From an uncultured Prevotellaceae bacterium (GTDB taxonomy: Bacteria; Bacteroidota; Bacteroidia; Bacteroidales; Muribaculaceae), in the NCBI GenBank assembly GCA_900318345.1, contig ONKD01000004.1:118860-182859 (forward strand): 64,000 nt of DNA. The letters are read 5' to 3'. Both the position numbers and the translations under genes were made by a program. Below the pieces are notes generated by a model. The model did not search any database and was not told where the DNA came from. It saw nothing but the letters and a program-made list of their open reading frames with translations. Shown piece by piece: positions 1 through 64,000 of the stretch. Position 1 is the first letter of the stretch; each line of letters starts with the position of its first letter.

Positions 1-1724
1 ACTGCGAAATCTCCATCTGGCCCAACTGCTGCGTCATCAAGGACCAGAAGCCACAGTTCCTCACCGTGAGCGACGTGCTGCGCTTCAGCGTGGACCGCAC
101 GCGTGACATCCTGCGCCAGGAACTGGAAATCCAGCGTGGCGAAACCATGGAGAGCCTGCACAGCGTCTCGCTCGAGAAAATCTTCATCGAGGAGCGCATC
201 TACAAGGATAAGGAGTTTGAGAATGCCAAGGACCAGGAGCGCGCCCTCAAGCACATCGACAAGCGATTGACTCCCTTCAAGCCTCAGTTCTTCCGCGAGA
301 TCACCCAGGACGACCTGCTGCGCCTGCTGGAAATTCCGATGAAGCGCATCCTCAAGTACAACAGCGACAAGGCCGAGGAGAACATCGCGCGGCTCAAGGA
401 GCGCATCGAGGACATCGACGACAAACTCGCCCACCTCACCCAGTACACCATCGACTGGTTCAAGGGCCTGAAGACCAAATATGGCGCCAAATACCCACGC
501 CGCACGGTCATCCGCGAGTTTGACACCATCGTTGCCAGCAAGGTCGCCGAGGCCAACCAGAAACTTTACATCAACCGCGCCGACGGCTTCATTGGCACCA
601 GTTTGAAGAAAGACGAGTTTGTGTGCAACTGCTCGGACATCGACGACATCATCATCTTCTATAAGGACGGCAAGTTCAAGGTTATCAAGGTGGCCGACAA
701 GATTTATGTGGGCAAGAACATCCTGTACCTGAACGTGTTCAAGAAGGGCGACTCGCGCACCATCTATAATGTCCTGTATCAGGACGGACGCGGCGGCACC
801 ACGTTCATGAAGCGATTTGCCGTCACGGGCATCACGCGCGATCGCGAGTATGACATCACCCAGGGCAAGCCAGGCAGCAAGATCGTGTGGTTCACGGCTA
901 ACCCCAACGGCGAGGCCGAGGTGCTGCGCATCACCCTCAAGCCCAAGTTCAGGTTGAAGATCCTGCAATTTGACATCAACCTGGCCGAACTGGCCATCAA
1001 GGGCAAGCAGGCGCGCGGCAACATCGTCACCAAGAACGAGATACACCGCATCTCGCTCAAGGAGGCGGGCCAATCGACGCTGGGCGACCGCGAGGTGTGG
1101 TTTGACCCCGACATCCTGCGCATCAACTATGAGGGCCACGGCCGCTCGCTGGGATTGTTCGGCGGCGAGGACCGCATTCTAGTCGTCATGCAGTCTGGCG
1201 AGTTCTACACCACCAGCACCGAGGCCAGCAACCACTATGAGGAGGGCATCCTGCGCATCGAGAAGTTTGAGAAAGACAAGGTGTGGACCGCCGTGCTCGA
1301 CGACGCCGACCAGGGGCACCCCTACGTGAAACGGTTCACCCTCGAGGACAGCACCCGCAAGCAGAGTTTCATCGGCACCAACCCCAACTCACGCCTGCTG
1401 CTGCTCAGCGACGAGCCGTGCCCGCGCTTTGAGGTGAAGATGGGCGGTGGCGATGCCTTCCGCGAGCCGTTTATCATTGACGCCGAGGAGTTTATCGGCA
1501 CCAAGACCTTCAAGGCCAAGGGTCGCCGCGTCACCAACTGGGAGGTGGACACCATCACCGAGGTCGAGCCGCGCGAGCCAGCTCCCGCGCCTGCCGAGGC
1601 CCAGGTTGTGGCAGCCACCGACGAGACGGGCGACGATGAGCCCTCCACCGACGACCGCATCAGCCAGGAAGAGGTGCTCGACAAGCTCACGGGCCAGCAG
1701 CGCCTCCCCTTTGACGACCTGTAA
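1..1724 (+). CDS. parC: DNA topoisomerase IV subunit A, 3' part (5' end outside window)
   Basis: C-terminal part of a type IIA topoisomerase A subunit, which breaks and rejoins DNA to decatenate chromosomes. The frame is open back to the window edge, so the GTG at 66 is not the real start and the catalytic tyrosine lies upstream. After about 20 residues comes a helical coiled-coil/gate region (roughly residues 80-170 from the GTG), then repeated beta-strands of the C-terminal pinwheel with Bacteroidota-type blocks such as YQDGRGGTTFMKRF and KGKQARGNIVTK. It ends in an acidic tail and QRLPFDDL. The Bacteroidota gyrase/topoisomerase IV A family has this layout; ParC rather than GyrA is inferred from the C-terminal domain. 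Confidence 0.85.
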   Translation, partial: CEISIWPNCCVIKDQKPQFLTVSDVLRFSVDRTRDILRQELEIQRGETMESLHSVSLEKIFIEERIYKDKEFENAKDQERALKHIDKRLTPFKPQFFREITQDDLLRLLEIPMKRILKYNSDKAEENIARLKERIEDIDDKLAHLTQYTIDWFKGLKTKYGAKYPRRTVIREFDTIVASKVAEANQKLYINRADGFIGTSLKKDEFVCNCSDIDDIIIFYKDGKFKVIKVADKIYVGKNILYLNVFKKGDSRTIYNVLYQDGRGGTTFMKRFAVTGITRDREYDITQGKPGSKIVWFTANPNGEAEVLRITLKPKFRLKILQFDINLAELAIKGKQARGNIVTKNEIHRISLKEAGQSTLGDREVWFDPDILRINYEGHGRSLGLFGGEDRILVVMQSGEFYTTSTEASNHYEEGILRIEKFEKDKVWTAVLDDADQGHPYVKRFTLEDSTRKQSFIGTNPNSRLLLLSDEPCPRFEVKMGGGDAFREPFIIDAEEFIGTKTFKAKGRRVTNWEVDTITEVEPREPAPAPAEAQVVAATDETGDDEPSTDDRISQEEVLDKLTGQQRLPFDDL

Positions 1725-1749
1725 CGACAACGATTAAAGGAAAACAATA

Positions 1750-1896
1750 ATGACAACGCTATCCAGATTCATACCCTGCGTGGCTAATGCGAATTACACT
1801 AATTTCACGAATTATATATTTAAATTCGCGGAATTAGTCAAATTCGTGAAATTCGCATTGAAAACCTTGCGCGGAGGCCGTTGTATTTATTGTCTT
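1750..1896 (+). repeat. Palindromic AATTCGTG-type repeat, copy 1 (inside coding 5' end)
   Basis: The block matches 2747-2893. Its core (1787-1858) is an imperfect palindrome: the left arm starts ATGCGAATT and contains CACGAATT, and the right arm is AATTCGTGAAATTCGCAT. It is followed by a GCGGAGGCC block that resembles GCGGATGCC in the other copies. It would fold as a hairpin in the mRNA and is read in frame as the N-terminus of the protein. Confidence 0.8.
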
Positions 1897-2664
1897 ACTC
1901 TTATCTTGCTGTGCTGCAGCCTGACGGCTGTGGCTCAGGACGACATGAATGCGTCGCTGCCCAGGCTGTCGATGTTCACTGTTGAAGGGGGCTATGCGTC
2001 GGTCCATGACAGCTACCTGACGCCCATCACCTATGACGGCGCGGGACTGGCACTGGGCTACGAGGCCATGCGGCCTGCGCGTTTCAGCCCCGACAAGTGG
2101 CTGTGGCAGCTGCAGGTAGGTGCCGACTATAACTACGTGGAGAACCCGGCCCAGAACAACGACCTGCACAAGGTCATGGGCGACATCTCATTTGATATGC
2201 AACGAACCTGGCGGGGTGTGCTGGACTCGCGGCTGGGCTTCGCGGCCGGTCCCATGACCCAGCTGCGCGCGGGCATCGTCTATGACGCCGTCAACAGCAA
2301 CAATCCTGTCACTGTGCGCGCCCACTGGAACGTGGGGGCAACGGGCATGGCCTGGTTTGACGCCCGCATGTGGCGCTTGCCCGTCACGTTGCGCTACCAG
2401 GTGCAGCTCCCAGTGATGGGGGTATTCTTCGCGCCCGAGTATGACGAGAGCTACTACGAGATCTACCTGGGCAACCACCGCAACCTCGCCCACCTGGGCT
2501 GGTGGGGCAACCGCGTGGACATGACCCACTACCTGGGTGTTGACATGCACCTGGGCGGGACCACCCTGCGCGTGGGCTATCGCACACGCCTCGAGCACTG
2601 GAACGCCAACAACCTCAAGGTGCACGATTTCGGCCACGCCTTCGTCCTCGGCATCTCCCTATAA
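1750..2664 (+). CDS. Exported beta-barrel-like protein (DUF3316-like) with a repeat-derived N-terminus
   Basis: 304 codons. Residues about 45-62 form a hydrophobic signal-like segment ending in LTAVAQ, but the ATG at 1750 puts some 40 residues in front of it, too many for a normal Sec signal. Those residues are encoded by a palindromic repeat shared with the next gene. A TTG at 1867 in the same frame would give a compact signal peptide (MRGGRCIYCL...), so it may be the true start. The rest is rich in aromatic, strand-forming segments and ends in FVLGISL, as expected of an outer-membrane barrel. It resembles Bacteroidales DUF3316 proteins; function unknown. Neighbour of an S41 peptidase with the same 5' block. 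Confidence 0.6.
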   Translation: MTTLSRFIPCVANANYTNFTNYIFKFAELVKFVKFALKTLRGGRCIYCLTLILLCCSLTAVAQDDMNASLPRLSMFTVEGGYASVHDSYLTPITYDGAGLALGYEAMRPARFSPDKWLWQLQVGADYNYVENPAQNNDLHKVMGDISFDMQRTWRGVLDSRLGFAAGPMTQLRAGIVYDAVNSNNPVTVRAHWNVGATGMAWFDARMWRLPVTLRYQVQLPVMGVFFAPEYDESYYEIYLGNHRNLAHLGWWGNRVDMTHYLGVDMHLGGTTLRVGYRTRLEHWNANNLKVHDFGHAFVLGISL

Positions 2665-2681
2665 GCTCGCTTGCGCTCGCA

Positions 2682-2723
2682 GTTTAGAGTTTAGAGGTTA
2701 GAGGTTAGAGGTTAAAGTTTAAT
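2682..2723 (+). repeat. 7-nt tandem array (GKTTARA)n, copy 1
   Basis: Six heptamers of the form GTTTAGA/GGTTAGA/GGTTAAA begin 18 nt after the stop codon at 2664. They directly follow a GC-rich segment ending GCTCGCAG (2665-2682). The same hairpin-plus-array arrangement recurs at 3904-3949. Confidence 0.85.
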
Positions 2724-2725
2724 GA

Positions 2726-3883
2726 GTGAAAACAACATCAACAACAATGACAATACTACCCAAATTCATACCCTGCGGGGCTAATGCGAATTACACGAAT
2801 TATTTATTAAAATTCGCGGAATTGGTCAAATTCGTGAAATTCGCATTAAAAACCGGGCGCGGATGCCATAGTATTTATTGTACTTATTGTCTTCCTTTTT
2901 TGAGTTGTATTGTGGTCATGCTGGCGGGGTGTGCACAGCAGGACGAGTTTGAGAGCGACCAGGTGGGCAACTTCGAGGCCCTGTGGACCATCATGGACGA
3001 GCATTACAGCTTCTTTGACTACAAGCAGGTGGACTGGAACGAGGTTCACAGCCGCTACCGTGCCATGGTCTCTAACAAGATGACCGACAGGGAGTTGTTT
3101 GACGTGTGCGGCGACATGCTCAAGGAGCTGCGCGACGGCCACACCAACCTCATCGCCACCCACGACGTGTCACGCTACTGGATTTGGGAGCAGTGGCCGG
3201 TCAACTACGACGAGCGCATCATCGACCAGCACTACCTCAACTTTGACTACAAGATGTCGTCGGGCATCAAGTACCAGATCCTGCCCGACAACTTCGGCTA
3301 CATGTACTATGGCTCGTTCTCGTCGGGCATCGGCGAGGGCAACCTTGACCTCATCCTTAGTTACCTCTCCACCGCCGACGGCCTGATCATCGACGTGCGC
3401 GACAACGGCGGCGGCCTGCTCACCAACGTCGAGAAACTCGTCTCGCGCTTCATCGGCGACAAGACCCTCGCGGGCTACATCTGCCACAAGACCGGCAAGG
3501 GCCACAACGACCTGAGCGAGCCCTACCCCTACTACTTCGAGCCCGCCAAGAACCACATCCACTACCTCAAGCCCGTGGTTGTGCTCGCCAACCGCGCCTC
3601 CTTCAGCGCGACTAACAACTTCGTCTCGATCATGAAGTCGCTGGGCAACGTCACCATCGTGGGCGACACCACTGGCGGCGGCTGCGGACTGCCCTTCACC
3701 AGCGAACTGCCCAACGGCTGGCGCGTGCGCTTCTCGTCATGCCCCGTGATGGACGCCCAGGGACGGCTCACGGAGTTTGGCGTGGCCCCCGACGTGCGCA
3801 TTGACATGGATGAGCAGGACCGCACGCGCGACGCCATCCTCGACACGGCTATCGACATCCTGGCCCAGCAAACGCGACCGTGA
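2726..3883 (+). CDS. S41-family peptidase, probable lipoprotein
   Basis: 385 codons from the ATG at 2726. Numbering from there, a lipobox L-A-G-C69 precedes the mature protein, but as in the upstream gene the first ~50 residues are encoded by a palindromic repeat and push the signal far from the N-terminus. No good in-frame ATG explains a normal signal, so the start is uncertain. The S41 core is clear: IIDVRDNGGG (221-230), the nucleophile serine in ASFSATNNF (probably S294), then GDTTGGG and a GVAPDV segment. The family cleaves periplasmic or outer-membrane proteins. There is no obvious PDZ domain. The substrate is unknown. Confidence 0.75.
   Translation: MKTTSTTMTILPKFIPCGANANYTNYLLKFAELVKFVKFALKTGRGCHSIYCTYCLPFLSCIVVMLAGCAQQDEFESDQVGNFEALWTIMDEHYSFFDYKQVDWNEVHSRYRAMVSNKMTDRELFDVCGDMLKELRDGHTNLIATHDVSRYWIWEQWPVNYDERIIDQHYLNFDYKMSSGIKYQILPDNFGYMYYGSFSSGIGEGNLDLILSYLSTADGLIIDVRDNGGGLLTNVEKLVSRFIGDKTLAGYICHKTGKGHNDLSEPYPYYFEPAKNHIHYLKPVVVLANRASFSATNNFVSIMKSLGNVTIVGDTTGGGCGLPFTSELPNGWRVRFSSCPVMDAQGRLTEFGVAPDVRIDMDEQDRTRDAILDTAIDILAQQTRP
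2747..2893 (+). repeat. Palindromic AATTCGTG-type repeat, copy 2 (inside coding 5' end)
   Basis: Core 2784-2846: left arm ATGCGAATTACACGAATT and right arm AATTCGTGAAATTCGCAT are reverse complements at 17 of 18 positions. It is followed by GCGCGGATGCC, also present near the intergenic copies at 4.0 and 49.4 kb. It encodes ANYTNYLLKFAELVKFVKF, very close to the residues encoded by copy 1. Confidence 0.8.
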
Positions 3884-3903
3884 CCACACATTATTATATA
3901 TAG

Positions 3904-3949
3904 GCGAGCTACGCTCGCAGGTTAAAGGTTAAAGGTTAGAGGTTAGAGG
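3904..3949 (+). repeat. Hairpin plus 7-nt tandem array, copy 2
   Basis: The hairpin GCGAGCTACGCTCGC (3904-3918) is followed by AG and four heptamers (GGTTAAA x2, GGTTAGA x2). It lies 20 nt after the peptidase stop codon, the same position relative to a gene end as copy 1. Confidence 0.85.
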
Positions 3950-4016
3950 GGCTGACGCGCTCTTTAATAAAACTACGGATTTTTCTGATATTATCTGAGG
4001 CTGGCGCACGCTTAAT

Positions 4017-4079
4017 GGTCCACGAATTAGACTAATTAGACGAATTTGACCAATTTGACCAATGGGCATCCGCGTTTTT
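4017..4079 (-). repeat. AATTCGTG-type repeat, intergenic copy 3
   Basis: Read on the minus strand: GCGGATGCCCATTGGTCAA, further AATTGGTCAAATTCGTC units, then TAATTCGTGGACC. It shares GCGGATGCC with copies 2 and 4 and TAATTCGTGGAC with the copy at 63.9 kb. Confidence 0.7.
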
Positions 4080-4199
4080 GAAAAACGAAGGATTATTCAG
4101 TGGTTCTCTAGGGGGGAATTGAGGGTGATGGGGATAGTTAGGATTATTAACCTAAATCGGTTAATAAATGCAGAATTCGCAAAAAAAATTCCAGATTGT

Positions 4200-4230
4200 T
4201 TTGTGCTTTTAAAAATTAGGTGTAAATTTG
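4200..4230 (+). promoter_or_regulatory. Bacteroidota promoter for the secreted-protein gene at 4381
   Basis: TTTG at 4200-4203, a 19-nt spacer, then TAAATTTG at 4223-4230. This matches the TTTG-N19-TAnnTTTG consensus of the Bacteroidota primary sigma factor exactly. It leaves an AT-rich leader of about 140 nt. Confidence 0.75.
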
Positions 4231-4380
4231 CGTGTTTTAAACCATTGCGAAAACAGATCAGCAAAGAGAGGCACCATAAAAGAATCTTTATAATTAAAAG
4301 ATTTCCAGCACCTTTTCTTACAGATATAAACTGATTGATAATATACATTATTAATATATTAATAAAAAATGTGGATTATG

Positions 4381-6582
4381 ATGAGAAACAAATTCTTAAT
4401 TTTGTTGTTCGGCCTGCTGCTAGCGGTGGGCTGGACAAATGACGCATCGGCACAGAAGCTGCCGCAAGGCAAGCCCTGGTACAAGAATGCTTTCTTCCAG
4501 AGGATGACGAAGCCGACGATGACAAGTAACCCGAAAGCTGCAGGTGTCGAGTTGTCTATTGACAAACAAGCAGAGGGTATTGATGGCCAGCCGTCAAGAG
4601 CCCCAATGCGTGCCAACTACACCCAAACCGCTCCTGTGACTCACGTCAAGTCATGGTATGACGGCAAGAGCTACTCTTGGTATGATGCAGAGGGCAATTC
4701 ACAGGGTACTGCAAGCTATACCGATGCCGTCACCGACTCATGTCAGATGTTTTGGTTTATCCGTAGCATGTACATGGACACGTCGATGCCTGGTATCAAG
4801 TATAGCGAAGCGGTAGCCAATGATTTGGTATACGATGGTTGCGATTTTGGTTATTGGATCAGCGGCGATGTTACCCAAGATATCGAAATCGTAATGACCA
4901 GCTATTGTTATGTCACTTATATCGCTGTTTATGACAATTCTACAGGTGAAAAAATTACTGAGTACGATGTTGACGACGGCGATACCCCTCCCACTGGTTG
5001 GTCGATGCCCAATTCATCTTACATGACCAGAACCCGGGACACTAACGGTTGGTATTATTGGAAGCTCCCTGATGGTTACACAGACTTATATCCCGCTTTC
5101 ACGATTTCCAAAGACCTGCTCACTGGTCATGGTGGCGTTACTGTTTATGTTAACGCAAGGAACACCTCCAGTACTGCGAACAGAAATTACACTTATCAGG
5201 TTCGTTGCTATAACTACTACTACGGTGCTTACTATAGCAATCTAGCCGGTGAGAAGCATTTGTTGAACTCTTCGTGGGGTGGCCAAGAAACCATGGTACA
5301 TGGTCCCATTACTGCTCCCACCGAGAATGGCTATACCGTTGTGCTTGTCAAACTGAACGATGATTTTACTAATCGAGCCGAGGAATACACTTTAACCGAT
5401 AGTGCATTGTACAGCTACTTTAACAAGTATGTTGATGAGTTGCAGTTGCTCACCGATGGTTTGCGCGTTAATGAGAACACGGCTGCTGCCGGTACCTTGT
5501 TCGCCTACACCGGTGATGTTAACAGATTCTTTTTCATCAGTAAGGGTAAGCTCATGCCGCTTAGTGGAAGTGAGAATTACTGGTATGATAACGATGGTAA
5601 TTATGAACGGTACGCTGACCGTGCCCCCTTCTACAATATGTACGAGGAGTTTAGTCCCTTCGTAGAAAGTGGCTCTGAGGATCACAGCGACTTCTATGAG
5701 AAATTAAAGCAGGGCACCACCTATCCTGTACTTCATGATTGCCAAAGCGTGACTCACATGCAACACTGGTTCTCGATGTCAGGAGATGCAGGATCTACCG
5801 AGAACCGTGTGAACAGCCTTGTGCTCTACATCCCCGACCAACGTGGACAATCCAGCTCTCGTACTTACGAGGAAGCCCATCAGCCCACTGTGGGTATGTA
5901 CATGATTGACCTCTATGCCGACATTGAGCCTTCATCTGACCCCGACTATTACACGACGACGGTAACGTGGGAGGACAACCTCGATGTGATTACCCATAGT
6001 GATGGCATCCCCCAGACCTACTATCTATATGAAATTTGGGACAAGGACGGTGACGGAGATATGGACACTACGCTGGTTTACACTGGTCCGAATACCTCTT
6101 GGACCTCTTCCCAGGACCCCGACCACGGCGATTTTCTTGTGGGTGACCCCACCGCCTATGATGTCCACTACTACGTGATCGGTGTGCCCACGGCAGCCAC
6201 CAATCCTGACACGTTCTTCGCCAAGAGTAATACCGACGACGTGACCGTCCCGGGCAAGACCGACTTCATTGGTCTGCAGTGGTGGCGCTACGAGAGCGAC
6301 TACGTGACCAACAACGGCCAAAAGCAAGAGGTGAATTACTACCGCAACTGGTTAGCGCCACATGCCCTAAGCACAAGTAATCAAGCGGGCATCAGCGCCG
6401 GCAACGTGGGCACCAATGGCCGCACGCTGACCTTGTATCGCGAGAACGAGCCTATCATTGACCTTGAGCTGGTAATGAACGGCAACAAGGCCTACTACCG
6501 CATCAAGTATCGCAATAGAAGTGAGAACCAGCAAGTTGAGCCTGGCTATAACGAGAACACTGGTGAATTAAATAACAACTAA
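4381..6582 (+). CDS. Large secreted protein, paralogue of the N-terminal half of the 10738 protein
   Basis: About 733 residues from the ATG at 4381 (ATGs at 4369 and 4378 are also in frame; 4381 gives the cleanest signal peptide, MRNKFLILLFGLLL ending DASAQ). No known enzyme domain recognised. It aligns along its length with residues about 1-560 of the protein at 10738: shared blocks include QLLTDGLR, YPV(L/V)HDC, FSM(S/A)G, GVP, ESDY and NYYRN. It stops right where that paralogue continues into its C-terminal half, so it has no C-terminal sorting-like tail of its own. It lies 14 nt from the next gene and is probably co-transcribed with it. Confidence 0.8.
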   Translation: MRNKFLILLFGLLLAVGWTNDASAQKLPQGKPWYKNAFFQRMTKPTMTSNPKAAGVELSIDKQAEGIDGQPSRAPMRANYTQTAPVTHVKSWYDGKSYSWYDAEGNSQGTASYTDAVTDSCQMFWFIRSMYMDTSMPGIKYSEAVANDLVYDGCDFGYWISGDVTQDIEIVMTSYCYVTYIAVYDNSTGEKITEYDVDDGDTPPTGWSMPNSSYMTRTRDTNGWYYWKLPDGYTDLYPAFTISKDLLTGHGGVTVYVNARNTSSTANRNYTYQVRCYNYYYGAYYSNLAGEKHLLNSSWGGQETMVHGPITAPTENGYTVVLVKLNDDFTNRAEEYTLTDSALYSYFNKYVDELQLLTDGLRVNENTAAAGTLFAYTGDVNRFFFISKGKLMPLSGSENYWYDNDGNYERYADRAPFYNMYEEFSPFVESGSEDHSDFYEKLKQGTTYPVLHDCQSVTHMQHWFSMSGDAGSTENRVNSLVLYIPDQRGQSSSRTYEEAHQPTVGMYMIDLYADIEPSSDPDYYTTTVTWEDNLDVITHSDGIPQTYYLYEIWDKDGDGDMDTTLVYTGPNTSWTSSQDPDHGDFLVGDPTAYDVHYYVIGVPTAATNPDTFFAKSNTDDVTVPGKTDFIGLQWWRYESDYVTNNGQKQEVNYYRNWLAPHALSTSNQAGISAGNVGTNGRTLTLYRENEPIIDLELVMNGNKAYYRIKYRNRSENQQVEPGYNENTGELNNN

Positions 6583-6596
6583 ACACGATATAAGCG

Positions 6597-9500
6597 ATGA
6601 AAAAGATATTTATTTTTGCTGCAGTCCTCGCACTGCTCACCCTGTCGCTTAATGCGCAAATGCTGCCTTACAAAGCTATAGGCAAAGAGTCTGTATACCA
6701 AGATAAAGGTAAACCAGGTTCTACTGCAGGACTTTTCCGCGCCCCCGCCAAAATTAACACGGCAGATGGAGAATTCCTAGTTGGCCCATACACTACCGAT
6801 TATTTCAGCACGACTGGAAAAGGATTGTACAACACTACTAGTTATGGCCGTGTAGAGGTTAGTACTGTCATCCCTAGGTCAGACATCGAACAATACATTG
6901 GACAGGAAATCGTTGGCTACCGCTTTGCTACGGTCGGAGGAACTGTCTCATGCTACTCCTTCTTGGTAGAATCAGAAGGTCCAAATTATTATATTAATGA
7001 CCTCTATTATTGGAATATTCAAAGCGACGGTAGCTATATTGATTTAAGTGGTAATCAATGGCATGAGTATTATCTTGATGAGCCAGTTGTATTCCAAATT
7101 CCAGATACAACACAAGCAATTTGGATTGGTTATAAATATTATCAGGAATCCAGCAATAATGGTTCATACACCATGACGCCCATTGCTGTCAATCCAAACG
7201 TAACATCCTATGAATGTTATGCTTATAGCTATAACCAGAACAACCAAGGTTTTTACGATGTAACTTCTACCCTTGGTGGCGCTGTAGCTGCACAGCTGAT
7301 TTTCAAGGCTCCGTCAACGGATCCCAAAATCACCGCTTCGCCCACCAGTGTCAGCATGAGTACTACACCTGGCGGAACAAAGACCGAGACGGTGACCGTC
7401 ACTGGTACTAACCTGACGAGTGGCATTACTGCTACGATTAGCGGCACAGATGCTTCTTTGTTCAGTGTAAGCCCCGCTAGTTTAGGCACAAGCGGAGGTA
7501 CTCTCACCATCACCTATTCGCCCACTGCCGATGGCACCCATACTGCTACTCTTACCCTATCCAGTACTGGAGCCCAGGATGTGGTTATCACTCTCAACGG
7601 TACTTGCTCTAGTGACATAACCATCTGCGATGGAACAAACACAAACGATTTTCTGCCCATCTACGGCTTTTACAACGATGACTACCAGATCAATCAGATG
7701 ATCTATCCCGAGAGTTTATTAGCTGACCTTGTGGGCAAGACACTCACATCGATGACGTTCTATGCAAACGCAGCTCTGGATGCTAATCTCTCAACGACTG
7801 CTTGGAATGTCAAGTTAGGTACCACTAATCAGACAACTTTTGCTAGTTCCTTGAGTGACATCACCCGCCTTGTGCCTGGTGATGTGACCACAGTAGCCGA
7901 AGGCTATGTTGTCACAAGTGGTATCAACACGATGACCATCACGTTCACCACGCCGTTTACTTACAATGGCGGCAACCTGCTTGTTGACTTCCAATCGACA
8001 GCCGAAGGTCAATATAAAGCAACGACTTTCTACGGAGTTAATCAAAGCACCTATACTGGATACAACAGTTATCGCTCGAGTAATTCAACACCTAACCAAA
8101 ATGGCCATTACTCTAGTGGTGGTGTCCGCCAATTCCTGCCGAAGGTAACCTTCACCTATGAAAACACTACGAATCCCGAGTTAGCGATTTCTCCCGCGAC
8201 CCAGACGATCAACGATGCCGCTGCTGGTGCCTTGACCGTCACCGGTACTGACATCGATGGCAACATCAACGTCAGCGCAGCCAATAACGACTGGACTGTG
8301 AATCCCACCTCGCTCGGCAACACGGGTGGCAACGTGAGCGTGACCTACACGGGCCGCGACCTGAGCGCCAGCACCACCGTGACCGCAAGCGCCACCGGTG
8401 CTACTGACGCAACGGCCACCGTGGACTATGTTGCAGACGTATACATTGTGGGTAACTTTGGCAGTGGTTGGGACTTCACCAACGGCACCAGCATGAGCTA
8501 CAACAATGGCACCTACACCACCACGATCACGGTAGACGCCGGCAACTATATCCTGTTTGCCCGCTTGCTGGGTAACACCAATCCGTGGAACACCCGCGAT
8601 GTCTTCGGTCCCAACAGCAGTGGCGACTGGTGGATGGATGCCGATCAGAAGAATGGCACCATTGACCTGTATGACGATGACCCCATCTACTTCACCGAGG
8701 GCGGCACCTACAGGATCACCATTGACGCCAATAACGGCACCTTCATAATCACCAAGCTGAACGGAGAGCAGACCGCACAGCCCGTGATCTCCTCAGCCGT
8801 CAGTGCCGACGGCCAGTATGTGACCATCACCGCTACCGGTGACGGTACCATTACCCTGAATGTGCCGGGCTATGATCCCGTCATCGGCGAGAACGGCGAA
8901 GCAAGCATCACTATCCCCTGCGGCGTGGTGAGCAACACCATCACCGTTAGCGCCACCGCCCAGGAAAGCGGTAAGGACGAGAGTGATCCCACCTACCGTG
9001 ATATCACCATTCCTGCCGGTTCAGACTGGGTAGAGATGGATGGCACTTATGACAATCCCAACGACCTGCTTAGCTTCCTGAAGAACAATGAGGACATCAT
9101 GATGGTTGACCAGTTCGCGGCTGACACGAAGAACAATAGTCATCCCGACCACTACACCTACACCTTGAGGCAGACGGTGAATGGCGAGACCACGACCAGT
9201 ACCCCCGTGAGCATCCCCGTGTATAAGACCAGTTCAACGATGCAGGGTCTCTACACCCAAAACCAGGTGACGGGTGATACTGACATGAAGCTCAAGCCCA
9301 ACGTGGTGAATACCGAGATGGACTATGAGGTCAATCCCGATCGCAACGTGCTGTACTATAGCCTGTACCGCGGTGAGAAGAATGCCTATTATCCCGAGAT
9401 TACCGCTCAGTCACGCGTATCCCAGCTCCAGAAGTTTGAGGAGATGGTTAACGGACAAGTCCAGTACTTCATGTTCGAGAACCATCAAGAGGGTGTTGCT

Positions 9501-10382
9501 CCCAAGTATGACCACGTAGGAAATGAACTCGTGGAGCGCCTCGACACCAACTGGGTAGAAGCTGCTTATAACGACAATGTAGCCTATGTACCCGTTATCT
9601 GGACATTTGGTCTCTACACCGCCCGTGGTGACGGCAAGAACAACTCCTATGGCTCGGACATCAAGCGCGAGTATATGGGTAAGGTGGATGCCACAATCAC
9701 TGGTGAGTACACTAAAGAAACAGACGCTAATGGTACCTTTGTTGATGAGAATAATGTAAAATACATCATTTATCATCCCGTTATCAAAGTTACCGGCAGC
9801 CTGCCCCAGAGTAGCAATAATTATGAGGTGGACTACAACGATGGTGACATCGCCCACTACGAGCCTTTCATGTGCCGTGCATGGTGTACCTATGAGGGTA
9901 TCCACGACTTCGGTATAGATGCCGACGGCCACCTCGAGGATCGTGGCGTGCTGCCCACTCCTTACCTATTGGGTACTCAGGAAATGACTACTCCTGTGGA
10001 CACTATTGGTGGCCTGTGGACCGGTGGTAACGAGAGAGACCCGTGGTCATTCGGTTTGCCCACTACTGTGCAGAAAGATGATGTTACCTTCATCATCCGC
10101 TTCTACTACAAGAAGGTCGTTACCGATGCCCAGAACCAGCAGAACGGCGGCAACGGGGCCAAGATTGGCGGTGAGGATGAGGAATACTTCATGGCACAGA
10201 CCCAGGGTAATGCTGACGCTATGGTTGTAGCTCTCAACGAGTTCATGAACGGCATCGTTCCCGTGAGCGTGACCTACGTTAACGCTCAGGGTATGCAGTC
10301 CAACCGTCCGTTTGACGGTTTGAACATCGTTGTCACCCGCTACAGCGACGGTTCAACCCGCACTACTAAGATTATCCGTTAA
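6597..10382 (+). CDS. Large mosaic secreted protein with Ig-like and SusE/F-like modules and a T9SS-like C-terminal tail
   Basis: 1261 residues with a signal peptide (MKKIFIFAAVLALLTLSLNAQ). Residues about 240-340 look like a choice-of-anchor-D/Ig-like domain (SVSPASLGTSGGTLTITY). A second similar stretch covers about 525-610. Residues about 615-725 (YIVGNFGSGWDF, AGNYILFARL) resemble SusE/SusF-type carbohydrate-binding folds. From about residue 820 to the end it aligns with the C-terminal half of the 10738 protein (VDQFAADT, YVPVIWTFG). It ends in NAQGMQSNRPFDGLN and TRYSDGST, a tail shared with that protein and plausibly a sorting signal. Role unknown; cell-surface or secreted by inference. 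Confidence 0.8.
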   Translation: MKKIFIFAAVLALLTLSLNAQMLPYKAIGKESVYQDKGKPGSTAGLFRAPAKINTADGEFLVGPYTTDYFSTTGKGLYNTTSYGRVEVSTVIPRSDIEQYIGQEIVGYRFATVGGTVSCYSFLVESEGPNYYINDLYYWNIQSDGSYIDLSGNQWHEYYLDEPVVFQIPDTTQAIWIGYKYYQESSNNGSYTMTPIAVNPNVTSYECYAYSYNQNNQGFYDVTSTLGGAVAAQLIFKAPSTDPKITASPTSVSMSTTPGGTKTETVTVTGTNLTSGITATISGTDASLFSVSPASLGTSGGTLTITYSPTADGTHTATLTLSSTGAQDVVITLNGTCSSDITICDGTNTNDFLPIYGFYNDDYQINQMIYPESLLADLVGKTLTSMTFYANAALDANLSTTAWNVKLGTTNQTTFASSLSDITRLVPGDVTTVAEGYVVTSGINTMTITFTTPFTYNGGNLLVDFQSTAEGQYKATTFYGVNQSTYTGYNSYRSSNSTPNQNGHYSSGGVRQFLPKVTFTYENTTNPELAISPATQTINDAAAGALTVTGTDIDGNINVSAANNDWTVNPTSLGNTGGNVSVTYTGRDLSASTTVTASATGATDATATVDYVADVYIVGNFGSGWDFTNGTSMSYNNGTYTTTITVDAGNYILFARLLGNTNPWNTRDVFGPNSSGDWWMDADQKNGTIDLYDDDPIYFTEGGTYRITIDANNGTFIITKLNGEQTAQPVISSAVSADGQYVTITATGDGTITLNVPGYDPVIGENGEASITIPCGVVSNTITVSATAQESGKDESDPTYRDITIPAGSDWVEMDGTYDNPNDLLSFLKNNEDIMMVDQFAADTKNNSHPDHYTYTLRQTVNGETTTSTPVSIPVYKTSSTMQGLYTQNQVTGDTDMKLKPNVVNTEMDYEVNPDRNVLYYSLYRGEKNAYYPEITAQSRVSQLQKFEEMVNGQVQYFMFENHQEGVAPKYDHVGNELVERLDTNWVEAAYNDNVAYVPVIWTFGLYTARGDGKNNSYGSDIKREYMGKVDATITGEYTKETDANGTFVDENNVKYIIYHPVIKVTGSLPQSSNNYEVDYNDGDIAHYEPFMCRAWCTYEGIHDFGIDADGHLEDRGVLPTPYLLGTQEMTTPVDTIGGLWTGGNERDPWSFGLPTTVQKDDVTFIIRFYYKKVVTDAQNQQNGGNGAKIGGEDEEYFMAQTQGNADAMVVALNEFMNGIVPVSVTYVNAQGMQSNRPFDGLNIVVTRYSDGSTRTTKIIR

Positions 10383-10460
10383 AACTGAAAAAGGACAACA
10401 GATAATAAAAGTAATTTTTCATAATTAAAGAAGCATTTTTCATATCCACGGTAAAAATGC

Positions 10461-10499
10461 AAAAAAAGGGTCCGCTGTTGACAGCGCGCCCTTTTTTTT
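10461..10499 (+). terminator. Rho-independent terminator after the 6597 gene
   Basis: Stem AAAAAAAGGG...CCCTTTTTTTT with an inner GCTG-TTGA-CAGC hairpin. The A-tract and T-tract make it usable in both directions. Confidence 0.85.
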
Positions 10500-10522
10500 G
10501 ATTAAACATTTTGTTTTTTTTC

Positions 10523-10553
10523 TTGCCTAATTCAAATAATAACATTACTTTTG
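10523..10553 (+). promoter_or_regulatory. Promoter for the 10738 gene
   Basis: TACTTTTG at 10546-10553 fits TAnnTTTG. An imperfect -33 box (CTTG/TTGC) lies about 20 nt upstream. Confidence 0.6.
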
Positions 10554-10737
10554 CACAATAGAATATTACTAATATTGATTTCTCTCCATTTTTAAAACCA
10601 TGGTGATTGACGTGGAAAGTGCCATTACTTAGCTCCATAGGGATCAACAAGCTTAAAAGTTTAGATGAATCAATAAGAGTAAAGGTGTAGATTATCAATT
10701 AATTAATATTTATTAACTTTTAATATTTTAAATCATT

Positions 10738-13641
10738 ATGCTTAAACACAAACTTGGGCTTTGTGCTGCCCTTTTCATGTTGTTTGGACTGCTGAGCGCT
10801 CAGGCACAGAGTGCTGTCCATCCCAAGGCATATTATGATGCCATCACCTATCAGTGGACTGATGCCAGCGGTGTATCGCACACCAATGCCATCACCGACG
10901 TGGCTACTGATCCCTACCAGATCGTTGCTCTGTTGAAGAAGGTTTACTGCGACCCCAACCTCCCCGGCCCCAGGTACAGTGCCTATGACACTAACGGCAA
11001 CCGCGAGCGCGAGGTCTATTACGGCGCCATTGGCGGCGGCTGGGACATCAGCGCCAGCGATGTGACCGCCCCCTATGAGGAGGGTTACACGATCCTGATG
11101 GTCTCGGTAAAGGAGCAGTTGAACCTGCGCCAGAACGACAACTATGGTTCCTATGAGTTCCCCAATGCTGCCGCGTTGATCAGCTACATCGGCTCAAACG
11201 TTGCCTCGGTGCAGCTGCTGACCGACGGTCTGCGCATCGGCGAGGGCATGCATGCCGGTACCGCTTTCAACATCAGCGGTAACTACAACCGTTTCTTCAT
11301 GCTCGGTAAGGGCCAGGCCCGCCAGAAGACCCAGTGGGTACTCGACGAGGAAGGTGGTTGGCTCAACAACGACATCTATGGTGAGCGCGTTCCCTTCAAG
11401 TCGATGTTTGAGGAGTTCAGCCCCACCGACGGTTCTGAGGGTTCTGAGATCAACGACTTCTACACCAAGATGGTCGCTGGTGACATCTATCCCGTTGTTC
11501 ACGACTGTGCATCGGTGCTCCAGACCGAGCACTACTTCTCAATGGCAGGTAAGAACGGCCATGAGAGCAAGTCACTGACGGGCTTGAACATCTTTATCCC
11601 CGACTACCGTCTGCTCTACTGGGAGGATGTTGTCAGTTACAATAATCGTAACCACACCGTTGATGGTCGCATGATGAATCCTTACTCGGATATCAATGGC
11701 AACAGATGCCGCAGCAGCCACAGCTACTTTGAGGTTAACTATGCACAGTACAACCCCGCTTATGCTCCCCAGGTTGGTCTCTACACCATCAAGCTTAATG
11801 CTGTAGCCGAGCCCGCTACCGATCCTCTAACTTACAACGTTCTCCTCGACTGGACCTCATCGCTCAACACCATGGCCAATTGTGAGGTTCCCCAGACCTA
11901 CACCGTTTACATCGTGCTGACCGACGAGAACGGCAATGAGACCTATGATGAGCTCATCGTGACCGGTGAGACCACTTACACCTACACCGTGCCCCAGGAC
12001 GAGCACAGCTACAGCATCACCTACATTGTTCACGGTGTTCCCGCCGATGGCGAGCATGACATGTTCGTGGCATGGTCCAACCAGGCTACCGTCATCATCC
12101 CCGGCACTAACGACTTCCTGAGCCTGCACCTCAACCATGTTGAGAGCGACTACATGAGCAATGTCGAGCTGAACTACTACCGCAACTTCCTGTATGCCGA
12201 GAACGAGGATATGCTCAACGCTCTGACCCCCGCCCGCATCAACGCTGGTGAGGACACCTTCGTGCTCTACCGCTTCGACATGAACAACGAGGATGTCAAG
12301 ATCCCCGCTGCCGTGCTCAAGCTCACCGTTAACGGCAACAGCGTCCGCTACACCGTTACCTATGACAACCAGGAGACCCGTCCCGGCTACAACGTGAATG
12401 TTACCACCAGCGGCAACCTTGGCAGCTATGGCCAGAATGATGCTATCGATCTGAGCGAAATCCTCTTCGTTGACCAGTTCGCCGCCAGCACTGCCGACAA
12501 CACCCATCCCAACCGCTACGGCTATATGCTCACACAGCAGATGGAGGACGGTAAGACCACCAACACCGTTGAGGTTCCCGTTCAGAAGACCGCTTCGACC
12601 ATCGACGGCTTCTACACCCTCGACGAGGTCATGAGCGACGTTGACCGTCACCTCGACCTTAACGTGAAGAACGCTAACGTTGAGATGAACCTGGTGAACA
12701 ATCCCAGCATCTATTACTACACCCTCGAGCGTGGTAACAATGCACATCCCAACGATGCCCTCTCCAAGCTGCAGCGCCGCACCGACGGTACCTTCATGGA
12801 GATGAACGACCGTCTGGGTCTTGCAGGCAGCATCTACAACGAGGGCACCTTGAACCTGTTCGACAACGATAAGCTCTATGGTGCTTACAATGACTTCACC
12901 ACCTATGTTCCCGTGATCTGGACCTTCGGTGACAACCGCGTGAAACAGGATGGTGAGAACAGCTATGGTAGCCCCATCTGGAAGACTGGTGTTGCTGAGA
13001 TTCAGCAGGCTGAGGCTCAGGTAACCTACACCGCTGGTGAATATGTAACCTGGAGGGATGAGAACAACAAGCTCTGCTGTGTTTACAATCCCGTTATCGA
13101 TGTTGCCAGTGTGCTGCCCGACTATGCAAGCATTGACTACGAGGTATTCATGTACCGTGTATGGCGCTTGAACGATGAGCCTCGTCCCTACTTCTACAAT
13201 CCCATCACTGGTTACCTGTGCAACGACCAGTATGTTCCTCGCGTTGAGGACATGCTCATCGTTGAGGAGCAGACCAATGAGGAAGTTGTTAGGTTCGGTG
13301 ACCGCATCTATGACAACCCGATGGAGAATGGTCGCTTTGGCGGTCTCTCATTCGGTGCTGTTTATAGGACTCCCGATGATGATCACACCACTTACATCGT
13401 GCGTATGTACTACGTGAAGAAGGACAACGCCGGTAACGCTGGTCCCATGTACTATGTTGTTGAGAACACCATCACTGCCAACCCGACAGTGAGCGTTAAC
13501 GAGCTGAACATGGACAACGTGGTTTCTAAGACTTATTACAACGCTCAGGGTGTTGCCAGCAGCAAGCCCTTCAGCGGCGTGAACATCGTTGTTACCCGCT
13601 ACAGCGACGGTAGCACCAAGACGACCAAGATCGTCAAGTAA
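10738..13641 (+). CDS. Large secreted protein with T9SS-like C-terminal tail
   Basis: 967 residues. Signal peptide MLKHKLGLCAALFMLFG... ending AQAQ. The first ~560 residues are paralogous to the protein at 4381; residues about 570-967 are paralogous to the C-terminus of the 6597 protein. It therefore looks like the intact form of a family that is divided over two genes upstream. The C-terminus (YYNAQGVASSKPFSGVN, TRYSDGST, TKIVK) has the glycine/proline plus basic-strand layout of Bacteroidota C-terminal sorting domains; that role is inferred. Codons such as AAC, ACC, TAC and GTT dominate, which suggests high expression. No enzymatic motif recognised. Confidence 0.8.
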   Translation: MLKHKLGLCAALFMLFGLLSAQAQSAVHPKAYYDAITYQWTDASGVSHTNAITDVATDPYQIVALLKKVYCDPNLPGPRYSAYDTNGNREREVYYGAIGGGWDISASDVTAPYEEGYTILMVSVKEQLNLRQNDNYGSYEFPNAAALISYIGSNVASVQLLTDGLRIGEGMHAGTAFNISGNYNRFFMLGKGQARQKTQWVLDEEGGWLNNDIYGERVPFKSMFEEFSPTDGSEGSEINDFYTKMVAGDIYPVVHDCASVLQTEHYFSMAGKNGHESKSLTGLNIFIPDYRLLYWEDVVSYNNRNHTVDGRMMNPYSDINGNRCRSSHSYFEVNYAQYNPAYAPQVGLYTIKLNAVAEPATDPLTYNVLLDWTSSLNTMANCEVPQTYTVYIVLTDENGNETYDELIVTGETTYTYTVPQDEHSYSITYIVHGVPADGEHDMFVAWSNQATVIIPGTNDFLSLHLNHVESDYMSNVELNYYRNFLYAENEDMLNALTPARINAGEDTFVLYRFDMNNEDVKIPAAVLKLTVNGNSVRYTVTYDNQETRPGYNVNVTTSGNLGSYGQNDAIDLSEILFVDQFAASTADNTHPNRYGYMLTQQMEDGKTTNTVEVPVQKTASTIDGFYTLDEVMSDVDRHLDLNVKNANVEMNLVNNPSIYYYTLERGNNAHPNDALSKLQRRTDGTFMEMNDRLGLAGSIYNEGTLNLFDNDKLYGAYNDFTTYVPVIWTFGDNRVKQDGENSYGSPIWKTGVAEIQQAEAQVTYTAGEYVTWRDENNKLCCVYNPVIDVASVLPDYASIDYEVFMYRVWRLNDEPRPYFYNPITGYLCNDQYVPRVEDMLIVEEQTNEEVVRFGDRIYDNPMENGRFGGLSFGAVYRTPDDDHTTYIVRMYYVKKDNAGNAGPMYYVVENTITANPTVSVNELNMDNVVSKTYYNAQGVASSKPFSGVNIVVTRYSDGSTKTTKIVK

Positions 13642-13674
13642 CACACCGTTGCTCTAGTTTAGCAATCAACATTT

Positions 13675-13708
13675 AGGGGAGGCACCCACATTCAGGGGAA
13701 CCTCCCCT
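13675..13708 (+). terminator. Hairpin after the 10738 gene
   Basis: AGGGGAGG (13675-13682) pairs with CCTCCCCT (13701-13708). The T-tract is weak, so termination strength is uncertain. Confidence 0.6.
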
Positions 13709-13753
13709 ATTGTTATGGATTATACCGAGCGCTCACAAAAACACGTGGGGAAA

Positions 13754-13785
13754 TTTGGCTATTATCAAATATTATCCTACCTTTG
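13754..13785 (+). promoter_or_regulatory. Promoter for the 13880 gene
   Basis: TTTG at 13754-13757, 20-nt spacer, TACCTTTG at 13778-13785: a consensus Bacteroidota promoter about 95 nt before the start codon. Confidence 0.75.
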
Positions 13786-13879
13786 CGGCGAGAAATGAAC
13801 CTCGCTTGACTAAAGCACTAAAAATGAACGTTTTTGTTTATTAACATATTTCATTAACTCAATTAATTTCAAATTATTT

Positions 13880-15922
13880 ATGAAGAAATTATTTTCTCTC
13901 CTCACGTTAGCCATGCTGACCATGTCGGCTGTGGCTGAGACGACTGTTACGTTTGACCTGACGGCACAGGGTTATCAAAACGGTGATGAGGTAACCACCC
14001 TCACCAGCGATGGCGTCACCTTGACCTTTGACAAGGGTACAAACAGCAATGCAACCAAGTGGTATGACAATGGCAGTTCAGTACGCATGTATGGTGGCAA
14101 TACCTTGAATGTTGCCTCCACTGCTGGTAACATCACCAAGGTTGAGTTCACCTTCACTGGTACAAGCAACACTATGAACAGCACAGCTACCGCCACTGTA
14201 GATGCAGGTACCTACACCGAGGACGGCACGACAGGTACTTGGACCGGTAACGCTGCTTCATTCACCATCACCCGTGGTGGTACCAGTGGCCATGCACGTC
14301 TCACTGTCATCACTGTAACCATCGGTGGTGAAGTTGTGACCACTGTTGCTGATCCCGTTTTCACTCCCGCTGATGGTGCTACCTTCACCGAGAGCCAGGA
14401 AATCAGCCTCGCTTGCTCTACTGGTGGTGCAACTATCTACTACAGCACCAACAACCTGACGTGGAACGAATACACCGAACCCTTCACCATCACCGAGACC
14501 ACCACGGTTTATGCCAAGGCTGCTCTCAATAATGTTGAAAGCAACGTTGTAAGCGCAACCTACACCAAGGTTGAGGTTTCTAACGATTACATCGCATTCA
14601 ATTGCGCTACCGACCAGGGCAATGGTTCAACCGAACGTGGTGAGTGGACCATCACCAAGGACGGCATTACCGTATACTGCAGCGATGGTACCGTTTACGA
14701 AAACAGCTATCGCGTCTATCAGAATGCTACTTTGACCTTCACCTCGACCGTTGGTGCCATCACCATGATTGAGTTCGACGGCGTTAGCAGCTATCCCATC
14801 AGCCGCCTGAGTACTGAGACTGGTACACTGAGCACCAATGGCAACAACGGCATCTGGCAGGGTTCTGCTTCAAGTGTAACGTTCACTGCTGGCTCACAGG
14901 CCCGTGCCACCGAGTTCCGCGTGTATGTCAACGGTGAGCTTGCTACCGTTACCGCTCCCGTATTTGATCCCGCTAGCTGCACCTTCACCGGTAGCCAGGT
15001 AGTTGCCCTGTCTTGCGAGACCGAGGGTGCTGCTATCTATTACAGCATCAACGATGGCGAGTATCAGCTCTACAACGCTCCCTTCACCCTGACTGCTACC
15101 TCAACCGTTAAGGCTTATGCTGAGCTCAATGGTACCCAGAGTACTACCAACTCTGCTACCTACACCAAGCGCGTAGAGGTAACCAGCGTTGCCGATGCTA
15201 ACGCTCTTGGCAACAAGGTTGACTTCGTTTACTACGGTGACGTAGCTGTTAGCTATCAGTGGTACAACGCCAACAACCAGTACTACAGCACTTGGATTGT
15301 TGACGGCCAGGGCAATGCCGGTTTGATCTATGGCAAGCAGGTTCCCGCCCTTAACCAGGGTGACGTTCTCGCCGAGGAGTGGGAGGCCCAGAAGACCACC
15401 TACAACGGCATCCCCGAGTTCCAGTATCCCAACAACGTTGCTGCTAGCGGCGACACCTGGACCATCAACCCCGTTGAGCTGACCACCGTTACCACCGATG
15501 ACGTGAACAAGTACATCATCATGAAGGGTCAGACCATCACCGCCGATGCAACCGACACCACCGGTCGTCGTTACATCAACGCCGACAGCCTGGTAATCTT
15601 CAACCAGTTTGGTGTTGAGCTCCCCGCATTTGAGGCTGACAAGACCTATGACGTGGTTGCTATCGCTACCATCTACCACAACGCTCCCGAGCTCTACATC
15701 ATCAGCGCTACCGAGGTACAGGGTACCAACGTTCTGCGTGGTGACGTTAACCAGGATCAGACCGTTAACATTACCGACGTTACTGTACTGATCGACCTTC
15801 TGCTTGGTGGTGGTCAGGCTCCTGCCGAGGCTGACTGCAACCTCGACGGCGGCGTTAGCATCACTGACGTTACTGTACTGATCGACTACCTGCTGAGTGG
15901 CGTTTGGCCCGCTGCTGAGTAA
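13880..15922 (+). CDS. Secreted protein with chitobiase-C-like repeats, OB-fold-like region and dockerin
   Basis: 680 residues. Signal peptide MKKLFSLLTLAMLTMSAVAE. Two units each consist of a beta-rich domain followed by a chitobiase/beta-hexosaminidase C-terminal-like module (about 155-230 and 355-430, with GATIYYSTN and GAAIYYSIN). Residues about 435-620 resemble the OB-fold-like domains common in exported Bacteroidales proteins. The C-terminus is a dockerin type I pair: GDVNQDQTVNITDVTVLIDLL, then CNLDGGVSITDVTVLIDYLL, with calcium-binding-like D/N positions. Codon use is strongly biased, as in highly expressed genes. It probably acts at the cell surface; the ligand is unknown. Confidence 0.8.
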   Translation: MKKLFSLLTLAMLTMSAVAETTVTFDLTAQGYQNGDEVTTLTSDGVTLTFDKGTNSNATKWYDNGSSVRMYGGNTLNVASTAGNITKVEFTFTGTSNTMNSTATATVDAGTYTEDGTTGTWTGNAASFTITRGGTSGHARLTVITVTIGGEVVTTVADPVFTPADGATFTESQEISLACSTGGATIYYSTNNLTWNEYTEPFTITETTTVYAKAALNNVESNVVSATYTKVEVSNDYIAFNCATDQGNGSTERGEWTITKDGITVYCSDGTVYENSYRVYQNATLTFTSTVGAITMIEFDGVSSYPISRLSTETGTLSTNGNNGIWQGSASSVTFTAGSQARATEFRVYVNGELATVTAPVFDPASCTFTGSQVVALSCETEGAAIYYSINDGEYQLYNAPFTLTATSTVKAYAELNGTQSTTNSATYTKRVEVTSVADANALGNKVDFVYYGDVAVSYQWYNANNQYYSTWIVDGQGNAGLIYGKQVPALNQGDVLAEEWEAQKTTYNGIPEFQYPNNVAASGDTWTINPVELTTVTTDDVNKYIIMKGQTITADATDTTGRRYINADSLVIFNQFGVELPAFEADKTYDVVAIATIYHNAPELYIISATEVQGTNVLRGDVNQDQTVNITDVTVLIDLLLGGGQAPAEADCNLDGGVSITDVTVLIDYLLSGVWPAAE

Positions 15923-15968
15923 TCTCTAGCACACATGCATTGAACAATAGTTCACTGCTATCAATAAA

Positions 15969-16004
15969 GGAGGATGTGCCCATGGAGGCACGTCCTCTTT
16001 TTTT
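15969..16004 (+). terminator. Rho-independent terminator after the 13880 gene
   Basis: GGAGGATGTGCC pairs with GGCACGTCCTC across a CATGGA loop, followed by seven T residues. Confidence 0.85.
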
Positions 16005-16085
16005 CACGATATAAAAGCAAAGATGTAACAACGGCTAAATGAGAAAAAAAGCGTAACTTTATGGCTTCAAAAACAATCATCGATT

Positions 16086-18908
<2,823 letters not shown>

Positions 18909-18960
18909 CGCTGGAGTTCAATGGTTTACTTGAAAAGAAAGAAATATTTTCAGGGAATTA

Positions 18961-18992
18961 TTGCTCCATTTGAAAAAATAGCAGTACCTTTG
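18961..18992 (+). promoter_or_regulatory. Promoter for tRNA-Pro
   Basis: TACCTTTG at 18985-18992 with TTGC 20 nt upstream. It lies 18 nt before the tRNA 5' end. Confidence 0.65.
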
Positions 18993-19010
18993 CACCGCTA
19001 AAACGAGATT

Positions 19011-19084
19011 CGGGGTGTAGCACAGTTGGTTAGCGCGCCACGTTCGGGACGTGGAGGCCGGAAGTTCGAGTCTTCTCACCCCGA
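19011..19084 (+). tRNA. tRNA-Pro (anticodon CGG)
   Basis: Acceptor stem CGGGGTG pairs with CACCCCG (discriminator A). The D-arm contains AGTTGGTTA. The anticodon stem CCACG/CGTGG encloses loop TTCGGGA, giving anticodon CGG (codon CCG, proline). The T-arm is GGAAG-TTCGAGT-CTTCT. CCA is not encoded. One D-stem position appears to be an A-C mismatch. Confidence 0.93.
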
Positions 19085-19094
19085 CTCAAGCAAG

Positions 19095-19130
19095 GAGGTT
19101 AATGCAATTTGCGTTAACCTCTGTTTTTTT
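19095..19130 (+). terminator. Terminator of tRNA-Pro
   Basis: GAGGTTAATGC pairs with GCGTTAACCTC around AATTT, followed by TGTTTTTTT. A strong intrinsic terminator 10 nt after the tRNA. Confidence 0.9.
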
Positions 19131-19198
19131 GCTTGATTGAAAAATTTGGCCATTTTGGACTCAAAATCGACCTGTCAGTGTTCTTTTTCTCCATTATA

Positions 19199-19230
19199 TT
19201 TGCTATTGAACAGGAAAAGTGGTAATTTAG
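19199..19230 (+). promoter_or_regulatory. Promoter for the AraC-type regulator
   Basis: TTTG at 19199-19202, 20-nt spacer, TAATTTAG at 19223-19230 (one mismatch to TAnnTTTG). It lies 21 nt before the ATG. Confidence 0.55.
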
Positions 19231-19251
19231 CGCAATCAATCCAATCGCATT

Positions 19252-20148
19252 ATGAAACAGGGCAATATCACTCAGCTGGACCTGCACGACGTGCCACAGG
19301 TCTATCATAACCTCAAGTATAATGACGGTGAAATCTGTTTTGCCGATAACATCACTTCTATACCTGGACTCATGTCGCAATTTCGAGTGAATTTCATCGC
19401 TTATGTGATTGTGCTTGAAGGGTCGCTCACGCTCGAGTTGAACACTGTTCCTTACCAGCTGGAGAAAAACTGCTCGCTATTTGTCGACCGCAAGATGGTG
19501 GTCACGGGCGTGAAGCACAGTGACGACTTCCGCTGCGTGATTTGCGCCTTGAGCACCGACATCGGCTTCTCCTTCTTCAACAAGAGCCTGATGCAGAGCG
19601 TGATGCACCTGTTGGCCAACCCTGTCATCACCATGAATCAGGACGAGGTGGACCTGATGCTCAAGTATTATGAGTTGCTGGTTTTCAAGATGGATCACCC
19701 CGAGATGAACTTCGCGCGGGAGACGGTGCGCGACATCATCCGTTGCTTTGCCTATGACCTGCTGTCTAACATCACCAAACACTTCAACCAGGGTGACGGC
19801 GACGACATGCTGCGACAGAGTGACCGCATCTTCAGGAAATTCATGCTGCTGCTTGCCGAGAACAGTAATGTGAACCGCAGCGTCAAGTCCTATGCCGACG
19901 AGCTGTGTGTCTCGCCCAAATACCTGACCAGCGTGTGTCGCAAGCACAGCGACTCCACGGCGAGCGAACTCATTGCCACATCGGTCATGAGCCGCGTGAA
20001 ACAGCTGTTGCTTTACAGCGACCTGAGCATCAAGGAGGTAGCAGGCGAAATGGGGTTTGACAACCTGTCATTCTTTGGCAAGTATGTGAAAAAGCACTTG
20101 GGTTTGTCTCCCAACCACTACCGCAAAGCCAACGGCTACGGCAAGTGA
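19252..20148 (+). CDS. AraC-family transcriptional regulator
   Basis: 298 residues. The N-terminal half (about 1-150) looks like a small cupin-type sensing domain (YVIVLEGSLTLELN). The C-terminal ~100 residues carry the double helix-turn-helix of the family: a first helix pair around YADELCVSPKYLTSVCRKHS and a second around LSIKEVAGEMGF, closing with LSPNHYRK. It binds DNA as a one-component regulator; ligand and targets are unknown. It stands alone, convergent with folK across a dispersed repeat. Confidence 0.85.
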   Translation: MKQGNITQLDLHDVPQVYHNLKYNDGEICFADNITSIPGLMSQFRVNFIAYVIVLEGSLTLELNTVPYQLEKNCSLFVDRKMVVTGVKHSDDFRCVICALSTDIGFSFFNKSLMQSVMHLLANPVITMNQDEVDLMLKYYELLVFKMDHPEMNFARETVRDIIRCFAYDLLSNITKHFNQGDGDDMLRQSDRIFRKFMLLLAENSNVNRSVKSYADELCVSPKYLTSVCRKHSDSTASELIATSVMSRVKQLLLYSDLSIKEVAGEMGFDNLSFFGKYVKKHLGLSPNHYRKANGYGK

Positions 20149-20200
20149 GGTGAACCAACCTTGACAGATGCGCACCAAAACCTCTATTACAGAAAGCTTA

Positions 20201-20377
20201 CCGCTCTAACGAGCGGACAATTGAAACAAATTATTTAATAAATTAAATAAATATTTTAATTATTATAATTTTAATACAAAATTTGTCTTAATTTCCCGAA
20301 ACTTGGCGGCATTTCAGCCATTGAAGTAAACTTCATGGCCTTCGATTTGCTCAAGTTTTCCCGCTGGGTGGTGCGGG
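20201..20377 (-). repeat. Dispersed three-hairpin element, copy A
   Basis: On the minus strand, in order: hairpin CCCGC...GCGGG; GAAAACTTGAGCAAA; the hairpin CCATGAAGTTTACTTCAATGG; TGCCGCCAAGTTTCGGGAAATT; an AT-rich stretch; AATTTGTTTCAATT; the end hairpin CCGCTCGTTAGAGCGG. The same blocks, in the same order, appear on the plus strand at 44662-44817. It lies between two convergent genes. The end hairpin lacks a T-tract here. Confidence 0.8.
20271..20336 (-). CDS. Micro-ORF in dispersed element, copy A (21 residues, speculative)
   Basis: The ATG sits in the central hairpin of the element. The peptide begins MKFTSMAEMPPSFGK and ends QILY. Copy B (44701-44772) encodes MKFTSMAEVPPSFEK and ends IKNF. 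Shared frame and start suggest either a real peptide or simple conservation of the DNA hairpin. There is no clear ribosome-binding site, and translation is unproven. Confidence 0.25.
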   Translation of the reverse strand: MKFTSMAEMPPSFGKLRQILY

Positions 20378-20428
20378 ATGCTTAATGAATGTTAAATTAT
20401 TGAGGTGTTGCCAGTATGCTCAGAATGG

Positions 20429-20896
20429 TTAACCATGAAGACCAGCATCAAGCATCTCGCTGGCGGTGAGGCCCGTTGCGGGATGCCGCCAGTCGGGTGC
20501 CAGTTCCATCATTGGGCGAAGGAAGAAATCGCGTTCAGGCAAATGAGGATGTGGAACCTGCAACGACGGGGTATCGATGACCAGGTCGCCGATGGCCACG
20601 ATGTCGATATCCACCAGGCGGTCAACGTAATGGCCCTCACTGTCACGGTGTGACGCGCTGCCCAAGCGCCGCTCGATGCGATGGATGCGCTCGAGCATCT
20701 TGTGCGGCTCCATGCGGCTGCTCAGTTTTAGTCCCACGTTCAAGAAACCGTTTTCACTCTCAAATCCCCAGGGCTCGCTTTCGACAATACTCGAGACGGC
20801 ATAGTATTTCCTACCTGCCGTAAGAGCAACGACGGCGCGATAAAGATTATCGCGCCGATCGCCCAAATTAGAACCTATATTCAGGTAATAGTCCAT
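20429..20896 (-). CDS. folK: 2-amino-4-hydroxy-6-hydroxymethyldihydropteridine diphosphokinase
   Basis: 155 residues, the usual length. It transfers pyrophosphate from ATP to 6-hydroxymethyl-dihydropterin in folate synthesis. Family motifs: NIGSNLGDRRDNL near the N-terminus, ENGFLNVGL, and the signature DRLVDIDIVAIGD followed by VPHPHLPERDFFLRPM. Last gene of the leftward rimP-nusA-infB-folK run, 2 nt after the infB stop, so probably co-transcribed and translationally close to infB. Confidence 0.93.
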   Translation of the reverse strand: MDYYLNIGSNLGDRRDNLYRAVVALTAGRKYYAVSSIVESEPWGFESENGFLNVGLKLSSRMEPHKMLERIHRIERRLGSASHRDSEGHYVDRLVDIDIVAIGDLVIDTPSLQVPHPHLPERDFFLRPMMELAPDWRHPATGLTASEMLDAGLHG

Positions 20897-20898
20897 CT

Positions 20899-23661
20899 TT
20901 ACAGGGTCTTGTGTACCTCGATCTCCTCAAAGGCCTCGACGATATCCATCTCCTGCAGGTCATTGTAGGACTTCAGGCTGAAGCCGCAGTCAAATCCGCT
21001 GGAAACTTCCTTGACATCGTCCTTGAAGCGCTTGAGCGAGGCCAACTCACCCGTGTGGATAACAATACCGTCGCGGATGACGCGCACCTTGCTGCCACGC
21101 TTGATCTTGCCCTCGATGACCATGGCGCCAGCGATGGTACCCACCTTGCTGATGTGGTAAACCTGACGCACCTCGGCGCTACCGGTAACCTCCTCCTTGA
21201 TATCGGGCTGGAGCATACCTTCCATAGCGCTCTTAACCTCCTCGATGGCATCATAGATGATGGAGTACAGGCGGATGTCCACACCCTCTTGCTCAGCGGC
21301 GCGCTTGGCCGATGCCGACGGACGCACCTGGAAGCCGACGATGTAGGCGTCGCTGGCAGCCGCCAGCGTGACGTCGCTCTCGGTGATGGCACCCACAGCC
21401 TTGTGGATGACATTGACCTGTACCTCGGGGGTCGAGAGCTTGATGAGCGAGTCGCTCAAGGCCTCGATAGAACCATCCACATCACCCTTGACGATGATGT
21501 TGAGCTCGTGGAACTCGCCCAACGCACGACGACGGCCGATATCCTCGAGGCTCACACGGGTCTGGGTGCGACGGCTCAACTCACGCTGCAGCTGCTCGCG
21601 CTTGTTGGCGATCTGGCGGGCCTCCTGGTCGGTGTCCATGACGTTGAACTTGTCACCGGCAGTGGGAGCACCGTCAAGACCTAGGATAAGCGCGGGGGTT
21701 GACGGTCCACTCTCGGTGATGCGCACGTTACGCTCGTTGAACATGGCCTTCACCTTACCGAAGTGTGTACCTGCCAGCACGATGTCACCCACGTGCAGGG
21801 TGCCGTTGTCAACGAGCACCGTGGCGATATAACCACGGCCCTTGTCGAGCGACGACTCGATGATCGAACCCGTAGCCTTGCGGTTGGGGTTGGCCTTCAG
21901 GTCAAGCATGTCGGCCTCGAGGAGTACCTTCTCCATGAGTTCGTTCACGCCAATGCCCTTCTTGGCCGAGATATCCTGGCTCTGGTACTTGCCACCCCAG
22001 TCCTCAACGAGGTAGTTCATGTTGGCCAGCTCTTCCTTGATCTTCTCGGGATTAGCGCCGGGCTTATCGATCTTGTTGATGGCAAAGATGATGGGCACAC
22101 CGGCAGCCGATGCGTGATTCAATGCCTCAACGGTCTGGGGCATGACGCTATCATCGGCAGCGACAATCACGATGACGATATCGGTCACCTTGGCACCACG
22201 GGCACGCATAGCGGTAAACGCCTCGTGACCAGGGGTATCCAGGAAGGTGATGCGGCGCCCATTGGGCAGTTTCACGTTATAAGCACCGATGTGCTGAGTG
22301 ATACCACCAGCCTCACCAGCGATGACGTTGGAGTTGCGGATGTAGTCCAGCAACGAGGTCTTACCGTGGTCAACGTGACCCATGACGGTCACAACAGGCG
22401 GACGCTGAACGAGATCGGCGGGATCATCCTCCTCCTCGCTGATGGCCTCGACAACCTCGGCACTGGTGTACTCGGTCTTGAAACCAAATTCGTCGGCAAC
22501 GATATTGATAGTCTCGGCATCGAGACGCTGGTTGATGCTCACCATCACGCCCAGATTCATACAAGTGGCGATAACCTTGTTGATGGGCACATTCATCATG
22601 ATGGCGAGGTCGTTAGCGGTCACGAACTCAGTGAGCTTCAAGATCTTGCTCTGTGCTGCTGCCAGTGCGGCTTCCTCGCGGGCTTCCTCACGGTGCTCCT
22701 CGCGTTTCTCACGACGGCGAGTAGCGGCTGCCTTCTTGTTGCTCTTGGCGGTGAGGCGTGCCAGCGTTTCCTTCATCTGGCGCTGAACATCCTCCTCGCT
22801 CACCTCGGGCCTGAGGGGCCTGCGGTTACCCTTCTTGTCCTTGCCGCGCTTGCTGCTGTCGTCCTTGCCACCACGGCCCTTAGCCGACTGGGGCGCGGGC
22901 TGGTTGCCTGCAGTCTCAATGTCAATCTTCTCCTTGCCGATGCGTTTACGTTTTTTCTTGGCTCCAGCCTCGGCCTGGGCCTTTGCGATGCGCTCATTGC
23001 GCTTCTCCTCCTTGCTCTTCTTGCGAGGACGGGTCTGCTGGTTGAGCGCGGCCAGGTCAACCTTGCCGACAACCTTGAGCTGCACGGGGGATGTTACCCT
23101 GCTCTCCTCCACGGGCTGGGCAGCGGCAGCGGGCTGCTTTTCCTCCTCCTGTACAACGGGCTCGGGTGCAGCAACCACTTCGGGCTTTTCCTCCTCCTGT
23201 TCGGGAGCCTTCTCGACAACGGGCTCGGGAGTCGGTTGCTCTACCTCGACGGGCTCGGGCTTCTCGATCACCTCGGGCTCGGGCTTTACAGGCTCGGTCG
23301 GCTCAACTGCGGGCGCAGGTGTTTCGACCTTGACAGCAGGCTTGGGCTTGCCAGCTTCATCGAGATTGATTTTGCCCAGGAAGTTAGGCTTTTGTCCCGG
23401 AATAACGGTTTTGATTTCACGTGACTCCTTGGCAGCGTTCTGCTTGGCTTTGTCCTTTTGACGCTCATTAGCCATCTTGTCCGACTTGCTCTTGAGATCC
23501 ATGTCGGGCTTGAACTCCTTGACAAGCATCTCATAGACATCGTCCTGAATGCGCGCATTGATGCTCGCATCGATCTCGATGCCCTTCTTGTGCAGGAATT
23601 CCTCGATGGTTTGCCTACCCACGTTTAAATCCTTAATGACTTTACTAATCTTTATCGCCAT
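20899..23661 (-). CDS. infB: Translation initiation factor IF-2
   Basis: 920 residues. A small N-terminal IF2-N domain (1-50) is followed by a long low-complexity Pro/Glu/Lys linker (about 100-330), a second IF2-N-like region (about 340-395), then the GTPase: GHVDHGKT (428-435), DTPGHE (475-480), NKID (529-532). C-terminal beta-barrels and the fMet-tRNA-binding domain follow. It brings initiator tRNA to the 30S subunit. It follows nusA by about 100 nt in the conserved operon. Confidence 0.97.
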
Positions 23662-23759
23662 ATAATGTCTTTTATCGATTCGCTTTCGGCAATATGCTTT
23701 CGGCTTTTATTTTTGCTATTGTTTTAGAGAAGTGTAATGAAAATGACTACTGGTGCTGT

Positions 23760-25016
23760 TTAATCCTCAAACTCTGCCCTGAGCACTGCGAGCAAGTTGT
23801 CCACGGTGTCCTCCTCAAGGTCGGCGCGGTCAATCAGGACCTCACGCGGGGTGCGCAGTACCGACTTGGCGGTGGCGAGACCCACATTCTTCAAGGCCTC
23901 GATTACCCACTCGTCAACCTCATCCTTGAACTCATCCAGGTAGATGTCTTCCTCGCCCTCGGTCTCCACATCACGGTAAACGTCGATACTGTAGCCCGTG
24001 AGGATGCTGGCGAGCTTGATGTTCAAGCCGCCCTTACCGATAGCCAACGATACCTCCTCGGGACGCAGGAATACCTCGGCGTGCTTGTTCTCGTTGTCGA
24101 GGCGGATAGAGGAGATCTTGGCGGGGCTCAAGGCGCGCTGGATGAGCAGCTGCGGATTGTTAGTGTAGTTGATGACATCGATGTTCTCGTTGCGCAACTC
24201 GCGCACGATGCCATGGATGCGGGCACCCTTCACACCCACACAAGCGCCCACGGGATCGATGCGGTCGTCATAGCTCTCGACAGCGATCTTGGCACGCTCG
24301 CCCGGGATGCGGGCAACGGCACGAATCACGATGAGTCCGTCATGAATCTCGGGCACCTCCTGCTCAAACAGGCGGCGCAAGAAATCCTGGCTCGTGCGCG
24401 ACACGATCACCTTGGGGTTGTTGTTGGTGTTATCAACTCGCTCGATGACGGCTCTCACGACATCACCCTTGCGGTAGATGTCGGTGGGAATCTGCTCCTC
24501 CTTGGGGAGCAGCAGCTCGTTCTTATCGTCGTCGAGAAGCAGCACTTCACGCTTCCACACCTGATATACCTCACCTGCCACCAGCTGGCCCTCAAGGGCC
24601 TTGAACTTGTTGTAGATGGCGTCCTTCTGCAGGTCAAGGATCTTGCTGGCTAACGTCTGGCGCAAGTTAAGGATGGCCCTCCTGCCAAACTTGGCAAAAT
24701 CGATCTTGCGGGTGTGCTCCTCGCCCACCTCACAGTCGGGGTCATCGTCGGCCTGGGCGTCACTCAAAGAGATTTGCTTGTTGGGGTTTTCAACCTCACC
24801 ATCCTCAACGACCTCAAAATTCTGATAGATCTCAAAGTCGCCCTTGTCGGGATTGACAATCACGTCAAAGTTATCGTCGTTGCCGAACATCTTTGACAGC
24901 ACGCTGCGGAAGGACTCCTCCAGCACGCTGATGAGCGTGGTCTTGTCGATGTCCTTGAGATCCTTAAACTCGGCAAATTGTTCGGTCATGTTGACCGCTT
25001 CTTCTCTTTTAGCCAT
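23760..25016 (-). CDS. nusA: Transcription termination/antitermination factor NusA
   Basis: 418 residues. An N-terminal RNA polymerase-binding domain is followed by an S1 domain (about 130-200, with GEVYQVWKREVLL) and two KH domains (VGACVGVKGARIHGIVREL; VSLAIGKGGLNIKLAS). The C-terminus is short and acidic, without the E. coli AR repeats. It binds elongating RNA polymerase and modulates pausing and termination. Central gene of the rimP-nusA-infB operon. Confidence 0.97.
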   Translation of the reverse strand: MAKREEAVNMTEQFAEFKDLKDIDKTTLISVLEESFRSVLSKMFGNDDNFDVIVNPDKGDFEIYQNFEVVEDGEVENPNKQISLSDAQADDDPDCEVGEEHTRKIDFAKFGRRAILNLRQTLASKILDLQKDAIYNKFKALEGQLVAGEVYQVWKREVLLLDDDKNELLLPKEEQIPTDIYRKGDVVRAVIERVDNTNNNPKVIVSRTSQDFLRRLFEQEVPEIHDGLIVIRAVARIPGERAKIAVESYDDRIDPVGACVGVKGARIHGIVRELRNENIDVINYTNNPQLLIQRALSPAKISSIRLDNENKHAEVFLRPEEVSLAIGKGGLNIKLASILTGYSIDVYRDVETEGEEDIYLDEFKDEVDEWVIEALKNVGLATAKSVLRTPREVLIDRADLEEDTVDNLLAVLRAEFED

Positions 25017-25100
25017 AATGTTGTAATGTCAAACTTTAGATAAAATCTGGCTGAGCCTCAACAGCGAGTCATGTCAACTTGCTGTTGCCGTGGGGCCAGT

Positions 25101-25565
25101 TCAGATATTGATGATATTTTTTGTGTATTTAATGTCGTTGTAATTGAATCGTTCCTGCTCCTCGACCAGTTCGGGACGCTTCTTGCCCTCGAGCTTGCGT
25201 TTCACAGTCATCGTCAGGGTAAAGCCCTCTTCGTCGGCATCGGCAAGCACGCCCTTGAGTTTGCGGCCATCGGCTGTGAGCACCTCTACCTCATAGCCCA
25301 CATTCTTCTGGTATTGACGGGGCAACAACAGTGGCGAGGTGATGCCATAGGAACCCACCGTCAACTCGTAGTCTTCCTCATCGCGGTCAAAGGCGGCATG
25401 AACCGCATCGTTTACCGCCACACAGTCGTCGATAGTGATGTCCTCATCGCTGTCGAGGGCGACATCAATGATGTTGTCCTTGCTCACCTTGAGGGTGACC
25501 AAATAGAGCTTGGAGCCCTCGAGCGCCTCATTAATCACTTGTTCAAGTGCCGTCTTGTCAATCAT
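25101..25565 (-). CDS. rimP: Ribosome maturation factor RimP
   Basis: 154 residues, typical length. N-terminal alpha/beta domain with the segment DDCVAVNDAVHAAFD and a C-terminal SH3-like barrel containing YEVEVLTADGRKLKGVL. It is needed for maturation of the 30S subunit. First gene of the leftward operon; a promoter-like box lies about 140 nt upstream. Confidence 0.95.
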   Translation of the reverse strand: MIDKTALEQVINEALEGSKLYLVTLKVSKDNIIDVALDSDEDITIDDCVAVNDAVHAAFDRDEEDYELTVGSYGITSPLLLPRQYQKNVGYEVEVLTADGRKLKGVLADADEEGFTLTMTVKRKLEGKKRPELVEEQERFNYNDIKYTKNIINI

Positions 25566-25703
25566 ATCCCTGTTTTTATCGCCTCTTTTCCTTGAGTTTC
25601 AGCCTGCTTGGGAAATGCTCCCGAGGGCCCGAAACCTAAGGTCTGAAACCTAAATTATAATAAAAACGAGGAAGCCCGATGCCCCCTCTCACGAATGCTG
25701 GTG

Positions 25704-25711
25704 CAAAAGTA
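25704..25711 (-). promoter_or_regulatory. -7 box for the rimP operon
   Basis: TACTTTTG on the minus strand fits TAnnTTTG. A TTGT about 19 nt upstream may be the -33 box. Confidence 0.5.
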
Positions 25712-25860
25712 CTCATTTTAGCTAATATCCACAATATTTAATGTGAAAAAGCATCTGATATTGCAGAAATATTAACTTTATTTAACGATTTTTGGCGAGA
25801 TAGGACGCTTAAATAATGTTAAAACTAAGGGGTTCGACCATGGCATCGGCCATTATCGTG

Positions 25861-25868
25861 TATTTTTG
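25861..25868 (+). promoter_or_regulatory. -7 box for the 25906 gene cluster
   Basis: TATTTTTG, 38 nt before the ATG. No clear -33 box. Confidence 0.45.
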
Positions 25869-25905
25869 CAATACCTAATGGGCGGAAAACAGGCGACAAT
25901 GGAAC

Positions 25906-27243
25906 ATGAAATCAAGCGAGAGGAATAGTAATGCCGCATTGACGAATTGGGAACGAGTGGGTTCGTGGTTCGTTTTCCTGTTTTTCTTGATAGCCATCTG
26001 CGTGATCAGGTCGAGTTATTTCACCCAGCTGGTTAGCCCCCATTATGGTTACCACAGCTGGGAAATCAGCGAGTGGCTCATCAACTACGAGGGCGGATTT
26101 GTCAGGAGAGGCATCGTGGGCCAGATGCTGTATGCGATCGAGCAAGTACATGTGTATGACGTGAGGATCGCCATCAGGCTGATTTATATCCTTTCAAGCC
26201 TCATCATCCTACTCATCCTGTACCGTGTATTCAAGTCCGAGGGCTGGTCACCAGTACTTCTTCCAACGGGCTTGTGCCTCGGCTACACGCTGTTCAGCCT
26301 GTGGGGGCGCAAAGATTTCCTGATGCTGGCCCTGGCCTTTGCTATTTTCCTCTGCTACAGGGCAATCATCACACGACCACCCGGCAAGCGCTGTGGGGCA
26401 TGGCTGCTGCTATATATCCTCGCTGCCATCCAGTTACTTGCCCACGAAGCATCCTTTTTCTTCACCTATCCCATATTGATGCTCTACAGTTATCGCCTGT
26501 GCTGCAGATCCGGTATGTCATGGCCGCGCAGTGCCGTGAAAACGCTTGCAAGTTTCCTTCCTGTGCTTATCATCATGACGGCGGTGTGCCTGTTCAAGGG
26601 TGACAAGGGCGTGGCCCAGGCCATCTGGGCTTCATGGGGTGAGGTATTTGACGCCTATCCTGACGCGAGCGGCAGCACCCTGATGGGCTCGGGCGTCCAG
26701 GCTCTTGGCTGGAACGCGGTCAACACGTTCAAGTACCACTTCCACTCGGCTTACTTGGGCTGCGGCTCCCCATCGCCACTGCAGGCTATACTGGCACTGT
26801 TTGTCATCCTGTCAGCCTATTTCCTGCTCACGCGCATCGATTGCGTCAGCATGGGCAAATCCAGGCCAAAATGCCTGAATCGCACGCTATTGAGCGACGT
26901 GGCCCTGGTACAGTTCATCGCCTTGCTGCCCATGTTCACTGTCCTGTCGTGTGACTGGGGCCGCACATTGCCCTACTGGGTGCTCTCGTCGCTGTTCTTT
27001 TATCACGTCTTCAAGCACGAGGCGGGCACTTTTCCACCTGTCTTGACCAAGGCCTCACGGGCGATTCATGGCTTTATCGACGGGAGCAGGCTGCTGCGTT
27101 CCCCCGCCACCTACCTGCTGCTGGCGCTGCTCACTCCAGTTCCCAACTATTACGCGCCACTGGACCACGCCAACACCATCCAGCAAGCATTTTTTGCCGA
27201 GATACTCGACTTCATCAACCACATCACAACACTACTGGCATGA
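25906..27243 (+). CDS. Polytopic membrane protein, possibly a GT-C-like enzyme
   Basis: 445 residues with around ten hydrophobic segments. A conserved-looking loop after the first segment reads WEISEWLINYEGGFVRRG. A charged WGRKDFL motif lies near residue 140. No named family recognised. The stop overlaps the start of the UbiA-type gene by 4 nt (ATGA), so the two are translationally coupled. From that context a role in using or making a lipid-linked sugar is possible; an EpsG-like or GT-C-like fold would fit the layout but is not shown. Confidence 0.65.
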   Translation: MKSSERNSNAALTNWERVGSWFVFLFFLIAICVIRSSYFTQLVSPHYGYHSWEISEWLINYEGGFVRRGIVGQMLYAIEQVHVYDVRIAIRLIYILSSLIILLILYRVFKSEGWSPVLLPTGLCLGYTLFSLWGRKDFLMLALAFAIFLCYRAIITRPPGKRCGAWLLLYILAAIQLLAHEASFFFTYPILMLYSYRLCCRSGMSWPRSAVKTLASFLPVLIIMTAVCLFKGDKGVAQAIWASWGEVFDAYPDASGSTLMGSGVQALGWNAVNTFKYHFHSAYLGCGSPSPLQAILALFVILSAYFLLTRIDCVSMGKSRPKCLNRTLLSDVALVQFIALLPMFTVLSCDWGRTLPYWVLSSLFFYHVFKHEAGTFPPVLTKASRAIHGFIDGSRLLRSPATYLLLALLTPVPNYYAPLDHANTIQQAFFAEILDFINHITTLLA

Positions 27244-28109
27244 CCGAAATCATCAAACTACTGCGCCCGCAACAATGGATCAAGAACTTGTTTGTTTTCT
27301 TGCCCTTGTTCTTTGACCGCCATCTCTTTGACGCGGGCTATCTCGTTCCCTGCATCTTGATGTTCCTTGCCTTCAGCATGGCTGCCAGCGGCATCTACTG
27401 CTTCAATGACATCCATGACGCTGAGGCCGACCAGAACCACCACGAGAAACGCAACCGCCCCATCGCCAGCGGCAAGCTGAGCAAGGCAACAGGCTATATC
27501 GTCATGCTCGTGTGCTTCATTCTAAGCGCGGCCATCATGTGTTTCATCAACAGGGCCGTATTCCTCGTCGTTGGGGCCTATGTGGTGATGAACATCGCCT
27601 ACACGCTATGGCTCAAGCACATCGCCATCGTCGATGTGTTTGTCATCGCAGTCGGATTTGTGTTGCGCGTTCTTGCAGGTGGTGTGGCCACTGGCATCCA
27701 TTTGACCCACTGGATTGTGCTCATGACCTTCCTGTTGGCGCTGTTTCTGGCCTTTGCCAAGCGGCGCGACGACGTGACGGAGTTTGAGAACAGCGGGGTA
27801 GCCATAAGGAAGACGGCCAACCGCTACAACCTGCGCTTCCTCAACACAGCCACCAGCATCGTGGGCAGTATCACGATGGTGTGCTACATCATGTACACGG
27901 TTTCGCCCGAGGTGGTCGAGCGGTTCGGCAGCCCCTATGTCTATCTCACCTCCATCTTTGTGCTGGCGGGCATCATCCGTTATCTGCAAATCATGACCGT
28001 GGAGATTAAAAGTGGAGATCCCACCCGGGTGATGCTTAAGGACCGCTTTATCCAGGGATGCGTCATCGGCTGGCTCCTGGCATTCGCGCTCATCATTTAC
28101 TGCTTGTGA
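27240..28109 (+). CDS. UbiA-family prenyltransferase, decaprenyl-phosphate phosphoribosyltransferase-like
   Basis: 289 residues, about eight membrane segments. The N-terminus LRPQQWIKNLFVFLPL and the first Asp-rich motif N56-D-I-H-D60-A-E-A-D64 are characteristic of the UbiA subgroup that moves phosphoribose from PRPP onto polyprenyl phosphate. A second conserved region contains IVDVFVIAVGFVLRVLAGG. In mycobacteria this enzyme makes the arabinose donor precursor; here the product is unknown. It overlaps the upstream membrane gene and is followed by a HAD phosphatase, which could remove the 5'-phosphate. Confidence 0.8.
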   Translation: MTEIIKLLRPQQWIKNLFVFLPLFFDRHLFDAGYLVPCILMFLAFSMAASGIYCFNDIHDAEADQNHHEKRNRPIASGKLSKATGYIVMLVCFILSAAIMCFINRAVFLVVGAYVVMNIAYTLWLKHIAIVDVFVIAVGFVLRVLAGGVATGIHLTHWIVLMTFLLALFLAFAKRRDDVTEFENSGVAIRKTANRYNLRFLNTATSIVGSITMVCYIMYTVSPEVVERFGSPYVYLTSIFVLAGIIRYLQIMTVEIKSGDPTRVMLKDRFIQGCVIGWLLAFALIIYCL

Positions 28110-28132
28110 AACCACTCATCGACCACGAGGAC

Positions 28133-28741
28133 ATGAAAGCCAAGAGGACAATCGCCGTATTTGATTTCGATGGGACACTCACAACCCGCGACTCCTTCCT
28201 CGCGTTCATCCGATATGCCCATGGCACGTGGCGGTATTACGCTGGATTTGCGCTCCATGCCCCCATTCTCATATTGATGCTGCTGCGCCTGTACTCAGGA
28301 GGGAAAGCCAAGCAACGCATATTCTCCCATTTTTTCAAGGGGTGGCCTCACAGCCGTTTCAAGTCGCTGGGGCAATCATTTTATGCCGAAATCGAGAAGA
28401 TGAGGAATGAACCCGTCATCGGCAAGATTCAAGAGCACATCGCCCAGGGACACACGGTCTATGTCATCTCGGCCAGCCTGCCCGAGTGGCTCGAGCCATG
28501 GTGCCTGAAACAAGGGGTCAAAGCGGTATTGGCCACCGAAATCGAGGTTGACGGCAATGGCCTGCTGACCGGGCGCTTCAAGACAGCCAACTGCTCCAGA
28601 CAGGAAAAAGTGAACAGGCTGCTGCTCATCGAGCCCCACAGGGAAGATTATTACCTCTATGCCTACGGCAACAGCTCTGGGGACAAGGAAATGCTCGCGT
28701 TTGCCGACCAAAGCACCTTAGTCACAGCCACAAAAATGTGA
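28133..28741 (+). CDS. HAD-superfamily phosphatase (HAD-IB type)
   Basis: About 202 residues from the ATG at 28133. HAD motifs: motif I DFDGT (D11-T15), motif II VISASLPEW, motif III lysine in SRQEKVN, and motif IV YGNSSGDKEML. A hydrophobic segment (about 38-55) makes up part of the cap. A GTG at 28106, overlapping the ubiA-type stop codon, is an alternative in-frame start; the ATG leaves the usual short lead into motif I. Position after a DPPR-synthase-like gene suggests it acts on a lipid-linked phosphosugar. Confidence 0.8.
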   Translation: MKAKRTIAVFDFDGTLTTRDSFLAFIRYAHGTWRYYAGFALHAPILILMLLRLYSGGKAKQRIFSHFFKGWPHSRFKSLGQSFYAEIEKMRNEPVIGKIQEHIAQGHTVYVISASLPEWLEPWCLKQGVKAVLATEIEVDGNGLLTGRFKTANCSRQEKVNRLLLIEPHREDYYLYAYGNSSGDKEMLAFADQSTLVTATKM

Positions 28742-28783
28742 CGAAAAACAGGAGTAACCATGCAATTAGACGAAAATAATTTG

Positions 28784-28791
28784 TACTTTTG
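28784..28791 (+). promoter_or_regulatory. -7 box for the 28813 gene
   Basis: TACTTTTG fits TAnnTTTG and lies 21 nt before the ATG. No clear -33 box. Confidence 0.5.
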
Positions 28792-28812
28792 AAGCCCGAA
28801 AGACAATAGACG

Positions 28813-29265
28813 ATGAAACTGATAATCCTACTATTGACAATACTCGTGGCAGGGGGAGCACTCGTGTGGCTCATCGACCGGCTGTTTTTCAGCAAGAGAA
28901 CGGGCGAAATCGACGATGAAACCGAGGAAAATCCCGACTCCTCGCCATCCAAACAGGGGTGCGCCGACGAAGCCTGCGGCATACGCAGCATCTGCCCCAG
29001 CGAGCAGATTCTGGCAGGGGCGTGCAAGCAGCAACCCACCTACTATGAGGATGAGGAACTTGATGCCTTCACGGGGCGGGGCGAGCATGATTACACCCCC
29101 GAAGAGGAGGAGCTGTGGCGCGATATTCTCTACACATTGCAACCCAGTGACTTGCTGGGTTGGGGACAGAGTGTGAAGCACCGCGGACTGGTCATGCCAG
29201 CCGCCGTGCGCGAGGAATTTCTGCAACTTGCGGGCGAACATCGGCATGCTGGGGCAATAAAATAG
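28813..29265 (+). CDS. Conserved Bacteroidales small membrane-anchored protein, function unknown
   Basis: 150 residues. An N-terminal membrane helix (MKLIILLLTILVAGGALVWLI) is followed by an acidic linker, a cysteine cluster (CADEACGIRSICP, later GAC), then an acidic conserved part (YYEDEELDAFTGR, DILYTLQPSDLLGW). Similar short proteins with a Cys cluster and YYDDEELD block occur across Bacteroidales. The cysteines could bind metal or form disulfides; no activity is known. Confidence 0.7.
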   Translation: MKLIILLLTILVAGGALVWLIDRLFFSKRTGEIDDETEENPDSSPSKQGCADEACGIRSICPSEQILAGACKQQPTYYEDEELDAFTGRGEHDYTPEEEELWRDILYTLQPSDLLGWGQSVKHRGLVMPAAVREEFLQLAGEHRHAGAIK

Positions 29266-29308
29266 CCCTGTGCTCGTTTTATAAGTACTTTTATACATTT
29301 AGGCTGAA

Positions 29309-32300
29309 TTGAACAGGACACGACGATTCATACCGTTAATGATGATTGCGATGTTGGTTTTGCTGGCTGCCTGCAGCAACAAGACTAACACCGCCAGGTC
29401 ACGTTTCTGGCAAGCGTTCACCACCAAGTACAATGTCTACTACCACGGCAAAACCAACTATGACGAGCAGGAAAAAGCAATGATGGACGCCTATGAGGAC
29501 GACTACTCACAGCGCCTGTACATGCATCCTGCCGAAGCGCGTTCCAACCCCAAGGCACCACAGCCCACGGGCAGTTTTGAACGCACCATCGAGAAAATGG
29601 AGAAGGCCATCACCCTGCACTCCATCAAGAAAAAGCCCAAACGCAAGAGTGGCAAGAGCCATGACCCCAAGTATCAGGAATGGCTCAGCCGCGACGAGTA
29701 TAACCCCTACCTGCACAACGCGTGGTACATGCTGGCCAAGGCACAGTACATGAAAGGAGACTTCCTGGATGCCGCTGCCACCTTCCGCTACATCGCGCGC
29801 CACTTCACATGGAAAAAAGACCTGGTACAAGAGAGCCAAGTGCGCGAAGCCTTGTGCTACTGCGCCATGGGCTGGGTAACTGAGGCCGACAACGTGCTTA
29901 CCCACATCCACCTCGATGAAATCACCAACAAGCGCGTCCGCGCACTGGCCAATGCGGCATTTGCCGACTACTTCATCAAAGCGCAGCAGCCCGAGGAGGC
30001 GATACCCTATCTGGCTCAAGCCGTTAAGGGCTTTAAGGGCAATGAGAAGGTGCGCATGAACTTCCTGCTGGGACAGCTCTATGAGGACGTCGGCGACAAG
30101 CATAACGCTTATCTCGCTTACAAGCAGGCCGGTAGCAGCAGCGGTTCAACCTACCGCACCAAATTCAACGCACGCATCAAGCAAAGCGCGGTCTATGAGG
30201 GCGCTAACATCGCCAGCGAGGTCAAGGCGCTTAAGCGCATGACCCGCTATGACCGCAACAAGGATTACCTCGACCAGGTGTACTATGCCATCGGCAACCT
30301 GTATCTTACCCACGGCGACACGGTTAACGCCATCGAGAATTACAAGCTCGCCGCCGAGAAGAGTACCCGCAACGGCGTTGACAAGGCTATCAGCCAATTG
30401 ACATTGGGCGGCATCTACTTTGACCAGCGCCAGTATGACGACGCGCAGCCCTGCTATGCCGAGGCCATCCCCCTGGTCAACGAGGACTATCCCAATTACA
30501 AGATGCTCAAGAAGCGCAGCGACGTGCTCGATGAACTGGCGGTCTATTCCCAGAACGTCACCCTGCAGGACTCGTTGCTCAAGCTCTCCAAGATGACTCC
30601 CGAGGAGCAAAAAGCCGTCATCGCCAAGATCATTGAGGAACTCAAGAAGAAAGAGAAAGAGGAGGCCGAGGCTGCTGCCCGCGAGGAATACCTCGCCCAG
30701 CAAAACGCTCAGGGCAGCCAAATCCAGCAAAATGGCAATGCACCAGCGACCTACACCATGAACACCGACAATTCATGGTACTTCTACAACACCGCCACCA
30801 AGAATGCCGGTAAGACCCAGTTCCAAAAACAGTGGGGTAACCGTAAACTTGAGGATAACTGGCGTCGCCGCATCAAGACAACATTCTCGTTTGGCGATGA
30901 GGAAACCGACAGCACACTCATGGCGCTGGCCGACAGCGTCGTGGTCGATGAGAACGGTGACACCGTAAAGGTCGATATCGAGGCCCTCAAGCGGGCCGAA
31001 GACCCGCATTATGAGGAGTATTACCTCAAGCAGATACCCAAGACCGAGGAAGAGATACAGTCGGCCCACGAGATCATCCAGGAGGGCCTGTACAACATGG
31101 GCACCATCCTCAAGGACAAGATGGAGGACTATAACGCCGCGGCCTATGAGTTCTCGCAACTGCTCGACCGATACCCCGACAACACTTATCGCCTCGATGT
31201 GTTCTATAACATGTACATGATGTACATGCGCAATGGGCAAGTGGCCGATGCCGATCCCTACCGCGACAGCATCCTCGTCAACTTCGCCGAGTCCAAGTAC
31301 GGCATGGCGATGCAGGATCCCAATTACATAGAGAACCTCAAGAACATGAACCGTGATCAGGAGAACATGTACGAGGCAGCCTATGCCAAGTACCTGGCTA
31401 ACGACCACACGGGCGTGCATGAAGCCTATGCCGAGATGATGCGCAAGTATCCGCTCTCCAAGATCATGCCCAAATTCATGTTCATCGACGCCTTGAGCTA
31501 TCTCACCGAGAGAGACCACGACAAGTTCAAGGAAACCCTCAAGGACATGCTGCAGCGCTATCCGCAGACCGATATCACCCCTGTCGCCTCCGAGATTGTC
31601 AAGCAACTCAATCAAGGACGCCGTCTCGAGGGCGGTGGCAGCAACGTGCGCGGCATGTTGTGGACGACACGACTCAGCAACGACACCACGCCCCAGGCGC
31701 TGGAACGCACGTTCACACCGTTTGCCGAGGATAACGACAAGCCACAAGTCTTCATCCTGCTCTATCCGCTCGACAGCGTGAACAGCAACCTGTTGCTCTA
31801 TGAGGTGGCTCGTCACAACTTCAACGCGTTCAAGGTCAAGGATTATGACATCGAGCAGATGAACTTCGGTGACCTGGGCCTGCTGGTAGTCAAGGGACTG
31901 GACAACTTCAAGGAGGCCAGCAACTACCGCACGCTGTTTGAGCAGGACCAGACCATCAACGTTCCTCGTCAAGTGCATTATGTCATCATCAGCGTTGACA
32001 ACTTCAACCTGCTGTTGAACGAGGGCCGCACATTTGCCGACTACTTCAACTACCTCGAGGAAAAGAACGACAAGGAACACAGCGACCTCGAGAAGAAAGA
32101 ACTTGACGCTGCCGAAGCCAAGGCTCAGGCCGAGGCCGACGCTCGTGCTGCCGCAGCACGCGAGGAGGCTAGGCTTGAGCGTGAACAGATGGAGCGTGAG
32201 GCCGCTGAACTCGCCAAGAAAGATGCCGAGGCCAGGGCTATCGAGGAGGCCGAGGAGAAGGCTCGTCTCGAGGCCGAAGCCGCCGAGCAAGCACGCCTCG

Positions 32301-33082
32301 AAGCCGAGGAGAAAGCTCGCCAGGAAGCCCAGCAAAAACAGCAGATCCAGGCCAGCGACTACCGCAGCCGCTCAACGGTTAGCAACACTACCCAGACAAC
32401 CCTCAGCGACAAGGAGCGCAAGGCTCAGGAACGTGCCGAGGAAGAGCACCTCAAGCAACTGGAGCGCGAAGCCAAGGCTCGTGAGAAAGCCGAGAAGAAG
32501 CATCAAAAGGAAATCGACGACAGCATCAAGAAGGTGCAGAAACACGAGCGCAAACTGGCTCGCATCGCCGAGATAGCCGAGCAAGACTCCATCGAGCAAG
32601 CCGAGAGGGAGAAGGAGAAAGAACGCGACTTCCGCTACAAGTGGCGTGAAGACTCGGCCAAGGCTGCCTATAAGGCTGCCGAGCAGGCTAAGAAGGATGC
32701 CAAGAAGGCCAAGGAACAGGCCCGCAAGGATAGGATCAAAGAGCGCAAGCAGCAAGCTAAGGAGCGCGAGAAAGAGCGCAAGGAGAGGGCCAAAGAGCGC
32801 GAACGCGAACGCAAGGAGAAAGCCAAGGAGCGAAAGGAAGAGGCTAAGGCTAAAGCTCAGGAACGCAAGGAGAGGGCTAAAGAGCGTGAGCAGGAACGCC
32901 AGCAGAAGGCTAAAGACCGAGAGCAGGAGCGCAAGGACAAAGCCAATGAACGCAAAGCAGGGCAAAAGGCCAACTCCAGCTCAAAGTCAGACAAGTCGGA
33001 CAAGTCGGACAAGTCGGATAAGTCAGACAAGTCGAACAAGCCTGGCAAACCAAATGACAAGCCAACTGGCAAGCCAGACTAA
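29309..33082 (+). CDS. porW: T9SS-associated TPR lipoprotein PorW/SprE
   Basis: 1257 residues from a TTG start at 29309, which supplies the basic n-region MNRTRR; the ATGs at 29339 would leave a signal peptide without charge. Lipobox L19-A-A-C22. An RSRFWQAFTTKYNVYYHGK segment follows, as in SprE/PorW. TPR-type helices run to about residue 830. The last ~270 residues are extremely charged: a coiled-coil tail of KERKE/KAKERE repeats ending in a KSD tandem run. PorW is an outer-membrane-linked T9SS component. The gene sits 42 nt before porX, as expected for a functional link. Confidence 0.85.
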   Translation: MNRTRRFIPLMMIAMLVLLAACSNKTNTARSRFWQAFTTKYNVYYHGKTNYDEQEKAMMDAYEDDYSQRLYMHPAEARSNPKAPQPTGSFERTIEKMEKAITLHSIKKKPKRKSGKSHDPKYQEWLSRDEYNPYLHNAWYMLAKAQYMKGDFLDAAATFRYIARHFTWKKDLVQESQVREALCYCAMGWVTEADNVLTHIHLDEITNKRVRALANAAFADYFIKAQQPEEAIPYLAQAVKGFKGNEKVRMNFLLGQLYEDVGDKHNAYLAYKQAGSSSGSTYRTKFNARIKQSAVYEGANIASEVKALKRMTRYDRNKDYLDQVYYAIGNLYLTHGDTVNAIENYKLAAEKSTRNGVDKAISQLTLGGIYFDQRQYDDAQPCYAEAIPLVNEDYPNYKMLKKRSDVLDELAVYSQNVTLQDSLLKLSKMTPEEQKAVIAKIIEELKKKEKEEAEAAAREEYLAQQNAQGSQIQQNGNAPATYTMNTDNSWYFYNTATKNAGKTQFQKQWGNRKLEDNWRRRIKTTFSFGDEETDSTLMALADSVVVDENGDTVKVDIEALKRAEDPHYEEYYLKQIPKTEEEIQSAHEIIQEGLYNMGTILKDKMEDYNAAAYEFSQLLDRYPDNTYRLDVFYNMYMMYMRNGQVADADPYRDSILVNFAESKYGMAMQDPNYIENLKNMNRDQENMYEAAYAKYLANDHTGVHEAYAEMMRKYPLSKIMPKFMFIDALSYLTERDHDKFKETLKDMLQRYPQTDITPVASEIVKQLNQGRRLEGGGSNVRGMLWTTRLSNDTTPQALERTFTPFAEDNDKPQVFILLYPLDSVNSNLLLYEVARHNFNAFKVKDYDIEQMNFGDLGLLVVKGLDNFKEASNYRTLFEQDQTINVPRQVHYVIISVDNFNLLLNEGRTFADYFNYLEEKNDKEHSDLEKKELDAAEAKAQAEADARAAAAREEARLEREQMEREAAELAKKDAEARAIEEAEEKARLEAEAAEQARLEAEEKARQEAQQKQQIQASDYRSRSTVSNTTQTTLSDKERKAQERAEEEHLKQLEREAKAREKAEKKHQKEIDDSIKKVQKHERKLARIAEIAEQDSIEQAEREKEKERDFRYKWREDSAKAAYKAAEQAKKDAKKAKEQARKDRIKERKQQAKEREKERKERAKERERERKEKAKERKEEAKAKAQERKERAKEREQERQQKAKDREQERKDKANERKAGQKANSSSKSDKSDKSDKSDKSDKSNKPGKPNDKPTGKPD
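32985..33038 (+). repeat. 9-nt tandem repeat in the porW/sprE 3' end
   Basis: Units close to GACAAGTCG are repeated about six times and encode Lys-Ser-Asp triplets. Such runs can change copy number by slippage without shifting frame. Confidence 0.85.
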
Positions 33083-33124
33083 ACTAACGAGAATAACTAA
33101 CTGCATAACAATAAAGCAAACCGC

Positions 33125-34669
33125 ATGAGCAAAGAAAGAATATTGTGGGCCGACGATGAGATCGACCTGTTGAAGCCGCACATCCTGTTCCTGCAAAACA
33201 AGGGATATGAAGTGGAGACCGTCACCAACGGGCGCGATGCAATCGACGCGTTGACCAACCAGATTTTCAACCTCATCATCCTTGACGAGAACATGCCGGG
33301 CATCAGCGGACTCGAGGCCCTGCAGCGCATCAAGATCATGCAGCCCAATGTCCCCGTCATCATGATTACCAAGAGCGAGGAGGAAAACATCATGAACCAG
33401 GCCATCGGCAGCGAAATCGCCGATTACCTCATCAAGCCGGTCAACCCCATGCAAATCCTGCTGTCAATCAAGAAAAACCTGCACAGCGAGGCACTCATTG
33501 CCGAGAAAGTGACAGGCGACTACCAGCAGGAGTTCATGCGCATCGGCCAGATGATCAATTCGGCTCAGACGATCGACGACTGGTATGATCTCTACTCGAC
33601 GCTCGTGCGTTGGGAGCTCACCTTGTCAAACACCGACACCAATATGGATGAGTTGCTGCGCATGCAGAAGGTCGAGGCCAACAGCGCCTTCGCCAAGTTT
33701 GTCAAGCGCAACTATGAGGATTGGCTCACCAAGCCCGAGCACCCCCTGCGCAGCAATGAACTATTCAAGACCAAGGTGCTGCCGCTGCTCGACAAGGGCG
33801 AGAAGGTGTGCTTCGTCGTCATCGACAACTTCCGCCTGGACCAGTGGCGCACGGTAAGCCCGTTGCTCACCGATTACTTCAATGTCGAGAGCGAGGAGTT
33901 ATACACCACCATCCTGCCCACTGCGACCCAGTATGCCCGCAACGCCATCTTCTCGGGATTGATGCCCATGGACATCGAGCAGATGTTCCCCGACCTGTGG
34001 GTCGACGAGGAGAGCGAGGAGGGCAAGAACCTCAACGAGGCACCCCTCATCCAGACCTTGCTCGACCGCTATCGTCGCAAGGTGCATTTCTCTTACAACA
34101 AGATGAACGACAGTGCCGCTGGCGAGAAGTTGATGCAGAACTTCGGCATGTTCAAGAACTATGAACTCAATGTGCTGGTATTCAATTTTGTGGACATGCT
34201 CTCGCACGCCCGCACCGAGTCCAAGATGATTCGTGAGCTGGCCAACACCGACGAGGCCTACCGCTCCCTTACCGAGTCCTGGTTCAAGAACTCTAACGTG
34301 CTCGAGATCTTCAAGCTCATGGCCGACAATGGCTACAAGGTGGTGTTGACGACCGACCACGGCACCATCAAGGTGGACCGCCCCATCAATGTCATCGGCG
34401 ACAAGAACATCAACACCAACCTGCGTTACAAGGTGGGCAAGAGCCTCACCTACAATCCCAAGCAGGTCTATGAGATCAAGCAACCTAAGCGCGTGGGTCT
34501 GCCCGCTCCCAACATCTCGAGCACCTACATCTTTGCGATGAACCGCGACTTTTTTGCCTATCCCAATAACTACAACTACTACGTCTCCTATTACAACGAC
34601 ACGTTCCAGCACGGCGGCATCTCGATGGAAGAGATGCTCGTGCCCATCGTGACACTGTCACCCAAGTGA
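33125..34669 (+). CDS. porX: PorX: response regulator with PglZ phosphatase domain
   Basis: 514 residues. CheY-like receiver (1-120): acidic pocket in WADDE, phosphoacceptor D54 in ILDENMPG, T82 and K104 at the usual switch positions. A helical linker follows, then a PglZ domain (about 170-510) of the alkaline-phosphatase fold with zinc-ligand-type motifs (VVIDNFRLDQWR, FNFVDMLSH, TTDHG). In Porphyromonas, PorX pairs with the sensor kinase PorY and regulates T9SS function. Immediate neighbour of porW/sprE. No porY is seen in the window. Confidence 0.93.
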   Translation: MSKERILWADDEIDLLKPHILFLQNKGYEVETVTNGRDAIDALTNQIFNLIILDENMPGISGLEALQRIKIMQPNVPVIMITKSEEENIMNQAIGSEIADYLIKPVNPMQILLSIKKNLHSEALIAEKVTGDYQQEFMRIGQMINSAQTIDDWYDLYSTLVRWELTLSNTDTNMDELLRMQKVEANSAFAKFVKRNYEDWLTKPEHPLRSNELFKTKVLPLLDKGEKVCFVVIDNFRLDQWRTVSPLLTDYFNVESEELYTTILPTATQYARNAIFSGLMPMDIEQMFPDLWVDEESEEGKNLNEAPLIQTLLDRYRRKVHFSYNKMNDSAAGEKLMQNFGMFKNYELNVLVFNFVDMLSHARTESKMIRELANTDEAYRSLTESWFKNSNVLEIFKLMADNGYKVVLTTDHGTIKVDRPINVIGDKNINTNLRYKVGKSLTYNPKQVYEIKQPKRVGLPAPNISSTYIFAMNRDFFAYPNNYNYYVSYYNDTFQHGGISMEEMLVPIVTLSPK

Positions 34670-34674
34670 TTCAA

Positions 34675-34704
34675 GGTTAGAGGTTAGAGGTTAAAGGTTA
34701 GAGA
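34675..34704 (+). repeat. 7-nt tandem array, copy 3
   Basis: GGTTAGA x2, GGTTAAA, GGTTAGA and a degenerate unit, starting 6 nt after the porX stop. Same heptamer as at 2.7 and 3.9 kb, here without the GC-rich hairpin. Confidence 0.85.
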
Positions 34705-34735
34705 TTATATCAACACACTATAAATCTACACTGTA

Positions 34736-35185
34736 ATGAACGAAAACAAAGTAATTGAAATACCTATTCCCAATCTGGAGGCCCTGGAAGAGGCTGCCTA
34801 CAAGTTCATGACCGAGATGGGCGACCTGACGGTCTATGCCTTCTATGGCGAGATGGGCGCCGGCAAGACCACATTCATCAATGCCCTGTGCAAGCAGCTG
34901 GGTGTGGAAAGCGATATGACCAACTCACCGTCGTTTGCCATCATCAACGAGTACCGCAGCGACACCACGGCCGAGCTGATTTACCACTTCGACTGCTACC
35001 GCCTGGAGAAGGAGGAAGAAGCGGTTGACCTGGGGGCCGAGGACTACTTCGACAGCGGCGCGCTATGCTTTATCGAGTGGCCCGAGCGCATCGACGGACT
35101 GCTGCCCGACGACACCGTGCGCGTCGATATCACGGTCAATGACGATGAGAGCCGCACCCTCAAGATGACATTCCCCACCGTCTGA
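34736..35185 (+). CDS. tsaE: tRNA threonylcarbamoyladenosine biosynthesis ATPase TsaE
   Basis: 149 residues, family length. Walker [10 protein letters not shown] (38-46), a switch-like [12 protein letters not shown] and the acidic HFDCYRLE segment. It is the ATPase that works with TsaB-TsaD to make t6A37 in tRNAs reading ANN codons. It lies 2 nt before birA and is likely co-transcribed with it. Confidence 0.94.
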
Positions 35186-35187
35186 CC

Positions 35188-35940
35188 ATGCCACATTACA
35201 TCAAGGTCAGCCAGACGACGAGCACCAACACCTACCTGTCCCGCTTGGCAGCAACGCTGCCGGGCGGTACAGTCATTTACACGCCTAGCCAAACGGCAGG
35301 CCGTGGCCAGAAAGGCAACTCTTGGGAGAGCGAGGACGGCAAGAACCTCACCTTCTCATTGTTGCTCAAGTTCCCGCCCGTCAAGGCGCGCGACCAGTTT
35401 TACCTGAGCGAGGCGGCTTCACTTGCCGTGGTCGATGCACTGACCGCCCAGGCGGGCGAGGGTTTCGCGGTCAAGTGGCCCAACGACGTTTATTGGCAGG
35501 ACAAAAAAGTGTGTGGCATGCTCATTGAGAATTCGCTCAACGGTACTGACATCGCCACGAGCATCATCGGCATCGGCATCAACGTCAACCAGGAGCATTT
35601 CGTCAGCGACGCGCCCAACCCCGTGTCACTCATCAACATCACTAGCCACGAGCACGACTTGGAAGCATTGCTCAAGCAAGTGTGCTCCAGCATCGAGCAA
35701 GTGGTGAACTCGCTGAGTGATGATACCGCCCGTCATGACCTGCACCGCCGCTACATGGAGGCCCTGTACCGCAACGACGGCGCCATGCACCCCTTTGAGG
35801 ACGCCAGCGGGCGCCGTTTCATGGCCACCATCGCCGGCATCGCCCCCGACGGCACCCTCGCCCTGCGCCACGAGGACGGCACAACCCACGACTACTTGTT
35901 CAAGGAAGTCAAGCACATCATCAACCAAGTCGTCCTCTAA
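35188..35940 (+). CDS. birA: Biotin-[acetyl-CoA-carboxylase] ligase
   Basis: 250 residues. It activates biotin as biotinyl-AMP and attaches it to a carrier-protein lysine. Family motifs: ATP/biotin-binding loop AGRGQKGNSWES, KWPNDVYW with the catalytic lysine, and CGMLIEN. A small C-terminal SH3-like domain follows. There is no N-terminal helix-turn-helix, so this is a ligase only and not a biotin-operon repressor. Confidence 0.93.
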   Translation: MPHYIKVSQTTSTNTYLSRLAATLPGGTVIYTPSQTAGRGQKGNSWESEDGKNLTFSLLLKFPPVKARDQFYLSEAASLAVVDALTAQAGEGFAVKWPNDVYWQDKKVCGMLIENSLNGTDIATSIIGIGINVNQEHFVSDAPNPVSLINITSHEHDLEALLKQVCSSIEQVVNSLSDDTARHDLHRRYMEALYRNDGAMHPFEDASGRRFMATIAGIAPDGTLALRHEDGTTHDYLFKEVKHIINQVVL

Positions 35941-35975
35941 AAAACATCGACTGATAACTGTCAACTGTTAACTAT

Positions 35976-36518
35976 ATGAAGATTGTCGTTTACTGCAGTT
36001 CACAAGAGGGGCTGGAAGAGAAATATCGGCTCTTGGCCCGCGACCTGGGCACATGGATTGGCCAGCAGGGCCACACCCTCCTTTATGGCGGCTCCAATGC
36101 AGGATTGATGCACATTACCGCGGCAGCCGTTCATGAGGCGGGCGGCCATATTGTGGGCGTCATTCCCGAGATGTTCAGGCATCGCATCGACCCCGTGTGC
36201 GACGAGGTGGTCTATACCGCCAATTTGGGCGACCGCAAGCAGTACATGATTGAGCACGGCGACGTGTTTGTCGTCATGCCCGGCGGCATCGGCACCCTCG
36301 ACGAGTGGATGTCCACCCTTGCCGTCATGACCATCGGCAACGACGACCCCCGCCCCGTCATCGTCGCCAACATTGACGGCCTCTACGACGCCACCATCCA
36401 GCAACTCGCCGACATGACCCACACTCCATTCGCCCGCGGCAAGAACCTCGCTCGCACCCTCGACGCCCGCACCACGACAGAACTCCTCTCCACCCTCGCC
36501 TCACTGACCTCACGCTAA
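35976..36518 (+). CDS. LOG-family nucleotide hydrolase (TIGR00730)
   Basis: 180 residues. Rossmann-like fold with the family signature PGGIGTLDEW and an earlier YGGSNAGLM motif. Members cleave nucleoside 5'-monophosphates to base and ribose 5-phosphate; in plants and fungi this activates cytokinins, in bacteria the physiological role is mostly unclear. It lies 35 nt after birA and may belong to the same transcript. Confidence 0.88.
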   Translation: MKIVVYCSSQEGLEEKYRLLARDLGTWIGQQGHTLLYGGSNAGLMHITAAAVHEAGGHIVGVIPEMFRHRIDPVCDEVVYTANLGDRKQYMIEHGDVFVVMPGGIGTLDEWMSTLAVMTIGNDDPRPVIVANIDGLYDATIQQLADMTHTPFARGKNLARTLDARTTTELLSTLASLTSR

Positions 36519-36662
36519 GCCACTAAGGCGCAATGGTCTATGATTGGCCTGACGGTCAAAAAATCAAACGCCTATCAGAAAAGTTAAACAGGAAGCAGCT
36601 CCCAACAATCGTTAATCAAACGTTAAATTACCAGGAGTGGATGGTTTTATCTAAAATAATTA

Positions 36663-36670
36663 TACCTTTG
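36663..36670 (+). promoter_or_regulatory. -7 box for the 36713 gene
   Basis: TACCTTTG fits TAnnTTTG; 43 nt before the ATG. No clear -33 box. Confidence 0.5.
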
Positions 36671-36712
36671 TAACTTAAATACATTATTCTAATACTCTAA
36701 TACGGTAAATCT

Positions 36713-37747
36713 ATGAAACAAATCTTTTTTATGCTGGCATTGCTGGCGATGATGACACTGATGGGATGCAAGGATAGCAATGACGAGCCCGATCCCAACA
36801 AGCCACCTCGCATCTACGTGGCAATAATCGACGACTATTATAATAGCTATGTGTATGACATCGAGGGGAACACCATCTATGAATGCCCTCAGTACTCCCA
36901 AATCATCAAGCTAGCCAGTGAGGGCAAGAACTGGTATGCCGTCAGATCTAGGCATGATGATAATAATTATAATTCCGTGCTATATGAAGTGTTGAAAAAC
37001 GGTCAGGTACAGTTCCAGATACCCTACAAAGCCGAGGGCATGTGTGTCGAGAACGGCAATGTCTATACGTTACTGTGGGATGACAATGAGGAATACTGGT
37101 TTGTTTATAAGAATGACCAGCAACTCTATAGATATGATGCTTACGACTACGATTTCGCGTATAATTCATTTGACGTGGTGGATGGGCATCTTGTAGCAGG
37201 CATTCGTGGTGCATGGAGTTCTCCCTCCTATTGGATAGACGGCAATAAACTGACGTTAGACATAGATCCTTACTTCAATAGTGTGAAACTGGAAGCCTAT
37301 GCAAGAGAGGGGATAGACGATCTGTTTGTCATTTATCGTGTTGACGACGAAAGCATTTGGTACCAATTCAAAGGGCAGTCCCATCATCTCCCTTCTGCCT
37401 ACATTGTGAGCCAAGCGATGATTGTGGACGGCGACTCTTACATATTGGCATTAAATAGGGATTTGGACCAGGCTTTGCTGTACATGAATGGATATAAATA
37501 CACCCTCAATAGACCCCTCAGGGACGGCGACGAGTATCAATCGTGGCGTGGGATGATGAGGCGTTATGGCAACGATGTGTATGTACTCACAAATACCTGG
37601 GGTAAACATTCTCAAATCTACAAGCGCAATGAGCCCATCGACATGAGCGCACGCATTGAGTTGAGATATGTCGCTGGTGATGATGAACATGAAAAGCCCT
37701 TGAGCGACTGCGGTATTACTGACTTCATCGTCTTGCCTCCCAAATAG
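36713..37747 (+). CDS. Lipoprotein of unknown function
   Basis: 344 residues. Signal peptide with lipobox L16-M-G-C19, then an acidic linker (KDSNDEPDP) of the type seen on surface-exported Bacteroidota lipoproteins. The rest is rich in Tyr/Trp and predicted strands, with YDIEGN- and WYAVRS-like repeats that could form a beta-propeller. No family recognised. Codon use is more AT-rich than in the neighbouring housekeeping genes. Confidence 0.7.
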   Translation: MKQIFFMLALLAMMTLMGCKDSNDEPDPNKPPRIYVAIIDDYYNSYVYDIEGNTIYECPQYSQIIKLASEGKNWYAVRSRHDDNNYNSVLYEVLKNGQVQFQIPYKAEGMCVENGNVYTLLWDDNEEYWFVYKNDQQLYRYDAYDYDFAYNSFDVVDGHLVAGIRGAWSSPSYWIDGNKLTLDIDPYFNSVKLEAYAREGIDDLFVIYRVDDESIWYQFKGQSHHLPSAYIVSQAMIVDGDSYILALNRDLDQALLYMNGYKYTLNRPLRDGDEYQSWRGMMRRYGNDVYVLTNTWGKHSQIYKRNEPIDMSARIELRYVAGDDEHEKPLSDCGITDFIVLPPK

Positions 37748-37798
37748 TAATTATCACCTGTATTTGCAACAAATAATAACCATTTCATCGTAAAATTC

Positions 37799-38590
37799 AT
37801 GAAACAAATCATCATCATCATTCTGGCATTGTGCCTGCTGGGCGGTACGGTTGTGCAAGCCCAAACTGAGACGCAAAACAAGAAAGAGAAACAAGAGGTG
37901 GTGAAATTGAAAAACGGTCACCGCGTGAGGGGCAAGATTGTGACCTATGCTCCACTCGACTCGCTGGTCATCCAGGAGGATGACGGCACGTTGCAGACCA
38001 TCTACTGGGACAACATCAAGCAGATTACTAAAGAAGACTGGCAGCCTCAACAGGCGATGGGCAGCGACTTCACCCCCGGCAAAGGGCCGCAGAAAGGCTA
38101 CCGCGGTTTCGTCGACCTAGAGTACTATAAATCCATCGACGCCATTTCACAGGACCACTTCGGCTTCAGCACCACTCATGGCTACCAATTCAAGCCGTGG
38201 CTGTTTGTCGGTGCTGGTGCAGGCATGAAAATCAGTCACAACAAACATTCTAAGGAGAATTTTGGGAAAAAAGTTGATTTTTACATGTTTCCCGTGTTTG
38301 GTGACGTACGCTTCGACCTGTTAAAGGGCAAATTTTCGCCTTATCTGGATTGCCGCTTAGGTTACACCCTTGGCAATAAAGCCTACGGTATCATGTTCAA
38401 CCCCTCGCTGGGCTGTCGAGTAGGACTGACTGACGTATTGGCAATCAATGCCTCGTTGGGGTACAGCTTGCAGAGTACCGATATCGTTGCTTTAACTCAA
38501 CAGGAAACCGCCATCTGGCACCATGCGGGCGGCAACTGGCAGAACAACCCCTACCACTGCCTCTCCATCAAACTCGGCATCGAGTTCTAA
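37799..38590 (+). CDS. Exported protein with SH3-like N-terminal segment and outer-membrane beta-barrel
   Basis: 263 residues. Signal peptide MKQIIIIILALCLLGGTVVQAQ. Residues about 35-75 (VKLKNGHRVRGKIVTY...LVIQEDDG) look like a small SH3/Sm-like barrel common in Bacteroidales exported proteins. From about 100 on there are alternating strands with Gly/aromatic residues, ending in LSIKLGIEF, typical of an eight-strand outer-membrane barrel. Function unknown. Confidence 0.7.
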   Translation: MKQIIIIILALCLLGGTVVQAQTETQNKKEKQEVVKLKNGHRVRGKIVTYAPLDSLVIQEDDGTLQTIYWDNIKQITKEDWQPQQAMGSDFTPGKGPQKGYRGFVDLEYYKSIDAISQDHFGFSTTHGYQFKPWLFVGAGAGMKISHNKHSKENFGKKVDFYMFPVFGDVRFDLLKGKFSPYLDCRLGYTLGNKAYGIMFNPSLGCRVGLTDVLAINASLGYSLQSTDIVALTQQETAIWHHAGGNWQNNPYHCLSIKLGIEF

Positions 38591-38669
38591 AAAGCACGAG
38601 TTTGCATACAAATCAACTACTCCAGATTGATGGATAACACCCGGAGGATGGCCTTTAAGTAACCTTTAA

Positions 38670-40379
38670 TCAGCGAGCAACGCGAGCCACAAATTCATCG
38701 AGGTCAGTAACGTGGAGTTTCTTGGCAATCTGCATTTTCTTGTTATAGACTGTGCCGATGTTCTTGTAATCCATGCACACCATGATCACCGTGCGCGAGA
38801 AACCGCAACAATAGAGCGCCAGCAGGTTCAACTCGCTCTCGTTGAGCGTGCCGCCAGCCTCCTCTTGCGCCTTGACGAGCACATTATCGTGCAGTTCGTT
38901 GACCAGCGCCTGCAAATGGGACCAGTAGCTGCTGTCGTCGTCCATGCCGGGCACAGTCATCATTTCCCTGAACTTTGCGGCAAATTTCTCCCCGTCATAC
39001 TGGTAGGACCACGCCATCAACTGATGCACGGCGTCAATCTGCTGGGTGATGATGGCGCGCAGTTCATCGCTCTGGGCTTTCTGGCTCTCATCGTTCAGTT
39101 CCCTGGCGTCAAGCCGAGCCTGCATCTGTTTCAGGCTCGCCAGCGAGCCGTTTAGGTCGGCCTTGAGCATCTCTACCTCGTTTTGCCTCATCTTCAGCTG
39201 GTTCTTGTACCGCCACACGAGGAAAGTCAGCGCCAGTAGGCCCAAAGCCAACAATGCCGCCAACAGCAGGGTTCCTTTCAGTCGAGATTCATTTTTGACC
39301 TGGTTCAACTCCGCCAACTGGACATCATATTTCTTCTCCACGTCCAGCAACCGATGGTTTAGGCCATTGATGGTCAACGAGTCGGCTATGGCGTGAGCCA
39401 TTTGCATGTAGTCTTTAGATTTCGCATCATTTTTCCTATACTGGTGCTCCAGATCGGACATCAGCTCAAGGTAAACGATACTGTCCCTGGCGCTCGTGGC
39501 GCGGGGTGCCCTGTTCAGGTAGTAAACCGCCGAGTCGGGTTGCCCCAGATACAAGTAGGACGTCGCGAGCCGGTAATGGGCACGCGGATGGTCGATGATA
39601 GCAGGATCGGCCGCGACGGCTTGCAGCGCATATTTCTTGCTCTTCACATAGTTCTGCTCGCGCAGCAAGTAGTATTCCGAGAGGAGGTATCGATTGGCAA
39701 AGGCGTGGTATTGGTCGCCCAGTTCTTGGGCCAGGGCGATAGCGTCCTTCATGCAAATCACCGCCGAATCATGCTTCTCTTCAATATTGCGGTAAATGCC
39801 GCCAATACTGGTGAGACACACCAGTTCATAATGCTTGTCGCCAAGTGCCCTATACAGGGGCAGCGCCTCGTGATACTTCTCCAGGGCGATGGTGCTTGAG
39901 CCGATGACCTGTTCCTGATACAAAACACCTAACCTCAATTTGGCATAGGCGATCATCGAGCTGTCGGTGGCTAACGGCAGCTGTTCAGCCTGATGGTAGC
40001 TCTCGACCGCCTGCTCTAGCTGACCCATGTCCTCGTTGACGCAGCCCTGGGCGACAAGCGCCTTCAGGTATTTCAAGTCATCACCCTTATTCCTGTAATA
40101 GCTGACAGCCTCGTTAATCGCCGAGTCGCTGGTGCAGGGGACGTAGTTCTTGTACATCGCCATCGACAACAACACGGTATGATAGGCCCGCTCCTGCTTG
40201 CTCAATTGGTCGGTTTTCATCTGCAGCAACAGGGGCAAGGCCTCTTTCTCATGCTGGTGATAGACCATCGAGTCGATGCGGGCAAGCTCACTCATCGTGG
40301 CGCTGTCGTGGTGGCAGCCACCCATCACGAGGGCAATGACCGCGGCAAGCGGAATGAAGAAATTTCTAACGTTTATCAT
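38670..40379 (-). CDS. Membrane-spanning TPR regulator with C-terminal LuxR-like helix-turn-helix
   Basis: About 569 residues from the ATG at 40379; the longer frame to 40424 would put 15 residues in front of the signal. The N-terminus MINVRNFFIPLAAV... ends in MGGC22, a weak lipobox or signal anchor. TPR helices fill about 40-350. A transmembrane helix (LLLAALLALGLLALTFLVW) comes next, then a coiled coil, then a C-terminal domain resembling the LuxR helix-turn-helix (LNESELNLLALYCCGFS, KNIGTVYNKKMQIAKKLHV). Predicted topology: periplasmic TPR sensor, cytoplasmic DNA-binding end. Targets unknown. Confidence 0.75.
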   Translation of the reverse strand: MINVRNFFIPLAAVIALVMGGCHHDSATMSELARIDSMVYHQHEKEALPLLLQMKTDQLSKQERAYHTVLLSMAMYKNYVPCTSDSAINEAVSYYRNKGDDLKYLKALVAQGCVNEDMGQLEQAVESYHQAEQLPLATDSSMIAYAKLRLGVLYQEQVIGSSTIALEKYHEALPLYRALGDKHYELVCLTSIGGIYRNIEEKHDSAVICMKDAIALAQELGDQYHAFANRYLLSEYYLLREQNYVKSKKYALQAVAADPAIIDHPRAHYRLATSYLYLGQPDSAVYYLNRAPRATSARDSIVYLELMSDLEHQYRKNDAKSKDYMQMAHAIADSLTINGLNHRLLDVEKKYDVQLAELNQVKNESRLKGTLLLAALLALGLLALTFLVWRYKNQLKMRQNEVEMLKADLNGSLASLKQMQARLDARELNDESQKAQSDELRAIITQQIDAVHQLMAWSYQYDGEKFAAKFREMMTVPGMDDDSSYWSHLQALVNELHDNVLVKAQEEAGGTLNESELNLLALYCCGFSRTVIMVCMDYKNIGTVYNKKMQIAKKLHVTDLDEFVARVAR

Positions 40380-40442
40380 TTGATAGAACTGTTTGTGTTT
40401 AGATTTCCAGGCTTTCATTGCCAAAACGGTGAAAACCTAACG

Positions 40443-40450
40443 CAAAAATA
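40443..40450 (-). promoter_or_regulatory. -7 box for the TPR regulator
   Basis: TATTTTTG on the minus strand, 63 nt before the ATG at 40379. Confidence 0.45.
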
Positions 40451-40580
40451 ACACTTTCCAACCTAATTCTCATGACGATGATAGAAAAATGAGATTTTTA
40501 TTTTTTAGATACTTGATTTCCAGTTATTTGTATTTTCAAAAATGAGATTGGAATGAGGCACATTTTTGACAAATTAGTTA

Positions 40581-40588
40581 TAACTTTG
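40581..40588 (+). promoter_or_regulatory. -7 box for the BspA-like gene
   Basis: TAACTTTG fits TAnnTTTG; 48 nt before the ATG at 40637. Confidence 0.5.
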
Positions 40589-40636
40589 CAAGTGAACTCA
40601 AGTGCGATTATTATTAACTAAAAACCAAATATCACT

Positions 40637-43309
40637 ATGAACACGACTAAAAAACTACTAATCACACTGCTGCTGGCGCTCACCACTGTGCTTACGGCTT
40701 TAGCCGGTTATGACACATTTTCTTATAATGGGATCAATTATATGATTTATTACACTGGCAATGGCAATAACGTAGTGGGTGATTCTGCCAAGGTGAGTAT
40801 CAACAGCGACTTCAGCGGTGTTGCAAATATTGCGTCTTCGGTCACCTATGAATACACCTTTATGTCTGGCCTAGATGCTGAAGGTAACCCCATTTTCACA
40901 ACCCGCATATTGACCGCCCCAGTCATTGCCATCACCAAATATGCGTTCCAGAATTGCAATGGCCTGACGGGAGTGACTATCCCCAACTCTGTCACCCAGA
41001 TTGGTGAGAGGGCCTTCGATGGTTGCCATAACCTGTCAAGCCTGAATATCGGCAATTCAATAGACTCTATCGGCAATTATGCTTTCCAAAATTGCGTGAA
41101 TCTGTCTAGTGTAGTTCTCCCGAACTCTGTCACTTCAATACCTAAAGGCTGTTTCTACAGTTGCTACAACCTCACGAGTTTAACCATCCCCAATTCCGTC
41201 ACCAAAATTGGTCCTAGAGCATTATTCCAATGCCGCAATCTGTCTAATGTAACCATCCCCAACTCTGTTACCGCTATTGGCGATAGTACGTTCTATGGCT
41301 GCGGCGGTTTGGAGAACGTAATGATTGGCAACGCTGTCACGTCAATACCACGTAGCTGTTTCTATGAGTGCAGCAGCCTGTCAAATGTAAACATACCCAA
41401 CTCCATCACCGCCATCGGTGACAAGGCGTTCTATAATTGCTCTAGCCTAACCAGCGTAAACATCCCGAACTCAGTTACAACCTTAGGTAATTTTACGTTC
41501 CAGGGTTGCACGGAACTGACGAGCGTGATGATTGGCAACGCTGTCACCACAATTGGTAATTATACGTTTTATGACTGCCGCAAATTGACTAGCATCAACA
41601 TTCCCAATTCAGTCATTTCTATCGGTTATTGCGCGTTCTATCGATGCTCTGACCTAGCCAACCTGACCATCGGTAACTCGGTTACTACCATCGGTGAACT
41701 TGCGTTCTATTTTTGCCAAAGCCTGAAGAGTGTCACTATTCCCGATGCCGTCATCAGCATACTTAAGGCAGCCTTCTATGAATGTGAGAACTTGGAAGAT
41801 GTGACTATTGGTAACTCCGTCACAACAATTGGTGAGAGTGCGTTCTCGTATTGCCGCACCTTGAAAAACATGGTCATTCCCAACTCAGTCACAACCATCG
41901 GACATGGCGCATTCTTTAATTGCTCAAGCATGACTAGTGTGACCATCGGTAACTCGGTTACCACCATTGGTAATAGTGCTTTTTTGGGTTGCAATAGCCT
42001 GACAAACGTGGAAATCCCTAATTCTGTCACTGAAATGGGCCAAAAGATTTTCTATAACTGCAGCAACCTCAGGAGCGTAATCCTCTCTAATTCCCTTACA
42101 GCAATCCCCTCTAGCTGCTTCGAGGGTTGCTATAGGTTGGAGAGCGTTGTCATCCCTGATCAGGTCACCAAAATCTGGGCTTTGGCATTTGCAGGCTGCC
42201 GAAACCTGTCAAGCGTGACGATTCCCAACTCGGTCACGACGATTGACAACAAAGCGTTCTATGACTGCAACTCGCTGATTAACATCACTTGTCTGGCAAC
42301 AACTCCGCCACGGTTCATTTACGATGAGAGTTTTGATGAACAATGCTATGAAACTGCAATCTTGTTCGTCCCTGTAGAATCAGTAAACGCTTATCATAAT
42401 GCCCCGATTTGGGAAAGATTCACCTATATCAAGCCCATCATCCCTGGTGACGTGAACGACGACGATTACGAGTACGTCCCCTTCGTGCGCGAGGGCGTGA
42501 AATGGGTCTACTCAATTGTGAACTATCGATATAATTATGTTGATCAAAACCCCGAGTTTTTATGTGAGAAAATTTATCGTACTCTTGAACTTAAAGGAGA
42601 TACTATCATTAACGGCAAGACCTATAAGGCGATGCACAAGTATAGTGGCAATTCCATCAACTGGGAGAACGACACGGTGCCCATCTATTTGAGGGAAGAG
42701 AATAAGATTGTATATGGTATAATTCCCGATCAATCATTTTACGAAGACTGTCCAATCTATAATTACTATTCTTCTGTTGACATGTTTAACTGTGAAGAAT
42801 TTTTACTTTATGATTTTCAGGATCCTGTTTCCTACTGGAGTGAATTGTTTGCTGAATACCCATTGTACTCATTATATGATATTACTCCATACCAACATCT
42901 TTATACCGATACAATCTCAATTGGAAACCATAAGGCAAAACGTTATGTGAACCAACTCTTTGAAGTTAGGGATTGGTATATAATTGAGGGAATTGGTATT
43001 GATGACATTTATAGCTACACATTGGGATTCTTTTTTCCTATGATAACAGGTGTCGGCGGTTTGGGTTTTGGTTTGAGCCATGTGATAGAGAACGGCAGGA
43101 TCATTTACAAGGGAATCCATTACATCCCTGGTGATGTGAATGGCGACGGTGAGGTCACTATCGCCGATGCCAACAGCGTGATTGATGTTGTCATCATGGG
43201 CGGCAACGCTGGCCATACCCGTGCACCCGCCGCCGACATGGACGGCAACGGAGAGGTTAATGTCACCGACTTGAACATCGTCATCGACTTGATCATAAAT
43301 GGTAATTAA
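40637..43309 (+). CDS. BspA-type leucine-rich repeat surface protein with C-terminal dockerin
   Basis: 890 residues. Signal peptide MNTTKKLLITLLLALTTVLTALAG. From about residue 100 to 570 there are some twenty 23-residue LRR_5 units of the form IPNSVTxIGxxAFxxCxxLxxV. An AT-richer region (about 620-810) of unknown fold follows. The C-terminus is a dockerin pair: GDVNGDGEVTIADANSVIDV and ADMDGNGEVNVTDLNIVIDL. BspA proteins mediate adhesion to host or bacterial partners. Expected at the cell surface. The repeats differ at DNA level, so this is not a recent expansion. Confidence 0.88.
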   Translation: MNTTKKLLITLLLALTTVLTALAGYDTFSYNGINYMIYYTGNGNNVVGDSAKVSINSDFSGVANIASSVTYEYTFMSGLDAEGNPIFTTRILTAPVIAITKYAFQNCNGLTGVTIPNSVTQIGERAFDGCHNLSSLNIGNSIDSIGNYAFQNCVNLSSVVLPNSVTSIPKGCFYSCYNLTSLTIPNSVTKIGPRALFQCRNLSNVTIPNSVTAIGDSTFYGCGGLENVMIGNAVTSIPRSCFYECSSLSNVNIPNSITAIGDKAFYNCSSLTSVNIPNSVTTLGNFTFQGCTELTSVMIGNAVTTIGNYTFYDCRKLTSINIPNSVISIGYCAFYRCSDLANLTIGNSVTTIGELAFYFCQSLKSVTIPDAVISILKAAFYECENLEDVTIGNSVTTIGESAFSYCRTLKNMVIPNSVTTIGHGAFFNCSSMTSVTIGNSVTTIGNSAFLGCNSLTNVEIPNSVTEMGQKIFYNCSNLRSVILSNSLTAIPSSCFEGCYRLESVVIPDQVTKIWALAFAGCRNLSSVTIPNSVTTIDNKAFYDCNSLINITCLATTPPRFIYDESFDEQCYETAILFVPVESVNAYHNAPIWERFTYIKPIIPGDVNDDDYEYVPFVREGVKWVYSIVNYRYNYVDQNPEFLCEKIYRTLELKGDTIINGKTYKAMHKYSGNSINWENDTVPIYLREENKIVYGIIPDQSFYEDCPIYNYYSSVDMFNCEEFLLYDFQDPVSYWSELFAEYPLYSLYDITPYQHLYTDTISIGNHKAKRYVNQLFEVRDWYIIEGIGIDDIYSYTLGFFFPMITGVGGLGFGLSHVIENGRIIYKGIHYIPGDVNGDGEVTIADANSVIDVVIMGGNAGHTRAPAADMDGNGEVNVTDLNIVIDLIINGN

Positions 43310-43338
43310 ATCATCATAGCACATCATCATAAGCGAAT

Positions 43339-43361
43339 CGAGGGGGTCACAAGCCCCCTCG
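43339..43361 (+). terminator. Hairpin after the BspA-like gene
   Basis: CGAGGGGG pairs with CCCCCTCG around TCACAAG. There is no T-tract, so it is a probable but not canonical terminator. Confidence 0.5.
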
Positions 43362-43462
43362 CGTTGTCTATGATACTCGGCATGGCATAAAAAACTCCTT
43401 TTTTGCCTGCGAAACGAGAGACAAAAATCCTCAAAAATGCAGATTGAGCCAAAAATATTTAC

Positions 43463-43470
43463 TATCTTTG
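43463..43470 (+). promoter_or_regulatory. -7 box for the 43510 gene
   Basis: TATCTTTG fits TAnnTTTG; 40 nt before the ATG. Confidence 0.5.
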
Positions 43471-43509
43471 TTGCAATAACATCAATCATTACTTTAAAAC
43501 AATAAGATT

Positions 43510-44604
43510 ATGAAAAGGACTGGATTTGTATTACTGATGATGGCATTGCTGTGCTGCATGCCCGCACAGGCCCAACTTGGTGGTCTTATCAATAAGGGCA
43601 AGAAGGCCGTCGATAAGGCTAAGGAGGCCAAGGAAAAAGTGGACGAGGAAATCAAGAAGGCCAATGGGGACGTTGACTTCTACTATATGGACGCTCACAG
43701 GGGTTTTTACCGCGCGAGGACCAAACAGATCGTGTTTGACGACCTTCACAAGGAGGGAAAGCGTTCAGGCAAGAATGTCGTCTATACCATCGAGAAAAAC
43801 GGCGACGTGACCTTTGATGACGGCCGTAAGGTGGGCGAGGTGCTCGACGGAGGCATCGTCAACTGCCATGCCACAGCCCCCTATCTCACCCTGGCTGCCA
43901 ACGGTGATGTGATGATGGACGGCGAAGCCATCGGACACATCGGCGATGATGGCAATGTGACACTAGAGGGCATGTCGATTGGTAAGGCCCAGGGCATCGA
44001 CAAGCAGGTGGCCGCCTACATCTACTTCGGTATCCTGTTTGACAAACAAGGCATTGCCACCGCCAGAGCAAAGATCATAGAGGAGAAACAGCGCCTCGAA
44101 CAAGAGAGAAAACAGGCCGAGGAAGCCAGATTAAAGGCCGCACAGGAGGCAGAGGCAAAACGCAAGGCCGAAAGCGCCAATCAACCTAAGAGCAGCAATC
44201 AGGCCAGCGGCAAGAAGTCCAACAACAGCTCAACCAAGAAAGTACAGGAATGGACCATTGAGAAGAACGGCAGCCGAGGCTATGTGGATGCCAACGGAGT
44301 GGTCTATAACAGTTCACACAAGAAGATCGGACAACTGCCCAAAGGCAGCGGTGACATCAAGGACGGCTCGGGCAGCACCATCGGCCGCATCAGCGGCGGT
44401 GACATCTACGTCCGTGGCAACAAGGTGTGCACGGTGACCAGCGGCGGTTCCATCTCTGTTCCCGGCTCTAACGCCACCGTGGCCGAGGTACACGCCGGTG
44501 GACGCATTGACATGAAGCAGAACTCAAAGACGCTCGGCTACTGTGATGCCCGCCCCTATGAATGGGCGGCTGCCATCATCTTCTGTGACATCTTCAGGTT
44601 CTAG
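43510..44604 (+). CDS. Secreted protein with two related beta-domains joined by a charged coil
   Basis: 364 residues. Signal peptide MKRTGFVLLMMALLCCMPAQAQ, then a Lys-rich helix. Residues about 90-185 contain YTIEKNGDVTFDDGRKVGEV and end AAYIYFGILF. Residues about 250-364 contain WTIEKNGSRGYVDANG and end AAAIIFCDIFRF. The two parts look like diverged copies of one beta-rich domain, possibly of the 5-fold beta-flower type known from Bacteroidota. Between them lies a Lys/Glu coiled coil (about 190-250). Function unknown. Confidence 0.7.
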   Translation: MKRTGFVLLMMALLCCMPAQAQLGGLINKGKKAVDKAKEAKEKVDEEIKKANGDVDFYYMDAHRGFYRARTKQIVFDDLHKEGKRSGKNVVYTIEKNGDVTFDDGRKVGEVLDGGIVNCHATAPYLTLAANGDVMMDGEAIGHIGDDGNVTLEGMSIGKAQGIDKQVAAYIYFGILFDKQGIATARAKIIEEKQRLEQERKQAEEARLKAAQEAEAKRKAESANQPKSSNQASGKKSNNSSTKKVQEWTIEKNGSRGYVDANGVVYNSSHKKIGQLPKGSGDIKDGSGSTIGRISGGDIYVRGNKVCTVTSGGSISVPGSNATVAEVHAGGRIDMKQNSKTLGYCDARPYEWAAAIIFCDIFRF

Positions 44605-44661
44605 CATGAGCAAGAGATAGCTTCAAGAGACTGTGTCATAATTCAATGTCGCAATATTTAA

Positions 44662-44817
44662 CCGTGCTACGCACGGGAAAACTTGTGCAAACCAAAGGCC
44701 ATGAAGTTTACTTCAATGGCTGAGGTGCCGCCAAGTTTCGAGAAATTCATACAAATTATTAAAAATTTTTAACACAAAATTTGTTTTAATTTCCCGCTCG
44801 TTAGAGCGGTTTTTTTC
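44662..44817 (+). repeat. Dispersed three-hairpin element, copy B, ending in a terminator
   Basis: Begins with hairpin CCGTGC-TAC-GCACGG, then GAAAACTTGTGCAAA, the central hairpin CCATGAAGTTTACTTCAATGG, TGCCGCCAAGTTTCGAGAAATT, an AT-rich stretch, AATTTGTTTTAATTTCCCGC and the end hairpin CCGCTCGTTAGAGCGG (44794-44809) followed by seven or more T residues. Copy A has the same block order in inverted orientation. The end alone recurs at 56976-57006. The T-tract makes this copy a working intrinsic terminator, so the element could be a small RNA. Confidence 0.8.
44701..44772 (+). CDS. Micro-ORF in dispersed element, copy B (23 residues, speculative)
   Basis: The ATG is in the central hairpin. The peptide starts MKFTSMAEVPPSFEK and ends IIKNF. 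It is the counterpart of the 21-residue frame in copy A, sharing its first 15 residues except V/M and E/G. It ends in the AT-rich stretch before the terminal hairpin. Translation is unproven. Confidence 0.25.
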   Translation: MKFTSMAEVPPSFEKFIQIIKNF

Positions 44818-44953
44818 GGGCGAACCATTATGTCATACCCCCTCTCTTGATGGAGCCACGGGAAATGGTGACATGGCATGGATTTTGCATGAGGATATAA
44901 CATTATAGACATTTGTGCGTTTAGATAAAAAAGAAACCAAATTATATGACAAA

Positions 44954-45505
44954 ATGATCAGCAAAGTTTATACCCGCACCGGCGATGCCGGACAGACGTC
45001 GCTCGTGAGCGGCACGCGCGTTGACAAGGACGACGTGCGCGTCGAGGCTTACGGCACCATTGACGAATTGAATTCTAACCTGGGTGTGCTGCTGCACAGC
45101 ACTAAACTGGATAATCCCGAGGTCATCGCAATTGTCCGCAAAGCCCAGAACAAACTGTTTAACATCGGTGGCTATCTCGCCAACGACAAGGTCGACAAAC
45201 TCTATGGCGTAACCCAGGAGGACGTAGCTGAACTCGAGCGCATGATGGACCAGATGAACGAGACAATACCGCCCGCACAAGGCTTCGTCTTGCCTGGTGG
45301 AACACGCCTCTCGGCCCAGGCCGACCGTTGCCGCACCATCACCCGCCGTGCCGAGCGCCGCGTGGTGACGCTCGCTAAGGTCGCATCGATTGACCCGCTC
45401 GTGCTTGAATACCTGAACCGATTGAGCGATTTCTTCTTTGTTTTTGCAAGATTTAACAACATTCAGAACCAAGTCGAGGAAATATATTGGGATAAAAACG
45501 CATGA
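44954..45505 (+). CDS. Cob(I)alamin adenosyltransferase, PduO type
   Basis: About 183 residues from the ATG at 44954, which begins MISKVYTRTGDAGQTSL; a GTG at 44915 is in frame but adds an unrelated charged lead. PduO-type motifs: TRTGDAGQT (ATP binding), RCRTITRRAERRV and the C-terminal LNRLSDFFFVFARF. It makes adenosylcobalamin from cob(I)alamin and ATP. It stands alone; no cobalamin riboswitch was seen upstream. Confidence 0.93.
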   Translation: MISKVYTRTGDAGQTSLVSGTRVDKDDVRVEAYGTIDELNSNLGVLLHSTKLDNPEVIAIVRKAQNKLFNIGGYLANDKVDKLYGVTQEDVAELERMMDQMNETIPPAQGFVLPGGTRLSAQADRCRTITRRAERRVVTLAKVASIDPLVLEYLNRLSDFFFVFARFNNIQNQVEEIYWDKNA

Positions 45506-45613
45506 AAAGAAAAAAATAACCACGATATGTATCGTATCTAAAAAAATAATAGTATTTTCGCGCAATTTTTAAGAACAGGAAAATTTCATAAAAAAGCACA
45601 ACTAGAAAAAACT

Positions 45614-45838
45614 ATGTATTGGACACTTGAATTGGCAACCAAACTCGAGGATGCTCCATGGCCCGCTACCAAGGCCGAGCTCATCGACTATGCCGTGCGC
45701 AGTGGCGCACCTCTCGAAGTGATAGAGAACCTGCAGGAAATTGAGGACGAAGGCGATACCTATGAGTCCATCGAGGACATCTGGCCCGACTATCCGACCA
45801 ACGATGACGACTTCTTCTTTGACCCTGACGAGTATTAA
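45614..45838 (+). CDS. DUF2795-family small acidic protein
   Basis: 74 residues. Starts MYWTLELATKLEDAPWPATK and continues with AELIDYAVRSGAPLEVIENLQE and an acidic tail ending DPDEY. This matches the conserved Bacteroidota DUF2795 group very closely in layout. It is cytosolic; the function is unknown. A near-consensus -7 box (TATTTTCG, 45553-45560) lies upstream. Confidence 0.88.
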   Translation: MYWTLELATKLEDAPWPATKAELIDYAVRSGAPLEVIENLQEIEDEGDTYESIEDIWPDYPTNDDDFFFDPDEY

Positions 45839-45966
45839 CATTACGAGAGAAACAATGAATCATAACGGCAACCCTGGACTCCATTCCACGGTTGCCTTGC
45901 TTTTAGCACTACGGCACGGTTTTTGCAGTAAAACATTCAATAAGAACAACCGAGAATAAACCGATT

Positions 45967-46635
45967 ATGATCTACACCTGTCCCAAATGCGGCAAGAAGA
46001 TGGACTTGAGCACCGAGGTGCTCATCAACAGTGACTACAAGGTGGTCTGCCCGCAGTGCCTGTGCCAACTGCAGATTGTGGGCGACTACGCCTATATCCC
46101 CAGCGAGACGCTTGACCTTAATGACACGGCCGAACGGTCACGCACCATCAACTGTCCCCACTGCGGCCATGAGGCCAGCACGGGCGCCCACTTTTGCCCC
46201 AACTGCGGCAAGAGTTTTGACACCCCTGCTTCTCCGACAGGTGCCGTGGATATTGCTCCCGAAGAGGTCACCGTTTTGCCGCCACCACTGCCAGGCAGTG
46301 ACCCGCTCTACCAGGATGCCTTGCAGTTCCTGGCCCATTGCCATGCCATAACACCCATGATGCTGCGCGATCACTTCCGCATCAGCGATGAGCGCGCCGC
46401 AGAACTCATCCGCCAGCTTGAGGAGGGTGGAGCCATCGGGCCTTACAATAACGGCGGGCCTCGACAAATTCTCATACCCCATACCCGATTATACGACAGG
46501 CCCTCATACCAGGAACCATCCCAACCAGGCCAGACACCTCATCAAAACCGTCCTCAACGTGGCGGTATTGGCTGTTTCAATTGGTTTATAATCATCACTT
46601 TCATCATCATACTCACCCGGGCCTGCACGGGTTAA
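45967..46635 (+). CDS. Zinc-ribbon protein with FtsK-gamma-like winged helix and C-terminal membrane segment
   Basis: 222 residues. Two zinc ribbons: CPKCGKKMD with CPQC (1-40), and CPHCGHEAS with CPNCGKSF (about 58-85). A Pro-rich linker follows, then residues about 112-168 (DPLYQDALQFLAHCHAITPMML..., RISDERAAELIRQLEEGGAIGP) strongly resemble the FtsK gamma winged helix that reads KOPS sites. The last ~20 residues are hydrophobic (FNWFIIITFIIILTRACTG), a probable tail anchor. The role is unknown. A membrane-tethered DNA- or protein-binding adaptor is inferred. Confidence 0.75.
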   Translation: MIYTCPKCGKKMDLSTEVLINSDYKVVCPQCLCQLQIVGDYAYIPSETLDLNDTAERSRTINCPHCGHEASTGAHFCPNCGKSFDTPASPTGAVDIAPEEVTVLPPPLPGSDPLYQDALQFLAHCHAITPMMLRDHFRISDERAAELIRQLEEGGAIGPYNNGGPRQILIPHTRLYDRPSYQEPSQPGQTPHQNRPQRGGIGCFNWFIIITFIIILTRACTG

Positions 46636-46682
46636 AAATCTGAAAAGTAAGAAAAATAGCGGCGATTTCGGTGGAAAAGTGT

Positions 46683-46690
46683 TAATTTTG
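46683..46690 (+). promoter_or_regulatory. -7 box for mutS
   Basis: TAATTTTG fits TAnnTTTG; 29 nt before the ATG. Confidence 0.5.
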
Positions 46691-46718
46691 CGTTCTCAAT
46701 CCAGTTGAAACGACAAAG

Positions 46719-49340
46719 ATGGCACAGGACCCGCTGAACACGCCGATGATGAAGCAGTTCGTCGAGATGAAATCCAAGCATCCCGACGCTATTCTGTTGT
46801 TCCGAGTGGGCGACTTCTATGAGACCTACATGCAAGACGCCATCACTGCCAGCGAGATTCTGGGCATTACCCTGACCCGACGCAGCAATGGTGCCGCCGC
46901 CGCTACCGAGATGGCGGGCTTCCCCCATCACGCGCTCGACACCTATTTGCCCAAGCTGGTGCGTGCCGGCAAGCGTGTCGCCATCTGCGACCAGCTGGAG
47001 GACCCCAAACTCACCAAGAAACTCGTCAAGCGCGGCATCACCGAGCTGGTGACGCCGGGCGTCGTCGTGGGCGGCACAATGCTCGACCGCAAGGAGAACA
47101 ACTTCCTCGCGGCGGTCCACTTCGGCAAGAAGGCCATCGGCGTGTCGTTCCTCGACATCAGCACGGGCGAGTTCCTCACCGCCGAGGGCAACGAGGAATA
47201 TGTCGATAAGCTACTGGTTAACTTCTCGCCCAAGGAAGTGCTCATCGAGCGCAGCAACCGTCAGCGCTTTGCCGCCACCTTCTCGTCACGTTACCTGACG
47301 TTTGAACTCGAGGATTGGGTTTTTACCCTTGAGTCGGCCAACGACAGGCTATTGAAGCACTTTGAGACCCGCAGCCTCAAGGGCTTCGGCATCTCGAGCA
47401 TGGACAATGCCATCATCGCCAGCGGGGCCATCCTCCACTACCTCGACATCACCCAGCACACCCAAATCGGGCACATCACCACCCTGTCGCGCATCGAGGC
47501 CGAGCGCTACGTGCGCCTCGACAAGTTCACGATCCGCAATCTGGAGCTTGTGGCTCCCATGAGCGATGACGGCACATCGTTGCTCGACATCATCGACCGC
47601 ACCATCTCGCCGATGGGCGGACGCATGATGCGCCGCTGGGTGCTGTTCCCCCTGCTCGACACCAAGGCCATCAACCGCCGCCTGGACGTGGTGGAGCACT
47701 TCATGCGCGACCCCGACGGGCGCGACCTCATCAAGCAACGTCTGGAACTCATTGGTGACCTCGAACGCCTCACCAGCAAGGCCGCCGTGGGCCGCATCAC
47801 GCCCCGCGAGTTGGTGCAGCTCAAGAGCGCGTTGCAGGCCATCGAGCCCATCAAGCAGTACTGCCAGCAGTCATCATGTGACGTGCTAAACAACCTAGGC
47901 GAACAGTTGAACCCGTGCGCCCTGATACGCGACCGCATCGAGCGCGAAATCAATCCTGACGCCCCCAACCAAACCAACCGGGGTAACATCATCTGCCGAG
48001 GCGTGGACGCGCAACTCGACGAGTTGCGCGACATCTCCAGCAGCGGCAAGGACTATCTGGTGGCCATGCAGCGCACGCTGAGCGACGCCACGGGCATCCC
48101 TAGCCTCAAAATTGCTTATAACAACGTGTTTGGCTACTATATCGAGGTGCGCAACACCCACAAGGACAAAGTGCCCGAGGAGTGGATACGCAAGCAGACG
48201 CTAGTCAACGCCGAGCGCTACGTGACCCAGGAACTCAAGGAATATGAGGAGAAAATCTTGGGAGCCGAAGAGAAGATTCTCATCATCGAGGGCCGCCTGT
48301 TCAACGAACTGGTTACCGCCGTCACCGAGTACATCCCCGCCATCCAGAACGACAGCGCCATCATCGCCCAACTCGACTGCCTCAACGCCCTCACGCGCGT
48401 GGCGATGGAGAACCGCTACAACCGCCCCGTGCTGGACGACAGTCTGGACATCGACATCGCCATGGGCCGTCACCCCGTTATCGAGTGCCAACTGCCGCCA
48501 GGCGAGACCTACGTACCTAATAACATCCGCCTGAGCAACGACGACCAGCAGATCATGATCATCACGGGCCCCAACATGGCCGGTAAATCAGCTTTGTTGC
48601 GACAAACCGCCCTCATCACCCTCATGGCCCAGATGGGCAGTTTCGTCCCTGCCGAGCAAGCGCGCATCGGTGTGGTGGACAAGATTTTCACCCGTGTGGG
48701 CGCCAGCGACAACATCTCGTTGGGCGAATCCACCTTCATGGTCGAGATGACCGAGGCAGCCGCCATCCTCAATAACATGAGCCAGCGCAGCCTCATCCTG
48801 TTTGACGAGTTGGGCCGTGGCACGAGCACCTACGACGGTATATCCATTGCCTGGAGTATCGTCGAGCACATCCACGAGCACGCCGCTCGCCCCAAGACCC
48901 TATTCGCTACCCACTATCACGAGTTGAACGAGATGGAAAAATCCTTCAAGCGCATCGTGAACTACAACGTTAGCGTCAAGGAAATCAACGGCAAGGTGGT
49001 GTTTGTGCGCCAGTTGGTCAAAGGCGGCAGCGAGCACAGTTTCGGTATCCATGTCGCTAAACTGGCAGGCATGCCGCCCACCATCGTAAAACGCGCCAAC
49101 GAGGTGCTCAAGCAGCTCGAGGCCAATAGCCAGGGCGGCAACGCCATCACCAAGGACCTGGGCGACGTCGCCACCCACCGTTCGGGTTACCAGTTGTCGA
49201 TTTTCCAGCTTGATGACCCTGTGTTGAGCCAAATCCGCGACGAGATACTCACCATCGACATCAACAACCTCACGCCTGTCGAGGCCCTCAACAAGCTCTA
49301 TGACATCAAGGGCATCCTCACGGGCAAAAAAGAACGCTAA
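46719..49340 (+). CDS. mutS: DNA mismatch repair protein MutS
   Basis: 873 residues, standard length. The N-terminal mismatch-reading domain holds [10 protein letters not shown], including the Phe-x-Glu motif. Connector, lever and clamp domains follow. The ATPase domain has Walker [15 protein letters not shown] (near 617) and Walker [13 protein letters not shown] (near 697), then ATHYHEL. MutS1 type: it recognises base mismatches and small loops. Its MutL partner is not in the window. Confidence 0.97.
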
Positions 49341-49345
49341 CTTAT

Positions 49346-49426
49346 AACTACGAATTAAGCTAATTAAACTAATTAGAAATAATAAATATGCGGATGCCAT
49401 TAGTGAAATTCGTGTAATTCGTAGTT
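49346..49426 (+). repeat. AATTCGTG-type palindrome, intergenic copy 4
   Basis: Perfect 12-nt terminal inverted repeats AACTACGAATTA (49346-49357) and TAATTCGTAGTT (49415-49426). In between are TAATTAAACTAATTAG, ATGCGGATGCC and GTGAAATTCGTG. It fills the gap between mutS and the U32 peptidase gene. Confidence 0.8.
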
Positions 49427-49442
49427 TAATTTGAAACAAGAT

Positions 49443-50714
49443 ATGAACCGCTCCGATTTTGAAATCATGGCCCCTGTGGGCTCTTGGGAATCACTATATG
49501 CCGCCCATCAGGGTGGCGCCGACGCCATCTACTTTGGCATCGAAGGTCTGAACATGCGCTCCCGCTCGAGCGTGAATTTCACCCTTGACGACCTGCGCAC
49601 CATCGCCGAGTGGTGCCACGAGCACGGCATGAAGAGCTACCTGACGGTCAATACCATCGTCTATGACGAGGACATGGACTATATGCGCCAGATTGTCACT
49701 GCCGCTCGCGATGCCCGCGTGAGCGCCATCATCGCCAGCGACATGGCGACCATCCTGTTTGCCCGCTCCATCGGCGTGGAGGTACACATATCTACCCAGG
49801 TCAACGTGAGCAACAGCGAGGCGGTACGCTACTACAGCCAGTGGGCCGACGTGATGGTCCTCGCCCGTGAGCTCAACCTCGACCAGGTGAAGAAAATCAG
49901 CGGTTTCATCGAGGAAAATGACGTTCGCGGCCCTCATGGCGAGCGCGTCAGGTTGGAGATGTTCTGCCACGGCGCCCTGTGCATGGCAGTGAGCGGCAAG
50001 TGCTACATGAGCCTGCATCAGGAGAACACGAGCGCCAACCGTGGAGCCTGCCGCCAGATTTGCCGTCGAGGCTACATTGTCACCGACCGCGAGAACGGCG
50101 ATGAACTCGCCATCGAAAACAAGTACATCATGTCACCCAAGGACCTCAAGACCATCCACTTCCTCAACAAGATGGTGGATGCGGGCGTGACCGTCTTCAA
50201 GATTGAAGGCCGGGCTCGTGGCGCCGAGTATGTGCGCACGGTGGCTAGATGCTATGACGAGGCCCTGAACGCCATCTGTGACGGCACTTATACCGACGAG
50301 CGCATCGAGGAGTGGAACGAGAGGCTGGCCAAGGTCTTTAACCGTGGTTTCTGGGACGGCTACTACATGGGGCAACGGTTGGGCGAATGGTCGGCAAAAT
50401 ACGGCTCCAGCGCCACCCGCGTCAAGCACTACGTCGCCAAGGGCATCCGCTATTATAGCAAACTGGGTGTTGCCGAGTTCCTCATGGAAGCAGGCGAACT
50501 GCACGTGGGCGACGAGGCGTGGATCATCGGCCCCACCACGGGCGCCATACCCTTGACCATCGAGGAAATCCGCGTCGATCTCAAACCAGTAGAAAAAACC
50601 GTCAAGGGCGAGCATTTCTCCATCGCTGTCCCCGAGAAGATACGCCTCAGCGACAAACTCTACCTGTGGCAACAGGTAATCCCCAATCAGGAGAAATCCC
50701 GCTACGACAAGTAA
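49443..50714 (+). CDS. U32 peptidase-family protein, TrhP/YegQ-like
   Basis: About 423 residues from the ATG at 49443; a TTG at 49431 is an in-frame alternative. Family signature: EMFCHGALCMAVSGKCYMS followed by SANRGACRQICRR, whose cysteines are iron-sulfur-type ligands. The N-terminus MAPVGSWESL and GADAIYFGIEGLNMR are also typical. E. coli relatives (TrhP, RlhA) are needed for 5-hydroxyuridine/cytidine in RNA; older annotation as collagenase is doubtful. Which RNA is modified here cannot be told from sequence alone. Confidence 0.88.
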   Translation: MNRSDFEIMAPVGSWESLYAAHQGGADAIYFGIEGLNMRSRSSVNFTLDDLRTIAEWCHEHGMKSYLTVNTIVYDEDMDYMRQIVTAARDARVSAIIASDMATILFARSIGVEVHISTQVNVSNSEAVRYYSQWADVMVLARELNLDQVKKISGFIEENDVRGPHGERVRLEMFCHGALCMAVSGKCYMSLHQENTSANRGACRQICRRGYIVTDRENGDELAIENKYIMSPKDLKTIHFLNKMVDAGVTVFKIEGRARGAEYVRTVARCYDEALNAICDGTYTDERIEEWNERLAKVFNRGFWDGYYMGQRLGEWSAKYGSSATRVKHYVAKGIRYYSKLGVAEFLMEAGELHVGDEAWIIGPTTGAIPLTIEEIRVDLKPVEKTVKGEHFSIAVPEKIRLSDKLYLWQQVIPNQEKSRYDK

Positions 50715-50730
50715 AACCCGCAGGGTAATA

Positions 50731-50780
50731 AAAAGCGTATGGCCTTGGACTGTAATTGTTCCAAAGCCATACGTTCTTTT
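50731..50780. terminator. Bidirectional terminator between the U32 gene and glgB
   Basis: CGTATGGC (50736-50743) pairs with GCCATACG (50766-50773). It has an A-run on the left and TTCTTTT on the right, between two convergent genes. Confidence 0.75.
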
Positions 50781-50801
50781 AGGTGAACAGCAAACGCGCC
50801 G

Positions 50802-52865
50802 CTATTTCTTCTTCGCCGCCGGCTTCTTGGCTGCAGGCCTGCGGACACGTGCGGGCTTGAGGCGCAAGACTTGCGCGCTGCGGGCCGGCAGATACAGTTT
50901 GAGCCAACCCAGGTGATGGGCAGCATACAGGCCATCATGCTCGGTGAGGTGCTTCACGTCCTCGTCGATGTTGCCATAGCCGCCATAGCGCTCGTTATCG
51001 CTGTCAAACACGCCCACATACTCGCCCTCAGGGGCAAGGATGGGATAGTCCACATGAGACCTGTTGGGGCTGAAGTTGAACACAAACACCAAGTCGCCGC
51101 GCATGTAGGCGAGCACCTGGTCATCGTCCTTGTCCCACAGTTTGCGCACGGGAAGTGACTCAAAGCCCTTGACCCCGCCAATGAGGTGAATCATGTCGTT
51201 GTCCCAGTTGTTAAGGAACTGGTACTTCAGGTCCTCGCGGTCCACAAGGTCCCACTGGCGGCGCGCATACTTGTAGCTCCAGCCGTTGCCCTCACGCGGG
51301 AAGTCGATCCACTCGGGATGGCCCCACTCGTTACCCATGAAGTTGAGGTAGGCACCGTTGATGAGCGAAGCGGTTACCAGGCGTATCATCTTGTGCAACG
51401 CCATGCCACGGTCCACTGTGCCGTTGTTGTCGCCAGTCATCATGTGCCAGTACATCTCCTTGTCGATAAGGCGGAAGATGATGGTCTTGTCGCCCACTAG
51501 TGCCTGATCATGGCTCTCGGCATAGGAAACGGTCTTCTCGTCGGCGCGGCGGTTGGTCAATTCCCAGATGATGCTCGTGGGATGCCAGTCCTCGTCCTTG
51601 CGCTCCTTGATGGTCTTGATCCAGTAGTCAGGGATGCCCATCGCCATGCGGTAATCAAAACCGATGCCGCCGTCCTTGAACGGGCGGGCCAGGCCCGGCA
51701 TACCACTCATCTCCTCGGCGATAGTGATGGCATGCGGATTGATGTCGTGGATGAGCACATTGGCCAGCGTCAGATAGGTGATGGCATTGGTGTCCTGACT
51801 GCCGTTATAGTAGTCGTCATAACTGCCGAAGGCCTGTCCCAAGCCATGGCTATAGTACAGCATCGAGGTCACGCCATCGAAGCGGAAACCGTCAAACTTA
51901 TACTCCTCCAACCAGAACTTGCAGTTGGATAGCAAGAAATTCAACACCGCGTTCTTGCCGTAGTCAAAGCATAGCGAGTCCCATGCGGGATGCTCGCGCT
52001 TGTCATCGCCATAGAAGTACAGGTCGCCAGTACCGTCAAAGCAGCCCAAACCCTCCACCTCGTTCTTCACCGCGTGGCTATGGACAATGTCCATGATCAC
52101 GGCCAGGCCGGCAGCGTGGGCATCATCGATGAGGCGCTTGAGCTCCTCGGGGGTACCAAAACGCGATGAGGCCGCATAGAAACTCGACACATGGTAGCCA
52201 AACGAGCCGTAGTAGGGGTGCTCCTGGATGGCCATGATCTGGATGGCATTGTAACCGTCCTTGACGATGCGCGGCAACACGTTCAGCCTGAATTCCTCAT
52301 AGGTGCCGACGCCCTCACGGTTCTGCGCCATGCCAATGTGGCACTCATAGATGAGCAGCGGTGAGGTGTTGGGCACGAAATGCTTAACCTTGAACTTATA
52401 AGGCTCCTCGGGGTCCCAAACCTGGGCCGAGAAGATATAGGTCTTGTCGTCCTGGACCACGCGCGTTGCATAGGCCGGAATGCGCTCGCCTTCACCACCC
52501 TGCCAGTGCACGCGCAACTTGTACAAGTCGCCATGGTGCATGGCACGCAACGGCAATTGGATCTCCCAGTTGCCATTTTCAAGGCGTTTAAGCCTGTAGG
52601 GGGTACACTCACGCCAATCATTAAACTGGCCTATAAGATAAATCTCTGTGGCATTGGGAGCCCACTCGCGGAACACCCAGCCATCGCTCGTGCGGTGCAG
52701 GCCATAGTAGTTATAGGCGTTAGCAAACTCCTTAAGATTGCCTGTGCCACCTGTGAGCTCAGCCAACTTGTTCACTGCATCCTGGTGACGCCCGTTGATG
52801 GCATCGCTATAGGGCTCCAGCCATGGGTCATCGTTGATAATCGCAAGATTCTTTTTCTTTCTCAT
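50802..52865 (-). CDS. glgB: 1,4-alpha-glucan branching enzyme, eukaryotic-like type
   Basis: 687 residues. N-terminal CBM48-like domain (WVFREWAPNATEIYLIG) and a GH13 barrel: MDIVHSH, the nucleophile aspartate in DGFRFDGVTSM, the acid glutamate in IAEEMSG, and a SHDQ motif. The block HGLGQAFGSYDDYYNG marks the GH13_8 subgroup otherwise known from eukaryotes and Bacteroidota. It makes alpha-1,6 branches in glycogen. The C-terminus carries an unusual basic tail (RRPAAKKPAAKKK). No other glycogen gene lies beside it. Confidence 0.95.
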   Translation of the reverse strand: MRKKKNLAIINDDPWLEPYSDAINGRHQDAVNKLAELTGGTGNLKEFANAYNYYGLHRTSDGWVFREWAPNATEIYLIGQFNDWRECTPYRLKRLENGNWEIQLPLRAMHHGDLYKLRVHWQGGEGERIPAYATRVVQDDKTYIFSAQVWDPEEPYKFKVKHFVPNTSPLLIYECHIGMAQNREGVGTYEEFRLNVLPRIVKDGYNAIQIMAIQEHPYYGSFGYHVSSFYAASSRFGTPEELKRLIDDAHAAGLAVIMDIVHSHAVKNEVEGLGCFDGTGDLYFYGDDKREHPAWDSLCFDYGKNAVLNFLLSNCKFWLEEYKFDGFRFDGVTSMLYYSHGLGQAFGSYDDYYNGSQDTNAITYLTLANVLIHDINPHAITIAEEMSGMPGLARPFKDGGIGFDYRMAMGIPDYWIKTIKERKDEDWHPTSIIWELTNRRADEKTVSYAESHDQALVGDKTIIFRLIDKEMYWHMMTGDNNGTVDRGMALHKMIRLVTASLINGAYLNFMGNEWGHPEWIDFPREGNGWSYKYARRQWDLVDREDLKYQFLNNWDNDMIHLIGGVKGFESLPVRKLWDKDDDQVLAYMRGDLVFVFNFSPNRSHVDYPILAPEGEYVGVFDSDNERYGGYGNIDEDVKHLTEHDGLYAAHHLGWLKLYLPARSAQVLRLKPARVRRPAAKKPAAKKK

Positions 52866-52900
52866 AATGCACAGTTCTTGATTGGTGATTGTGATGAGTA

Positions 52901-52908
52901 CAAAGGTA
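52901..52908 (-). promoter_or_regulatory. -7 box for glgB
   Basis: TACCTTTG on the minus strand, 36 nt before the glgB ATG. Confidence 0.5.
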
Positions 52909-53035
52909 CAAATTTGCTGTCATTCAACGCACTTTTTGACATTTTTTTTGCTGCATGGCCTCGTAAACGATTGCAAATCGATGGATATTCACAAGAAAAA
53001 ACGCCAAAAATATTATGGGATATTGAAAAAAACAT

Positions 53036-53043
53036 TAAATTTG
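53036..53043 (+). promoter_or_regulatory. -7 box for the zinc metallopeptidase
   Basis: TAAATTTG fits TAnnTTTG; 44 nt before the ATG. Confidence 0.5.
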
Positions 53044-53086
53044 CACTCATTGAGAGAATATTAACAACTAAAATATCATTTATATT

Positions 53087-53956
53087 ATGAGACTTGAAGG
53101 AAGACGCGAAAGCGAAAATGTTGAGGATCGCCGTGGTATGGGCACAGGCACCAAAGTGGGTCTGGGCGGCATCGGCGGATTGATTATTGCCGGATTAATC
53201 ACCCTGCTGATGGGTGGCAATATCGGTGACGTGTTAGGCATGGCTATGCAGGATGATGGCCAGGCCGATGGTCAGGTTGAATACTCTCAAGAGGAACAGC
53301 AACTCGCCAAGTTCTCAAGACAGGTGATTGCCAGTACCGAGGACATCTGGTCACAGATCTTCAGGGAGTACGGCATCGGTGAGTATCCTGCCCCCACATT
53401 GGTTTTGTACCGTGGCGGTACCCGCACCGCTTGCGGCCAGGGTCAGGCAGCCATGGGCCCCTTCTACTGCTCGGGCGACCAGAACGTCTATCTCGACCTG
53501 TCATTTTTCCAGACGATGGACCAGCAACTTGGCGTGAAGGGTGACAACTCCAGCCTCGCCAAGGCCTACGTGATCGCCCACGAGGTGGGTCACCACATCG
53601 AGTACCTGATGGGTACCCTCGACCAGGCACACCAGCGCATGCAAGCCACCAACCAGACGACCGCCAACAAGTACAGCGTGCGTCTGGAACTTATGGCCGA
53701 CTTCTATGCCGGCGTGTGGGCCCATTACGAGAGCAGGATGTTCGGCTCTATCAGTGATCAAGACCTGATGGAGGCCATCGACTGCGCTCAAAAGATCGGT
53801 GATGACTACTTGCAGAAGCGTGCACAGGGCTATGCTTCGCCCGAGACCTTCACCCACGGCACCAGCGCTCAGCGCATGAAGTGGTTCAAACTCGGTTACC
53901 AGACCGGCGACGTGCGCCGCGCCACCACCTTCCAGGAGAGCGACGCCACCCTGTAA
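53087..53956 (+). CDS. Neutral zinc metallopeptidase, YpfJ family
   Basis: 289 residues. An N-terminal membrane helix (about 23-45, VGLGGIGGLIIAGLITLL) is followed by a catalytic domain with HExxH (H165-E-V-G-H169) and a downstream ELMADFYAG that supplies the third metal ligand. CGQGQAAMGPFYC and DQNVYLDLSFF are family blocks. Predicted membrane-anchored with the catalytic domain in the periplasm. Substrate unknown. Confidence 0.9.
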   Translation: MRLEGRRESENVEDRRGMGTGTKVGLGGIGGLIIAGLITLLMGGNIGDVLGMAMQDDGQADGQVEYSQEEQQLAKFSRQVIASTEDIWSQIFREYGIGEYPAPTLVLYRGGTRTACGQGQAAMGPFYCSGDQNVYLDLSFFQTMDQQLGVKGDNSSLAKAYVIAHEVGHHIEYLMGTLDQAHQRMQATNQTTANKYSVRLELMADFYAGVWAHYESRMFGSISDQDLMEAIDCAQKIGDDYLQKRAQGYASPETFTHGTSAQRMKWFKLGYQTGDVRRATTFQESDATL

Positions 53957-53986
53957 ACCAAAACAGTTGAATACAACCTTATCAAC

Positions 53987-54020
53987 AGAGATGTCCGCCT
54001 CACATGAAGCGGACATCTCT
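53987..54020. terminator. Bidirectional terminator between metallopeptidase and pgeF
   Basis: AGAGATGTCCGC (53987-53998) is perfectly complementary to GCGGACATCTCT (54009-54020), around a CTCACATGAA loop, between convergent genes. Confidence 0.85.
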
Positions 54021-54030
54021 ATTTCTATTG

Positions 54031-54816
54031 TCACTTGCGGTAGATGCCTGTAAACGTCCTGCCGCTGTCAATACCTAAACGCCGAGCCGAGAAGAAACGC
54101 TCGTGCTCGCAGCGCGAGCAGTGCCGCGACAGCACAATGTTACCGACAGGAACGCCAGTTGCCACGAGGACGGCACTGTTGGCGGCGCGCAGGTCGATGT
54201 GGGCCTTGCCAGTTGCGGCATCCCTCGTCACGATGGCATCCAGGTCAAATCCCGCCTTGCTAAATGCCTCCACTACCTCATCTCCCACCTCAAAGCAGTC
54301 CTGGCAGATGCTGGGGCCCATCGAGGCCACTATATGTTCGGCTCGGGCGCCCAGGCGGCACATCTCCTCGACCACAGCGCGGGCAATGCGACCCACCGTG
54401 CCACGCCATCCTGCATGGGCCACAGCGATAACACCAGCCTCCTCATCGGCAAGCACAATCGGCACACAGTCGGCAGTATTTACCCCGATGACAACGCCAG
54501 GCATACTCGTCACGAGGGCATCCACGCCCTCTAGCGCCTGTTCCTGCTGGTCGATGTCACTGTTCATGTAATGAGCGTCAATCACCGCCACTCGGCAGGA
54601 ATGCGTTTGCCGCGGCATGACCAGGTTGTCCAAGTCAATGCCCAGTTGCATCGCCAGCATAACGCGTGCATCCAGCACCCGCAGCGCATCATCTCCCACA
54701 TAATCACACAGGTTCACACCCGAATAAGGATTGCGGCCATTTACCTTACCACGCGTAGTACTAAAAGCTGTCACGCCCTTAACAGGCCCCGAAAAATCCA
54801 GATATTCTAATTCCAT
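54031..54816 (-). CDS. pgeF: Purine nucleoside phosphorylase / laccase-domain protein (YfiH family)
   Basis: 261 residues. Zinc-site motifs: PRQTHSCRV, NTADCVPI, HAGWRGTVGRI and the C-terminal SRHCSRCEHERFFSARR. The family (formerly polyphenol oxidase) includes purine nucleoside phosphorylases with adenosine deaminase activity; E. coli PgeF also edits peptidoglycan precursors. Which activity dominates here is not shown. A consensus promoter lies about 200 nt upstream with a 38-codon frame in between. Confidence 0.88.
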   Translation of the reverse strand: MELEYLDFSGPVKGVTAFSTTRGKVNGRNPYSGVNLCDYVGDDALRVLDARVMLAMQLGIDLDNLVMPRQTHSCRVAVIDAHYMNSDIDQQEQALEGVDALVTSMPGVVIGVNTADCVPIVLADEEAGVIAVAHAGWRGTVGRIARAVVEEMCRLGARAEHIVASMGPSICQDCFEVGDEVVEAFSKAGFDLDAIVTRDAATGKAHIDLRAANSAVLVATGVPVGNIVLSRHCSRCEHERFFSARRLGIDSGRTFTGIYRK

Positions 54817-54864
54817 CGTCTAATTTAGGTGGCTTCTATCAATTAGCTTGAAATGGATTTTGAT

Positions 54865-54981
54865 TTATTCTTGATCAGATTTGGTCTTTGCTTTACAGAA
54901 GCATAGCAAGCTATGGTTCAAAAAGATAAGGACAAAGATGCCAAGAAGAAACAAATGACACACAACACTAATAATTTTCAT
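54865..54981 (-). CDS. Possible 38-residue single-span membrane peptide
   Basis: A 39-codon frame on the minus strand between the pgeF start and a consensus promoter. The product starts MKIISVVCHLFLLGIFVLIF, a clear hydrophobic helix, then has three cysteines in total and a basic-to-acidic tail (KAKTKSDQE). Its ATG is about 40 nt after the promoter's -7 box, a normal leader. It could be a real small membrane protein or a chance frame in the pgeF leader. No family known. Confidence 0.4.
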   Translation of the reverse strand: MKIISVVCHLFLLGIFVLIFLNHSLLCFCKAKTKSDQE

Positions 54982-55022
54982 TTCGGTAATAAATAGAAGT
55001 CCCATTTTACTCTATCACACGA

Positions 55023-55054
55023 CAAATTTACACATTAATATAATTGCTGGCAAA
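55023..55054 (-). promoter_or_regulatory. Consensus promoter upstream of the 38-codon frame and pgeF
   Basis: On the minus strand: TTTG (55051-55054), 20-nt spacer, TAAATTTG (55023-55030). One of the best matches to the Bacteroidota consensus in the window. It lies beyond the 3' end of the leftward gene that stops at 55116. Confidence 0.75.
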
Positions 55055-55115
55055 AGCTGCACATAACCATTGCCAAATGTATAAAATTTCATTGAATCAT
55101 CTGTCAAGGTATATG

Positions 55116-56588
55116 CTATAATCGGTTTCTGGTCTTTTCAGGTCGGGTTTTAAGTGAAGGAATTGTTATTTCCTGAGTGGTCACCTTGCTTGTTATCTCA
55201 CCTTGTGACTGGGCTATAGCGGTAAAGATAATCTTGATATCCTCACTAGTCCTTGGGATTGAAATGGGATTATCTACAACGACACCATCCTTATAGAGAG
55301 TAACATCACCATTCCCAATAGCTTCAACTGTGACTGTATCATTACCAATACTCCAGGCAATTGACGGAGCTGGAGTTCTTGTGCCTTGTCCTTGTGTCAG
55401 TATCAAATCAATCATATAATTGATATCTGTAATCGTTATTTCACCATCAAGATTGAGGTCATATCTGTAATCAGTGTAATCATTGATGATGGCATCAATA
55501 AGCAGATTGAGGTCAGTAATAGTCACTTCCTGATCTCCATTTATGTCACCATCCGTTATCTCTAATTTCACAGCAGCCCTACGATTTGCGTATGTCATGC
55601 AATAGTCATTGAGATAAAAGTTAAGTCCATAATATTTATGGAGATCAATGTATCCATCAGTATAATAATCATCCATGATAGGGTCATCAAAGGGATAAGA
55701 CATTGCATGTTGATGCGTCCAACGATCCCAACTGAAATAATTGTCATCATCATAATTCAATATTAAATCTTTAAAGCTGCAACCAAAATGCCAATTGAAG
55801 TAATCAACTAGAGCTGCGATATCAACTATATCCGTCTGACCATTATACACTATATCTGAAACAGATTCATAAAATGGCCCATGAGGCACTTCCAATATAT
55901 GAGCTATCATTGTCGTAACATCACCGACACTTAAATTCTCTGTTCCGTCAACATCACCTAGCATATAGGGGAAGTTCCCAGGCGTTGAACCTATTATATT
56001 TGACCCACGGTGTATTGATGCAAATCTTGAATCATGACTACATGTCGTTTTGGTGCGGATTTCGATTTCACCTTTCGTAAAATAACTTTTAACATCTAAT
56101 AGCAGTGTTATCATCTCATTATATGTACCGGGTTCCCACCTAATGACTCCATGAATTGTAGACGTGTCCAACCAGTCCAAAACTACGTCCGACATTGCAA
56201 TGAAATGTATTTCATAACCAATATACCACGCATCAGCTCCATAACCAATAAACCACGGACTACTCCTGTCTTGTTGAAAATCATCATGAACAACGAAATT
56301 GTCACCTTCAACACAAACAGTTGCTTCATTACGAAGGTAATTGATGTACATGTCTTGTCCCTTTTTTATTTTACGTAATTTTATTCCTTCCGGGAGAATT
56401 ATTTCAAATTCAAAGATACTGACTGGAGTGTCAAATTTCGCTTTAATCGGCACACTTATTGTCTTTCCAATTGATGATTCAGGAATGCTAATGTCGTCAA
56501 TGTAAAGGCAATTCTCGCTGCTCGCAATTAATGGTGCCATCATTGCCAAGAGAAATACGATCTTCTTTAAAAAGTGTAATTTGTTCAT
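55116..56588 (-). CDS. AT-rich secreted protein with cohesin-like domain and two dockerin pairs
   Basis: 490 residues. Signal peptide MNKLHFLKKIVFLLAMMAPLIASSEN. Residues about 30-190 look like a cohesin-type beta-sandwich (SIPESSIGKTISVPIKAKFD, FEFEIILPEGIKL). A first dockerin-like region (GDVDGTENLSVGDVTTMIAHI, about 210-265) and a clear dockerin pair (GDINGDQEVTITDLNLLIDA and LNLDGEITITDINYMIDLIL, about 350-410) follow, then a beta-rich end. Base composition is clearly more AT-rich than the genes on either side, which suggests acquisition or fast evolution. A long structured leader precedes it. Confidence 0.75.
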   Translation of the reverse strand: MNKLHFLKKIVFLLAMMAPLIASSENCLYIDDISIPESSIGKTISVPIKAKFDTPVSIFEFEIILPEGIKLRKIKKGQDMYINYLRNEATVCVEGDNFVVHDDFQQDRSSPWFIGYGADAWYIGYEIHFIAMSDVVLDWLDTSTIHGVIRWEPGTYNEMITLLLDVKSYFTKGEIEIRTKTTCSHDSRFASIHRGSNIIGSTPGNFPYMLGDVDGTENLSVGDVTTMIAHILEVPHGPFYESVSDIVYNGQTDIVDIAALVDYFNWHFGCSFKDLILNYDDDNYFSWDRWTHQHAMSYPFDDPIMDDYYTDGYIDLHKYYGLNFYLNDYCMTYANRRAAVKLEITDGDINGDQEVTITDLNLLIDAIINDYTDYRYDLNLDGEITITDINYMIDLILTQGQGTRTPAPSIAWSIGNDTVTVEAIGNGDVTLYKDGVVVDNPISIPRTSEDIKIIFTAIAQSQGEITSKVTTQEITIPSLKTRPEKTRNRL

Positions 56589-56932
56589 ATGGATTATGGC
56601 CTCCTTTGTCCCCCGAATTCGGTCTTAAAGTATTAGAAAATTGAAAGCGCAGGGACTTCGTCTGTCTGCTTACTAATATGTAGGCATCGACAAACGCCTT
56701 CTCCACTGCGAACAGTTCACCCTCACGCTTGGCCTATATAGTCATTCCCTCCCACATAGGCGGGGTGGAAACCAATAAGTAAACTACGGGGCGTTATCGA
56801 CTGCCTTTGACCAGTGGATGAAAAATTGGCGAAATTCACACATTAGGTCAAAAACAAAACGCTTTCGTCTTGTTAACAATATGTCTTGTTCGGCAGCGGG
56901 GCATGCCCGCCACTTCGCACCGCAAATATAGC
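56589..56932 (-). ncRNA. Candidate structured RNA or long leader upstream of the cohesin/dockerin gene
   Basis: About 340 nt downstream of a leftward -7 box with many possible stems on the minus strand: GCGGG-CATGC-CCCGC; AACAAGACG-AAAG-CGTTTTGTT (9 pairs, one G-T); ACTG-TTCG-CAGT; and GGCAGTCGATAACGCC nearly complementary to the later GGCGTTTGTCGATGCC. CCACTG and CAGTGG could pair across these, giving a pseudoknot-like order. It matches no riboswitch, RNase P, tmRNA or SRP signature I know. It may be a leader of the downstream gene or a separate RNA. Confidence 0.4.
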
Positions 56933-56940
56933 ATAAAAAA
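56933..56940 (-). promoter_or_regulatory. -7 box for the structured leader
   Basis: TATATTTG on the minus strand (plus-strand CAAATATA). Several CAAA boxes upstream (56951-56966) could supply the -33 element at 17-22 nt. Confidence 0.5.
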
Positions 56941-56975
56941 ACCTAACAAACAAAAAACAAATCAAAACATATATA

Positions 56976-57006
56976 ATTTGTTTTAATTTCCCGCCCGTCA
57001 GGGCGG
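56976..57006 (+). repeat. Dispersed element, partial copy C (3' end only)
   Basis: AATTTGTTTTAATTTCCCGC is identical to copy B, followed by hairpin CCGCCCGTCAGGGCGG (compare CCGCTCGTTAGAGCGG). The loop/stem changes keep the pairing. The upstream two-thirds of the element is missing here. Confidence 0.7.
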
Positions 57007-57089
57007 TTATTATTCCAGGTGAGCGTGTGAAACAAGTGCGGTTGCCCTGTTTTTTTCGTTATGTTGATACCTAAATAATATTTTCTACA

Positions 57090-57097
57090 TATATTTG
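57090..57097 (+). promoter_or_regulatory. -7 box for aroA
   Basis: TATATTTG fits TAnnTTTG; 26 nt before the ATG at 57123, which supports that start over the TTG at 57114. Confidence 0.55.
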
Positions 57098-57122
57098 TCA
57101 TCTAAATCATCACTTGTTGACA

Positions 57123-58364
57123 ATGAAACTGCAACTCACCGCTCCGGCAAGCGTCAATGCCCGCATCAAGCTGCCATCGTCCAAAAGCATCACCAACCGT
57201 GCGTTACTCATCTCGGCTTTGTGCGATGATGGACCACAGGTGTTGAACCCCGCTTTGTGTGACGACACCACTGCGATGATCGACGCGCTGTCCCATCAAG
57301 AGAACGACCTCATCAACGTGGGGCCGGCAGGAACGGCCATACGCTTCCTCACCGCCTATTTTGCCACTCGAGAGAGCGTGACCGTGACACTCGATGGTGA
57401 CGCGCGCATGCGCCAACGGCCCATCGGCCCGCTGGTTAATGCCCTGCGCTCACTGGGAGCCCACATCGACTATCCAGGCCATGAGGATTTTCCTCCGCTA
57501 TCCATCAAGGGGAAAAAACTGAGCGGCGGCGATGTCACTATGCCAGCCGGTGCGAGTTCACAATTCACCTCAGCAATCATGATGATCCTCCCGGTTGCGG
57601 GCGGTGGCACCATCCACCTCACGGGCGACATCGTGTCGGCGCCTTACATCCACATGACAGCAGCAGTCATGCGCCAGATGGGAGCCCAGGTGGACATCAC
57701 TGGAGATACCATCACGGTGAGTGGCAAGTACAACAGTGACAGCTGCTTGATGGTCGAGGCCGACTGGAGCGCGGCAGCACCATGGTATGCCATGGCAGCC
57801 CTGCTGCCCCAATCACACATCACCCTAGAAGGCCTGACACTGGACAGCATCCAGGGCGACTCACATCTTGCCCACCTGGGCGCCCAACTCGGCATTGCCT
57901 CAAGGCCAGTAGCCGATGGTGTCGCTCTCGACACCAGCCATTTTGTGGGATGTTGCTGTTCGGCCTTTGCCGATATGGGCGGCACGCCCGACCTGGCGAT
58001 GTCGTGGGCCGTGCTGCTGTGTCTGCTGGAGCGCTCCTTCCGCATGACAGGCCTGCGCACGCTACGGTTCAAGGAGAGCGACCGCATCGAGGCCCTTCGC
58101 GAGGGATTGCTTCGCCTGGGCTATGTCCTGAAAATCGAGGGCAACGATGCCATCTCGTGGTATGGCGAGCGCTTGGCTGTACCACAAGAGCCCCCAGTCA
58201 TCGACACTCATGGCGACCATCGTGTGGCGATGGCCTTTGCGCCCGCTGCCGTGCGCTTCCCTGGCATCATCATCAATGATGCCCAAGTGGTGAGCAAATC
58301 CTACCCCGCTTTTTGGCGGCATCTGGAACAATGCGGCTTCATCATTCGCCAGTTGGCACAATAA
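57123..58364 (+). CDS. aroA: 3-phosphoshikimate 1-carboxyvinyltransferase (EPSP synthase)
   Basis: About 413 residues from the ATG at 57123 (an in-frame TTG lies 9 nt upstream). Motifs: KLPSSKSITNRALL, AGTAIRFLTAYFA, RMRQRPIGPL, ASSQFTSAIMM, FKESDRIEAL and DTHGDHRVAMAFA. It condenses shikimate 3-phosphate with PEP in aromatic amino acid synthesis. Slightly shorter than the E. coli enzyme, with a short variant of the first PEP-loop region. No other shikimate gene is adjacent. A metallophosphoesterase gene follows after 22 nt. Confidence 0.95.
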   Translation: MKLQLTAPASVNARIKLPSSKSITNRALLISALCDDGPQVLNPALCDDTTAMIDALSHQENDLINVGPAGTAIRFLTAYFATRESVTVTLDGDARMRQRPIGPLVNALRSLGAHIDYPGHEDFPPLSIKGKKLSGGDVTMPAGASSQFTSAIMMILPVAGGGTIHLTGDIVSAPYIHMTAAVMRQMGAQVDITGDTITVSGKYNSDSCLMVEADWSAAAPWYAMAALLPQSHITLEGLTLDSIQGDSHLAHLGAQLGIASRPVADGVALDTSHFVGCCCSAFADMGGTPDLAMSWAVLLCLLERSFRMTGLRTLRFKESDRIEALREGLLRLGYVLKIEGNDAISWYGERLAVPQEPPVIDTHGDHRVAMAFAPAAVRFPGIIINDAQVVSKSYPAFWRHLEQCGFIIRQLAQ

Positions 58365-58386
58365 ATGCAATAAACCCGCAATAAAT

Positions 58387-59853
58387 ATGAAAATCAGACT
58401 GATCATAATGATAATATCCACACTGCTCGCACTGGAAACCGAGGCCCGCAACGTGACCAACCGCTTGGTAATCATCAGTGACCCCCACCTGCTCGCTCCT
58501 GAATTGATTACTCCCGGCAGCGCCATTGACCGTGCCGATGCCGCCGAGACCAAGATGATGGCCATGAGCGATGACATCATGTCCACGCTCACCGACAGCA
58601 TCATCGACTTGAAGGCCTCCATCGTGTTGATTACTGGAGACCTCACCAATAACGGTGAGCGCCTGAGCCACGAGCGCATGGCACAACACCTGGAACGCAT
58701 GCGGCAGCACGGCATCCAGCCGCTGGTCATTCCCGGCAACCACGACTGCAACATCCCTGGCGCCAAGCGTTATAATGGTGACCAGGCCGTGCCCACAGCC
58801 ACTGTCACGCGCGAGGAGTTTGCCCACATCTACCGCAACTTCGGCTACGGTCCCACATCCCTGCGCGATACGGCCTCACTCAGCTACTGCTGTGAACCCA
58901 TTAAGGGGCTATTTATCATCGGCATTGACAGCAACATGGACGAACTGAACACCCTCACCAGCCGCGGTGACAGCGTCGATACCTACCATAATGGCGGCCG
59001 CATCAAGCCCGAAACCTTGCAGTGGGTCATCGAGCGCGCTAACGAGGCACGCAAACACGGCAAACACGTCATCGCCATGATGCATCATCACCTGGTGCCA
59101 CACTTTGACAAGGAGGAGCATTTGCTGGCCAACTACATCATCGACGACCACAAGCACGTGGCCACCCAGCTGCTTGAAGCGGGCATCCACACCATCTTCA
59201 CGGGGCACCTCCATGTGACTGATGTCGCCACCATGAAGAATGAGGAACTCAACGACAGCATTGTCGAGGTCGCCACGGGTTCGGCCATCTGCTACCCCTT
59301 TGCCATGCGCATAGCGACACTCGACCGCAAGAAGCACACGCTAGCCATCGACACCCGCTGGCTCACGGCCACCCAGTCATGCCCCACCCTGCGCGAGCAG
59401 GGGCGCCAGCGCATCATCGCAGCCACCCCTGGCATGACCGCACTGCTCTCCAGCAAGGCTTGGAACAAGATGAAGGGCCACATGGGACAACTCAAGGCCA
59501 TGCTCGAGATGGGCGGAGGCAAAGCCAACCTGCCCGAGACGGCCCAGCAAGCCACACAACTGGCATTGCGCCACCTCAACGAGGTGCTCTCCCGCGCCAT
59601 GCTCGCCGTGGTCGAGGGCAACGAGCAGGAAAACGACGTGGAAAGCATCATCACCCAAGGTAAAGAGGGCATCCGCGCCATGATTCAAGAAATCGTCCCT
59701 GACCAGGCCGATGACTTGTGGGAGTTCTTCATCACCAGCGTCTATCCCACCAAGGTCGAGCCACTCGTTCGCAGCCTGCTCGAGGACCGCAATGCCGTCC
59801 ACACACTGGCCGAATCACGCATCGATGACTTGCACCTCACCATCAGACTCTAG
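58387..59853 (+). CDS. Exported calcineurin-like metallophosphoesterase
   Basis: 488 residues with a signal-like N-terminus (MKIRLIIMIISTLLALETEA). Five metallophosphoesterase blocks are present: VIISDPHLLAP, ITGDLTNNGE, PGNHDCN, MMHHHLVPH and FTGHLHVTD. The C-terminal ~170 residues are helical and shared with the next gene. Substrate unknown; family members hydrolyse phosphomono- or diesters using two metals. Closely spaced after aroA. Confidence 0.87.
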   Translation: MKIRLIIMIISTLLALETEARNVTNRLVIISDPHLLAPELITPGSAIDRADAAETKMMAMSDDIMSTLTDSIIDLKASIVLITGDLTNNGERLSHERMAQHLERMRQHGIQPLVIPGNHDCNIPGAKRYNGDQAVPTATVTREEFAHIYRNFGYGPTSLRDTASLSYCCEPIKGLFIIGIDSNMDELNTLTSRGDSVDTYHNGGRIKPETLQWVIERANEARKHGKHVIAMMHHHLVPHFDKEEHLLANYIIDDHKHVATQLLEAGIHTIFTGHLHVTDVATMKNEELNDSIVEVATGSAICYPFAMRIATLDRKKHTLAIDTRWLTATQSCPTLREQGRQRIIAATPGMTALLSSKAWNKMKGHMGQLKAMLEMGGGKANLPETAQQATQLALRHLNEVLSRAMLAVVEGNEQENDVESIITQGKEGIRAMIQEIVPDQADDLWEFFITSVYPTKVEPLVRSLLEDRNAVHTLAESRIDDLHLTIRL

Positions 59854-59892
59854 AAAATAGCCCTCGCTGGCCGTCAATTCAAAAAAAATCAT

Positions 59893-59900
59893 TATATTTG
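59893..59900 (+). promoter_or_regulatory. -7 box for the second metallophosphoesterase
   Basis: TATATTTG fits TAnnTTTG. It overlaps the GTG at 59900, ruling that codon out as the start and pointing to the ATG at 59939. Confidence 0.55.
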
Positions 59901-59938
59901 TGGTCACTAACCAACTCCCTATTAAAAGTGACTGCATC

Positions 59939-61354
59939 ATGGAGAAGACGAGGAACAACATCATCAAGATAGCCGTCATCAGCGACTTGCACGTGATGGC
60001 ACCCGAGTTGCTGGTCAAAGAGGGCGACGCATTTGAGGCCTACCTGAACCGTGACCGCAAGATGCTGCGCGAGAGCACCGAGATTCTCGACACGCTGGCA
60101 AGTGACATCCTGGACCTGAAACCCGACCTTGTGCTGGTCACGGGAGACCTGACCAAGGATGGTGAGCGCGCAAGCCATCATATAGTGGCATCACAGTTGC
60201 AGCGCATCGTCGATGCAGGCATCCAAGTGCTTGTCGTGCCCGGCAACCACGATATCAACAACCCTGATGCCAAATACTATGACAGTGACACGACTACCCC
60301 TGCCGAGACGATAACACGCAACGAGTTTGCCACCATCTACCACAACATGGGCTATGATGAGCGCTCACGGCGCGACCCCGACACGCTGAGCTACTGCCAT
60401 GACGTGGGCAACCGGCTCACCATCCTGGCCATCGATGCCTGCATGGACCGCCTCAACACGTTCGTCTCCCGCGGCGATGCCGCCGACCATTGCAAGACCA
60501 GCGGGAGGCTCGAAGCCTCAAGCCAACAATGGCTCATCGAGCAAGCCCAGCAGGCCACCAGTGCCGGCAAGCGCGTCATCGCCATGATGCACCACCATCT
60601 GGTCCCCCATTTCCACATGGAGGACACGCTCGCCTCGCCCTATATGGTCGATGATGCCGGCCAGTTGTGCCGACGACTCGTCGAGGCTGGAGTGCACGTC
60701 ATCTTCACCGGACACCTCCACATCAGCGACATCGGGCAGACCAACATGCTAGCCGGACAGATGGTCGAGGTGGCCACAGCAGCCGCAGTGGGATACCCGT
60801 GCCAATGGCGTGTCGTGACTTGCAACACCGCTAGCGGGAAACTGCAACTCCACACCCGCACCATCGACAGCCTGCCCTCACAGCCCGACTTTGGCGACCG
60901 TTCCAGTGCCATCTTTGTCAACAGCATTCCAACCATCACCCGCGGTGTGCTCAACCGCTACTGGTCCGAGATCAGCCAAGCCATCGACAGCTACCGCCAC
61001 AAGCATAACTTCATGATGCGGTTTGTCAACATCCCTACCACGCCCGACGGCATAGCCGACCTGCTACTCAAGTACTTGCAAGCCCCTGTCACCCGCGCCT
61101 ACTTCGCCTTCGCCCAGGGCAACGAGAGCGGCAACGACAACAGCCAGCTCGTCGAGGAACTCATCACTGGGGTGGACCACATCGTTGATGAGACCGTGAC
61201 AGGTATCCTGCGCCCATTTGCCAAGGCCGCCATGCGCCTGCGGGTGTATGGCATCGCCCGCAAAGTGCTGCGCAGCATCCTCGAGGACCGCAACGACATC
61301 GACACCCCCCACGAGGCGGTCATCAACGACCACACCGCAATCATCAATTTCTAG
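59939..61354 (+). CDS. Cytoplasmic paralogue metallophosphoesterase
   Basis: About 471 residues from the ATG at 59939. Same blocks as the upstream gene: VISDLHVMAPE, VTGDLTKDGE, PGNHDIN, MMHHHLVPH, FTGHLHISD, and the same helical C-terminus ending in SILEDRND and an I-I-N-F tail. It lacks the signal peptide of its neighbour, so the pair would act in different compartments. Probably a tandem duplication. It has its own promoter-like box. Substrate unknown. Confidence 0.87.
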   Translation: MEKTRNNIIKIAVISDLHVMAPELLVKEGDAFEAYLNRDRKMLRESTEILDTLASDILDLKPDLVLVTGDLTKDGERASHHIVASQLQRIVDAGIQVLVVPGNHDINNPDAKYYDSDTTTPAETITRNEFATIYHNMGYDERSRRDPDTLSYCHDVGNRLTILAIDACMDRLNTFVSRGDAADHCKTSGRLEASSQQWLIEQAQQATSAGKRVIAMMHHHLVPHFHMEDTLASPYMVDDAGQLCRRLVEAGVHVIFTGHLHISDIGQTNMLAGQMVEVATAAAVGYPCQWRVVTCNTASGKLQLHTRTIDSLPSQPDFGDRSSAIFVNSIPTITRGVLNRYWSEISQAIDSYRHKHNFMMRFVNIPTTPDGIADLLLKYLQAPVTRAYFAFAQGNESGNDNSQLVEELITGVDHIVDETVTGILRPFAKAAMRLRVYGIARKVLRSILEDRNDIDTPHEAVINDHTAIINF

Positions 61355-61504
61355 TTCATTTACCCATTACACTTAACGATAATTCTAAGCGACTTTAAAA
61401 GCATATCAGCCCAACTTCAAACTATAGATTGTTAGCATTTTATCAATTATTTCTACTGAAATAAATAGTTTTGATGTCAATTTGCTTAAATTTACCTCAA
61501 TTTG

Positions 61505-61536
61505 TTTGGTTTGATAGCATTTACTCTCTATTTTTG
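61505..61536 (+). promoter_or_regulatory. Promoter for the LuxR-type gene
   Basis: TTTG at 61505-61508, 20-nt spacer, TATTTTTG at 61529-61536; 41 nt before the ATG. Consensus match. Confidence 0.75.
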
Positions 61537-61577
61537 CAATTACGTTAAAATTAGCATCTTAACAAATTTATGATATT

Positions 61578-61796
61578 ATGAGTGCCCCCAAGATTGAACT
61601 TACTTCCAGAGAAAAGGAAGTCCTCGTATTGCTGTCAACAGGGTATAACAGCAAGGAAATTGGTGAAAAGATTTTCATCTCCTCAAACACTGTGGAGTAT
61701 CACCGTAAGCAGTTACTGCGTAAGACCGGCTCACGTAACGTGGCTGAGCTCATCGGTAAAGCATACCGAACAGGCTTATTAAAGATTAATGATTAA
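61578..61796 (+). CDS. Stand-alone LuxR-type helix-turn-helix protein
   Basis: 72 residues that are nearly only a GerE/LuxR DNA-binding domain: LTSREKEVLVLLSTGYNSKEIG, then FISSNTVEYHRKQLLRKTGSRN. There is no receiver or ligand domain. It could be an autonomous regulator, a partner of other LuxR-type proteins or a remnant of a larger regulator. Own promoter and own terminator show that it is a complete monocistronic unit. Confidence 0.88.
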   Translation: MSAPKIELTSREKEVLVLLSTGYNSKEIGEKIFISSNTVEYHRKQLLRKTGSRNVAELIGKAYRTGLLKIND

Positions 61797-61817
61797 GAAT
61801 AAATCTTTTCAACTTTT

Positions 61818-61850
61818 AAAGCTACGCTTCAGTTGAAGTGTAGCTTTTTT
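61818..61850 (+). terminator. Terminator of the LuxR-type gene
   Basis: AAAGCTACGCTTCA pairs with TGAAGTGTAGCTTT (one G-T) and is followed by a T run. Confidence 0.88.
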
Positions 61851-61892
61851 AATGCTGTCACATCCATTCCAGCCGTTGGCAATGGAACAGAG

Positions 61893-61937
61893 ACAAGCAC
61901 GCCAGTGTTGCCGTTACCGGGACACTGGCGCGCTTGT
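61893..61937. terminator. Long hairpin at the 3' side of mscL
   Basis: ACAAGCACGCCAGTGT (61893-61908) pairs with ACACTGGCGCGCTTGT (61922-61937) at 15 of 16 positions. It lies between convergent transcripts. The T-tract is weak on both sides. Confidence 0.65.
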
Positions 61938-61961
61938 TAAAATTGGGTTAACTCAATCAGA

Positions 61962-62459
61962 TCACTTCTTCTCCTTGAGCAGGTCGCGGATTTCACCGAG
62001 CAGCTCTTCCTGAGTGGGACCAGCGGGAGCCTCGGGCTCTTCCTTCTTGGGCATGAGCTTGTTCATAGCCTTGATCATCAAGAAAATGCAGAATGCGATG
62101 ATCAGGAAGTCAATGACGTTCTGCAAGAACATACCGTACTTGATCACTGCGCCAGTAGCCTCACCAGCGATACCAGCACTAGCGGCAGCAGCACTAACAG
62201 CGCTTGTGGCTGCATCAACAGCGCCCTCGGCACCAACAGCCTCTGCGGCACCCTCAACAATCTTTGAAGCGGCAGGCAAATGATATTCCAGGCCCGAAAG
62301 GTCAACACCGCCAGTGAGCACGCCGATAGCAGGCATCAACACGTCATCAACCAGCGAGGTCACAATCTTGCCGAACGCACCACCGATGATAACACCGACA
62401 GCCATGTCCATCACATTGCCCTTCATGGCAAACTCCTTAAACTCTTTGAAAAAACCCAT
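61962..62459 (-). CDS. mscL: Large-conductance mechanosensitive channel MscL
   Basis: 165 residues against about 136 for E. coli. The N-terminal amphipathic helix [22 protein letters not shown] and first membrane helix with [17 protein letters not shown] are canonical, as is the second helix ([22 protein letters not shown]) and the C-terminal acidic/basic helix. The extra length is an Ala-rich insert of some 30-40 residues in the periplasmic loop (about 65-110). It releases solutes under hypo-osmotic shock. Confidence 0.95.
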
Positions 62460-62525
62460 AATCTTTCAGTTTTTAAAAATTAATATAATATTTACCGAAT
62501 TATTAAACATTCTTAATTACCGCTG

Positions 62526-62556
62526 CAAATTTAGCATTTTGATAACAAAACACAAT
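62526..62556 (-). promoter_or_regulatory. Promoter for mscL
   Basis: On the minus strand: ATTG (62553-62556), 19-nt spacer, TAAATTTG (62526-62533). The leader is about 65 nt. Confidence 0.6.
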
Positions 62557-62575
62557 CACATTCCAATATTTTTGT

Positions 62576-62583
62576 TAATTTTG
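62576..62583 (+). promoter_or_regulatory. -7 box for gapA
   Basis: TAATTTTG fits TAnnTTTG; about 100 nt before the gapA ATG, back to back with the mscL promoter. Confidence 0.5.
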
Positions 62584-62683
62584 CAGTCGCAAGCGACTGC
62601 CCTTTTGGCAAACGCCAATGCAAAGATAATAAAAAATTATAGTAATAGTTATATAACCGCTTTATTTATTAAAAAATCATTAA

Positions 62684-63724
<1,041 letters not shown>

Positions 63725-63752
63725 TCCCAACTCCAGTCATTAAACTTTACAC

Positions 63753-63790
63753 AATCCCCGCATGGCCCAATTCGGAGCCCTGCGGGGATT
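63753..63790 (+). terminator. Terminator of gapA
   Basis: AATCCCCGCA pairs with TGCGGGGATT, followed by TCATT. The left A-run is short. Confidence 0.8.
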
Positions 63791-63871
63791 TCATTCCACA
63801 TTATAATATATAATTACCATCTAAAAGAACCGTCAGCCAATTCGCCGACAGCCAAGAGCGCGCCAGCCAAA

Positions 63872-63900
63872 AATTAGTATAATTCGTGTAATTCGTGGAC
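63872..63900 (+). repeat. AATTCGTG-type repeat, partial copy 5
   Basis: AATTAGTATAATTCGTGTAATTCGTGGAC. The last 12 bases match the end of copy 3 at 4.0 kb. Only one arm is present. Confidence 0.6.
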
Positions 63901-63928
63901 CCCTGTTTTCGTCAATGGGACACCCAAG

Positions 63929-64000
63929 TCATTTACGACAGTGTTTTCTTACCAGATCATAGATGGTTTGTTGGTCTTCATCCATCTTCATGATGGCAGT
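63929..64000 (-). CDS. 3' end of an unidentified leftward gene (partial)
   Basis: The minus strand is open from the window edge for 23 codons to a TGA at 63929. The peptide ends TIYDLVRKHCRK and is preceded by MKMDEDQQ. Composition is compatible with coding, but the piece is too short to identify. Confidence 0.35.
   Translation of the reverse strand, partial: TAIMKMDEDQQTIYDLVRKHCRK

Follow-up and report, generated by a model that had tools for sequence, protein, structure and literature searches.

A covarying structured repeat of Bacteroidales genomes nested in a probable IS1182-type MITE

Elements of the IS200/IS605 type carry a hairpin beside a short target, with similar sequence on both sides, and the attC sites of integrons are folded strands with bulges that come in arrays. 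The closest idea that we found in print is in the part of PMC6006769 considered here, where Bacteroidetes genes of TnpA_REP subclass 2.6 are flanked by atypical structures that lack GT[AG]G and have copies elsewhere in the genome. In the excerpts used here, PMC3733652 gives CGTC repeats in Bacteroidetes among other phyla, PMC4596501 a Porphyromonas gingivalis MITE with a minisatellite inside, and PMC8040213 thousands of candidate structured RNAs predicted for human microbiomes; copies of the inner repeat described below could be among them. The locus analysed here consists of an outer and an inner unit. We class the outer unit with the IS1182-type MITEs and treat the inner one as a REP-like variant outside any named family.

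Two nested units in the window

The window is the whole stretch of DNA that was analysed, 64,000 nt of contig ONKD01000004.1. A repeat scan of the window paired 20280-20363 with 44674-44757 (84 nt, 90% identity) and 20200-20257 with 44753-44810 (58 nt, 76%), both as inverted repeats. An earlier note on this DNA had described the same ordered blocks at 44662-44817 (plus strand) and 20201-20377 (minus strand), and we found them at these places. Using the 156-nt block as a BLAST query against the host genome (G000; 3.17 Mb, 82 contigs), we obtained 58 match rows at E<=0.001, counting the query itself. The repeat at 44.66 kb and 20.2 kb is real, not an artefact, and stands far above chance. A structure-model search of the window returned two copies and none further up to E 1 (Table 1).

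The blocks that the earlier note had joined into a single element with three hairpins are real, but they form two nested units, a division that the note had missed: the end hairpins belong to what appears to be an IS1182-type MITE, and the three-helix middle is a separate element. The 44-kb copy (44627-44845) has an intact left and a decayed right terminal inverted repeat (TIR), and the 20-kb copy has neither; by eye, the outer hairpin of the latter is a weak CCCGC/GCGGG pairing with an 8-nt loop. The end hairpin reported near 57 kb, CCGCCCGTCAGGGCGG, was also located (56991-57006), behind the box AATTTGTTTTAATTTC. Regarding the T-tract, it had been ascribed to copy B and belongs to the 44-kb copy only (44810-44816); by eye, a G+C hairpin with a T-run is seen at 44794-44816 and none at the 20-kb copy.

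Table 1. Coordinates of the two nested units and their parts in the window
Feature	Position	Strand	Basis
MITE copy A, from left TIR to degenerate right TIR, structured repeat nested	44627-44845	+	layout as in 51 two-TIR host copies
Left terminal inverted repeat GAGACTGTGTCATAATT	44627-44643	+	exact GTGTCATAATT at 44633-44643
MITE end hairpin type A, CCGTGCTACGCACGG	44662-44676	+	sequence reading
Nested structured repeat of about 66 nt, copy A	44676-44741	+	model R1, 87.6 bits, E 2.2e-28; three helices recur in the minimum-energy fold
Outer stem P1, 5' strand (partner 44732-44738)	44679-44685	+	covariation, fold
Outer stem P1, 3' strand	44732-44738	+	covariation, fold
Middle helix P2, 5' strand (partner 44724-44726)	44691-44693	+	3/3 pairs changed on both sides in both alignments
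Inner hairpin P3, tetraloop and bulged A	44698-44720	+	7/9 pairs changed on both sides in alignment A1; fold
MITE internal box AATTTGTTTTAATTTC	44778-44793	+	sequence reading
MITE end hairpin type C, CCGCTCGTTAGAGCGG, then T-run 44810-44816	44794-44809	+	sequence reading
Degenerate right terminal inverted repeat	44827-44844	+	by-eye comparison with TIR of other copies
MITE copy B with nested repeat, without TIR	20201-20377	-	no TIR match within 2 mismatches at the ends
Nested structured repeat, copy B	20296-20361	-	model R1, 78.7 bits, E 3.5e-25
Solo MITE end: box AATTTGTTTTAATTTC and hairpin CCGCCCGTCAGGGCGG (56991-57006)	56975-57006	+	repeat scan, sequence check

The window also holds other repeats. 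Units resembling ATTCGTGAAATTCGTG make up another dispersed repeat (1801-1893, 2789-2881, 49399-49426 and 63871-63901), which is partly palindromic (49346-49373 with 49399-49426). Short intergenic arrays of a TTAGAGG-like heptamer lie at 2674-2725, 3912-3949 and 34653-34704, and the heptamer also stands upstream of the MITE at locus L004. Besides, the stretch 40973-42268 is a coding repeat of 14 copies at 69-nt steps or multiples of these, and by eye it resembles a BspA-type leucine-rich repeat protein.

The outer unit and its terminal inverted repeats

Many of the 30 host loci retrieved with the 156-nt BLAST share one outer frame, in which GAGG(G/C)TGTGTCATAATT is followed, after about 20 nt, by a hairpin, GAAATTNAAACAAATT and an AT-rich middle, and all of these then come again in mirror image. 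In the host genome we counted 103 exact copies of GTGTCATAATT (60 forward and 43 reverse; positions are listed for 100 of the 103) and 0 of the reversed control. The retrieved stretches contained 57 TIR pairs, from which 6 outer or false pairings were removed, leaving 51 two-TIR copies in the host genome. Since these copies are only 95-245 nt long, the MITE would have no coding capacity. No clear constant duplication of the target site was seen in the flanks of the 51 copies. By eye, there are at least six end types, each with its own 20-nt tag and hairpin and usable as left or right end; CCGCTC..GAGCGG and CCGCCC..GGGCGG, which the earlier note had compared with each other, are two of them.

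Several host contigs terminate within sequence bearing the same TIR. A 101-nt piece of one such contig end gave matches in 70 of the 101 genus genomes, a count that takes in matches to the TIR part alone. Behind the TIR, several of the 20 loci retrieved with this piece hold an ORF of one transposase type. We analysed two of these ORFs with Pfam: the one at L453 has DUF772 and DDE_Tnp_1_6, and the shorter one at L463 has DUF772 alone. DUF772 plus DDE_Tnp_1_6 is the typical domain pair of IS1182. Because the TIR is common to the MITE and to an IS with this kind of transposase, the outer unit is, as judged from sequence, a MITE whose inverted repeats match those of an IS1182-type IS of the same genus. 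At two host loci (L079 on contig C77 and L024 on contig C45), a MITE copy contains a different IS end, CCTGTTTTCGTCA, and behind it lies, by eye, the apparent end of an IS4/IS1634-like transposase.

One could argue, as had been proposed for the whole repeat, that these units are portable bidirectional terminators, given the outward T-rich runs seen by eye at the end hairpins of some copies. Such runs, however, adjoin only part of the ends that belong to a single MITE end type, and the other end types examined have none; the nested repeat also lacks a T-run and, at parA, sits between the promoter and the start codon. We therefore consider a terminator very unlikely to be the main nature of the repeat.

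The inner structured repeat and its distribution

The inner unit, of about 60-66 nt, reads GAAAACTTGTGCAAA..CCATGAAG.TTTA.CTTCAATGG..TGCCGCCAAGTTTC and is present in some MITEs and missing in others, at one place between the end hairpin and GAAATT. An alignment of 28 copies (A1, which omits near-duplicates and three matches, one of them false and two truncated) gave a fold composed of the outer stem P1 (7 bp), a bulged base, 2 bp, the helix P2 (3 bp) and the inner hairpin P3 with a bulged A. In A1, 97.4% of the 588 cells were paired, 14 of the 21 pairs had changed on both sides, and the covariation score was 0.452, compared with 0.156 when shuffled and at most 0.114 when slid. We built a second alignment (A4) without the model from 42 sequences, 41 of other genera and one row of the host genome (L203). 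Here, 96.0% of 672 cells were paired, 13 of the 16 tested pairs had changed on both sides and the score was 0.486 versus 0.146; these values refer to the 16 outer pairs, because the inner hairpin varies in length, and the rows lean towards pairing because they were found with model R1, while slid controls retain relatedness.

Folded singly, the window copy and L149 showed all three helices, and L154 showed P1 and P2 together with an inner hairpin that was less distinct. The inner part is a separate structured repeat with three covarying helices. The earlier note had staked its reading on further copies in the genome and on covariation in the stems, and both were found; the stems covary in the 28- and the 42-sequence alignments, in line with the selection on structure that it had suggested.

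As for the strand on which the fold acts, the sense and antisense strands of the window copy fold equally well. Among the pair types, 24 cells are G.T against 1194 Watson-Crick cells (about 2% G.T), and 10 are A.C. RNA families usually hold more G.T pairs than this. The excess of G.T over A.C fits one functional strand, and thus also an RNA. The upstream ORF lies on the same strand as the copy in 42 cases and on the opposite strand in 44, and the downstream ORF in 36 and 50, respectively (simple ORF calls, with some places counted twice), and these counts show no clear orientation preference relative to genes. Small RNAs, put forward by the earlier note as one possible nature of the family, fit poorly with copies in both orientations to genes and with so few G.T cells, and the small RNA and terminator readings of the repeat are the weaker ones.

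At gathering cut-offs of Rfam 15, the window gave tRNA only. When 12 loci were searched at relaxed E, the sole overlap with the element was GEBRO in L176, at chance level (17 bits versus a cut-off of 284.7, E 0.5). The structured repeat fits no Rfam family. A resemblance to the twister-sister ribozyme was dropped for want of any Rfam score. In the literature searched, by title and abstract opening, no paper describes the repeat, which may nevertheless be in print.

The 156-nt query matched 20 of 36 same-genus relatives and, weakly, 1 of 24 other genomes. Many of the matches in relatives cover the inner part only and lie outside MITEs, and some form head-to-tail pairs about 65 nt apart. The host genome has at least 53 copies of the structured repeat, including three units at 65-nt steps in contig C61. 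Flanks were read for 40 of the 53: 21 copies lie within MITE sequence (20 assigned by script from a MITE box or TIR, and the 20-kb window copy by eye) and 19 have no MITE box. The 21, with their one place between the end hairpin and the AT-rich box, are what a MITE with a structured middle would give, standalone middles being its debris. We regard this as extremely improbable as the whole account, in view of the 19 copies without a MITE box and of the copies that stand alone or in tandem in other genera, at parA and in viral-catalogue contigs; it is contradicted by genera whose standalone copies have no surrounding MITE sequence.

Model R1 matched 94 of 101 genomes of the genus and 41 of 393 genomes of the order (26 of 207 genera), and model R2 matched 3 of 395 genomes in a phylum sample, namely the host and two further genomes, both within the order. 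Copy numbers and absences at these three levels are bounds, because the filters were strict and the candidates scored per genome were limited to 51 (genus), 13 (order) and 12 (phylum sample). A pattern scan of named genomes found at least 118 stretches; among the 80 matches listed, titles such as Prevotella, Prevotellaceae, Bacteroidaceae, Muribaculaceae, Porphyromonadaceae and Bacteroidales occur, many sources are rumen or gut, and one is titled proteobacterium. With a similar pattern, viral-catalogue contigs gave 15 stretches, 15/15 with a model copy, and in the nine contigs inspected the copies lay between or overlapped ORFs, many of them phage-like by eye. A search of a plasmid collection in distant mode with one 121-nt query gave no match. 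At L105 and L139, near 1501-1572, a 526-aa ORF that looks SusD-like by eye reads in frame through the copy, which overlaps its start region.

Signs of mobility and comparison with known systems

By eye, one copy lies within another at L111 (G034) and L102 (G005). We then compared the parA promoter in 30 genus loci, of which 27 were anchored, 26 on promoter-like ..CTTTG.. followed by CGTGAAACA and one (G007) on CCGTGAAAC alone. The site was filled in 17 loci (15 at E<=1e-3, one at 0.019 and one relic at 0.034), with one to about five units, and the arrays place the repeat between the promoter and the start codon. The other 10 of the 27 had no model match at the site, seven of them being short and empty-looking and three (G032, the host G000 and G117) holding other sequence. 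G036 has one unit and G115 two, with flanks alike, and the extra unit of G115 is not a simple duplicate because its inner hairpin differs. Upstream of parA, loci L287-L315 also conserve TGTTCCACG and CGTGAAACA near the array insertion point; we presume that the two resemble parS half sites.

The position at parA, directly after promoter-like sequence, could also suit a cis-acting RNA (a leader, a riboswitch-like element or an mRNA stabiliser) transcribed as part of 5' or 3' regions and kept for its RNA fold, with dispersal as a by-product. Such a role would agree with the covarying three-helix fold and its conserved internal loops and with a copy (L098) that precedes a short ORF resembling a signal-peptide gene, and some riboswitches occur as tandem copies. 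We nonetheless hold this explanation to be unlikely, considering that copies stand in both orientations to genes with no downstream gene class in common, that the parA site is without a model match in 10 of the 27 anchored loci, that some copies overlap ORFs, that G.T pairs are few and that no Rfam family fits.

To examine the flanks, we kept 131 copies after removing duplicates, MITE-like flanks and loci without a genome assignment; 114 of them were not followed by another unit. On the right, AAA at a fixed three bases from P1 was present in 65 of the 114 copies, against a background of 4.9%, and missing in 49. The left foot is AAA in all 28 A1 rows and in 37 of the 42 A4 rows. In several other genera, the flanking repeat extends to CAAANATA, which we take to be the Bacteroidales -7 box TAnnTTTG read on the antisense strand. 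For copies with the right AAA, we compared the next four positions on the left and on the right, and agreement lay between 0.61 and 0.83 for the 36 copies of other genera and between 0.38 and 0.45 for the 29 of the own genus, where the flanking repeat is AAA only. As agreement in the own genus is limited to AAA, a target duplication would be short or absent. Over all pairs, agreement was 2.29 of 4 versus 1.50 permuted (0/2000), with a small excess within genomes (2.21; 9/2000). Another left/right comparison, in which 14 of 146 distinct copies were excluded as MITE-borne by a simple pattern, was likewise above permutation. The idea that each insertion copies P1 afresh from the target was not established, given the small excess within genomes and an own genus that agrees only at AAA. 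Near-identical copies in one genome mostly have the same P1 (G488).

The AAA flanks, the nested copies, the copies in viral-catalogue contigs and the filled and unfilled parA sites point to mobility. Of the natures suggested by the earlier note, that of mobile hairpin elements dispersed through the genome is supported, with many copies, matches across genus and order, and the occupancy of the parA site.

We searched for a mobilising gene among 372 ORFs beside the copies, and no group present in at least three loci looked like a recombinase by eye. Those that reached this number were the parA locus with its three genes (4 loci, of which two are one place), proteins of a leucine-rich-repeat-like kind (4 loci), a TonB-like protein (3 loci, of which two are one place) and a dockerin-like set (3 loci). 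The names are by eye, and the last three sets look like host surface proteins.

Insertion next to AAA beside a hairpin resembles the peel-and-paste of Y1 transposases. The element could then be REP-like and moved specifically by a Bacteroidetes TnpA_REP (subclass 2.6) or a subclass 1.2 Y1 transposase, in keeping with the structured repeats that the part of PMC6006769 considered here places beside subclass 2.6 genes, with further copies elsewhere. We judge this quite unlikely: the Y1 transposase family PF01797 occurs in 269 of the 393 order genomes, 20 of the 41 element-positive ones versus 249 of the 352 others, hence no positive association, and only 2 of 40 PF01797 loci, searched up to about 1.5 kb on each side, contained a copy, one of which seemingly interrupts the gene end. 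Tested three ways, a link to Y1 transposases found no support. In L271, the ORF at 158-781 encodes a Y1 transposase (NHVH, YIINQREHH) that resembles subclass 1.2 when compared with the motif table of PMC6006769, and it seems truncated by the element copy because the ORF ends where the copy begins.

Taking all of this together, the balance tips slightly towards a MITE of an IS1182-type IS carrying an unrelated mobile unit, which would be DNA-level, non-autonomous, REP-like and moved in trans by a putative enzyme. We infer that the inner repeat acts at the DNA level and is recognised as folded single-stranded DNA by the trans enzyme; this is favoured because G.T pairs are few, orientation preference is not clear, and copies occur in viral-catalogue contigs and overlap ORFs. 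The repeat strand would fold once single-stranded, and the enzyme supplied in trans would recognise the fold and join it beside a short target ending in AAA, which in several other genera would be CAAANATA. Successive insertions would produce head-to-tail arrays with n+1 target copies, and the MITE would offer the inner repeat a second route of travel. Because P1 is partly target and its 3' strand is complementary to the target, guide pairing would be possible. A bolder version, which is improbable in our view, is that these form an order-wide family of mobile DNA hairpins that fold by themselves, with an outer stem made up half of target and half of element; the element's 3' strand would pair with the target (CAAANATA or GAAACA) as an insertion guide, different guides would lead to different sites, often promoters, and the mobilising enzyme would belong to a class that is not known to be associated with repeats of this sort.

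The repeat is found in tens of copies in many genomes of the genus and in leaders, including that of parA, and it fits nothing in Rfam. It could serve to test how very small non-coding hairpins disperse when they bring no enzyme of their own. If the preferred reading is true, it would also account for a number of spurious ORFs and structured-RNA candidates of such genomes.

Compared with REP/BIME sequences and their TnpA_REP (RAYT), the inner unit is alike in being short, folded, dispersed, mostly intergenic and present in many copies, with a bulged stem, and, as a REP should be, it is a dispersed multi-copy imperfect palindrome. It differs in its length of about 66 nt, its three helices and its head-to-tail arrays with AAA between units, as well as in having no linked TnpA gene found (2 of 40 PF01797 loci with a copy). 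GT[AG]G or CGTC was found within the first ten bases in 0 of 28 (A1) and 0 of 42 (A4) sequences. The structures of PMC6006769, compared by the description in the part considered here, are likewise structured, dispersed, without GT[AG]G and from the same phylum, and yet 38 of the 40 PF01797 loci, most of them without a subclass assignment, have no copy of the inner unit.

Elements of IS200/IS605 and their hairpin relics also have a hairpin adjoining a short target; they are excised and joined as a single strand by a Y1 enzyme, whereas in the inner unit one hairpin is the whole element, and its enzyme is putative. Integron attC sites share with it the folded strand with bulges and the arrays. 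The attC cores GTTRRRY and RYYYAAC occur in 0 of 70 aligned copies, and the units of an array abut head to tail with no cassettes seen between them. Paired copies in viral-catalogue contigs flank ORFs resembling phage genes by eye, and a cassette idea built on these pairs was rejected, the ORFs between them looking like ordinary phage genes.

For the outer unit, the Porphyromonas gingivalis element of PMC4596501 is alike as a MITE with an internal repeat, from the same taxonomic order; by description only, its title names a minisatellite and not a covarying fold. MITEs of the IS1182 family are alike in that the TIR of the outer unit is that of an IS with a DUF772 and DDE_Tnp_1_6 transposase, and the outer unit stands apart from them with its six or more interchangeable end-hairpin types, as seen by eye, and the foreign repeat nested within.
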